NCBI GenBank assembly: GCA_002698705.1
Contig: NZZM01000029.1
Location: 1 to 37,672, forward strand
Direction of reading: 5' to 3'
Length of the DNA stretch: 37,672 nt
DNA from: Formosa sp.
GTDB taxonomy: Bacteria; Bacteroidota; Bacteroidia; Flavobacteriales; Flavobacteriaceae
Numbering within the stretch: position 1 is the first letter of the stretch; each line of letters begins with the position of its first letter. The position numbers were made by a program, and so were the translations under genes. This document shows, one piece after another, positions 1 through 37,672 of the stretch. The notes under the pieces are model-generated. The model was given only the letters and a program-made list of their open reading frames with translations. It was not told the origin of the DNA and ran no database searches.

Positions 1-268
1 CATTGCGGAAAATGAATAAAATTCGCTCCGATGAATTTAAAACTTTGCCGCCTCCAGCAATAACATTTGGCAAAAATTTTAAAAATGTTTTCAACATACT
101 GTCCAAATCACTACCAATCAAATGCACTGCTTTGTATTTATCTTTTTTCAAAACAGAAATAATTTTTTCAATACTGACAGAATCGATTAAAAGATTTTTA
201 AAATCCGTCTCTTTTTTAACCTGAGTGGTTAAAATTATTGGTTTATTACCAACAAAAATTTTCTGCAT
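1..268 (-). CDS. NUDIX hydrolase, N-terminal part (cut by window start)
   Basis: This gene is absent from the ORF track because it runs off the window. Read on the minus strand from an ATG at 268, the frame stays open to base 1 and begins MQKIFVGNKPIILTTQ. It reaches AGGGKVLNSSERILFIFRN, the lead-in to a NUDIX fold (the NUDIX box itself would lie beyond base 1). The arrangement matches the flavobacterial NUDIX protein that usually sits divergent to pyrE, with an about 70-residue N-terminal segment before the NUDIX domain. NUDIX enzymes hydrolyse nucleoside diphosphates linked to another moiety; the substrate cannot be told here. The plus-strand ORF at 3..224 is its shadow. The family call rests on the N-terminal pattern and the pyrE context, not on the catalytic box. 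Confidence 0.75.
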   Translation of the reverse strand, partial: MQKIFVGNKPIILTTQVKKETDFKNLLIDSVSIEKIISVLKKDKYKAVHLIGSDLDSMLKTFLKFLPNVIAGGGKVLNSSERILFIFRN

Positions 269-315
269 TGTTAATTAAAAACAAATTAATACCAAGTAAA
301 TGTAGTATTTTTTAA

Positions 316-323
316 TAATTTTG
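316..323 (+). promoter_or_regulatory. Bacteroidota -7 box (TAATTTTG) for pyrE
   Basis: TAATTTTG matches the Bacteroidota consensus TAnnTTTG and ends 4 bases before the pyrE ATG. Transcription starting the usual few bases downstream would give an almost leaderless mRNA. No clear TTG -33 element is present at the usual spacing. Confidence 0.45.
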
Positions 324-327
324 ACCT

Positions 328-972
328 ATGATATTTAATAAAAATACTGCTAAAAAGACAGCTGAAGTTTTACTTCATATCAACGCCATTAAATTAAGTC
401 CTAACTCGCCATTTACCTGGGCATCTGGTTGGAAATCGCCCATATATTGTGATAATAGACTGGTGCTGTCCTATCCAACAATTCGAAATTACATCAAAAG
501 TGAACTTGCTAAAAACATAGAAAACACTTATGGTAAGCCTGATGTCATTGCAGGTGTTGCTACAGGTGCTATTGGAATTGGTTCTCTAGTAGCAGATGAT
601 ATGGGTCTTCCCTTTGTTTATGTTAGACCAGTAGCTAAAAAACATGGCCGTCAAAACCAAATTGAAGGCCGCTTAGAAAAAGGGCAAAACGTCGTTGTGG
701 TTGAAGATCTTATAAGCACCGGAAAAAGCAGTCTGAATGCTGTAGAAGCTTTAAAATTTCACGATGTTAACGTCAAAGGTATGGCGGCTATTTTTACCTA
801 CGGTTTTGAGCTTTCAAAAACTAATTTTTCTCAAAAAAATATAGATCTTCATACACTCAGTAATTACGACGTTTTATTGGAGCAAGCCCTTGATACTGGT
901 TTTATAAATGATAAAGAGTTAAAAGTATTATCCAAATGGAATAACAATCCATCTGAATGGAATATTAAATAA
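328..972 (+). CDS. pyrE: Orotate phosphoribosyltransferase
   Basis: Transfers the phosphoribosyl group of PRPP to orotate to make OMP, the fifth step of pyrimidine synthesis, in the cytoplasm. The 214-residue length is typical of the family. The PRPP-binding loop VVVVEDLISTGKSS lies at about residues 122-134. The N-terminal substrate segment SPFTWASGWKSPIYCDNR and the mobile-loop segment RPVAKKHGRQNQIEG (about 100-114) are intact. The ATG at 328 sits just behind a TAnnTTTG box. The SRPBCC gene follows after 4 bases, so the two are probably co-transcribed. The NUDIX gene is divergent, the usual flavobacterial arrangement. Confidence 0.97.
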   Translation: MIFNKNTAKKTAEVLLHINAIKLSPNSPFTWASGWKSPIYCDNRLVLSYPTIRNYIKSELAKNIENTYGKPDVIAGVATGAIGIGSLVADDMGLPFVYVRPVAKKHGRQNQIEGRLEKGQNVVVVEDLISTGKSSLNAVEALKFHDVNVKGMAAIFTYGFELSKTNFSQKNIDLHTLSNYDVLLEQALDTGFINDKELKVLSKWNNNPSEWNIK

Positions 973-976
973 ATGT

Positions 977-1372
977 ATGACTTTAGAATCATCAACAATA
1001 AAAATATCAACATCTGCAGAAGACATATTTAATCATTTAACAGATGTGGGGAACTTTGAAGGGTTAATGCCTGAAAATATCACTAAATTCAAGTTAATGG
1101 GCGAAAATAAATTTATTTTTGCACTTGCTGGGATGCCTGAAATAATGCTTGAAAAGAAAATCCAGTACCCTAACGAAAGAATTATTTTGGGAGCAGCTGG
1201 TGGGAAATTAGATTTTTCAATTGAAATTAATATATCTTCGATAGGAATTCGTGAATGTGAGGCTAAAATATTATTTGAGGGAAAATTTAACCCAATGATG
1301 TCAATGATGATTAAAGGACCAATTTCAAAATTTATTGAAACCCTAGCTATAAATATTGAAAAATCAATTTAA
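977..1372 (+). CDS. SRPBCC (START/Bet v1-like) family protein
   Basis: A 131-residue cytoplasmic protein with the small START-like pattern. It has an N-terminal beta strand (ESSTIKISTSAEDIFNHL), a helix with L..VGNFEGLMP, a run of strands, and a long C-terminal helix (MMIKGPISKFIETLAINIEKS). This fold binds a hydrophobic ligand in a cavity; ligand and role are unknown. It follows pyrE by 4 bases. Its stop codon overlaps the stop of the convergent birA gene by 4 bases (TTAA at 1369-1372). The family call is reasonably firm; no specific function can be given. Confidence 0.8.
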   Translation: MTLESSTIKISTSAEDIFNHLTDVGNFEGLMPENITKFKLMGENKFIFALAGMPEIMLEKKIQYPNERIILGAAGGKLDFSIEINISSIGIRECEAKILFEGKFNPMMSMMIKGPISKFIETLAINIEKSI

Positions 1373-2088
1373 TAGAGCATTTTAATTGATTTTGCATCAA
1401 ATTTTTCAGATAAACCATCTATTTTAACACAAAGTTTACCCGAATCAGATACTCCTTCAATAATTCCTAAAAAATTACGCTTTCCTTGAGAAACAAATTC
1501 AGAAGATTTATTTTTTCTAAATAAAGCCCTTTCATATGCAACTTTAAGTTCAAAAGAATCTTTAACGTTAAAATAAAAACTTAGTTTTTTCATTAATATG
1601 TTTCTTAAATCATTCAAATCATAGGTATCATTAATTATATTGCAAATTGAAATTGCATTTGGTAAATTTTCAAAATTGTTTTGATTTACATTTATACCTA
1701 TTCCGATAATTGCATGTTGAATACTTTTATTTTTAATTATTAACTTGATTAAAATGCCTGAAATTTTATTATTTCTATATAAAATATCGTTTGGCCATTT
1801 TATTGATAGTTCAGGGATTTCTAAAGATTTTAGAGTCATAAAAACAGCCAAAGAAACACGCATATTTATATAAAATTGATTTTTTATATCTGTTTGAATA
1901 TTCTTTTTGAAAATGCTTATCAAAAGATTCTTACCTCTTTCTGAACTCCATTTTGTTCCGTATTGTCCAAAACCATTAGATTGATAATCAGCTACTACTG
2001 CTGAAAAGTCTTCAAGATGTATCTTATTAATTAAATTTTCTAGATAACTATTAGTAGAATTAATAGAATTGAATTTGATGATCTGCAC
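1369..2088 (-). CDS. birA: Biotin--[acetyl-CoA-carboxylase] ligase (monofunctional)
   Basis: Attaches biotin to the carrier-protein lysine of biotin-dependent carboxylases via biotinyl-AMP. The biotin ligase signatures are present in order: INSTNSYL near the N-terminus, the biotinyl-AMP loop NGFGQYGTKWSS (about residues 38-49), KWPNDI (about 98-103), the catalytic Lys in KISGILIK, and GIGINVNQ. At 239 residues it lacks the N-terminal helix-turn-helix of E. coli BirA, so it should not be a repressor. The start is GTG at 2088 (MQIIKFNSINS); no in-frame ATG fits. It is divergent from rsfS and convergent with the SRPBCC gene. Confidence 0.93.
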   Translation of the reverse strand: MQIIKFNSINSTNSYLENLINKIHLEDFSAVVADYQSNGFGQYGTKWSSERGKNLLISIFKKNIQTDIKNQFYINMRVSLAVFMTLKSLEIPELSIKWPNDILYRNNKISGILIKLIIKNKSIQHAIIGIGINVNQNNFENLPNAISICNIINDTYDLNDLRNILMKKLSFYFNVKDSFELKVAYERALFRKNKSSEFVSQGKRNFLGIIEGVSDSGKLCVKIDGLSEKFDAKSIKMLY

Positions 2089-2154
2089 AATATTTTTGTA
2101 TTAAATTATAATTTAATTAAGATAATAAATCGTGATTTTGACTTAAAAAAACAA

Positions 2155-2162
2155 TAAATTTG
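2155..2162 (+). promoter_or_regulatory. -7 box (TAAATTTG) for rsfS-ftsH
   Basis: TAAATTTG matches TAnnTTTG and lies 17 bases before the ATG at 2180. The ORF track's TTG start at 2165 would fall inside the promoter/TSS region, which favours the ATG. An upstream TTG at 2138-2140 has only 14 bases of spacing, so the -33 box is doubtful. Confidence 0.5.
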
Positions 2163-2179
2163 CATTGCAACACGAATAT

Positions 2180-2551
2180 ATGATAAAAAATACATCTGAT
2201 TCAGATTTACTTATTGGACTTATTATAAAAGGTATGGAAGAGATTAAAGGTAAAAATATCAATCTACTCGACCTTAGAAATATTGAGAATGCATTTTGTG
2301 ATTACTTCGTCATATGCGACGGGAATTCAAACACCCAAGTAAATGCGATTACAAACTCAATAAGTAAAATTGTAAGTAAAGAAATTATGGAAAAACCTTA
2401 CCAAATTGAAGGTGTAGAAAATGCTGAGTGGATATTGATGGATTATATTAATGTCGTTGTCCACATATTTCAAAAACATAAACGTGAATATTACGACGTG
2501 GAAAACTTATGGGGTGATGCAAAAATTACAGAGATAGAAACTAGTTATTAA
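2180..2551 (+). CDS. rsfS: Ribosomal silencing factor RsfS (DUF143)
   Basis: RsfS binds ribosomal protein uL14 on the 50S subunit and blocks subunit joining in slow growth. The sequence carries the family hallmarks: DLRNIENAFCDYFVICDGNSNTQ in the first half and AEWILMDYINVVVHIF followed by REYYDVENLWGDA at the end. I start it at the ATG at 2180 (123 residues) instead of the track's TTG at 2165, because TAAATTTG at 2155-2162 puts transcription start at about the TTG. ftsH follows after 8 bases, a pairing common in Bacteroidota, so the two form an operon. Confidence 0.95.
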   Translation: MIKNTSDSDLLIGLIIKGMEEIKGKNINLLDLRNIENAFCDYFVICDGNSNTQVNAITNSISKIVSKEIMEKPYQIEGVENAEWILMDYINVVVHIFQKHKREYYDVENLWGDAKITEIETSY

Positions 2552-2559
2552 TAAAAAAT

Positions 2560-4509
2560 ATGTCCAAAGATAAAAAACAAAATAACTTTAAATTTAATAA
2601 TTGGTGGGTTTATGGGTCAGTAATTGGGATTTTCGTGATTTTCCAGATATTTTCAGGTAGTATTGGAACAACAAATGGTATCACAACCACACCTTCCAAA
2701 TTTTTTAATTTCCTAAGAAATGGTGACGTAAAAAAAGTTGAAATTGTAAATAAACGAAAAGCTTTAGTATATCTTATTGATAAGGCTTTATCGAAAGAAG
2801 TGCATAGAAAATCAAAACCTAGTCAGTTTCTTCCAATAGGTACTATACCTAATTATAATTTTGAATTTGGAGACGTTCAATTATTTCAAAAACAGTTAGA
2901 AGAAACAATAGAGGAAGAAAGATTAAATACTGAGCTGAACTTTAGAACTGAAACAAATGCATTTGGAGATATAATTATTTCAATTATCCCATTTATTGTA
3001 ATTATTGCCATATGGATATTTATTATGAGAAGAATGTCAGGTGGTGGTGGTCCAGGTGGTGGTGGACAAATTTTTAATATTGGAAAATCAAAAGCAAAGT
3101 TATTTGATCAAAAACTAGAGACTAAAACTACGTTCCAAGATGTCGCTGGATTAGAAGGTGCTAAAGAAGAAGTCCAAGAAATTGTAGACTTTTTGAAAAA
3201 CCCCGATAAATATACAGCTCTAGGTGGTAAAATACCTAAAGGCGCTCTACTTGTAGGCCCACCTGGTACAGGTAAAACGTTATTGGCAAAAGCAGTAGCC
3301 GGTGAAGCCAAAGCACCTTTCTTTTCTCTATCAGGTTCTGATTTTGTTGAAATGTTTGTTGGAGTTGGTGCCTCTAGAGTTCGTGACTTATTCAAACAAG
3401 CAAAAGATAAATCTCCTTCAATAATTTTTATTGACGAAATTGATGCAATTGGACGAGCAAGAGGTAAAAGTAATTTCTCTGGTTCTAATGATGAGAGAGA
3501 GAATACATTAAACCAACTACTTACTGAAATGGATGGTTTTGGATCAAATACTAACGTTATAGTTTTAGCTGCCACTAACCGTGCAGATGTTTTGGATAAA
3601 GCACTAATGCGTGCCGGTAGATTTGACCGCCAGATTTATGTTGACTTGCCTGACCTTCGCGAGAGAAAAGAAATTTTTGAAGTGCATCTGAAGCCTCTGA
3701 AAAAATCTAAAGATTTGGATACAGACTTTTTATCAAAACAAACCCCTGGATTTTCTGGTGCTGACATAGCAAATGTTTGTAATGAAGCTGCATTAATAGC
3801 TGCAAGAAAAGATAAAAAAGCAGTAGGAAAACAAGATTTTCTAGATGCAGTTGATCGAATAATTGGAGGGTTAGAAAAGAAAAATAAAATAATCACACCG
3901 GAAGAAAAAAAAGCTGTTGCATTTCATGAAGCTGGACATGCTACTGTAAGTTGGATGTTAGAACACGCTGCTCCACTTGTAAAAGTAACTATAGTTCCTA
4001 GAGGCCGCTCCCTTGGAGCAGCCTGGTATTTACCTGAAGAACGTCTAATTGTAAGACCAGAGCAAATGTTAGATGAAATGTGCGCAGCACTGGGAGGGAG
4101 AGCTGCTGAAAAAGTTATTTTTAATAAAATATCTACTGGAGCTCTGAGTGATTTAGAAAAGGTAACTAAACAAGCCCGTGCCATGGTAACAATTTATGGT
4201 CTGAGTGATAATGTTGGAAACTTAACTTATTATGATTCATCAGGTCAAAATGAATACGGCTTTACAAAACCATATAGCGAGAAAACTTCAGAGTTGATAG
4301 ACAAAGAAATTTCAGATATTATTGAAAAGCAATATCAGCGTGCAATAGACTTATTAAAAAAACACAAAGCTAAGCTTACTGAGCTTGCTGAAGTATTGCT
4401 TAAGGATGAAGTGATTTTTAAGGACAACCTTGAATCCATTTTTGGTAAAAGACCATTTGAAAGTTCTAAAAAAGAGTCTACTATTCAAGAAACAGGTGAG
4501 GAAGAATAA
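2560..4509 (+). CDS. ftsH: ATP-dependent zinc metalloprotease FtsH
   Basis: Membrane-anchored AAA+ protease that extracts and degrades misfolded membrane proteins and regulatory proteins. The 649 residues contain TM1 (about 17-32), a periplasmic domain, and TM2 (about 137-156) followed by a glycine-rich linker. The AAA module has Walker A GPPGTGKT (233-240), Walker B IIFIDEID and the second region of homology ending RAGRFDRQ. The zinc site is HEAGH (about 456-460). The acidic C-terminal tail is usual. It is the second gene of the rsfS operon; 80 bases with a new promoter box separate it from the LUD gene. Three sizeable minus-strand ORFs across it are shadows. Confidence 0.98.
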   Translation: MSKDKKQNNFKFNNWWVYGSVIGIFVIFQIFSGSIGTTNGITTTPSKFFNFLRNGDVKKVEIVNKRKALVYLIDKALSKEVHRKSKPSQFLPIGTIPNYNFEFGDVQLFQKQLEETIEEERLNTELNFRTETNAFGDIIISIIPFIVIIAIWIFIMRRMSGGGGPGGGGQIFNIGKSKAKLFDQKLETKTTFQDVAGLEGAKEEVQEIVDFLKNPDKYTALGGKIPKGALLVGPPGTGKTLLAKAVAGEAKAPFFSLSGSDFVEMFVGVGASRVRDLFKQAKDKSPSIIFIDEIDAIGRARGKSNFSGSNDERENTLNQLLTEMDGFGSNTNVIVLAATNRADVLDKALMRAGRFDRQIYVDLPDLRERKEIFEVHLKPLKKSKDLDTDFLSKQTPGFSGADIANVCNEAALIAARKDKKAVGKQDFLDAVDRIIGGLEKKNKIITPEEKKAVAFHEAGHATVSWMLEHAAPLVKVTIVPRGRSLGAAWYLPEERLIVRPEQMLDEMCAALGGRAAEKVIFNKISTGALSDLEKVTKQARAMVTIYGLSDNVGNLTYYDSSGQNEYGFTKPYSEKTSELIDKEISDIIEKQYQRAIDLLKKHKAKLTELAEVLLKDEVIFKDNLESIFGKRPFESSKKESTIQETGEEE

Positions 4510-4551
4510 CATTTTTTAATAAAAATTTAATTTAATGTTATGTATAATTTT

Positions 4552-4559
4552 TATATTTG
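4552..4559 (+). promoter_or_regulatory. -7 box (TATATTTG) for the LUD gene
   Basis: TATATTTG fits TAnnTTTG and lies 30 bases before the ATG at 4590. The track's TTG start at 4557 is the last part of this box, so the upstream start is unlikely. Confidence 0.45.
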
Positions 4560-4589
4560 GTTTATATATTTATAACCTTTTTCTTCCAT

Positions 4590-5198
4590 ATGAATTTATT
4601 TAAAAAAATATTTAATTCAAGAAAAACAGGACTTAAAAAGGTTTTAAAAAAAGAACAAGAAGAGCAGTATTTAGAAAAAAATGCTTACGCTGTTGATGAG
4701 CTTTTTACAATCAATTTTAATAAAAATGGCGGAAAATTCCTTTATTCTACATCTATTGATGAAGTCCATGTTTTTTTAAAGAAAATTCTCGAAGAAAATA
4801 AATGGGATGACAAATCTGTTTTAATTTTGAGTTCAAAATTAAAAAAACAATTTAGTAGTTTTCATTGGAAAACAACAAAAAATATTAGTGATGCTCAACT
4901 TTTATTTACTACCTGTGAATATTTAATTGCTTTTGACGGTTCTTTACTTATATCGTCTAATCAAATCGCTGAAAAAAAATTAAAAGAATTACCTAAAAAC
5001 TTTATCGTCTTTGCAAGTACCAGCCAAATTGTACAAACTATTGGCCAGGGGCTTCAAGGCATTAAAGCTAAAAATAAAAAGAATATTCCATCAAATATTA
5101 CTACAATTAAGCACTTTAAAATTGACAAGGACAATAATTTTATGAATTATGGAAGTAGTTCAAAAAATTTATATTTAATATTATTAGAAGATTTATAA
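4590..5198 (+). CDS. LUD-domain protein (LutC/YkgG-like)
   Basis: A 202-residue cytoplasmic protein of the LUD family (DUF162). It has a basic N-terminus (MNLFKKIFNSRKTGLKKVLKK), a central TTCEYLIAFDGSLLISSNQ segment and FIVFASTSQIVQTIGQGLQ, the usual LUD C-terminal pattern. LutC-type proteins take part in lactate oxidation with LutA/LutB, but neither partner is here, so the role is open. I use the ATG at 4590; the track's TTG at 4557 adds a hydrophobic leader that overlaps the promoter box. cdsA follows after 7 bases, suggesting co-transcription with the phospholipid genes. Confidence 0.8.
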   Translation: MNLFKKIFNSRKTGLKKVLKKEQEEQYLEKNAYAVDELFTINFNKNGGKFLYSTSIDEVHVFLKKILEENKWDDKSVLILSSKLKKQFSSFHWKTTKNISDAQLLFTTCEYLIAFDGSLLISSNQIAEKKLKELPKNFIVFASTSQIVQTIGQGLQGIKAKNKKNIPSNITTIKHFKIDKDNNFMNYGSSSKNLYLILLEDL

Positions 5199-5205
5199 TT
5201 ACGTT

Positions 5206-6027
5206 TTGAAAGAGTTTTTACTGCGTTTAGTTTCTGGTGTTTTGTTTGTAACCTTAATGGTTAGCTCAGCTATGAATAAATTTACTTTTCTGGCTCTGAT
5301 GTTTGTCTTTGGGTTTATTTGTTTAAAAGAATTTAATAAATTAATTGAACAAAAAAACAGTTTTTCATATTTTATTTTTTCCTTACTATTCTTTGTTTTT
5401 AGTTTTTTGGAAATGTTTATTGAAAACTCATTAGGAATTCATGAAGCATCTCAAATACTTCATGTTATTAGTATTTTTGTTTTACTTTTTTTAACCAGGG
5501 ATCTTTTTTCTTCAAAAAGCTTACCTAAATTGTTGACCAATAGATATATAAACACTACTTTCTATATTAGTGGAGGTATTATTTTTATAGTCTTAATTCC
5601 TTTTAGCTCTGGAATTTATAACCAACAAATAATTATAGGAATGTTTGTACTTATTTGGATTAATGATACGTTTGCATATTTAATCGGGAGTAATTACGGT
5701 CGTCAAAAATTATTTGAAAGTGTATCTCCAAAAAAAACAGTAGAAGGTTTTTTAGGTGGTGTTTTTTTCGCAGCTATTGGGAGTTATTTTATTTTTTTAT
5801 TTACAAATGATTTACAATTTTCCAGTTGGCTAATTATGAGCGTTATAATTAGTGTCTTTGGAACAATTGGAGACTTGATTGAGTCTAAGTATAAACGCCA
5901 AGCAGAAGTAAAAGATAGTGGTAAACTTATGCCTGGTCACGGAGGTTTATTAGACAGGTTAGACAGTGCTATTTTTATTGCACCTTTCATTTATTTATTT
6001 TTAAGATTATTAAATTATGTTTCATAA
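5206..6027 (+). CDS. cdsA: Phosphatidate cytidylyltransferase
   Basis: Makes CDP-diacylglycerol from phosphatidic acid and CTP at the inner membrane. The 273 residues hold about seven or eight hydrophobic segments. The family signature is near the C-terminus: GDLIESKYKRQAEVKDSGKLMPGHGGLLDRLDS. The preceding WINDTFAYLIGSNYGRQKLFESVSPKKTVEG segment is also typical. The start is TTG at 5206 (MKEFLLRLVSG); no ATG gives a complete N-terminus. The last 11 bases overlap psd, so the genes are probably translationally coupled. Confidence 0.95.
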   Translation: MKEFLLRLVSGVLFVTLMVSSAMNKFTFLALMFVFGFICLKEFNKLIEQKNSFSYFIFSLLFFVFSFLEMFIENSLGIHEASQILHVISIFVLLFLTRDLFSSKSLPKLLTNRYINTTFYISGGIIFIVLIPFSSGIYNQQIIIGMFVLIWINDTFAYLIGSNYGRQKLFESVSPKKTVEGFLGGVFFAAIGSYFIFLFTNDLQFSSWLIMSVIISVFGTIGDLIESKYKRQAEVKDSGKLMPGHGGLLDRLDSAIFIAPFIYLFLRLLNYVS

Positions 6028-6664
6028 AGAAGGTAGAACCATTATTTTTATAAGTATGTTAATTGTTGGAAGTTTATTCTTATTGATGGATTTCATTGGG
6101 ATTCCATGGTTGATTAAAACACTCCAAATTGGACTGTTACTTATTTTTATTTTAATCTTACAATTTTTTAGAAATCCCAAACGCAATATTCAATTCAACG
6201 ATGCACAAGTTATGTCTCCTGTAGATGGTAAAGTGGTTGTTATTGAAGAAGTTCTTGAATCTGAGTTTTTTAATGATAAACGCCTGCAAGTAAGTGTTTT
6301 TATGTCTCCAATCAATGTACATGTAACACGATACCCTATTGGAGGAAAAATAATTTTTAGCAAGTACCACCCTGGAGATTATTTAGTAGCCTGGCATCCA
6401 AAATCAAGCGAAAAAAATGAACGTACAACTGTGGTTGTTGAAAATTTTAAGTTTGGTAAAGTTCTCTATCGCCAAATTGCTGGAGCTCTAGCAAGACGCA
6501 TAGTTAATTATGCTGAAGAAGGTCATAATGTAGTTCAAGGAAGTGATGCTGGTTTTATAAAATTTGGGTCAAGAGTAGATTTATTTTTACCTTTAGACAC
6601 CAAACTCAATATTAAACTCAATCAAAAAGTTAGAGGCGGTGAAACAATCATTGGAGAACTTTAA
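6017..6664 (+). CDS. psd: Phosphatidylserine decarboxylase (short, archaeal/Bacteroidota type)
   Basis: Decarboxylates phosphatidylserine to phosphatidylethanolamine, using a pyruvoyl group made by self-cleavage. It has two N-terminal TM segments (about 9-26 and 32-50), then MSPVDGKVV and VFMSPINVHVTRYPIGG. The self-cleavage site is GSDAGFIKFGSRVD, where cleavage between Gly and Ser of FGSR (in place of the LGST of the E. coli enzyme) would give alpha and beta chains. The 215-residue length fits the short subfamily. It overlaps cdsA by 11 bases; the ACBP gene starts 1 base after its stop. Confidence 0.95.
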   Translation: MFHKEGRTIIFISMLIVGSLFLLMDFIGIPWLIKTLQIGLLLIFILILQFFRNPKRNIQFNDAQVMSPVDGKVVVIEEVLESEFFNDKRLQVSVFMSPINVHVTRYPIGGKIIFSKYHPGDYLVAWHPKSSEKNERTTVVVENFKFGKVLYRQIAGALARRIVNYAEEGHNVVQGSDAGFIKFGSRVDLFLPLDTKLNIKLNQKVRGGETIIGEL

Positions 6665-6665
6665 A

Positions 6666-6932
6666 ATGGGGCAAAGTAATTTAAATACTGAATTTGATAT
6701 GGCAGTTAAAAGCATCAACGATCACAAAGATCCATTTCCTGCGGACACCTTATTAAAGTTGTATGCTTACTACAAAAAAGCTACTAATAATTACAATAGA
6801 CCTGGCAGCAGTAAAGCCATAATTAATGCATTTAAAACAAATGCACTTTTCCAGGTTGAAAACATATCTGAAGACGAAGCAAAAAGACGATATATAGACC
6901 TAGCAAAAAAATATTTGCTTTACAGAACTTAA
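6666..6932 (+). CDS. Acyl-CoA-binding protein (ACBP)
   Basis: An 88-residue cytosolic protein with the ACBP four-helix pattern. The signature helix reads LLKLYAYYKKATNNYNRPGS (eukaryotic consensus LKLYGLYKQATVGD..RPG). The C-terminal helix ISEDEAKRRYIDLAKKYL also fits. ACBPs bind long-chain acyl-CoA esters and carry or buffer them. I use the ATG at 6666, 1 base after the psd stop; the track's GTG at 6639 lies inside psd. Position after cdsA-psd supports a role in phospholipid synthesis (inference). It ends 2 bases from the end of the convergent valS. Confidence 0.9.
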   Translation: MGQSNLNTEFDMAVKSINDHKDPFPADTLLKLYAYYKKATNNYNRPGSSKAIINAFKTNALFQVENISEDEAKRRYIDLAKKYLLYRT

Positions 6933-6934
6933 AA

Positions 6935-9565
6935 TCAGGTCAAGTTTTTCAAGCTTTTCTCTAAGGTTTCAATCTTTGCTAAGGAATCGGCTTCCTTTTT
7001 CTTTTCACTAGCCACTACTTGCTCAGGAGCATTTGACACAAAACGAATATTTGAAAGTTTTTTCTGGACAGATTTTAAAAATCCTTTAGTATAATTCAAT
7101 TCTTCATTGATCTTGGCAATCTCAGCCTCTAAATCAATTGCTATATCAGCTACTAGAAAATACTCATTTGACTTTACACGGAACGAAAATGCTTTTTCAA
7201 TGGAAATATCTGTATAATTAATTTTGGAAATATTGCCAAGCTTAGAAATCAAACCATCAAATTTTTGAGTACTTAAGAACTTATTGATGACATGAAGTTC
7301 AACTGTTGTTTTGAATGGAATTTGTTTTTGTTTACGTAAATTTCGGATGCCAGAAATCACCTCCGAAGCAAAATGAAATTCTTTCAATAAAGAAGTATCG
7401 TAAGATCTTGATGCAGGCCAACTAGAAACAATAAGCGCTTGATCTGGAGTACGTGTTTTTAAGAGTTGCCATATTTCTTCTGTTAAAAATGGCATAAAAG
7501 GGTGTAAAATTTTCAAATTTTCTTCCAGCAAATGTACAATAGTAGTATGTGTTGCACTGTCAATAGGTGCGCCATAATCGGGCTTGATCATTTCCAGTAG
7601 CCAAGAACAAAAATCATCCCATACATGCTTATAAATGGCCATCAAAGCATCACTCAAACGGTATTTACTAAAATGGTCTTCAATCTCGGATAAAACTTTT
7701 TGAAATTTAGAGACGTACCATTCCAATGCAATGGCCGCATGTTCAGGCTGATCTATTTCAGCAATTTCCCATCCATCAATAAGTCGAAATGCATTCCAAA
7801 TTTTATTTCCAAATGCTTTTCCCTGTTGACAGAGTGATTCATCAAATAATAAATCATTGCCCGCAGCAGAACTCAATAAGAGCCCTATGCGCACCCCATC
7901 AGCTCCAAAATGTTCAATTAATTTTAAAGCATCGGGTGAATTGCCCAAAGATTTACTCATTTTTCGACGTTCCTTATCTCGAACCAATCCCGTCAAATAA
8001 ACATTTTTAAACGGTTTTTTATCTCTAAATTCAAAACCAGCAACAATCATTCTAGCCACCCAGAAAAACAAAATATCTGGACCAGTAACCAAATCATTGG
8101 TTGGGTAATAATAATTGATCTCTTCATTGTTGGGGTTTCTTATACCATCAAAAACAGAAATAGGCCAAAGCCAAGATGAAAACCAAGTGTCTAAAACATC
8201 GGAGTCTTGTCTTAAGTTTTCAATTTTTAAGCTCGTATTTTGAGTTTTTTTATGCACCAATTCAAGCGCAGCTTCTTTGGAAATTGCTACGACAAAGTCG
8301 TCTTTTCCATCCCCGAAATAATAGGCAGGTATTTGTTGCCCCCAATACAACTGTCTTGAAATATTCCAATCACGAATGTTCTCCAGCCAATGGCGGTAGG
8401 TATTCTTGAATTTTTTAGGAAATAATTTAACGGTTTGAGTGTCTAAAACGGCTTCAATAGCAGGTTTTGCCAAGCCTTCCATTTTCAAAAACCACTGTTC
8501 AGAAAGCCGCGGCTCAATCACCACTTTGGTACGCTCAGAGGTTCCCACCTTGTGCAAATGAGATTCCGTTTTGACCAGACATCCTTTTGCTTTTAATTCT
8601 TTTGAAATTTCTTTACGCACTACGAAACGATCCTTTCCTTCGTAGTGTAATCCGTAACTATTAAGAGTGGCATCTGGGTTAAAAATATCAATAACTTTTA
8701 AGCTATGCTTATCACCCAATATTTTATCATTCTCGTCGTGGGCAGGGGTTACTTTCAAACATCCTGTACCAAATTCTATGTCCACATATTCATCTTCAAT
8801 AATTGGAACAACTCTGTTGCAAATAGGAACAATCGCTTTTTTCCCTTTTAAATGCTGGAATCGATCATCGTTAGGGTTGATACAAACAGCTGAATCTCCT
8901 AAAATAGTTTCAGGACGCGTTGTGGCAATGGTAAGCTGTTCATCGCTGCCTTGAACTGCATATGTTACGTAGTATAAGTTGCCTTGTCGCTCTTCGTAGA
9001 TTACTTCTTCGTCTGACAGGGTAGTTTGTGCTTTTGGATCCCAATTGACCATTCTGAAACCTCTGTAAATCAAACCTTTATTGTAAAGGTCAATAAAAAC
9101 AGAAATGACAGATTCACTCATATCTGTGTCTAGTGTAAACTTGGTGCGATCCCAATCACAAGAACAACCCAGTTTTTGAAGCTGATTTAAAATAATGCCA
9201 CCATATTCGTGAGTCCATTCCCAAGCATGCTCTAAAAATTCATCACGGCTTAAATCGTTTTTATCAATCCCTTTTTCCTTAAGCTTTGAAACCACCTTCG
9301 CCTCAGTTGCTATTGAAGCATGGTCAGTACCCGGAACCCAGCAAGCATTTTTACCTTTCAAACGCGCACGCCTAATAAGCACATCTTGTATGGTGTTATT
9401 AAGCATGTGGCCCATGTGTAAAATACCAGTGACATTTGGCGGAGGGATAACAATAGTGTAGGGAGTCCTTTCATCCGGGGTAGAATGAAAAAAATTATGT
9501 TCCATCCAATAATCATACCATTTCTGTTCAACTTTAGCTGAATCGTATTTAGAAGGTATATTCAT
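6935..9565 (-). CDS. valS: Valyl-tRNA synthetase
   Basis: Charges tRNA-Val. The 876 residues include the class Ia HIGH motif in PPPNVTGILHMGHM (about 41-54) and KMSKS in RRKMSKSLGNSPDALK (about 535-550). Between them is an editing (CP1) domain with TTRPETILGDSAVC. The anticodon-binding domain contains FMPFLTEEIW. A C-terminal helical coiled coil of about 65 residues ends the protein, as in other ValS. It starts at the ATG at 9565, 5 bases after a TACTTTTG box, so the mRNA may be nearly leaderless. Several plus-strand ORFs of 70-95 residues across it are shadows. Confidence 0.98.
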   Translation of the reverse strand: MNIPSKYDSAKVEQKWYDYWMEHNFFHSTPDERTPYTIVIPPPNVTGILHMGHMLNNTIQDVLIRRARLKGKNACWVPGTDHASIATEAKVVSKLKEKGIDKNDLSRDEFLEHAWEWTHEYGGIILNQLQKLGCSCDWDRTKFTLDTDMSESVISVFIDLYNKGLIYRGFRMVNWDPKAQTTLSDEEVIYEERQGNLYYVTYAVQGSDEQLTIATTRPETILGDSAVCINPNDDRFQHLKGKKAIVPICNRVVPIIEDEYVDIEFGTGCLKVTPAHDENDKILGDKHSLKVIDIFNPDATLNSYGLHYEGKDRFVVRKEISKELKAKGCLVKTESHLHKVGTSERTKVVIEPRLSEQWFLKMEGLAKPAIEAVLDTQTVKLFPKKFKNTYRHWLENIRDWNISRQLYWGQQIPAYYFGDGKDDFVVAISKEAALELVHKKTQNTSLKIENLRQDSDVLDTWFSSWLWPISVFDGIRNPNNEEINYYYPTNDLVTGPDILFFWVARMIVAGFEFRDKKPFKNVYLTGLVRDKERRKMSKSLGNSPDALKLIEHFGADGVRIGLLLSSAAGNDLLFDESLCQQGKAFGNKIWNAFRLIDGWEIAEIDQPEHAAIALEWYVSKFQKVLSEIEDHFSKYRLSDALMAIYKHVWDDFCSWLLEMIKPDYGAPIDSATHTTIVHLLEENLKILHPFMPFLTEEIWQLLKTRTPDQALIVSSWPASRSYDTSLLKEFHFASEVISGIRNLRKQKQIPFKTTVELHVINKFLSTQKFDGLISKLGNISKINYTDISIEKAFSFRVKSNEYFLVADIAIDLEAEIAKINEELNYTKGFLKSVQKKLSNIRFVSNAPEQVVASEKKKEADSLAKIETLEKSLKNLT

Positions 9566-9570
9566 AGTAA

Positions 9571-9578
9571 CAAAAGTA
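9571..9578 (-). promoter_or_regulatory. -7 box (TACTTTTG) for valS
   Basis: On the minus strand TACTTTTG, a full match to TAnnTTTG, ends 5 bases before the valS ATG. This predicts a start point at or next to the ATG. No -33 TTG is seen at the usual spacing. Confidence 0.5.
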
Positions 9579-9632
9579 CTTATATTTTACGTGCTTTAAA
9601 ATTAAAAAAACTACAATTATGCAATCAGATTT

Positions 9633-9661
9633 TTGGATTGAACAAAAAATCTTTAAATTTA
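9633..9661 (+). promoter_or_regulatory. Probable promoter of the DUF1573 gene (TTG-N18-TAAATTTA)
   Basis: TTG at 9633-9635 and TAAATTTA at 9654-9661 are separated by 18 bases, close to the Bacteroidota -33/-7 layout (consensus -7 TAnnTTTG, last base A here). The ATG follows at 9685. Confidence 0.5.
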
Positions 9662-9684
9662 CATATTAAAAAAATTTCACAAGC

Positions 9685-10110
9685 ATGAAAAAAATATATT
9701 CAATCATACTTATTGGCTTTTTTACAATAACAATTTCAGCTCAAGAAAAAATAGCCAAAATTGAATTTGAAACTACTGTTATCGATTATGGTACTATTGA
9801 AAAAGGTGCCAATGGTATTCGTGTTTTTAAGTTTACAAATACTGGCAATGCACCCCTAGTCGTGAGTGCTGTTAAGTCTAGCTGTGGTTGTACTGTTCCA
9901 AAAAAACCCGAAGCGCCAATTCTCCCAGGTGAAGATGGTGAGATTCAGGTTAAATATGATACCAAAAGAGTCAACCCCATCCGGAAAACTATTACGGTAA
10001 CTTCCAATGCGGATACTCCAACAGTGGCCCTTAAAATTAAAGGAAATGTGGTTGACCCAAGTAAAACAAATATTTTAAAACCCACTACAAAAAGTGTTGT
10101 AGAAAAGTAA
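9685..10110 (+). CDS. DUF1573 secreted/periplasmic protein
   Basis: A 141-residue exported protein. It has a signal peptide (MKKIYSIILIGFFTITISAQ, cleavage probably after SAQ or nearby) followed by one DUF1573 Ig-like domain. The domain shows VIDYGTIEKG, FKFTNTGNAPLVV, the CGCT motif of the family in SSCGCTVPKKPEAPI, and a closing ITVTSNADTPTVALKIKGNV. Such proteins are abundant in Bacteroidota; the function is unknown and the fold resembles ASPM/MSP-type domains. It is a single-gene unit with its own promoter-like sequence and a good terminator. Confidence 0.9.
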   Translation: MKKIYSIILIGFFTITISAQEKIAKIEFETTVIDYGTIEKGANGIRVFKFTNTGNAPLVVSAVKSSCGCTVPKKPEAPILPGEDGEIQVKYDTKRVNPIRKTITVTSNADTPTVALKIKGNVVDPSKTNILKPTTKSVVEK

Positions 10111-10131
10111 ATGATACTTAAACATTTAAAC

Positions 10132-10163
10132 AAAAAAGCACCTTTTTATTAGGTGTTTTTTTT
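10132..10163 (+). terminator. Rho-independent terminator after the DUF1573 gene
   Basis: The stem GCACCT/AGGTGT (last pair G-T) encloses a 7-base loop (TTTTATT). It is preceded by six A's and followed by eight T's, which can extend the stem by A-T pairs. It lies 21 bases after the stop. Confidence 0.8.
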
Positions 10164-10219
10164 ATTTATAAATTGGACAATTAATTGAAAATCCATTTTA
10201 TTATAAATAAACTTTAAAA

Positions 10220-10227
10220 TAAATTTG
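10220..10227 (+). promoter_or_regulatory. -7 box (TAAATTTG) for the aminotransferase-murB operon
   Basis: A full match to TAnnTTTG lying 26 bases before the ATG at 10254 and downstream of the DUF1573 terminator. No -33 TTG at normal spacing. Confidence 0.45.
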
Positions 10228-10253
10228 TACTTTGAATAAAGATAGAATAAAAA

Positions 10254-11450
10254 ATGCCAAAAATATCAAATAAAGGGATTCAAATGCCTGCCTCACCAAT
10301 TAGAAAACTGGTGCCCTACTCAGAACAAGCAAAATCTGAAGGTGTACATGTTTATCATTTAAATATTGGCCAGCCAGATATTCAAACCCCAGAACCAGCT
10401 CTAAATGCTGTTAAAAATAACACACTCAATGTATTGGCTTACAGCCGCTCAGAAGGGTCTGAAGCATACCGAATAAAGCTAGCACACTATTATAAAAAAC
10501 ACCATATCGATCTTGAGGCAGATAACATACTTGTCACTACGGGAGGCAGTGAAGCGCTTATATTCACCATTGGAAGCATTATGGACCAGGGTGATGAAAT
10601 AATAATACCAGAACCTTTTTACGCCAATTACAATGGATTTTCAATAGCACAAGGCGTGAATGTTGTTCCTGTTGTTTCTAAAATTGATAATAATTTTGCA
10701 CTGCCACCAATTAAAGATTTTGAAGCCTTAATCACACCTAAGACGAAAGCGATTCTTATTTGCAACCCCGGTAACCCTACAGGCTACCTTTACAGTGAAA
10801 AAGAAATTTCACAACTTGCCAAGTTGGTAAAAAAATATGATTTATTTCTAATTGCCGATGAAGTTTACAGGGAATTTGCTTACGATGGAGAAAAACACCA
10901 CTCTGTCATGTCGTTTGAAGGCCTTGAAGCACATGCCATTATGATTGACTCTGTTTCTAAACGCTATAGCATGTGCGGCGCGCGCATTGGATGCTTGGTA
11001 ACCAAAAATAAACAAGTCTATGAAGCGGCATTAAAATTTGCCCAAGCACGCCTCTCCCCGCCTACCTATGCACAAATTGCTAGCGAAGCAGCACTTGACA
11101 CTCCTGATTCCTATTTTGATGAGGTCATTGAAGAATATGTGATGCGTCGAAATACCTTAATTCAAAAACTCCAAAAAATTTCTGGAGTAAAAGTAGCAGA
11201 ACCGAAAGGCGCATTTTATTGTATTGTCGAACTGCCAATTTCCAATGCTGATGCATTTGCACAATGGCTTTTAGAAATATTTAGAGTTGAAAATGAAACC
11301 ATCATGATAGCGCCTGCTGCAGGTTTTTATGCCACCCCAGGTCTTGGTGAAAATCAGATACGAATTGCATACGTACTAAAAAAAGAGGATTTAATTAAAT
11401 CTGTTAATATTCTGAATCAAGGATTGAAAGTTTACAAAAATTTGGAATGA
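10254..11450 (+). CDS. Class I/II aminotransferase, PLP-dependent (aspartate aminotransferase-like)
   Basis: A 398-residue fold-type I PLP enzyme. The visible active-site residues are the NPGNPTG motif (171-177), the Asp/Tyr pair of IADEVYREF (about 200-208) and the PLP lysine in IDSVSKRYSMCGARIG (K236). The N-terminal HLNIGQPDIQTP and C-terminal NQIRIAYV are typical. The family moves amino groups between amino acids and 2-oxo acids; the amino-acid specificity cannot be read from sequence, although aspartate or aromatic substrates are usual for this clade. It overlaps murB by 4 bases (ATGA), a sign of translational coupling. Confidence 0.93.
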   Translation: MPKISNKGIQMPASPIRKLVPYSEQAKSEGVHVYHLNIGQPDIQTPEPALNAVKNNTLNVLAYSRSEGSEAYRIKLAHYYKKHHIDLEADNILVTTGGSEALIFTIGSIMDQGDEIIIPEPFYANYNGFSIAQGVNVVPVVSKIDNNFALPPIKDFEALITPKTKAILICNPGNPTGYLYSEKEISQLAKLVKKYDLFLIADEVYREFAYDGEKHHSVMSFEGLEAHAIMIDSVSKRYSMCGARIGCLVTKNKQVYEAALKFAQARLSPPTYAQIASEAALDTPDSYFDEVIEEYVMRRNTLIQKLQKISGVKVAEPKGAFYCIVELPISNADAFAQWLLEIFRVENETIMIAPAAGFYATPGLGENQIRIAYVLKKEDLIKSVNILNQGLKVYKNLE

Positions 11451-12454
11451 TTAAAAAGAATGTTTCTTTAAAGCACTATAACACCTTCGGTATAGATGTC
11501 AACGCCAAAGAATTTGCTTCTGTTAAATCGCTTGAGGATTTAAAAAGTATTCTTAAGTCAAATCCCTTAAAATTATTGGTACTGGGTGGGGGCAGCAATG
11601 TTCTACTGACAAAAAATGTGGAAGAATTGGTATTACACATCAACTTGAAAGGCATTGAAATTTGTGAGAAGAATAACAAAACAACCCAAATTAAGGTAGC
11701 GGCAGGAGAAAACTGGCACGACTTTGTCATGTGGACCTTAGATCGAAATTTGGGAGGATTAGAAAATTTATCATTGATACCAGGAAATATCGGTACGGCA
11801 CCCATCCAAAACATTGGAGCTTATGGAGTGGAACTAAAAGACAGCTTTATCAGTTGTGAAGCGGTAAATTTAAAAACACTTGAAATCGAAATATTTTCAA
11901 ATGATGATTGTAAATTTGAATACAGAAATTCTATATTTAAATCTGAATATAAAGGACAGTATATTATTACTGCGGTGACTTTTGAGCTTACCAACATTAA
12001 TCACAAACTGAAAACCGCTTACGGCGCCATCACTAACGAATTGAAACAAATGGGTGTTTTGACGCCAACAATTCAAGATGTTTCAAAAGCAGTTATTGCA
12101 ATTCGACAGTCCAAATTACCAGACCCTAAAAAACTGGGTAATAGCGGCAGTTTTTTTAAAAACCCTGTAGTTTCAAAAGAAACTTTTGAAACACTCTCAA
12201 AGCAATTTCCCAATATGCCGAACTATGCTGTTTCGAAAATGGAAGTTAAGATACCTGCTGGTTGGCTCATTGAAACCGCTGGATTTAAGGGTAAAACTTT
12301 TGGCAATCACGGGGTACACAAGCATCAAGCATTAGTCTTGGTCAATTATGGTGGGGCTTCTGGACATGATATTTTAGCTCTTTCTAAATTGATTCAAACC
12401 ACCATAAAAACAATCTTCGGCATTGTTTTAGAGACAGAAGTTATTATTCTCTGA
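11447..12454 (+). CDS. murB: UDP-N-acetylenolpyruvoylglucosamine reductase
   Basis: Reduces UDP-GlcNAc-enolpyruvate to UDP-MurNAc with NADPH and FAD in peptidoglycan synthesis. FAD-binding segments are VLGGGSNVLL (about 45-54) and LIPGNIGTAPIQNIGAYGVEL. The catalytic serine lies in NSGSFFKNPV (S at about 235). The C-terminal part has the glutamate-bearing end LETEVIIL of type I MurB, as in E. coli, and the length of 335 fits that type. The ATG overlaps the aminotransferase stop. No strong terminator follows; a short TGATT/AATCA hairpin lies about 25 bases downstream. Confidence 0.96.
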   Translation: MIKKNVSLKHYNTFGIDVNAKEFASVKSLEDLKSILKSNPLKLLVLGGGSNVLLTKNVEELVLHINLKGIEICEKNNKTTQIKVAAGENWHDFVMWTLDRNLGGLENLSLIPGNIGTAPIQNIGAYGVELKDSFISCEAVNLKTLEIEIFSNDDCKFEYRNSIFKSEYKGQYIITAVTFELTNINHKLKTAYGAITNELKQMGVLTPTIQDVSKAVIAIRQSKLPDPKKLGNSGSFFKNPVVSKETFETLSKQFPNMPNYAVSKMEVKIPAGWLIETAGFKGKTFGNHGVHKHQALVLVNYGGASGHDILALSKLIQTTIKTIFGIVLETEVIIL

Positions 12455-12554
12455 GTAATACTCTAAAATTTTGTGATTAAAAATCAAAATATTGGACATT
12501 AATAATATTTTTGGGGTCACATTTTAATGGCAAAAATTTATTTTATTTAAATTG

Positions 12555-12562
12555 TATATTTG
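12555..12562 (+). promoter_or_regulatory. -7 box (TATATTTG) for the small Cys protein
   Basis: A full match to TAnnTTTG, 18 bases before the ATG at 12581. The 126-base murB-downstream spacer that holds it shows nothing else I can name. Confidence 0.5.
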
Positions 12563-12580
12563 CGTAAATCTTAACCGACT

Positions 12581-12781
12581 ATGGAACTACTTTTGATAAC
12601 ATTTTTACTTTTGGCATTTGGTGTTGCAGGTATCTCCATCAAAATATGGGGGAAAAAGGATGGGGAATTTGCAGGGACATGTGCAAGTCAAAATCCCATG
12701 CTAAATACAGAGAAGGAACCCTGTGGCTTTTGCGGCAAAAGCCCAGAGCAGTTTAAAGATTGTGATAATTCACTAAAGTAA
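12581..12781 (+). CDS. Small membrane-anchored Cys-rich protein
   Basis: A 66-residue protein with a single N-terminal hydrophobic segment (residues 2-20, LLLITFLLLAFGVAGISI). A soluble tail follows with four cysteines (C34, C48, C51, C61), including CGFCGK. I recognise this as a type seen in flavobacterial genomes, usually annotated only as a membrane or secreted protein. The cysteines could bind a metal or form disulfides, but nothing here decides between these. A good TATATTTG box and an ATG start make it a credible gene despite its size. It lies 79 bases before the sigma factor gene on the same strand. Confidence 0.75.
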   Translation: MELLLITFLLLAFGVAGISIKIWGKKDGEFAGTCASQNPMLNTEKEPCGFCGKSPEQFKDCDNSLK

Positions 12782-12860
12782 CTGCTTAAAAAAACTGGAG
12801 TCATACTACTTGTTCCACATTTTACTATATTTATAAGTATTTTGAATCAAAACTATTGTA

Positions 12861-13412
12861 TTGAAAGTTAACGAAGCAATTCTAAAAGCCAAAGAAGATA
12901 ATCAAATGGCTTTCAATTTTTTATTAGAGACATTTTGGAACGACGTCTTTGGATTTATGCTCAAGCGAACGCATAATGAGATTGATGCAGAAGATATAAC
13001 CATTGAAGCCTTTTTTAAAGCTTTTGATAAAATCAATTCATTTAATTCAGAATTTAAGTTTAAAACTTGGTTAATTACCATTGCAAAAAATACACATTTA
13101 GATAGTTTAAGAAAGCGAAAAAAAAGACTAACAAATGAAACTAGTGAAGAAGACGAAAAACGTGTTTATTGGATAGTAGACGATGCCCCATCTGTTGAAG
13201 ACCGACTTATCAAAGAACAAAATCTAGCCCAACTACTCAAAGACATTAAAAAATTAAAACCACACCACCAAGATATCATTCAATTGCGCTTTTTCAAAGA
13301 ACTAAGCTACCTTGAAATTTCTCAAAAAACGGGCATTCCTATTAACAATGTAAAAGTTAAATTGCTGCGAGCAAAAAAAACACTTGCAACAATTATTAAG
13401 CACAAAAAATGA
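12861..13412 (+). CDS. RNA polymerase sigma factor, ECF/sigma-70 family
   Basis: A 183-residue sigma factor with only regions 2 and 4. Region 2 runs from about residue 15 to 85, with DAEDITIEAFFKAFDKINSF and FKTWLITIAKNTHLDSLRKRKKR. Region 4 runs from about 125 to 178, with LKPHHQDIIQLRFFKELSYLEISQKTGIPINNVKVKLLRAKK as the helix-turn-helix. The start is TTG at 12861; the next Met (residue 16) would cut into region 2. No anti-sigma gene is adjacent. Instead the stop overlaps the start of an Nramp-like transporter by 4 bases (ATGA). The regulon is unknown. Confidence 0.92.
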   Translation: MKVNEAILKAKEDNQMAFNFLLETFWNDVFGFMLKRTHNEIDAEDITIEAFFKAFDKINSFNSEFKFKTWLITIAKNTHLDSLRKRKKRLTNETSEEDEKRVYWIVDDAPSVEDRLIKEQNLAQLLKDIKKLKPHHQDIIQLRFFKELSYLEISQKTGIPINNVKVKLLRAKKTLATIIKHKK

Positions 13413-14623
13413 TAAAATTTTTACATAAATTAGGGCCTGGACTCTTGTTCGCTGGTGCAGCTATCGGAGTGTCTCATTTGGTGCAGTCTACAAAAGCAGG
13501 TTCAAATTTTGGCTTTGGCTTGTTGTGGGCGCTTCTACTTATCAATCTGATCAAATACCCATTTTTTCAATACGGCCCGCGCTATGCAAGCGCTACTGGA
13601 GAAAACTTGCTTGAGGGTTATAAAAAACTTGGAGAATGGACTCTAAGAATCTATGCCATTCTCACACTGACGACTATGTTTACCATACAAACAGCAGTAA
13701 CGATTGTGACAGCAGGAATTGCCTCATCACTTTTCGGAATTGAACTTAGCTCAGAGCTTTGGGCTGTGATTATTTTAGGTTTTTGTTTTCTTTTGCTATC
13801 AGTGGGTAAATACAATTTATTGGACAAAATGATGAAAGTAATTATTATTTTGCTTAGTATTTCAACCCTTTTGGCAGTTGGGATAGCATTTAACAATAGC
13901 AGCGGTGAAATCCCATGGACACAAGTTTTCCCAACATCAAATGTTGAAGTTATTTTTCTTATTGCCTTTATGGGTTGGATGCCAGCTCCTTTAGACGTGT
14001 CTATTTGGCATTCTTTGTGGGCAGTAGAAAAACAAAAAACAACAGATGTTTTCAATAAAAAATCGGCTCTATTAGATTTTAATATCGGATATTTTAGCAC
14101 TATAATTTTAGGTCTTTGCTTTTTATTTTTAGGGGGATTAGTGATGTATGGCAGCGGAAAATCATTTAGCGACAATGGTGGAGAATTTTCATTACAACTC
14201 ATTGATATGTACACTAAGAATCTAGGGGATTGGAGCTTTATAATTATTGGAGTCGCAGCATTTACTACCATGTTTAGCACTACACTCACAACCTTAGATG
14301 CATCACCAAGAGCAATGAACAAAACGATGGAACTTATTTTAGAAAAAAAACTTAAAAATGGTTACAACGCATGGTTGATTTTATTGATTATGGGGACTGT
14401 TATTATTTTCTTCTTCTTCCTTTCTGATATGGGCAGTTTGATAAAAATTGCCACAATCTTATCATTCCTCACCGCACCGTTTTATGCATTGATGAATTAT
14501 CTTTTGTTGTGTAGCAAGCATACTCCTAAAGTTTGGCAACCTTCCAAAAACATGCATATTTTATCTATTTTTGGAATTTTATTTTTAGTTGGATTTAACA
14601 TTTGGTATTTCACTATTTTATGA
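13409..14623 (+). CDS. Nramp-like divalent metal transporter homologue with altered metal-site motifs
   Basis: A 404-residue polytopic membrane protein, about 11 hydrophobic segments, homologous to the Nramp/MntH family along its length. The N-terminal GPGLLFAGAAIGVSHLVQST segment lines up without gaps with Nramp TM1 (GPGFLVS..YMDPGNWATD). The metal-binding DPGN reads GVSH here. The TM6 motif MPH is replaced by MPAPLDVSIWHS, which supplies an Asp instead. Nramp proteins take up Mn2+/Fe2+ with protons; with these changes substrate and coupling cannot be assumed. The gene is coupled by a 4-base overlap to the sigma factor. The 223-residue ORF on the opposite strand is a shadow. Confidence 0.85.
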   Translation: MIKFLHKLGPGLLFAGAAIGVSHLVQSTKAGSNFGFGLLWALLLINLIKYPFFQYGPRYASATGENLLEGYKKLGEWTLRIYAILTLTTMFTIQTAVTIVTAGIASSLFGIELSSELWAVIILGFCFLLLSVGKYNLLDKMMKVIIILLSISTLLAVGIAFNNSSGEIPWTQVFPTSNVEVIFLIAFMGWMPAPLDVSIWHSLWAVEKQKTTDVFNKKSALLDFNIGYFSTIILGLCFLFLGGLVMYGSGKSFSDNGGEFSLQLIDMYTKNLGDWSFIIIGVAAFTTMFSTTLTTLDASPRAMNKTMELILEKKLKNGYNAWLILLIMGTVIIFFFFLSDMGSLIKIATILSFLTAPFYALMNYLLLCSKHTPKVWQPSKNMHILSIFGILFLVGFNIWYFTIL

Positions 14624-14643
14624 TGTTTTTATGGAATACTTTG

Positions 14644-14651
14644 TATCTTTG
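14644..14651 (+). promoter_or_regulatory. -7 box (TATCTTTG) for lipA
   Basis: TATCTTTG matches TAnnTTTG and lies 17 bases before the lipA ATG. The identical octamer precedes the NIF3, gpmI and map genes in this window. Confidence 0.55.
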
Positions 14652-14668
14652 TAAAACAAAAGAAATAT

Positions 14669-15652
14669 ATGTCTCTAAAGACTCTAAATAAGCCTGAAGA
14701 AATCAACCCTGAAGCTAAACTTGTTATACCACAAAAGGCTTCTTCAATAAACAGCTTTCTGAAGCCTGAGGATATCACCGCTTCATCTGTAATTACCAGA
14801 CCACAAAAACGCCAAGCAAAACCAAAATGGCTGCGCGTAAAATTACCCACTGGTAAAAAATATACGGCTCTAAGAGGCTTGGTAGATAAATACAAATTGA
14901 ATACTATTTGCACCTCTGGAAGCTGCCCAAATATGGGAGAGTGTTGGGGCGAGGGCACTGCTACTTTTATGATTCTTGGAAATATTTGTACTCGATCATG
15001 TGGATTCTGTGGTGTAAAAACAGGCCGACCAGAGACAGTAGATTGGGAAGAACCTGAAAAAGTGGCTAAATCCATAAAAATAATGGGGATTAAACACGCA
15101 GTCCTGACCAGTGTTGACAGAGATGATTTAAAAGACATGGGTAGTATTATTTGGTCTGAAACTGTTTCAGCAGTACGCAGAATGAATCCAGGTATTACAT
15201 TGGAAACATTAATTCCCGATTTTCAAGGACTTGGAAAGCACATTGATCGAATCATTGATGTTGCACCTGAAGTTGTTTCACACAATATGGAAACGGTCAG
15301 ACGCCTCACCAGAGAAGTTCGCATTCAAGCAAAATATGAACGAAGCTTGAGCGTACTAAAATATTTAAAAGACAATGGCCAGAGACGTACCAAAACAGGT
15401 CTAATGTTGGGGCTTGGAGAAACTCGTGATGAAGTTATTGAAACCCTGCAAGATTTAAAAGATGCCAATGTGGATGTTTTAACCATCGGACAGTATTTAC
15501 AGCCAAGTAAAAGACATCTGCCTGTCAAACAGTTTATTACTCCGGATCAGTTCAAAGAATACGAAACCATTGGATTGGATCTTGGATTCCGTCACGTTGA
15601 AAGCAGCGCGTTGGTTCGATCTTCTTACAAAGCTCAAAAACACATACATTAA
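14669..15652 (+). CDS. lipA: Lipoyl synthase (radical SAM)
   Basis: Inserts two sulfur atoms into octanoyl-lipoyl domains to make lipoate cofactors. Both iron-sulfur clusters are coded. The auxiliary cluster is in [12 protein letters not shown] (about 82-93) and the radical SAM CxxxCxxC is CTRSCGFC (about 108-115). The conserved C-terminal RSSYKA is present near the end. At 327 residues it carries an N-terminal extension: about 50 residues (with [20 protein letters not shown]) precede [15 protein letters not shown], where I expect flavobacterial LipA to begin. No internal Met offers a shorter start, and the ATG is well placed behind TATCTTTG. No lipB is adjacent. Confidence 0.96.
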
Positions 15653-15655
15653 ACA

Positions 15656-15681
15656 ATTCGAATCATATCAATAATTCGAAT
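15656..15681. repeat. Two ATTCGAAT palindromes that can form a hairpin
   Basis: The 8-base palindrome ATTCGAAT occurs at 15656-15663 and again at 15674-15681 with a 10-base spacer, between the ends of convergent lipA and lpxK. The two copies can pair as an 8-bp stem. No T-run follows directly, so it is at best a weak bidirectional terminator; a dimeric protein site is an alternative. Confidence 0.45.
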
Positions 15682-15687
15682 CGTGAA

Positions 15688-16695
15688 TTAATCTAATTTT
15701 TTAATAAAATTTTTAAGCGCTGTTTCAAATTTTTCATAGTCATCAACTTCAAGGGTAATTGGCAAAAAATACAACTTCTTGTGTACTAAAGATTTTAGCC
15801 GCGAAGAGTCTTTCTCTGTGGTCAGTACCAGAGTTTTTGATGCTATTAATTCCAATTCTTTTTTTGAAAACTCATGATGATCTGGAAATGAAAGATGATC
15901 AAACTTTAGTCCTAAATTATTTAAATAACCAACTAATGGTGTTGAATCAGCAATGCCTGTTAACAACGTAAAACTCTCATTTTTTAATTCTTGAACTGAT
16001 TTCTTTTCATCATTTGAATAAATAAACTTGTCGTAAACAATTGAACTAAAAAATAGCTGTTGATTAAAATTTAGTTTTAAACGCTTTTGGATGACTTGCT
16101 TCTCCGCAATACTCAAATTTTGAGGACATTTAGTAACCACTACAATTTGGGCACGTTGGGCTCCAGAGCGCGGTTCCCTAAGATTACCAGCAGGAAGTAC
16201 TAGATCATCACAATACAAATCATTATAAGAGGTTAACAGAACTGAAAATCCGGCCTTTACGCGCCGGTGTTGAAATGCATCGTCAAGTAAAATAATTTTG
16301 GGTGGTTGATCTATGGCTTGCAAAGAAGCAATCCCATGTTGTCTGTCATTGTCAACTGCCACGGTTATTTCTGGAAATTTAGATTTAATTTGGAAAGATT
16401 CATCACCTAACGAGATGGAATTTGAATTGGAATCGGCAAGTACGAATCCGTGGGATTTTCGCCCATAACCCCGGCTTAATACCGCTAATCTATAGTTATA
16501 CTTTAGCATTCGAATCAAATATTCAACCATAGGAGTTTTACCAGTACCTCCGAGTGATAGATTTCCAACACAAATGACAGGGAAGTCATAAAATTTAGAT
16601 TTAAAAAGACCCGAATCGTAAGCCTTATTTCGAAGCCATACAAATAAGAAATAGACTGGATTGAGTAGAATTAATATTTTTCTTAAAAGCTTCAT
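15688..16695 (-). CDS. lpxK: Tetraacyldisaccharide 4'-kinase
   Basis: Phosphorylates the 4' position of the lipid A disaccharide precursor at the inner membrane. A Walker A motif lies in VGNLSLGGTGKTPMVEYL. The sequence also has SRGYGRKSHGF, VDNDRQHGI and the ILLDDAFQHRRV segment diagnostic of LpxK. An N-terminal membrane-associated helix (LRKILILLNPVYFLFVWLRN) precedes. I start at the ATG at 16695 (MKLLRKIL, 335 residues). The track's start at 16752 would extend 57 bases through the divergent promoter region and into the NIF3 coding sequence. The end is convergent with lipA. Confidence 0.94.
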   Translation of the reverse strand: MKLLRKILILLNPVYFLFVWLRNKAYDSGLFKSKFYDFPVICVGNLSLGGTGKTPMVEYLIRMLKYNYRLAVLSRGYGRKSHGFVLADSNSNSISLGDESFQIKSKFPEITVAVDNDRQHGIASLQAIDQPPKIILLDDAFQHRRVKAGFSVLLTSYNDLYCDDLVLPAGNLREPRSGAQRAQIVVVTKCPQNLSIAEKQVIQKRLKLNFNQQLFFSSIVYDKFIYSNDEKKSVQELKNESFTLLTGIADSTPLVGYLNNLGLKFDHLSFPDHHEFSKKELELIASKTLVLTTEKDSSRLKSLVHKKLYFLPITLEVDDYEKFETALKNFIKKLD

Positions 16696-16700
16696 TACTA

Positions 16701-16708
16701 CGAAAGTA
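16701..16708 (-). promoter_or_regulatory. Possible -7 box (TACTTTCG) for lpxK
   Basis: On the minus strand TACTTTCG differs from TAnnTTTG at one base and ends 5 bases before the lpxK ATG, the same spacing as the valS box. It lies 7 bases from the opposite-facing NIF3 box, so the two promoters would be back to back. Confidence 0.35.
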
Positions 16709-16715
16709 ATTATTT

Positions 16716-16723
16716 TATCTTTG
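16716..16723 (+). promoter_or_regulatory. -7 box (TATCTTTG) for the NIF3 gene
   Basis: An exact TATCTTTG, 17 bases before the ATG at 16741, the same spacing as at lipA. Confidence 0.55.
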
Positions 16724-16740
16724 ATGCTAAACAAAATCTT

Positions 16741-17835
16741 ATGATAGTTCAAGACATTATTAAACAGTTGGAAATATTGGCGCCTTTGGCTTATGCAGAA
16801 GAATTTGATAATATAGGATTATTGGTAGGGGATAAAAATACCAAGGTCAGTGGGGTGTTAGTAACTTTGGATACTTTGCCTGAGGTCGTAGACGAAGCCA
16901 TTGCAAATGGCTGCAATCTAATAGTTAGTTTTCATCCCATCATATTCAAAGGATTAAAATCAATTACAGGGAAAACCTATGTGGAAAGGGTGGTCCAAAA
17001 GGCAATCAAAAATGATATCTGCATTTTTGCCATTCACACTGCTCTTGACAATGCCTTCAATGGAGTAAATGCCACTATTTGTGGTGCCCTGGAGTTAAAA
17101 GATAAATCTATTTTAATACCCAAAAAAGGGACTCTGAAAAATTTAATTACTTCTGTGCCAATCGCTCAAGCTGATGCATTAAGATCAGCACTTTTTGATG
17201 TTGGGGGAGGTGCAGCTGGAAATTACAATAACTGTAGTTTTAATTCCGAAGGATTTGGAACTTTTAAAGGTAATGAGAAATCCAATCCAGTCCTTGAATC
17301 TCAAAATGGAATGAAAGGGGTTGAAGAAATAAAAATTGAAATTGTTTTCAAAAAGCATCTGGAAACTGTTATTTTAAAAACCCTCAAAGAAAACCATCCT
17401 TACGAAGAAGTCGCTTATACAATTACAACATTAGAAAACAAAAACCAGCACATAGGGATGGGGATGTTAGGAACATTAGAATTAGCAAAAACCGAAAAAG
17501 CCTTTTTAAAATTCGTAAAAAAAAGAATGAATTGTGGAGTCATTAAACATTCTAAATTACTGTCGAAAAAGATCAAAAAGGTGGCTGTTCTGGGGGGCTC
17601 AGGAAGTTTTGCTATCGAAGCAGCCAAGGCTGCTGGAGCTGATGCTTTTGTAAGTGCAGATCTAAAATATCATGATTTCTTCAGTGCGGAAAATCAAATT
17701 TTACTTCTTGATATTGGCCATTATGAAAGTGAACAATACACAAAAAACCTTTTGGTGTCATATCTTATAAAAAAATTTCCTAATTTTGCTATCCTTTTGT
17801 CAAAAATAGATACAAACCCGATAAAATATAAATAA
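16741..17835 (+). CDS. NIF3-like dinuclear metal-centre protein (GTP cyclohydrolase 1 type 2 homologue)
   Basis: A 364-residue cytoplasmic protein that should form the toroidal NIF3 hexamer with a two-metal site. Metal-binding motifs include LIVSFHPIIFKG (about 60-71), FAIHTALDNAFNGVN (about 98-112) and the C-terminal DIGHYESEQY. The first motif reads FHP where many family members have HHP. A central insertion of about 100 residues (roughly 130-230) with KENHPYEEVAYTI is the PII-like domain found in longer members. The function is not settled in the family. The coiled-coil gene follows 2 bases after the stop, the usual pairing. Confidence 0.92.
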   Translation: MIVQDIIKQLEILAPLAYAEEFDNIGLLVGDKNTKVSGVLVTLDTLPEVVDEAIANGCNLIVSFHPIIFKGLKSITGKTYVERVVQKAIKNDICIFAIHTALDNAFNGVNATICGALELKDKSILIPKKGTLKNLITSVPIAQADALRSALFDVGGGAAGNYNNCSFNSEGFGTFKGNEKSNPVLESQNGMKGVEEIKIEIVFKKHLETVILKTLKENHPYEEVAYTITTLENKNQHIGMGMLGTLELAKTEKAFLKFVKKRMNCGVIKHSKLLSKKIKKVAVLGGSGSFAIEAAKAAGADAFVSADLKYHDFFSAENQILLLDIGHYESEQYTKNLLVSYLIKKFPNFAILLSKIDTNPIKYK

Positions 17836-17837
17836 AC

Positions 17838-18617
17838 ATGGCCAAAAATAAAGAGCTTAATGTAGAAGAGCGATTGAGAGCATTGTATGATTTACAACTC
17901 ATAGACTCAAGAGTAGATGAAATTCGCAATGTTCGTGGAGAACTTCCTCTAGAAGTGCGGGATTTAGAAGATGAAGTTGAAGGTTTTAAATTAAGATTAA
18001 AAAAACTCGAAGACAATTTATCTGAAATTGATGAACAAATTAAATCAAAAAAAAATTTAATTGAAGAAGCTAAATCATTGATAAAAAAATATAATGAACA
18101 ACAAAAAAATGTTCGCAATAACAGAGAATTCAATTCTTTAGCCAAAGAAGTTGAATTTCAAGACTTAGAAATTCAGTTAGCTGAAAAAAATATTAAGGAG
18201 TATAGAGCTCAAATCGAACAAAAAAAGGAAGTCATTGAAGATTCAAAAAGAAGCTTGAAAGAGCGTGAGGACCATCTTGAGCATAAAAAGAGTGAATTAG
18301 ATGAAATTTTAGCAGAAACGGAAAAGGAAGAAAAATTATTACTTGAAAAATCTGAAAAATATAAAACTAAGATTGAAGACCGTTTAGCAAAAGCTTATAC
18401 AAAAATACGTGCAAGTGTGAAAAATGGATTAGCGGTAGTAGCCATTGAAAGAGGTGCTTCTGGAGGTTCATACTTTACAATTCCACCTCAAATACAAGTC
18501 GAAATTGCATCCCGAAAAAAAATTATTACTGACGAACACAGTGGTCGTATTTTAGTTGATGCTGAACTTGCAGAAGAACAAAAAAAGAAAATGGAAAAGT
18601 TATTTTCTAAAACTTAG
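17838..18617 (+). CDS. CT398/HP0958-like coiled-coil 'zinc ribbon' protein lacking its cysteines
   Basis: A 259-residue protein that is mostly a long charged antiparallel coiled coil (about 10-200). Its C-terminal segment corresponds to the C4-type zinc ribbon of the CT398/HP0958 family. The scaffold is recognisable (RGASGGSYFTIPPQIQVEIA, then IITDEHSGRILVD), but the four zinc cysteines are replaced by Ser, Ser, Asp and Ser. It should therefore not bind zinc in the usual way. Family members are linked to flagellar/sigma-54 functions in Helicobacter and to secretion in Chlamydia; the flavobacterial role is unknown. It is paired with the NIF3 gene. Confidence 0.88.
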   Translation: MAKNKELNVEERLRALYDLQLIDSRVDEIRNVRGELPLEVRDLEDEVEGFKLRLKKLEDNLSEIDEQIKSKKNLIEEAKSLIKKYNEQQKNVRNNREFNSLAKEVEFQDLEIQLAEKNIKEYRAQIEQKKEVIEDSKRSLKEREDHLEHKKSELDEILAETEKEEKLLLEKSEKYKTKIEDRLAKAYTKIRASVKNGLAVVAIERGASGGSYFTIPPQIQVEIASRKKIITDEHSGRILVDAELAEEQKKKMEKLFSKT

Positions 18618-18670
18618 TGTTTAACTACAAATGTAATCTAACCATTTAACTCTTTCTGAAATTATTTAAT

Positions 18671-19369
18671 GTGAGAATTACAGTTAAACAAGTATGTATA
18701 AATAATTTAAATAAAGTTTTAAGACAACTATTTATTGTCATTCCTTTTTTTTCCTTCAACTTAATTTGTTGCCAAAGCGTTAAAAATAATTCAAACCAAA
18801 AATCAACCACAAGTTCAGAAGACTTACAGAAATCTAACGTAATGAATCTGGAGAAAGCATACTTTGCAAGTGGTTGCTTCTGGTGTGTAGAGGCCATTTA
18901 TGAGAGTGTTAATGGGGTCCATGAATCAGTTAGCGGATATTCTGGTGGATATACGAAAAACCCCACTTACGAGTCAAGCAATACTGGAAGAACGGGGCAT
19001 GCTGAAACCGTAGAAGTTTATTATGACTCTGAGATTGTAAGTTTTTCTACATTATTAGATGTTTATTTTGGATCTCAAAATATAAATCAAGTTAATGGTC
19101 AAGGACCTGACAAAGGATCTCAATACCGCTCAATTGTTTTTTACCAAAATGACAAACAAAAGGAACTAATATTAAATAAAATTTCTGAACTTGAAAAAAA
19201 ACAAGATATAAAAGTAGCTGCAGAAGTTTATCCATTTGAAAAATTTTGGAAAGCAGAAGGATACCATCAAAATTACGAACGTCTGAATCCCAACAATCCC
19301 TATGTACGTAATGTTTCAATACCTAGGTTAAAACTCTTCAAGTCAAAATTCCCAAAGCTTCTAAAGTAG
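18671..19369 (+). CDS. msrA: Peptide methionine (S)-S-oxide reductase, exported/lipoprotein form
   Basis: Reduces methionine-S-sulfoxide in proteins. The catalytic motif GCFWCVEA (about 68-75) is intact, with YSGG, GHAETVEVYYD and the DKGSQYRSIVF segment after it. The N-terminus is a signal: basic residues, then LFIVIPFFSFNLICCQS, whose LIC-C looks like a lipobox, followed by a Ser/Asn-rich linker of about 25 residues. The enzyme is thus probably a periplasmic or outer-membrane lipoprotein. The only in-frame start that keeps the signal is GTG at 18671. MsrB is not fused or adjacent. Confidence 0.92.
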   Translation: MRITVKQVCINNLNKVLRQLFIVIPFFSFNLICCQSVKNNSNQKSTTSSEDLQKSNVMNLEKAYFASGCFWCVEAIYESVNGVHESVSGYSGGYTKNPTYESSNTGRTGHAETVEVYYDSEIVSFSTLLDVYFGSQNINQVNGQGPDKGSQYRSIVFYQNDKQKELILNKISELEKKQDIKVAAEVYPFEKFWKAEGYHQNYERLNPNNPYVRNVSIPRLKLFKSKFPKLLK

Positions 19370-19419
19370 AAGCGTTAAAATGCTTGCTAGTATGAGTTTT
19401 ATAATCGTTGAAAAATAGC

Positions 19420-19427
19420 TACATTTG
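19420..19427 (+). promoter_or_regulatory. -7 box (TACATTTG) for the kynurenine cluster
   Basis: A full match to TAnnTTTG, 20 bases before the kynU TTG start. No other convincing box was seen inside the tightly spaced cluster, so this may drive all eight genes. The 59-base gap before the 3HAO gene is the only place for a second promoter. Confidence 0.5.
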
Positions 19428-19447
19428 AGTAACTCAAAACACAAAAA

Positions 19448-20716
19448 TTGTTTGGATTTGAACCACATCTTGAATTTGCACGCAATTTAGATCAAAAGGA
19501 TGTTTTAGGGCACTACCGCAACGCCTTTCATATCCCCACTGACATTTCAGGAAATGAATGGTTATATTTCACAGGAAATTCCTTGGGGCTTCAGCCCAAA
19601 ACTACCAAAGCTGCCATTAATCAAGAATTAAACGATTGGGCAAATTTAGGCGTAGAAGGTCATTTAGAAGCCAAAAACCCATGGATGCCTTACCACGAGT
19701 TCTTGACAGAAAGTATGGCAAAAATTGTAGGAGCTAAGCCCATTGAAATTGTGGTAATGAACACCCTAACAGTCAACCTGCATTTCTTAATGGCTTCCTT
19801 TTATAGCCCCACAGAAAAGCGCTATAAAATTCTTATCGAAAGTGATGCCTTTCCGTCTGATCGCTATGCGGTTCAAAGCCAATTGGAATTCCATGGTTAT
19901 AACCCAGAAACTTGCCTTTCAGAATGGACTCCAAGGACAGGAGAAACCTTACTACATATGAAGGATTTAGAAACGATACTAGATGAACAAGGTGAAGAAA
20001 TTGCACTAATTCTCATTGGTGGAGTCAATTATTACACTGGTCAAAGTTTTGATTTAAAACAAATTGCAGAAATGGGTCATGCTAAAGGATGTAAAGTTGG
20101 TATTGACTTAGCCCACGGAGCTGGAAATATTCAACCTGACTTGCATAAATCTGGTGTAGATTTTGCCGCCTGGTGTACCTATAAGTACTTAAATGCTGGA
20201 CCTGGAAGTTTGGGAGCTGTTTTTGTACACGAACGTTATGCCCATGATAGAAATTTAAAACGTTTTACAGGCTGGTGGAGTCAAAATAAAAATACCCGCT
20301 TCGATATGCGCAAGCCCTTAGATCTCATGCCAGGTGCTGAGGGCTGGCAACTCAGCAATCCTCCTATTTTATCCATGGCGGCCATTAAGGCCTCTTTAGA
20401 TTTATTTAACGAAGTGGGCATGGATGCTTTGAGGCAAAAATCAATCCAACTTACCTCCTATTTGGAGTATCATATTAATAATCTTAACAATCCAAACGTT
20501 GAAATAATTAGCCCCAAAGACCCCATGCAAAGAGGCTGTCAATTGTCTATTCGCATCAAAAATACTGACAAAATATTACATGAAAAATTAACTAAAAATA
20601 ATGTTATATCTGATTGGAGAGAGCCAGGCGTTATACGTTTTGCACCAGTGCCTTTTTACAATTCATTTGAAGATGTATTTCGCATGATAACTATTTTAAA
20701 AACGCTTTTAAAATGA
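19448..20716 (+). CDS. kynU: Kynureninase
   Basis: PLP enzyme that cleaves kynurenine or 3-hydroxykynurenine to (3-hydroxy)anthranilate and alanine. At 422 residues it has the usual length. The PLP lysine lies in AAWCTYKYLNAGPGSLG and the upstream Asp in VGIDLAHGAGN. FTGNSLGLQPK near the N-terminus and TGWWSQNKNTRFDM are kynureninase hallmarks. The start is TTG at 19448 (MFGFEPHLEF); there is no earlier ATG and later ones would lose conserved sequence. It overlaps kmo by 4 bases (ATGA). With kmo beside it, 3-hydroxykynurenine is the likely substrate. Confidence 0.96.
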   Translation: MFGFEPHLEFARNLDQKDVLGHYRNAFHIPTDISGNEWLYFTGNSLGLQPKTTKAAINQELNDWANLGVEGHLEAKNPWMPYHEFLTESMAKIVGAKPIEIVVMNTLTVNLHFLMASFYSPTEKRYKILIESDAFPSDRYAVQSQLEFHGYNPETCLSEWTPRTGETLLHMKDLETILDEQGEEIALILIGGVNYYTGQSFDLKQIAEMGHAKGCKVGIDLAHGAGNIQPDLHKSGVDFAAWCTYKYLNAGPGSLGAVFVHERYAHDRNLKRFTGWWSQNKNTRFDMRKPLDLMPGAEGWQLSNPPILSMAAIKASLDLFNEVGMDALRQKSIQLTSYLEYHINNLNNPNVEIISPKDPMQRGCQLSIRIKNTDKILHEKLTKNNVISDWREPGVIRFAPVPFYNSFEDVFRMITILKTLLK

Positions 20717-22089
20717 AAGATGAAGAAAATATACTCATAATAGGGGCAGGTCTTTGCGGGTCTCTACTAGCTTTACGCCTCGGACAGAGGGGATATAATG
20801 TAAAGGTGATGGAAAGGCGATTAGACTTGCGAAAAGAGGATATCAGTGCTGGACGTTCCATTAATTTAGCCCTTTCTAACCGAGGCATAAAAGCTCTAAA
20901 AATGGTAGGCCTGGAAAATAAAGTTAAAAGCCTATGTATACCCATGTACGGACGCATGCTTCATGATAAAAGTGGAAATACAAAATTGTCAAAGTATAGC
21001 GGTCGTAAAAGTGAATATATCAATTCTATATCAAGAGAATTGCTAACGGCGCTACTAATTGATGAAGCAGAAGCTCTTAATAATGTAAGCTTTGAATTTC
21101 ATCAAAAATGTGATGCTGTAGACTTCGAAAACAACATTGCGCGCTTTACAAATACCAAAAATGGAACGGTCTTGGATTATGAGGCAGACCGAATATTTGG
21201 AACTGATGGTGCCGGATCAACACTCAGGAAAAGTTATTTATCCAAACGTAAGTTTTTGTTCAGTTTTTCACAAAACTTCCTCACACATGGCTATAAAGAA
21301 TTAACCATTCCAGCTACAAAAGAGGGCGAATTTCAAACCGAGAAAAACGCTTTACACATTTGGCCTAGAGGCGACTATATGATCATTGCGCTTCCCAACT
21401 TGGATGGAAGTTTTACAGTGACACTTTTCTTAGCCTACGAAGGTGGTAAATATAATTTCAACAATTTAAATTCCGCAGAAAAAGTACAAAACTTCTTTTC
21501 AAAAGAATTCCCAGATACAATTGAACTGATGCCAGATTTAACCACCGAATTTTTCAAAAATCCAACGTCGCCGCTTGGCACCATTAAATGTTTCCCCTGG
21601 CAATATCAAGGTAAAAATTTAATTTTAGGTGATGCTGCACATGCCATTGTGCCCTTTTATGGGCAAGGCATGAATGCCTCCTTTGAGGATGTATTTGAGT
21701 TTGATGCTACTTTGGAGGCTCACAACGGAGATTGGGAAGCAACTTTTAAAGCATTTCAAATAAAGCGAAAAAAAGATACAGATGGGATTGCAGATTTAGC
21801 TATCGATAATTTTCATGAAATGAAAGACCACGTTGCAAGTACCTCCTTTCAGCAAAAAAGAACTTTAGAAATGTCGCTTGAAACTGCCTTACCAAATACC
21901 TATTTTTCAAAATATTCAATGGTGACCTTTAGAGAAGATATGGGCTACAACCAAGCCATGTTACTTGGGCGGGCACAAGACAAAGCAATTTTAAATATGA
22001 TTGAAAAAAAACAACTAAATTTGGAACTACCTGCTATAGAGCTCCATGAAAAAATTAAAGCAGAAACCAATTCCATATTAAAGAGTTAA
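20713..22089 (+). CDS. kmo: Kynurenine 3-monooxygenase
   Basis: FAD- and NADPH-dependent hydroxylase converting kynurenine to 3-hydroxykynurenine. The N-terminal Rossmann motif reads [19 protein letters not shown] (about 9-27). Then come the KMO-specific [13 protein letters not shown] (about 46-58) and PMYGRMLHD, and the second FAD motif [21 protein letters not shown]. The 458 residues include the C-terminal helical region, but I see no strong C-terminal TM segment such as the mitochondrial enzyme has. It overlaps kynU by 4 bases; 35 bases separate it from the RidA gene. Confidence 0.96.
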
Positions 22090-22124
22090 GGAGTCAAAAC
22101 ACGTTTAAATTAAATATAATAAAT

Positions 22125-22529
22125 ATGAGTAAAAAAGTAACCCCTAGAGGCGCTTACCCACACACAAAACGTGTGGGAGATTTTATATTTGTTTCTGGAA
22201 CAAGCTCCAGACGAGCTAACAATACTATTGCTGGAGCAGAAGCTGTAGACAATATGGGAACGAAAAAAATTGACGTTGCTATACAAACAAGAGAAGTATT
22301 AAAAAATATTGCTGAAAATTTAGAAAACGAAGGGGCCGATCTAGAGGATATTGTCGATGTAACCTCATTTTTGGTTAATATGAATGATTTTGCAGCTTAT
22401 AATACAGCCTACGCAGAATTCTTTAATTCGGAAAACGGCCCGACAAGAACAACTGTGGCAGTTCACCAATTACCTAATCCTGACCTAGCTATTGAAATTA
22501 AAGTGATTGCATATAAAAAATTAGGATGA
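22125..22529 (+). CDS. RidA-family protein, probable 2-aminomuconate deaminase
   Basis: A 134-residue YjgF/YER057c/UK114 family protein. The family core is present: [42 protein letters not shown] and the Arg-bearing [13 protein letters not shown]...[11 protein letters not shown]. RidA proteins hydrolyse enamines/imines. In this cluster the natural assignment is deamination of 2-aminomuconate to 4-oxalocrotonate, the job of the RidA-type AmnD/NbaF enzymes. The family is seen in the sequence; the substrate is inferred from neighbours. The last 4 bases overlap the ALDH gene. Confidence 0.88.
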
Positions 22530-23971
22530 TTACCATAAAAAATTTCATCAATGGGAGCTACTGTGAGTCTTTAACAAAAGATTGGCTTGAAGTAATAAAT
22601 CCTAGTAACGGTGAAATTTATGGAAAACTGCCTAATTCTGATACCCAAGACGTACAAAAAGCTTACGAGGCTGCCAAAAAAGCATTCTACAACTGGTCTA
22701 AAGTTTCTGTAAGTCAACGCAGTTATATTTTAGCTAAAATCGGCGAGTTAATAGAAGATAATTTAGAATCATTAGCGGCTGCAGAGAGTATGGATAATGG
22801 TAAACCTATACGTTTAGCAAGCGAAGTTGACATTCCTAGAGCGGCTCATAATTTTAAATTTTTTAGCCAGGCCATTACACAATTCCACAGCGAGAGTCAT
22901 GACCAAATTTCACAACAAAACGTCAATTATACGTTAAGACAACCTCTTGGGGTTGTCGGCTGCATATCACCCTGGAATTTACCATTGTATTTATTTACTT
23001 GGAAAATAGCCCCAGCACTAGCCGCTGGAAATTGTGTTATTGCTAAACCCAGTGAAGTAACTCCCTATACCGCCTTTCTATTGGGGGAAATTTGCAACAA
23101 AGCAGGACTACCAAAAGGGGTTCTAAACATAGTTCATGGATTAGGAACAAGCACAGGCCAAGCCATAGTAGAACATCCATATATCAAAGCTATTTCTTTC
23201 ACAGGAGGCAGCAAAACAGGAGCTCATATTGCTAAAACTGCCGCGCCAATGTTTAAAAAATTATCATTGGAATTAGGTGGGAAAAATCCAAATATTATTT
23301 TCGCTGATTGCGATTATGATAAAATGCTAACCACATCCATAAAGTCCTCTTTTTCAAACCAAGGACAAATCTGCTTATGTGGTAGCCGAATTTTTGTAGA
23401 ATCTTCTATTTATGAGAAATTCAAAATAGATTTTATAAAAAAAGTATCCCAATTAAAAATTGGGCTACCATCCGATAAAGATACAGAAATAGGCGCCATT
23501 GTATCCAAAGCTCACCTAGATAAGATATTGGGATATATTATGTCTACAAATAAATCTGAGGCTACAGTTTTGTATGGCGGTAAAAAAGTCTCGGTTAAAA
23601 ATGCTCAAAATGGTTATTATCTTGAGCCCACTGTTATTGAAGTTGCGTCTAATAAGTCCTTGCTAAATCAAGAAGAAATTTTTGGGCCTGTAGTCACTAT
23701 AATGCCATTTAATAATGCTAGCGAAGTTTTAGAAATGGCAAATGACGTAAAGTATGGCCTTTCGGCCACATTGTGGACTAACAATTTAAAGAGAAGCATG
23801 TATTTTTCACAGCATTTAGAAGTTGGTATTATATGGATAAATACCTGGATGCAACGAGATTTACGCACACCTTTTGGAGGGCAAAAATCTTCTGGATTAG
23901 GTCGAGAAGGTGGTTTTGAGGTTCTACGCTTTTTTACCGAAACAAAAAACGTATGTATTAATTATGAATAA
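22526..23971 (+). CDS. 2-aminomuconate (2-hydroxymuconate) semialdehyde dehydrogenase
   Basis: An NAD-dependent aldehyde dehydrogenase of 481 residues. The catalytic Cys is in [15 protein letters not shown], the general-base Glu in [11 protein letters not shown], and the oxyanion Asn in [10 protein letters not shown]. The cofactor loop reads [13 protein letters not shown]. The pattern around the Cys is like ALDH8A1 and bacterial 2-hydroxymuconic semialdehyde dehydrogenases. The expected reaction is oxidation of 2-aminomuconate 6-semialdehyde to 2-aminomuconate, supported by its place between RidA and ACMSD. It overlaps the RidA gene by 4 bases. Confidence 0.92.
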
Positions 23972-23977
23972 AATAAT

Positions 23978-24760
23978 ATGGAATTAAATTTAAAAAATAA
24001 AGTTGCGCTTGTCTGTGGGAGTACCCAAGGAATTGGCCGTGCAGCTGCCATGGCCCTAGCTAGTGAAGGGGTAAAAGTAACACTTTTAGCAAGAAACGAA
24101 GCAAAGCTTAAACTGGTTTTATCAGAGCTACCAAAGACTGCAGTTCATGATTATATTGTAGCAGATTTTTCCAAAATAGAAGAACTCCAATTAAATGTTT
24201 CTGATTATATAAATAAAAACCCAGGTTTTCATATTTTAATTAATAACACTGGAGGACCAAGAAGTGGTTCAATTATCAATGCCACTTTGGAACAATTTGA
24301 ATCAGCATTCACCATGCATTTAAAGTGTAATCATGTTTTGACACAATTACTTGTTCCCTATATGAAATCTGAAGGATATGGTCGTATTATTAATGTTATT
24401 TCAACTTCTGTTAAAGAACCTATTGAAGGTTTAGGCGTAAGTAATACAATCCGTAATGCGGTTGGTAACTGGAGTAAAACCCTATCTTTTGAATTAGGTG
24501 CTTTTGGTATAACCGTAAACAATATATTACCGGGGTTTACTGAAACAGCACGCCTAAACGAAATAATAGAAGAAAAAGCGAAAAAAGCTAACAGATCTTT
24601 TAAAGAAATGGAGAAATTGATGAAAAATTATACGCCAGCCAAACGCTTTGCAAAACCTAAAGAAACTGCAAACACTGTTGTGTTCTTAGCAAGTGAGGCG
24701 GCAAGTTATATTAATGGAGTCAATATTCCTGTAGACGGAGGTCGAACAAAATCTTTATAA
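23978..24760 (+). CDS. Atypical SDR-family protein lacking the catalytic Tyr/Lys
   Basis: A 260-residue Rossmann protein of the short-chain dehydrogenase/reductase family. The nucleotide motif is CGSTQGIG (13-20), with Cys instead of the usual Thr, and the NNAG motif reads NNTGGP (89-94). Where classical SDRs have YxxxK the sequence is GVSNTIRNAVGNWSKTLS. The position aligned to Tyr is Ser or Val (about 154-155) and the Lys is Arg (159). This resembles the beta-ketoacyl-reductase-like SDR subgroup known to lack the tetrad. It lies 6 bases after the ALDH gene, within the kynurenine cluster; no known step needs it. Confidence 0.88.
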   Translation: MELNLKNKVALVCGSTQGIGRAAAMALASEGVKVTLLARNEAKLKLVLSELPKTAVHDYIVADFSKIEELQLNVSDYINKNPGFHILINNTGGPRSGSIINATLEQFESAFTMHLKCNHVLTQLLVPYMKSEGYGRIINVISTSVKEPIEGLGVSNTIRNAVGNWSKTLSFELGAFGITVNNILPGFTETARLNEIIEEKAKKANRSFKEMEKLMKNYTPAKRFAKPKETANTVVFLASEAASYINGVNIPVDGGRTKSL

Positions 24761-24819
24761 TTTTATATATTATAAATTCTTAACTTGTAGAAGAATAATT
24801 AAATAGTTTATAAAAAGAT

Positions 24820-25353
24820 ATGGAAATAAAAAAACCTTTTAATTTACAGAAATGGATTGATGATAACAGACATTTATTAAAACCCCCTGTTGGTAATAAA
24901 AATCTATATATCGAGTCAGAGGATTATATTGTAATGATTGTTGCTGGGCCGAACGCTAGAAAAGATTATCATTACAATGAAACAGAAGAGCTTTTTTATC
25001 AGATTGAAGGAGATATCGTTGTAAAAACACAACAAAATGGTAAGCTCGTTGAAGTTCCAATAAGTGCAGGAGAGATGTTTCTTTTACCAGCCAAAATTCC
25101 ACATTCACCAGTAAGATCTGAGGGGTCGATTGGCTTAGTAGTTGAAAGGAAAAGAAAAAAAAATCAAAAAGATGGTTTACTATGGTTTTCAGACACTGCA
25201 AATGAGTTGCTTTATGAAGAATATTTTACGTTAACTAATATAGAGAAAGATTTTATTCCTGTTTTTAAAAGATTTTACTCTAATGAAAAGTTAAGAACTT
25301 GCCCAAAAACAGGTGAAATCATGGAAATTGATAAAAAATTCTATAATCAATAG
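24820..25353 (+). CDS. nbaC: 3-hydroxyanthranilate 3,4-dioxygenase
   Basis: Fe(II) cupin dioxygenase opening 3-hydroxyanthranilate to ACMS. The 177 residues place the iron ligands exactly where the family has them: H51 and E57 in DYHYNETEELFYQIEG and H95 in PAKIPHSPVRSEG. Substrate arginines (R47 in NARKDYH, R99) are present. Unlike the C. metallidurans enzyme, the C-terminal rubredoxin-like site is gone: the first CxxC region reads WFSDTAN, and only C161 (RTCPKTGEI) remains of the second. The gene follows the SDR after 59 bases and precedes ACMSD by 9 bases. Confidence 0.95.
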   Translation: MEIKKPFNLQKWIDDNRHLLKPPVGNKNLYIESEDYIVMIVAGPNARKDYHYNETEELFYQIEGDIVVKTQQNGKLVEVPISAGEMFLLPAKIPHSPVRSEGSIGLVVERKRKKNQKDGLLWFSDTANELLYEEYFTLTNIEKDFIPVFKRFYSNEKLRTCPKTGEIMEIDKKFYNQ

Positions 25354-25362
25354 TATTTCTTC

Positions 25363-26445
25363 GTGAAACGAAAACTTCGTATTAATGGCCACTCACACCT
25401 GCTTCCATATCCTGAGGAGATTCCTAAGTTTATGAAAGATAAAGAAATTTTTTGGGTAGATGATGAGCGTAAACATATGCTGCAAAAAGGATGGAGTCGT
25501 CCTGTTACCCATTCTAGCTTTTTTCTCAATGAAAAGCTAGAATGGATGGATGAAAATAGAATTGACCATGCAGTTGTGCTTAACCTATCTCAACTTTATG
25601 GCAATGGTTTGCAGTTGGAAATAATGAAAAAAGCATTACGCTTCCAAAATGATTTTAATGCTCAGATTCAACAAAATCATGCTTCAAAATTTACATGTGG
25701 ATTTGTAGTTCACCCTGGATTTATACAAGGTGCTTTATGGGAAATTGAACGCTGTGTTGAAGAACTTAGTCTGAATGTATTGTGTTTACCTACCCACTTT
25801 ATGGACAGTGTTGGTCAATGGCGAAGCGTTTTTGATAGTCAAAACGATCCTATTTTTGAACTTGCAAATCACTATAAATTGGCAATAGAAATTCATCCTT
25901 ACGACGGAGATAAAATGATTAAACTCGAGAATACCTCATGGCGTTTTCATCTTATTTGGATGCTGGCACAATGCGGAGATGCATATCACTTTTACACCCT
26001 AAATGGAATGCAAGAACGTTACCCAAACATACGAACTTGTTTTGCTCACGGAGGGCAAATGGCACAAATGAATTTAGGTCGACGTATTCAAGGTTTTGAC
26101 GGGCGTCCTGATTTATTTGAAGGGAAAACTCATCCTAGAAAAGCAGTAGGACACAGTAATATTTACTTCGATACCTTAGTACATGATACTGGTTCTTTTG
26201 ATTTAATGTTAAAACGCCAAGGAAGTGATCAAGTTATAATGGGCTTAGACGACCCATATCCTTTGGGTGAAATGGAAAGCGAAGCACAGTCCTCATATCC
26301 AGGCAAGTTGTTAGACCTTGCTAAAGACCAAAAGCTTATAACGCAAAAGCAATATAATGATATTTGGGAAGACAACGTACTTCGTTGGATATACGGAAAA
26401 GATGAAAAAAAGATAAACGATTTAACTCAAAAGATCATAGGATAA
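25363..26445 (+). CDS. 2-amino-3-carboxymuconate-6-semialdehyde decarboxylase (ACMSD)-like amidohydrolase
   Basis: Metal-dependent amidohydrolase-fold decarboxylase of 360 residues that converts ACMS to 2-aminomuconate semialdehyde. It thereby directs flux away from quinolinate/NAD. Metal ligands are visible: HxH in INGHSHLLP (H10, H12), a His in AIEIHPYDG or in CFAHGGQ, and the Asp in IMGLDDPYPLGE. Substrate-region segments DHAVVLNLSQLYGNG and VLCLPTHFMD are family-like. The start is GTG at 25363; no ATG fits before the HxH. The gene is slightly longer than the about 330-residue Pseudomonas enzyme. Its stop and the next ATG share one base (TAATG). Confidence 0.9.
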   Translation: MKRKLRINGHSHLLPYPEEIPKFMKDKEIFWVDDERKHMLQKGWSRPVTHSSFFLNEKLEWMDENRIDHAVVLNLSQLYGNGLQLEIMKKALRFQNDFNAQIQQNHASKFTCGFVVHPGFIQGALWEIERCVEELSLNVLCLPTHFMDSVGQWRSVFDSQNDPIFELANHYKLAIEIHPYDGDKMIKLENTSWRFHLIWMLAQCGDAYHFYTLNGMQERYPNIRTCFAHGGQMAQMNLGRRIQGFDGRPDLFEGKTHPRKAVGHSNIYFDTLVHDTGSFDLMLKRQGSDQVIMGLDDPYPLGEMESEAQSSYPGKLLDLAKDQKLITQKQYNDIWEDNVLRWIYGKDEKKINDLTQKIIG

Positions 26446-27089
26446 TGCATTTTATTTCTGATGAATTAGATGATTATGTGTTGAACCACTCAGATGAAGA
26501 ACCGCCCCTGCTTAAAGCTTTAACCCGCGAGACATATCAAAAAGTAGTTCAGCCTCGAATGATTAGTGGTCATTTTCAAGGGCGAGTATTAAGTACTATC
26601 TCAAAGTTAATTCGTCCAAAAAAAATTTTGGAACTTGGAACATTTACTGGCTATTCAGCCTTGTGCTTAGCGGAAGGTCTTGATAAAGATGGAGAGCTCC
26701 ATACCGTCGATTACAATGAAGAGTTAGTAAATTTACAAAGGAAATTTTTTGACCGATCTGGTTTTGGTCAACAAATTCATCAATATACTGGTCGGGCTTT
26801 AGAAATTATTCCTATGTTGAATATCAAATTTGATTTGGTATTTATAGATGCCGATAAGCCAAATTATGTCAATTATTTTCATCAAATTATTGACAAACTC
26901 AATTCAAAAGGGGTTCTCTTGTCTGACAATGTTTTATGGAGTGGAAAAGTAATTGAACCAATAGTTGACCAATTAGACATATCAACAAAAACACTTTTGG
27001 AATACAACCAGCTATTAAAAGAAGACTCGCGACTTAATACTATATTGTTACCAATAAGAGATGGTCTAACAATTAGTATAAAAAAATAA
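26445..27089 (+). CDS. SAM-dependent O-methyltransferase (COMT-like, Mg2+ type)
   Basis: A 214-residue class I methyltransferase of the Methyltransf_3 (caffeoyl-CoA/catechol OMT-like) family. Motif I is KKILELGTFTGYSALCLAEGL (about 64-84), followed by LHTVDYNEEL. The metal-binding FDLVFIDADKPNYV and LLSDNVLWSGKV are typical. The substrate is unknown. It begins on the last base of ACMSD, so it is the last gene of the kynurenine cluster, and a hydroxylated aromatic substrate would fit, but this is inference. It ends 2 bases from convergent tatA. Confidence 0.9.
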   Translation: MHFISDELDDYVLNHSDEEPPLLKALTRETYQKVVQPRMISGHFQGRVLSTISKLIRPKKILELGTFTGYSALCLAEGLDKDGELHTVDYNEELVNLQRKFFDRSGFGQQIHQYTGRALEIIPMLNIKFDLVFIDADKPNYVNYFHQIIDKLNSKGVLLSDNVLWSGKVIEPIVDQLDISTKTLLEYNQLLKEDSRLNTILLPIRDGLTISIKK

Positions 27090-27091
27090 TA

Positions 27092-27376
27092 TTATAATTC
27101 ACGGCGAATAGAACCTGCTAAATCAGCCATTTTATCTTTTACTTTGTTTATTTCTTCTGAAACTTCACTAGTGAGATTTGTATCAATTCCTTGATTATCG
27201 ACACTACGTTTAATCTCCCCCTTGATGTCATTTGTAGCATTTTTTAATGTACGCATTCCTTTGCCCATCCCTTTAGCAATGTCGGGTATTTTATCGGCAC
27301 CAAAAATAATAACAATTATAAAAAGTATAAAAACAATTTCAGTAGTACTTATAAAAAGTGGCTGTAGATTAATCAT
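27092..27376 (-). CDS. tatA: Twin-arginine translocase subunit TatA/TatE
   Basis: A 94-residue protein with the TatA layout. A short N-terminal periplasmic segment is followed by one TM helix (about 13-27, IVFILFIIVIIFG). The amphipathic helix starts ADKIPDIAKGMGKGMRTLKNA and the tail is charged. TatA multimers form the pore that exports folded proteins carrying RR signals. TatC is not in the window. A TATCTTTA sequence (27381-27388, minus strand) 4 bases upstream of the ATG resembles the TATCTTTG boxes, so it may have its own start point besides co-transcription with the upstream gene 24 bases away. Confidence 0.93.
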   Translation of the reverse strand: MINLQPLFISTTEIVFILFIIVIIFGADKIPDIAKGMGKGMRTLKNATNDIKGEIKRSVDNQGIDTNLTSEVSEEINKVKDKMADLAGSIRREL

Positions 27377-27400
27377 TCAGTAAAGATAAAAAGTATTTTT

Positions 27401-28198
27401 TTAATTTTCAGAAGAAATATTGATCTTAAATTCAATTAATTTTTCTTCTAAAAATTGAAGAATCTCAACATCACTTCTGTTAGTACAACGGATATGAAAG
27501 TTTTCATCATCAGTGCAGGAATAATAAAACTCTGATTTAAGGTTTTCGGGGAGATCATAGTATTTAAAAAGTTCTGGACCAACAACTTCTTTAATATGGG
27601 TCAAAATAGTTCTAGTTTTTTCTGTTTTAACATCCCGAATCAAACGTTTAGTACGGCCAGTAAAACGGTTTAAGATTTTCCATAAATTAAATTGTGGGGT
27701 AGGAATTCCCCAATATATGAACCTACCAGCATCTGCTTCATCAAGTCTATTTTCAATTTGAGTTTTTCTAAGTCCTGTGTAACCAGGAATTCCTAAATCA
27801 TAAAAATTTAAAGGACGTTCGGAGTTTGAATTGTTTATGTCCGAATTTAAATCACCTGTTAAAATATTTCCTACAGTTACTTCATTTAGTGCAGTTACTG
27901 AATCTTCAAGTTGCACTTTTATTGAATTGTTTTTAATCATTTTAGAGGAAACTATAATTATTTTAGGTATATATTGAACAGATGAAAAATAAAGGGTGTC
28001 AGAAAGTTTTGCTTGAATTTTAAAAACCCCGTTTGTATCGGTCGTAGAATATCGGTATGATGTTCTATTAATAACATGAATTCCCTCCACACTTTCACTT
28101 GCTAAGATGCTTCCAGAAATTTCACGGGTCTGTGCAACTGTTATTGTTGAAAGAAACAAGAAAGTAATAATAAAGGCTTTTTGTGAAAATGGGCTCAA
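27401..28198 (-). CDS. Exported protein with N-terminal carboxypeptidase-D-like (CarboxypepD_reg-like) domain
   Basis: A secreted protein with a signal peptide (FIITFLFLSTITVAQ). A beta-sandwich of the carboxypeptidase regulatory-like type follows, with REISGSILASESVEGIHVINRTS..TDTNGVFKI, as found at the front of many Bacteroidota surface proteins. The remaining about 170 residues are not recognised; there is no TonB barrel. The track starts it at 28300, inside pepE on the other strand and with an improbable Cys-rich leader. I prefer the TTG at 28198 (MSPFSQKAF, 265 residues), which gives a clean signal peptide and sits 21 bases after a promoter-like TAAATTTA. Confidence 0.75.
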   Translation of the reverse strand: MSPFSQKAFIITFLFLSTITVAQTREISGSILASESVEGIHVINRTSYRYSTTDTNGVFKIQAKLSDTLYFSSVQYIPKIIIVSSKMIKNNSIKVQLEDSVTALNEVTVGNILTGDLNSDINNSNSERPLNFYDLGIPGYTGLRKTQIENRLDEADAGRFIYWGIPTPQFNLWKILNRFTGRTKRLIRDVKTEKTRTILTHIKEVVGPELFKYYDLPENLKSEFYYSCTDDENFHIRCTNRSDVEILQFLEEKLIEFKINISSEN

Positions 28199-28219
28199 AG
28201 GGATTCGATTAATTTTGCA

Positions 28220-28247
28220 TAAATTTACAAAACAATTGATATTACAA
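28220..28247 (-). promoter_or_regulatory. Possible promoter for the CarboxypepD-like gene (TTG-N17-TAAATTTA)
   Basis: On the minus strand TTG (28247-28245) and TAAATTTA (28227-28220) are 17 bases apart; a second TTG gives a spacing of 20. This layout supports the TTG start at 28198. It lies in the 63-base divergent gap before pepE. Confidence 0.35.
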
Positions 28248-28261
28248 CAATTTTTTTTAAA

Positions 28262-28969
28262 ATGAAAAAACTCCTCATAGCAAGTACATCCACGCTTCAT
28301 AACAGTGGATATTTAGATTATATGTTGGAGGCTTTGATTGTGTTTTTTAAATCGACTGAAAATATTGTATTTGTAGCATATGCTAGGCCAAGTGGATTAA
28401 CACTAACAGCTTACACAGAAATTGTCCGAAAAGCCTTTAATAAAATCGGGAAGAAAGTCATTGGCCTTCATGAGTTTAAAAACCCTGAAAAAGCGCTTAT
28501 AAAAGCCAAAGGAATCTTTGTTGGAGGCGGCAATAGTTTTGTATTACTCAACGAATTGTACAAACTAAATTTAATGCAAACCCTAAAATCTGTTATTCTA
28601 TCTGGTACACCATACCTTGGCACCAGCGCAGGGGGTAATATTTGTGGGCAAAGCATAGGTACTTCAAATGACATGCCCATTGTGTACCCACCAAGCTTTG
28701 AAGCTTTAGGAATCATTCCGTTTAACATCAACCCGCATTACATAGATCCTAATCCAGAAAGAAAACATATGGGGGAAACAAGAGCCACCCGGATTAAAGA
28801 ATTTCATCATTACAATTCCCAAAGTGTCTTGGGTTTAAGAGAAGGCAGTTATTTAGAAATAAATGGAGATAAAATCCTGTTGAAAGGATCTCTTAAAGCC
28901 TGTGTTTTTAAACAAGGAGTTTTGCGTTATGAAATTGATTCCGGAACAGATTTAAGCAGTTTTAAATGA
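28262..28969 (+). CDS. pepE: Peptidase E (alpha-aspartyl dipeptidase, S51 family)
   Basis: Cytoplasmic serine peptidase that splits dipeptides with N-terminal aspartate. The 235 residues are close to E. coli PepE. The nucleophile elbow GTSAGGN (about 120-126) and the His region INPHYIDPN are present, as is KGIFVGGGNSFVLLNELY, which resembles the class I amidotransferase-like fold. Cyanophycinases share this fold, but length and the PHY motif favour PepE. It is divergent from the CarboxypepD-like gene, and gpmI follows after 61 bases with its own box. Confidence 0.9.
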   Translation: MKKLLIASTSTLHNSGYLDYMLEALIVFFKSTENIVFVAYARPSGLTLTAYTEIVRKAFNKIGKKVIGLHEFKNPEKALIKAKGIFVGGGNSFVLLNELYKLNLMQTLKSVILSGTPYLGTSAGGNICGQSIGTSNDMPIVYPPSFEALGIIPFNINPHYIDPNPERKHMGETRATRIKEFHHYNSQSVLGLREGSYLEINGDKILLKGSLKACVFKQGVLRYEIDSGTDLSSFK

Positions 28970-29004
28970 CATAAAACCTGCTAATAAGAGTGAAGAAATG
29001 TTCT

Positions 29005-29012
29005 TATCTTTG
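29005..29012 (+). promoter_or_regulatory. -7 box (TATCTTTG) for gpmI
   Basis: An exact TATCTTTG, 18 bases before the ATG at 29031. No -33 TTG is apparent. Confidence 0.55.
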
Positions 29013-29030
29013 TAAAAGACCAATCAACTA

Positions 29031-30548
29031 ATGAATAAGAAAGTAATATTAATGATTTTGGACGGATGGGGTACATCTCCCGACCCAAAGGTTTCTGCCG
29101 TTGACCACGCCAAAACTCCTTACATTGACAGTTTATACTCAAAATACCCACACGCCAGTCTGAGAACGGATGGTTTACATGTTGGGCTTCCTGAAGGACA
29201 AATGGGAAACAGCGAGGTTGGGCATATGAATCTTGGCGCTGGCAGAATTGTTTACCAAGATTTGACCAAAATTAATTTAGCTGTTAAAAATAATACATTA
29301 GCCAACGAAGCGGTATTAGTAAATGCAATCGCCTATGCTAAATCCAACAATAAACCAGTACACTTACTTGGTCTTGTAAGCGATGGTGGGGTGCACTCCC
29401 ACATCGATCATTTGTTTGGTCTAATTGATGTGTTAGAAAAAAATAATATCCCGAAAGGGTTTGTTCATGCCTTCACAGATGGCAGAGATGTCGATCCAAA
29501 ATCAGGCTTTGGTTTTATTTCAAGCCTTGAAAGCAGATTAAAAGATTCCACGTTAAAACTTGCCACAGTTACAGGACGTTACTATGCCATGGATCGTGAC
29601 AATCGATGGGAACGCACCAAATTGGCTTATGACGCAGTGGTTCTTGGAATTGGAGAGCAAGTTGCCAATGCAACTACAGCGATTAAAAATTCTTATACGA
29701 ATGGCATCACGGATGAGTTTATAAAGCCCATCATTGTTACAGACCATAATGAAGAACCAATAGCCAAAATCAAAGAAGGGGATGTGGTCTTATTTTTTAA
29801 TTTTAGAACGGATAGAGGTCGTCAATTAACAACCGCCCTAAGTCAGAAAAATTTCCCAAAACACGAGATGATTCCTCTAAAGTTACATTATGTGACCATG
29901 ACCAATTACGACGAAAATTTTAATAATATTGAGGTTGTTTTTAACAAAGAAAACATCGCTAATACCCTTGGTGAGGTATTGGAAGCACATGGTAAAACCC
30001 AACTCCGAATTGCTGAAACAGAAAAATACCCACATGTCACTTTCTTTTTCTCAGGAGGTAGAGAAAAACCATTTAAAGGTGAGCAACGCATTTTGAAAAA
30101 TTCTCCAAAAGTCGCCACTTACGATTTACAGCCAGAAATGAGTGCCTTTGAATTAAAAGATGCTCTGATTCCTGTTTTAAAATCTAAAAAGATTGATTTT
30201 ATTTGTTTAAATTTTGCCAACGGAGATATGGTTGGACATACAGGAATAATGCCAGCTGCTATAAAAGCTTGCGAAGCAGTGGATGCTTGCGTTTCTGAGG
30301 TTGTTGATTGTGCACTTGAGCACAATTATACGACCCTGCTAATCGCAGACCATGGTAACTGTGAAACCATGTTAAATCCTGATGGGAGCCCACATACAGC
30401 ACACACCTCCAACCCTGTTCCTGTTATATTGATTGATGATAATTTAGATGAAATAAATGATGGTGTTTTAGGCGCTTTAGCACCCACTATACTGAGTCTA
30501 ATGGGGATTGAACCACCCTTGGCAATGACCCAAAAATCTATGGTTTAA
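29031..30548 (+). CDS. gpmI: 2,3-bisphosphoglycerate-independent phosphoglycerate mutase
   Basis: Interconverts 3- and 2-phosphoglycerate in glycolysis, with two Mn2+ ions and a phosphoserine intermediate. The 505 residues are the standard length. Metal ligands are visible in MILDGWG (Asp near residue 11), the nucleophilic Ser in EGQMGNSEVGHMNLGAG, and late ligands in NFANGDMVGHTG, LIADHGNCE and PHTAHT. The substrate loop AFTDGRDVDPKSG and TGRYYAMDRDNRWER are intact. It has its own TATCTTTG box and is probably monocistronic, since map has its own box too. Confidence 0.98.
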   Translation: MNKKVILMILDGWGTSPDPKVSAVDHAKTPYIDSLYSKYPHASLRTDGLHVGLPEGQMGNSEVGHMNLGAGRIVYQDLTKINLAVKNNTLANEAVLVNAIAYAKSNNKPVHLLGLVSDGGVHSHIDHLFGLIDVLEKNNIPKGFVHAFTDGRDVDPKSGFGFISSLESRLKDSTLKLATVTGRYYAMDRDNRWERTKLAYDAVVLGIGEQVANATTAIKNSYTNGITDEFIKPIIVTDHNEEPIAKIKEGDVVLFFNFRTDRGRQLTTALSQKNFPKHEMIPLKLHYVTMTNYDENFNNIEVVFNKENIANTLGEVLEAHGKTQLRIAETEKYPHVTFFFSGGREKPFKGEQRILKNSPKVATYDLQPEMSAFELKDALIPVLKSKKIDFICLNFANGDMVGHTGIMPAAIKACEAVDACVSEVVDCALEHNYTTLLIADHGNCETMLNPDGSPHTAHTSNPVPVILIDDNLDEINDGVLGALAPTILSLMGIEPPLAMTQKSMV

Positions 30549-30586
30549 ATGGAAGAAAATTTTAAGCTTAAATAAAGTCTTTTGAG

Positions 30587-30594
30587 TATCTTTG
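30587..30594 (+). promoter_or_regulatory. -7 box (TATCTTTG) for map
   Basis: An exact TATCTTTG ending 9 bases before the ATG at 30604. The track's TTG start at 30592 is made of the last bases of this box, so it is unlikely to be translated. Confidence 0.5.
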
Positions 30595-30603
30595 TATTTC
30601 GAT

Positions 30604-31431
30604 ATGAAAATACTCAATTTAAAGTCTGCTGAAGAGATCGAACGTATTCGTGAGAGTGCTTTAATTGTATCCAAAACTCTGGGCATGCTAGCGGCAGAAG
30701 TAAAGCCAGGAATTAGTACATTAAAACTGGATAAATTGGCAGAAACCTTTATTAAAGACCATGGCGCCACCCCTGGCTTTTTAGGACTTTATGATTTTCC
30801 AAATACGCTCTGTGTTAGTCCAAATACTCAGGTTGTGCATGGCATACCAAATGACAAACCATTGGAGAACGGAGATATTATTTCAATCGACTGTGGAGCC
30901 CTTAAAAATGAATTTTATGGGGACCATGCCTACACCTTTGCAGTAGGCGAAATTACAACTGAAACTCAAAAACTTTTGGACGTTACCAAAGCGTCTCTTT
31001 ACGAAGGGATTAAAGCCTTTAAAAAAAATAACCGGGTTGGAGATGTAGGTTATGCCATTCAAAATTATTGCGAATCTTTTGGTTATGGCGTTGTTAGAGA
31101 ACTTGTGGGGCACGGCTTGGGCCGTGTCATGCACGAAGAACCAGAAATGCCAAATTACGGTAAAAGAGGACGAGGTAAAAAATTCGTTGATGGTATGGTC
31201 GTTGCTATTGAACCAATGATAAACATGGGTACTCACCGAATCAAACACCATAATGATGGATGGACCATAACAACGAAGGATGACCTCCCAAGTGCCCATT
31301 TCGAACACAATGTAGCCTTAGTTAATGGAAAGCCTGAACTGCTATCAACTTTTGCCTACATATATGAAGCACTCGGGATTGAAACCAATGAAGAAGATGA
31401 ATTTAGAAATAAATTAAAATCAACAAACTAA
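30604..31431 (+). CDS. map: Methionine aminopeptidase (type I)
   Basis: Removes the initiator methionine from new proteins. With the ATG at 30604 it has 275 residues. The five metal ligands are visible: Asp in IISIDCGAL, Asp in YGDHAYTFAVG, His in VGHGLGRVMHEEPEMPNYG, Glu in VAIEPMIN, and Glu in SAHFEHNVALV. There is no zinc-finger extension, so it is type Ia. The C-terminus is about 15 residues longer than in E. coli. DUF3050 follows after 7 bases, suggesting an operon map-DUF3050-methyltransferase. Confidence 0.96.
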   Translation: MKILNLKSAEEIERIRESALIVSKTLGMLAAEVKPGISTLKLDKLAETFIKDHGATPGFLGLYDFPNTLCVSPNTQVVHGIPNDKPLENGDIISIDCGALKNEFYGDHAYTFAVGEITTETQKLLDVTKASLYEGIKAFKKNNRVGDVGYAIQNYCESFGYGVVRELVGHGLGRVMHEEPEMPNYGKRGRGKKFVDGMVVAIEPMINMGTHRIKHHNDGWTITTKDDLPSAHFEHNVALVNGKPELLSTFAYIYEALGIETNEEDEFRNKLKSTN

Positions 31432-31438
31432 AAATTCT

Positions 31439-32233
31439 ATGAACTCCATTCGACATATAGAAACTGAATTAAAACCATTAAGAGATCAAATCAATAGACA
31501 CACTATGTATGGCCAATTAAACGCCATCGAAGATGTCAAACTATTTATGCAAAATCATGTCTTTGCAGTTTGGGATTTCATGTCTTTATTGAAAGCACTA
31601 CAGGGTACTCTGACAAATACTACCGTCCCTTGGACGCCAAAAGGAAATGGGTCTGCAGCCCGTTTTATCAATGAAATCGTCACTGATGAAGAAAGTGATG
31701 TCAATGAACACGGTGAGGTGAAAAGCCACTTTGAAATGTATATGGATTCAATGGATCAAATTGGCGCCAATACGGAACAAATCAAAAGTTTTACAAATGC
31801 GATTAAAAAGGGAGTCTCTATTGACACTGCAGCAGAAATGGTTCAAATTCACCCCACCATCAAGACATTCCTAGATTTTACTTTTAACGTTATCAGGGAA
31901 GGAAAACCACATTGTATCGCAGCTGCATTTACCTTTGGCCGCGAAGACGTTATTCCTGATATGTTTTTAGAAATTATTCAGCAATCACAAACAAGCCCTG
32001 ATGATGGGCGTTATAGCAAGTTACTTTATTATTTGAATCGACACATTGAACTCGATGGTGACGAGCACGGCCCAATCTCATTAAAAATGGTTGAGAATTT
32101 ATGTGGCGATGACGATAAAAAATGGACCGAAACGCTTTTGACTGCAAAATCTGCTCTGCAACAGCGTATTGGTCTATGGGGCTTAATAAGTGCAGCTATT
32201 TCAAATAGTAAAAGTACCTCTACCGTCATTTAG
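31439..32233 (+). CDS. DUF3050 protein, heme-oxygenase-like fold candidate
   Basis: A 264-residue, mainly helical soluble protein that I recognise as DUF3050. Helix 1 carries NAIEDVKLFMQNHVFAVWDF (E31, H40) and a later helix SHFEMYMDSM. FTFGREDVIPDMF (E169) is followed by YLNRHIELDGDEHGP (H202, D206, H210). The order E...H, E, then H-x3-D-x3-H resembles the iron ligands of heme-oxygenase-like diiron oxidases (HDOs). No catalytic activity is established for the family as far as I know. It lies between map (7 bases) and a methyltransferase gene (5 bases), on the same strand. Confidence 0.85.
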   Translation: MNSIRHIETELKPLRDQINRHTMYGQLNAIEDVKLFMQNHVFAVWDFMSLLKALQGTLTNTTVPWTPKGNGSAARFINEIVTDEESDVNEHGEVKSHFEMYMDSMDQIGANTEQIKSFTNAIKKGVSIDTAAEMVQIHPTIKTFLDFTFNVIREGKPHCIAAAFTFGREDVIPDMFLEIIQQSQTSPDDGRYSKLLYYLNRHIELDGDEHGPISLKMVENLCGDDDKKWTETLLTAKSALQQRIGLWGLISAAISNSKSTSTVI

Positions 32234-32238
32234 ATATT

Positions 32239-33009
32239 TTGAAAACAACTTTCAAATTTGTATTGAATTCGATTCCAAGGCCTTGGCTCATATTAATTAG
32301 TGCTATAATTCAACCTTGTGTTGTTTTTTGGTATAAAGGAACGCGATATACAGATCCTATTGACAACCAAAGTTTCCGAAAGCTACTGCCTTATGGTTAT
32401 GAAAATTCAAGAGAAAATGTTCTCTCACCTTCCACATACTCCCTAGAAAGGCACCGGCTTTTATGGTTATTTTTAAAGACCAATACCGACTTCTTCACCA
32501 ATGCAAAAAAAGTACTTCATTTCGCTCCCGAACAGGCCTTTTTCAAGCGATTCAAAAAGATGAAAAACTTAGACTACACAACTACAGACTTAAATTCTCC
32601 AATCGCAGCTATAAAAGCCGATATTTGTGAACTTCCATTTGCTTCCAATAGCTTTGATTTTATTTTGTGTAATCATGTTCTAGAACACATCCCTGATGAT
32701 TTAAAAGCAATGCAAGAATTGTTTAGAGTAATGAAACCCGGCGGTATGGGCGTATTTCAAATTCCATTGGATATGAACCGCAAGACCACTTTTGAAGACG
32801 ACAGCATAACAGACCCAAAACAACGTGCCAAAATATTTCAACAATACGACCACGTTCGCATATACGGATTAGATTATTTTAAACGCTTAGAATCTTGTGG
32901 GTTTAAGGTTGAAAAAGTAGATTTTACCAAAACACTTTCAGAAGATGAAGTTTATAAATATTGCCTTAGTAAAGGCGAATTGATTCCCGTCGTTTACAAG
33001 ACTAATTAA
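32239..33009 (+). CDS. Class I SAM-dependent methyltransferase (Methyltransf_11-like)
   Basis: A 256-residue protein with the class I methyltransferase core in its second half. AKKVLHFAPEQAFFKRFK stands at motif I in a variant form (APE instead of GxGxG). Next come DYTTTDLNSP, KADICELPFASNSFDFILCNHVLEHIPDDLKAMQELFRVMKPGG and a closing strand. The substrate is unknown; the LEHIPDD and MKPGG motifs are those of generic Methyltransf_11. The start is TTG at 32239, 5 bases after DUF3050. Its 3' end overlaps the convergent apbE by 8 bases. Confidence 0.88.
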   Translation: MKTTFKFVLNSIPRPWLILISAIIQPCVVFWYKGTRYTDPIDNQSFRKLLPYGYENSRENVLSPSTYSLERHRLLWLFLKTNTDFFTNAKKVLHFAPEQAFFKRFKKMKNLDYTTTDLNSPIAAIKADICELPFASNSFDFILCNHVLEHIPDDLKAMQELFRVMKPGGMGVFQIPLDMNRKTTFEDDSITDPKQRAKIFQQYDHVRIYGLDYFKRLESCGFKVEKVDFTKTLSEDEVYKYCLSKGELIPVVYKTN

Positions 33010-33985
33010 CAGGGAATTTATTCAAAGATAGCATTTCAAATTCCTTGCTATTATTTTCAAAAATAATACAAGCCTTTAGTTCTGGATGCACAGATAAAAA
33101 AGCCTTAACCTTTTCTACTCCCATGGCCTGAAAAGCGGTAGCGTAGCCATCTGCCATCATACAATTCTCTGCTATAACTGATACACTTAAAATATTTGTT
33201 TTAGTTGGATAACCTGTTTTGGTATTTATAATGTGCGCATATCGTTTGCCATTTTCATCCGATTTAAACTTACGGTAAGTACCAGTGGTGGCCATCGCAC
33301 TATTTTTAAGCACAAACACCTTGTCATAGCTTTGTGTGCCATCAAAATTAGGGTTTTCAATCCCAACAGTCCAACCATTTTGTTTATCAATGTTGATGCC
33401 TTTGGTTCGTAGTTCACCTCCAATATTAATCATGTAATTTTCACTGGCTTTTGAGTCTAAAAATGCTGCTACTAAATCTACCGCATACCCTTTTGCAATG
33501 GCATTGAAATCGATATAGGGCTTGGGAACTGACTTAGTTAATATATTATTATTTAATCTAACTTTTTCAAATCCGACATATTGCATTAGGCTGTCAATTT
33601 TTAAACTGTCAAGTTTTGTTTTATATTCTTCCGATCCGAAATTCCATGCATTGACCAGCTTCCCTATGGTCGGGTCAAACACACCATCGGTTTGATTGTA
33701 TATTTTTTTAGCTGCTTTAAACACCTCCACAAAATAACTATCAACAACATCCAACTCGTGCTTATTTACTTTAGAGATATCAGAATTCGCTCGATAATTA
33801 GACATTGATTGGTTGATATCCTCGAATATACTGTCCAATGCCTTTTGATAGTTTTCATTTGCTTTAGCCGCATAGCTAACCTCGTAAAATGTCCCAAAGA
33901 TTGGCCCCTTTAATTTGGTATTTGTTAATTCGTTGTTGCAAGACACAAGCACAAGCAATGAAATTGTGAAATAATAGTTTTTCAT
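33002..33985 (-). CDS. apbE: FAD:protein FMN transferase (Nqr flavinylation)
   Basis: Transfers FMN from FAD onto a threonine of NqrB/NqrC. The 327 residues begin with a lipoprotein signal (YYFTISLLVLVSC|NN), so it is anchored on the periplasmic side, where the NqrC FMN lies. ApbE motifs are GTFYEVSY, a central IDFNAIAKGYAVDLVA, YMINIGGELRTKG, and the Mg-site region GYPTKTNILSVSVIAENCMMADGYATAFQAMG. It overlaps the preceding small gene by one base (TAATG) and shares the strand with the nqr genes, which fits its role. Confidence 0.96.
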   Translation of the reverse strand: MKNYYFTISLLVLVSCNNELTNTKLKGPIFGTFYEVSYAAKANENYQKALDSIFEDINQSMSNYRANSDISKVNKHELDVVDSYFVEVFKAAKKIYNQTDGVFDPTIGKLVNAWNFGSEEYKTKLDSLKIDSLMQYVGFEKVRLNNNILTKSVPKPYIDFNAIAKGYAVDLVAAFLDSKASENYMINIGGELRTKGINIDKQNGWTVGIENPNFDGTQSYDKVFVLKNSAMATTGTYRKFKSDENGKRYAHIINTKTGYPTKTNILSVSVIAENCMMADGYATAFQAMGVEKVKAFLSVHPELKACIIFENNSKEFEMLSLNKFPVN

Positions 33986-34362
33986 TAATTATAATTTATG
34001 TCAATTACTTGAATACCATTGTATTCAATGAGGTATTCTTCATTGATATAAATGGGCAGTTTATCACCTTCAGGATTTCCAATTCCTACGCCTGCATATA
34101 AAACTTTTGCATCTTTTTCGAATGCATGCTTTTTAAAAGTCTCCATCCAAACCACATCGTAATTGTTAGGGTTTTCTGGAAGTTTGACCACACGTACAAT
34201 CACAAAAAAATACTGACTGCTTTTATCAATACATACGAATTGGGGGTATTTTTTGAGTTTGCTGTTAATGGCTACAAATTCAAAACCACGAGACTCTAAA
34301 TCTTTTCCCACATGGTTCATTGCCAAATTGTGCATTTCTTGCTTGGAAAGTGGTTTACTCAT
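33985..34362 (-). CDS. Small conserved Nqr-associated protein, function unknown
   Basis: A 125-residue soluble protein, no signal peptide or TM. It starts MSKPLSKQEMHNLAMNHVGKDLE, with KYPQFVCIDKSSQYFFVIVRVV, VVWMETFKKHAFEKDAKVLYAGVGIGNPEG and a C-terminal EYLIEYNGIQVID. I recognise it as the protein that sits between nqrF and apbE in Flavobacteriaceae, sometimes labelled as an NqrF-like subunit, but it has none of NqrF's cofactor motifs. I use the ATG at 34362; the track's start at 34389 lies in the terminator hairpin. It has its own TATTTTTG box and overlaps apbE, so the pair may be a transcription unit of its own. Confidence 0.8.
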   Translation of the reverse strand: MSKPLSKQEMHNLAMNHVGKDLESRGFEFVAINSKLKKYPQFVCIDKSSQYFFVIVRVVKLPENPNNYDVVWMETFKKHAFEKDAKVLYAGVGIGNPEGDKLPIYINEEYLIEYNGIQVIDINYN

Positions 34363-34366
34363 GTTA

Positions 34367-34374
34367 CAAAAATA
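34367..34374 (-). promoter_or_regulatory. -7 box (TATTTTTG) inside the nqrF terminator tail
   Basis: On the minus strand TATTTTTG, a full TAnnTTTG match, overlaps the T-rich tail of the nqrF terminator and ends 4 bases before the ATG at 34362. A start at or next to the ATG is expected. Confidence 0.45.
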
Positions 34375-34378
34375 CAAA

Positions 34379-34401
34379 AAGCCCAACACAAGGTTGGGCT
34401 T
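34379..34401 (-). terminator. Rho-independent terminator after nqrF
   Basis: The minus strand forms a 9-bp stem AAGCCCAAC/GTTGGGCTT with a 5-base loop, followed by TTTGTATTTTT. It lies 23 bases after the nqrF stop. It should end or attenuate nqr transcription before the downstream small gene and apbE. Confidence 0.85.
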
Positions 34402-34424
34402 GATACGTTAATAGAATGGTAATT

Positions 34425-35735
34425 TTAGCCTCCAAAGTCATCAAAACGGATGTGCTCATCTGGAATCCCGAAGTCTTCACCCATTTTTTGGACCGCTTGA
34501 TTCATTAAAGGAGGGCCACAAAAATACAATTCGATATCCTCAGGAGTTTCGTGGTTGTTCAAGTAGTGTTCAATGACACAGTTGTGGATAAAGCCAGTAA
34601 AACCATCACCCGGTGCCTCAATATTTTCTTTCACTTTCCAATTGTCCTCTTCCATAGGCTCAGAGAGAGCGAGATAGAATTTAAAATTTGGAAATTCATT
34701 TTCCAATTGCTCAAAGTGATCTAGGTAAAATAATTCACGTTTAGAACGACCTCCATACCAATAGGTTACTTTTCGGCCTGTTTTAAGCGTTTTGAATAAA
34801 TGGTATAAATGTGAACGCATGGGTGCCATACCTGCACCACCGCCAACATAAAGCATTTCAGAATCACTTTCATTAATGAAAAATTCTCCGTAAGGGCCTG
34901 AAATTGTTACTTTATCACCTGGTTTCTGGGCAAAAATATAAGACGATGCAACCCCTGGATTGACATCCATCCAAACATTTTTAGAACGGTCCCAAGGTGG
35001 CGTCGCAATACGAACATTTAGCATGATTTCCCGGCCTTCTGCTGGATAAGAGGCCATCGAATAGGCACGTTCTACCGTTTCGTTGTTTTTCATCTTTAGA
35101 GGCCAAAGACCAAATTTATCCCATTCGGTTTTAAATTTATTAGGATCGTCATGCTCTTCAGGATGGGCTGTAATGTCAATGGCATCAAAATTAATTTCAC
35201 AGGGAGGGATTTCAATCTGAATATAACCCCCTGCTTTATAACCCATATCCTGTGGAATTTCAACAACAAACTCTTTAATAAAAGAGGCTACATTGTAGTT
35301 CCTAACGACTGTTGCTTCCCATTTTTTTATACCAAAAACTTCTTCTGGAATGGTGATTTCCATGTCTTGTTTTACCTTGACTTGACAAGATAAACGCGCA
35401 CCGTATTTTAATTCTTTTCTTGAAAAATGAGGCGTTTCTGTTGGTAGTGCCTCACCCCCACCCGACAACACATGACATTCACACTGAATGCAAGTGCCTC
35501 CACCACCGCATGCAGAGGGTAAAAATATTTTTTGATTCCCTAAGGTTGTTAATAAGGTACCTCCAGAAGCAACTTCTATTTCTCGCTTACCGTTGATCAT
35601 AATTTTAACAGGACCCGAAGGAGATAACTTTTGCTTTACAAATAGAAGTATACTAATTAAAAGTAAGGAAATCACTAAGAAAGCTACTACAGTAGCAATG
35701 ACAGTTCCGGTTGTTCCAGCAGCTAAAATAATCAT
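34425..35735 (-). CDS. nqrF: Na+-translocating NADH:quinone reductase subunit F
   Basis: Electron-entry subunit of Nqr: oxidises NADH and passes electrons through FAD and a 2Fe-2S centre. The 436 residues have one N-terminal TM helix (about 13-33). A ferredoxin domain follows with ligands C76, C82, C85 and C117 (CGGGGTCIQC ... LSC). The FAD motif is RAYSMASYP and the NADH-binding segment is YVGGGAGMAPMRSHL, ending ELYFCGPPLMNQAV. The C-terminal FDDFGG is typical. nqrE ends 1 base upstream. A strong terminator follows. Confidence 0.98.
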   Translation of the reverse strand: MIILAAGTTGTVIATVVAFLVISLLLISILLFVKQKLSPSGPVKIMINGKREIEVASGGTLLTTLGNQKIFLPSACGGGGTCIQCECHVLSGGGEALPTETPHFSRKELKYGARLSCQVKVKQDMEITIPEEVFGIKKWEATVVRNYNVASFIKEFVVEIPQDMGYKAGGYIQIEIPPCEINFDAIDITAHPEEHDDPNKFKTEWDKFGLWPLKMKNNETVERAYSMASYPAEGREIMLNVRIATPPWDRSKNVWMDVNPGVASSYIFAQKPGDKVTISGPYGEFFINESDSEMLYVGGGAGMAPMRSHLYHLFKTLKTGRKVTYWYGGRSKRELFYLDHFEQLENEFPNFKFYLALSEPMEEDNWKVKENIEAPGDGFTGFIHNCVIEHYLNNHETPEDIELYFCGPPLMNQAVQKMGEDFGIPDEHIRFDDFGG

Positions 35736-35736
35736 G

Positions 35737-36462
35737 TTAGTTTTCTGTTTTGGTAATATTTACAATTTCTTTTTCGTCTTTCAAGTCAGATTCAATTTCA
35801 ATCGTTTGGACTGTTTTAGTCGGATCAGCTGGAGCTTCATCACCTCCAGTTAACATGCCTCCAAAACTGAGAAATCCAATACCCATTAAACCCGTTACAA
35901 TAAATGTAATCCCAAGCCCTCTCAATGGACCAGGGATATTGGAATATCTAATTTTTTCACGAATGGAAGCAATCGCTAAGATGGCTAAGAACCATCCTAT
36001 CCCGGATGAAATACCATAATTTATTGCCAATCCTAAGGTTTCAATTTCACGGGATTGCATAAACAAGGAGCCACCTAAGATGGCACAGTTAACGGCAATT
36101 AATGGTAAAAATATCCCTAAAGAATTGTACAGCGAAGGTGAAAATTTTTCGACTATAATTTCCACCAATTGTACCATCGTTGCAATGGTCGCAATGAACA
36201 TGATAAAGGAAAGAAAACCTAAATCATAATCTACAAATTCTTCGCCCAACCAAGATAGCGCTCCAGGTTGCAACAAATATTGATCCAACAACCAATTTAA
36301 AGGAACCGTTATGGCAAGTACAAAAATAACTGCTGCACCCAATCCCACAGCCGTTGCAACTTTTTTAGAAACTGCTAAATAAGAGCACATGCCTAAGAAA
36401 ACAGCAAATACCATATTATCAATAAATATTGATTTAAAAAATAATTCGATGTGTTCTATCAT
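35737..36462 (-). CDS. nqrE: Na+-translocating NADH:quinone reductase subunit E
   Basis: Integral membrane subunit with about six TM helices, paired with NqrD around a shared intramembrane iron-sulfur centre. Cysteines are at residue 26 (LGMCSYLAV) and in AVNCAILGG, matching the two ligand positions of the family. The 241 residues exceed the about 200 of Vibrio NqrE. The extra part is an acidic, hydrophilic C-terminal tail of about 40 residues (GGDEAPADPTKTVQTIEIES...). nqrD lies 22 bases upstream, nqrF 1 base downstream. Confidence 0.97.
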   Translation of the reverse strand: MIEHIELFFKSIFIDNMVFAVFLGMCSYLAVSKKVATAVGLGAAVIFVLAITVPLNWLLDQYLLQPGALSWLGEEFVDYDLGFLSFIMFIATIATMVQLVEIIVEKFSPSLYNSLGIFLPLIAVNCAILGGSLFMQSREIETLGLAINYGISSGIGWFLAILAIASIREKIRYSNIPGPLRGLGITFIVTGLMGIGFLSFGGMLTGGDEAPADPTKTVQTIEIESDLKDEKEIVNITKTEN

Positions 36463-36484
36463 TGTGTTTTAATTTATTTACAAA

Positions 36485-37129
36485 TTAATCTTCAATTAAA
36501 GCTTTATTTCTACTGCGTTGTACCCAAATGATGAGCCCAACAATAATAAGTGCCATTGGAGGCATCAGCATAAATCCATTATTTTCATATCCGGTGGAGT
36601 AAAGCCCCGTTTTTTCTATGGGATCTCCCAATACTGGAATACCAAATAAAGTACCAGAACCTAAAAGCTCTCTAAAAAACCCAACAGCTAAAAGAATAAC
36701 AGCATAACCAAATGCGTTACCAATGCCATCTAAAAATGCTCTCCAAGGGCCGTTTCCGAGCGCAAAGGCTTCAAACCGTCCCATGATGATACAGTTGGTA
36801 ATGATAAGTCCAACAAACACCGACAATGTTTTACTAAGCTCGTATGCAAAGGCCTTTAAAACTTGATCTACAATAATAACCAAAGAAGCGACCACAATAA
36901 GTTGAACAATAATTCTAATTTTTGAAGGAATGATATTTCTGATTAGAGAAATTACAATATTACCAACGCCCATAACAAACAGCACAGCAATCCCCATAAC
37001 TAGGGAGGCTTTTAATTCTGCAGTAATTGCTAAGGCAGAACAAATTCCCAACACTTGAATCGTGATTGGGTTATTGTCCGCTAAGGGGTCAGTGATTAAC
37101 TTGACATCTTTTTTTGAAAGTAGTCCCAT
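36485..37129 (-). CDS. nqrD: Na+-translocating NADH:quinone reductase subunit D
   Basis: A 214-residue membrane subunit with about six TM helices. It has the family's cysteines at residue 30 (LGICSALAI) and in LIITNCIIMGRFEAFA, expected to share the Fe-S centre with NqrE. FLDGIGNAFGYAVILLAVGFFRELLGSGTLFG is the conserved C-terminal half. It starts at the ATG at 37129, one base after the nqrC stop. The operon order C-D-E-F is the usual one; A and B would lie beyond the window end. Confidence 0.97.
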   Translation of the reverse strand: MGLLSKKDVKLITDPLADNNPITIQVLGICSALAITAELKASLVMGIAVLFVMGVGNIVISLIRNIIPSKIRIIVQLIVVASLVIIVDQVLKAFAYELSKTLSVFVGLIITNCIIMGRFEAFALGNGPWRAFLDGIGNAFGYAVILLAVGFFRELLGSGTLFGIPVLGDPIEKTGLYSTGYENNGFMLMPPMALIIVGLIIWVQRSRNKALIED

Positions 37130-37130
37130 A

Positions 37131-37672
37131 TTAGTTCAATTGATTTTTTAAATTATTGAAGTAAGGTAAATACAACTTTAAATCGCTCTTAATCATTGCC
37201 GACACACCATCACCAGTGATAGTAGCCCCGGCTAGAGCATCTACTTCATAATCATCTTTAACAAGGTTCTTGGGGTCATTATTGCCCTTTGCCACTGTAA
37301 TGCCTTTAAAATCGCCACCAGAAGATAGTAATTTTTCACCAATAAAATCATCCATAAAATAACGCTGTTTGATATTGGCACCCAAGCCTGGTGTTTCAGC
37401 AGCGTGATCAAAAAAGACTCCTTGAACCACCATGTCTTCATCAAGAGCAACATAGCCCCAAATAGCATCCCATAGCCCTTTGCCACGAATGGGGATGATA
37501 TAATAGGATTGGCCTTCTTTTTCTCCAATAAAAAGTGGCAATGCCCTGGCGCCACCACTTTTAGCTTTGGCCTGTTCTTTTTTGACATTTATTTTGAAGG
37601 CTTTTGTACTTTCTTCTGCTGTACCATCAGAACTAATTATTAATTGTTTTGAGATGTATTTAGAAAATTCTG
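37131..37672 (-). CDS. nqrC: Na+-translocating NADH:quinone reductase subunit C, C-terminal part (cut by window end)
   Basis: The reading frame is open to base 37672, so the N-terminus with its TM helix is missing. The track's start at 37541 is an internal TTG: the frame continues upstream as KAFKINVKKEQAKAKSGGARALPLFIG. The domain reads GKGLWDAIWGYVALD, FDHAAETPGLGANI and the flavinylation motif DALAGATITGDGVSAMI, where the Thr of GAT should carry covalent FMN added by ApbE. The FMN domain faces the periplasm in Nqr. The overlapping ORF at 37241..37588 is a shadow. Confidence 0.96.
   Translation of the reverse strand, partial: EFSKYISKQLIISSDGTAEESTKAFKINVKKEQAKAKSGGARALPLFIGEKEGQSYYIIPIRGKGLWDAIWGYVALDEDMVVQGVFFDHAAETPGLGANIKQRYFMDDFIGEKLLSSGGDFKGITVAKGNNDPKNLVKDDYEVDALAGATITGDGVSAMIKSDLKLYLPYFNNLKNQLN

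Follow-up and report, generated by a model that had tools for sequence, protein, structure and literature searches.

The Pfam family PF01566 comprises the Slc11 transporters together with an orphan outgroup and the Nramp-related Mg2+ transporters, or NRMTs (PMC9606685; PMC10606218). The metal sites of its described branches have been summarized by the signatures DxxN-AxxM, DxxN-AxxT and DxxG-TxxA/T (PMC8806188). In the orphan outgroup described by Cellier, TM1 has Gly for D and Thr for N, TM6 has Thr for A together with VY, and TM3 has YN (PMC10606218). Ray et al. (PMC12873925) described Nramp-related proteins that are paraphyletic and lack DPGN and MPH; most were said to be "entirely uncharacterised". 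The groups named there include an NRMT-like one and at least one more, "G-motif 3", to which MntG of B. subtilis belongs. This last protein, YcsG/MntG, has been reported as a Mn2+ importer, from an increase of cellular Mn2+ upon overexpression and from genetic evidence (PMC10448178). It cautions against taking loss of DPGN as loss of metal transport.

Nramp-related proteins lacking both motifs are already recognised, and the proteins described here, which we call GxSH after their TM1 motif, are a further variant among them. They may be one of the groups that Ray et al. (2026) called "G-motif" (PMC12873925). The window, by which we mean the whole 37,672-nucleotide stretch of Formosa sp. DNA that was analysed (contig NZZM01000029.1), contains one such gene, with the following features:

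13409..14623, + strand: gene for a GxSH-type Nramp-related membrane protein of 404 aa (ORF, PF01566 match, purifying selection, AlphaFold2 model)
13466..13477, + strand: TM1 motif G20-V21-S22-H23, which replaces DPGN (register from MAFFT and hhalign; G, S and H present in all 96 members)
13973..13996, + strand: TM6 motif G189-W-M-P-A-P-L-D196, which replaces GATVMPHN (alignments, family conservation, AlphaFold2 helix break at 191-196)
14297..14311, + strand: family-specific TM8 pair D297-x-x-x-R301 (100% in 96 members; also in the distant Skermanella relative)

The window gene is intact and encodes a PF01566 protein

The reading frame starts with ATG, and its product scored 65.2 bits against PF01566 (Nramp), above the Pfam gathering cut-off of 29.8; distant GxSH members scored 30-48 bits. 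The window protein also passed the NCBIfam model NF037982 (Nramp_1; 59.8 bits, cut-off 50) and fell far under the NCBIfam MntH models. A true MntH (196 bits) and a GPGT paralogue (115 bits) passed NF037982 too. This "equivalog" model makes no distinction between canonical MntH, GPGT, GxSH and further divergent PF01566 proteins. As a catch-all it is uninformative on substrate, and a protein is called "Nramp family divalent metal transporter" whatever its metal site may be. No second PF01566 gene was found in the source genome (a 1.77-Mb assembly of 83% completeness), and the window gene was without a match among phage families.

Comparison of the window gene with that of locus L003 gave a dN/dS of 0.08 at a dS of 0.64, and comparison with three 78%-identical orthologues, for which dS was near saturation, gave 0.09-0.10. 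The gene is intact and under purifying selection (dN/dS about 0.08-0.10), which rules out a pseudogene reading of this copy. A chance or frame artefact is ruled out as well, since the motif is invariant across several phyla.

The canonical ligands are replaced by a conserved set of residues

The alignment register was obtained with MAFFT (together with canonical, clade B, NRMT, NRAT and GPGT sequences) and with hhalign of family profiles. TM1 of the window protein reads GPGLLFAGAAIGVSHLVQST and TM6 reads GWMPAPLDVSIWHS. Both alignments placed GVSH gap-free over DPGN, with DraNramp D56, P57, G58 and N59 aligned to G20, V21, S22 and H23. Both also placed G189-W190-M191-P192-A193-P194-L195-D196 over the canonical G-A-T-V-M-P-H-N, with DraNramp A227, M230, P231, H232 and position 233 aligned to W190, A193, P194, L195 and D196. 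The canonical Slc11 signatures DxxN in TM1 and A/CxxM and MPH in TM6 were absent, the TM6 residues being W190-M-P-A193 and then A193-P-L195. In TM3, DraNramp E134 corresponds to T98 and the column of the proton-path acid D131 to T95, and an acid was absent among the commonest family residues listed for these two columns.

The first-pass annotation had described a full-length, non-decaying Nramp homologue without DPGN and MPH, aligned gap-free in TM1 with GVSH for DPGN. The intact frame and its low dN/dS, the PF01566 match and the lack of any canonical ligand in either alignment bear this out. Its reading of TM6 stood in part: MPH is indeed absent, but the M191-P192 of MPAPLD lies two residues upstream of the canonical MPH, so that the MPH column is occupied by A193-P-L195.

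Relatives collected from genome contigs and genome searches amounted to 98 distinct sequences; the roughly 100 related loci make up one family, and conservation was scored in 96 full-length members. All of these have G-x-S-H, where x is V, T, G or A, and G20, S22, H23, T28, K49, G189, W190, M191, P192, S202, W204, D297 and R301 were invariant (96/96). Position 196 was D in 81 members and E in 15, and S290-T291 of TM8 is conserved. The canonical residue was missing from the DPGN Asp, Met and His columns in all 96; the Met column holds Ala in many. The family signature can be written as G-x-S-H (TM1), G-W-M-P-x-x-x-[D/E] (TM6) and D297-x-x-x-R301 (TM8).

Canonical Nramp/MntH proteins (Slc11; clades A/C and B) have in common with GxSH the PF01566 domain, the Nramp fold, the TM1 GPG start and the TM6 helix break. 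GxSH proteins, however, lack DPGN, MPH and the TM3 Glu/Asp, show 13-18% identity over structural matches and have invariants of their own (H23, W190, D/E196, D297, R301). The GxxH and WxxA of GxSH differ both from the NRAT signature (DxxN and AxxT) and from that of NRMT (DxxG and TxxA/T); NRMTs resemble GxSH in the Nramp fold and in the loss of the Asn and Met ligands, but possess a TM1 Asp and a TM6 Thr that GxSH does not. The orphan outgroup substitutions match the GPGT group of this analysis and not GxSH, which has only D to G in common with them and otherwise H, W and A/L, with no Y/N. The GPGT group, which possibly includes B. subtilis YcsG/MntG, is the closest to GxSH by profile-profile comparison and likewise has Gly for the TM1 Asp, but carries Thr at the Asn column and TTVVPYN in TM6, where GxSH has His and WMPAPLD. 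In two genomes (loci L076 and L080) the GPGT gene abuts, or overlaps by 1 nt, an upstream gene for a similar lipoprotein-like protein of ~375 aa, and a functional link between this protein and the GPGT group is possible.

GxSH proteins form a separate clade with a predicted LeuT/Nramp fold

In a first tree, the 34 GxSH rows formed one clade with a support of 100/100, separate from the canonical (100/100), NRMT (100/99) and GPGT (100/100) clades; the EleNRMT group was thus a clade of its own with GxSH outside it. A second tree included more members, leaving out the very divergent PF01566 paralogues L079, L081 and L084 because long branches attract. There the separation from the other groups persisted (GPGT clade, 99/97), and the only extra row inside the GxSH group was a very divergent Skermanella protein, itself with G-x-S-H. 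The branch joining GxSH to the rest exceeded 5 changes per site. A sister position of GxSH to canonical Nramps was not rejected in an AU test (p 0.455). By hhalign, the nearest groups were GPGT (E 2e-19), NRMT (1e-12), clade B (3e-10) and canonical Nramps (1e-9). The idea that the window protein belongs to a clade with changed ion-site residues, for which a phylogeny against MntH, NRMT and NRAT groups had been proposed as a check, is borne out: GxSH is a well-defined family apart from MntH, clade B, NRMT, NRAT and GPGT.

An AlphaFold2 model built from a 13-row alignment (pLDDT 77, pTM 0.79) predicted a LeuT/Nramp fold for the window protein, with the TM6 helix broken at residues 191-196; its confidence over TM1 was only about 60-65. 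The best PDB match by Foldseek was DraNramp (TM-score 0.78), followed by EleNRMT (0.76) and a model of YcsG (0.72); B. fragilis Nramp scored 0.71-0.75, and amino-acid transporters such as AdiC ranked lower (up to 0.69). A profile search of the PDB sequences with the same 13-row alignment returned 0 matches. The side chains that line the GxSH site are inferred from the alignment.

Distribution of the family

GxSH genes are widely distributed, are mostly single-copy and are sometimes the sole PF01566 gene of a genome. The survey took about one genome per genus. A GxSH gene was present in 88 of the 121 Flavobacteriaceae genomes, in 52/297 Bacteroidota genomes and in 10/145 genomes of the phylum of a Lentisphaeraceae-titled relative (L013). 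Many Flavobacteriaceae genomes have a GPGT-like paralogue in addition to GxSH. Pseudomonadota members, with ~36% identity and all with GGSH, were found on large replicons of Photobacterium and Pseudoalteromonas and in a Neisseria gonorrhoeae record. The Skermanella protein is more distant, and has GASH, E at position 196 and the D297/R301 pair.

Three members depart from the usual gene structure. In genome G325 the GxSH gene (L128:4625-14522) is interrupted by ~9 kb. Judged by eye, this stretch holds a transposase-like ORF pair, a SusC/SusD-like pair, a TetR-like regulator and a phosphodiesterase/sulfatase-like gene, and it may be a mobile insertion for nutrient uptake. Genome G345 holds a decayed copy (C49:14365-15440) with several in-frame stops, which adjoins an intact sigma gene. 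At L099:326-2605, the open frame of a GxSH protein extends to 759 aa, almost double the normal size, and may represent a fusion.

Possible substrates of GxSH proteins

By sequence, GxSH proteins retain the Nramp-type TM pattern, and the canonical Mn2+/Fe2+ ligands and TM3 proton-path acids are all gone. The conserved replacement set consists of S22 and H23 in TM1, W190 and D/E196 in TM6 and D297/R301 in TM8. Since the ligand set is replaced, the substrate would not be bound in the canonical transition-metal mode, and we consider that GxSH proteins are probably LeuT-fold secondary transporters whose substrate is bound in a manner other than that for Mn2+/Fe2+. Transport would occur by rocking-bundle alternating access, with the substrate held where TM1 and TM6 are broken, through the His-Ser and Trp-Asp/Glu positions rather than through D, N and M, and H23 and D/E196 would be the best candidate pair for cation or proton handling. 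No transport assay for any GxSH member was found in the literature.

The first-pass annotation suggested a different ion, but a non-metallic substrate is just as conceivable. It is possible that GxSH proteins do not transport metal and are Nramp-fold carriers of a small organic solute or a monovalent ion, possibly Na+- or H+-coupled through H23, D/E196 and S290-T291 of TM8. Their type of substrate might in that case have been kept from, or returned to, the wider APC superfamily, a suggestion that we make tentatively.

We regard it as rather doubtful that GxSH proteins import a divalent metal (Mn2+, Fe2+ or Zn2+) through ligands at new positions, with H23 and D/E196, perhaps together with backbone carbonyls, substituting for D, N and M. 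An invariant His and an acidic residue do stand at the two helix breaks, but the Met column is without a Met/Cys soft ligand. The Mn2+ uptake by YcsG/MntG offers a precedent among Nramp-related proteins outside the canonical clades. None of the 52 GxSH-bearing genomes among the 297 of Bacteroidota had a strong canonical MntH match, as if either gene stood in for the other (judged by the best PF01566 E-value, which was never <1e-100 in these 52). However, the three Flavobacteriaceae genomes with a canonical MntH all have GxSH as well (3/3), so that this exclusion follows lineage at least in part. Further against this reading, no metal-regulated riboswitch scored above the Rfam gathering scores near the gene in the window or at 13 other loci (14 members in all), and no metal-related neighbour was recognised in recurrent GxSH gene clusters.

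A carrier of Mg2+ in the manner of the NRMTs is improbable: although these are another Nramp-related branch without DPGN/MPH, and have Ala at the Met column as do many GxSH proteins, they have a TM1 Asp (DxxG) and a Thr at the Ala column where GxSH has Gly and Trp. In addition, the M-box riboswitch was absent from the window and from the 13 other loci, and GxSH and NRMT are separate clades.

The residues on which metal transport by Nramp depends are all missing from this large family, which a catch-all model labels as divalent metal transporters. With the GxSH substrate identified, many annotations would be corrected, and it would become possible to examine whether the Nramp metal site originated from another chemistry or degenerated into one; H23, D/E196, D297 and R301 form a small group of residues for this question.

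Linkage to an ECF sigma factor gene is confined to one lineage

The start of the transporter gene overlaps by 4 nt the gene upstream:

12861..13412, + strand: ECF sigma factor gene, a linked neighbour (Pfam Sigma70_r2/r4; 4-nt overlap with the transporter gene start)

Downstream, lipA follows the transporter gene after a 45-nt gap. A 66-aa membrane-anchored Cys-rich ORF (GTCASQNPMLN...CGFCGK) lies at positions 12581-12781 of the window, between murB and the sigma gene, and is conserved in many Flavobacteriaceae loci, mostly upstream of the sigma/transporter pair.

We tallied the linkage of sigma and GxSH genes by coordinates in the 121 Flavobacteriaceae genomes, in which group 1 has a close orthologue of the window gene and group 2 a second GxSH type. 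The sigma orthologue was directly upstream (within 200 nt) in 64 of the 66 group 1 genomes, the remaining two being without it at the threshold, and was unlinked, elsewhere in the genome, in all 22 of group 2; a further 28 genomes had the sigma gene without any GxSH gene. GxSH members outside the window's lineage had other neighbours, which vary between families, and a conserved metabolic neighbour that might give a clue to substrate was sought and none was found. As the sigma gene is often without GxSH and the neighbours differ, the linkage represents a gene order that is old within one lineage, and the family as a whole does not need it for function. Within the window's lineage, the transporter and sigma genes probably share a transcript and are coupled in translation, a linkage that would concern expression or gene order rather than an obligate partnership.

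A role as sensor or membrane anti-sigma factor for this ECF sigma factor, raised in the first-pass annotation, fared poorly and is very improbable: the gene overlap and the arrangement kept in group 1 speak for it, but the sigma gene was without an adjacent GxSH gene in 50/114 Flavobacteriaceae genomes and so is no obligate partner, most of the family outside the one lineage lies away from it, and the protein has only ~8 residues ahead of the TM1 GPG, with no soluble or other extra domain.

The gonococcal "mntH" product

The sole PF01566-like frame in the gonococcal record that we searched (NZ_CP119142.1; L178:5965-7218) encodes a 417-aa GxSH protein with GGSH and GWMPAPIE. A 417-aa Nramp-domain core gene of the gonococcus has been named "mntH", and 12 SNPs in it (11 of them amino-acid changes) showed the strongest association with the gonococcal genetic island, a finding that was interpreted through Mn/Fe transport, assumed from the domain name (PMC10272882). 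The GxSH protein is very probably this "mntH" product (WP_003698816.1), an identity drawn from equal length and uniqueness rather than from a sequence comparison. If they are the same, the protein behind the Mn/Fe interpretation in PMC10272882 lacks every canonical metal ligand, and if GxSH proteins do not carry metal, the "mntH" of pathogenic Neisseria is misnamed. An older study reported a putative NRAMP gene, NGO1455, with expression affected by FNR, which may be the gonococcal GxSH gene. The record NZ_CP119142.1 is labelled as a plasmid, yet at 2.17 Mb looks like a chromosome.
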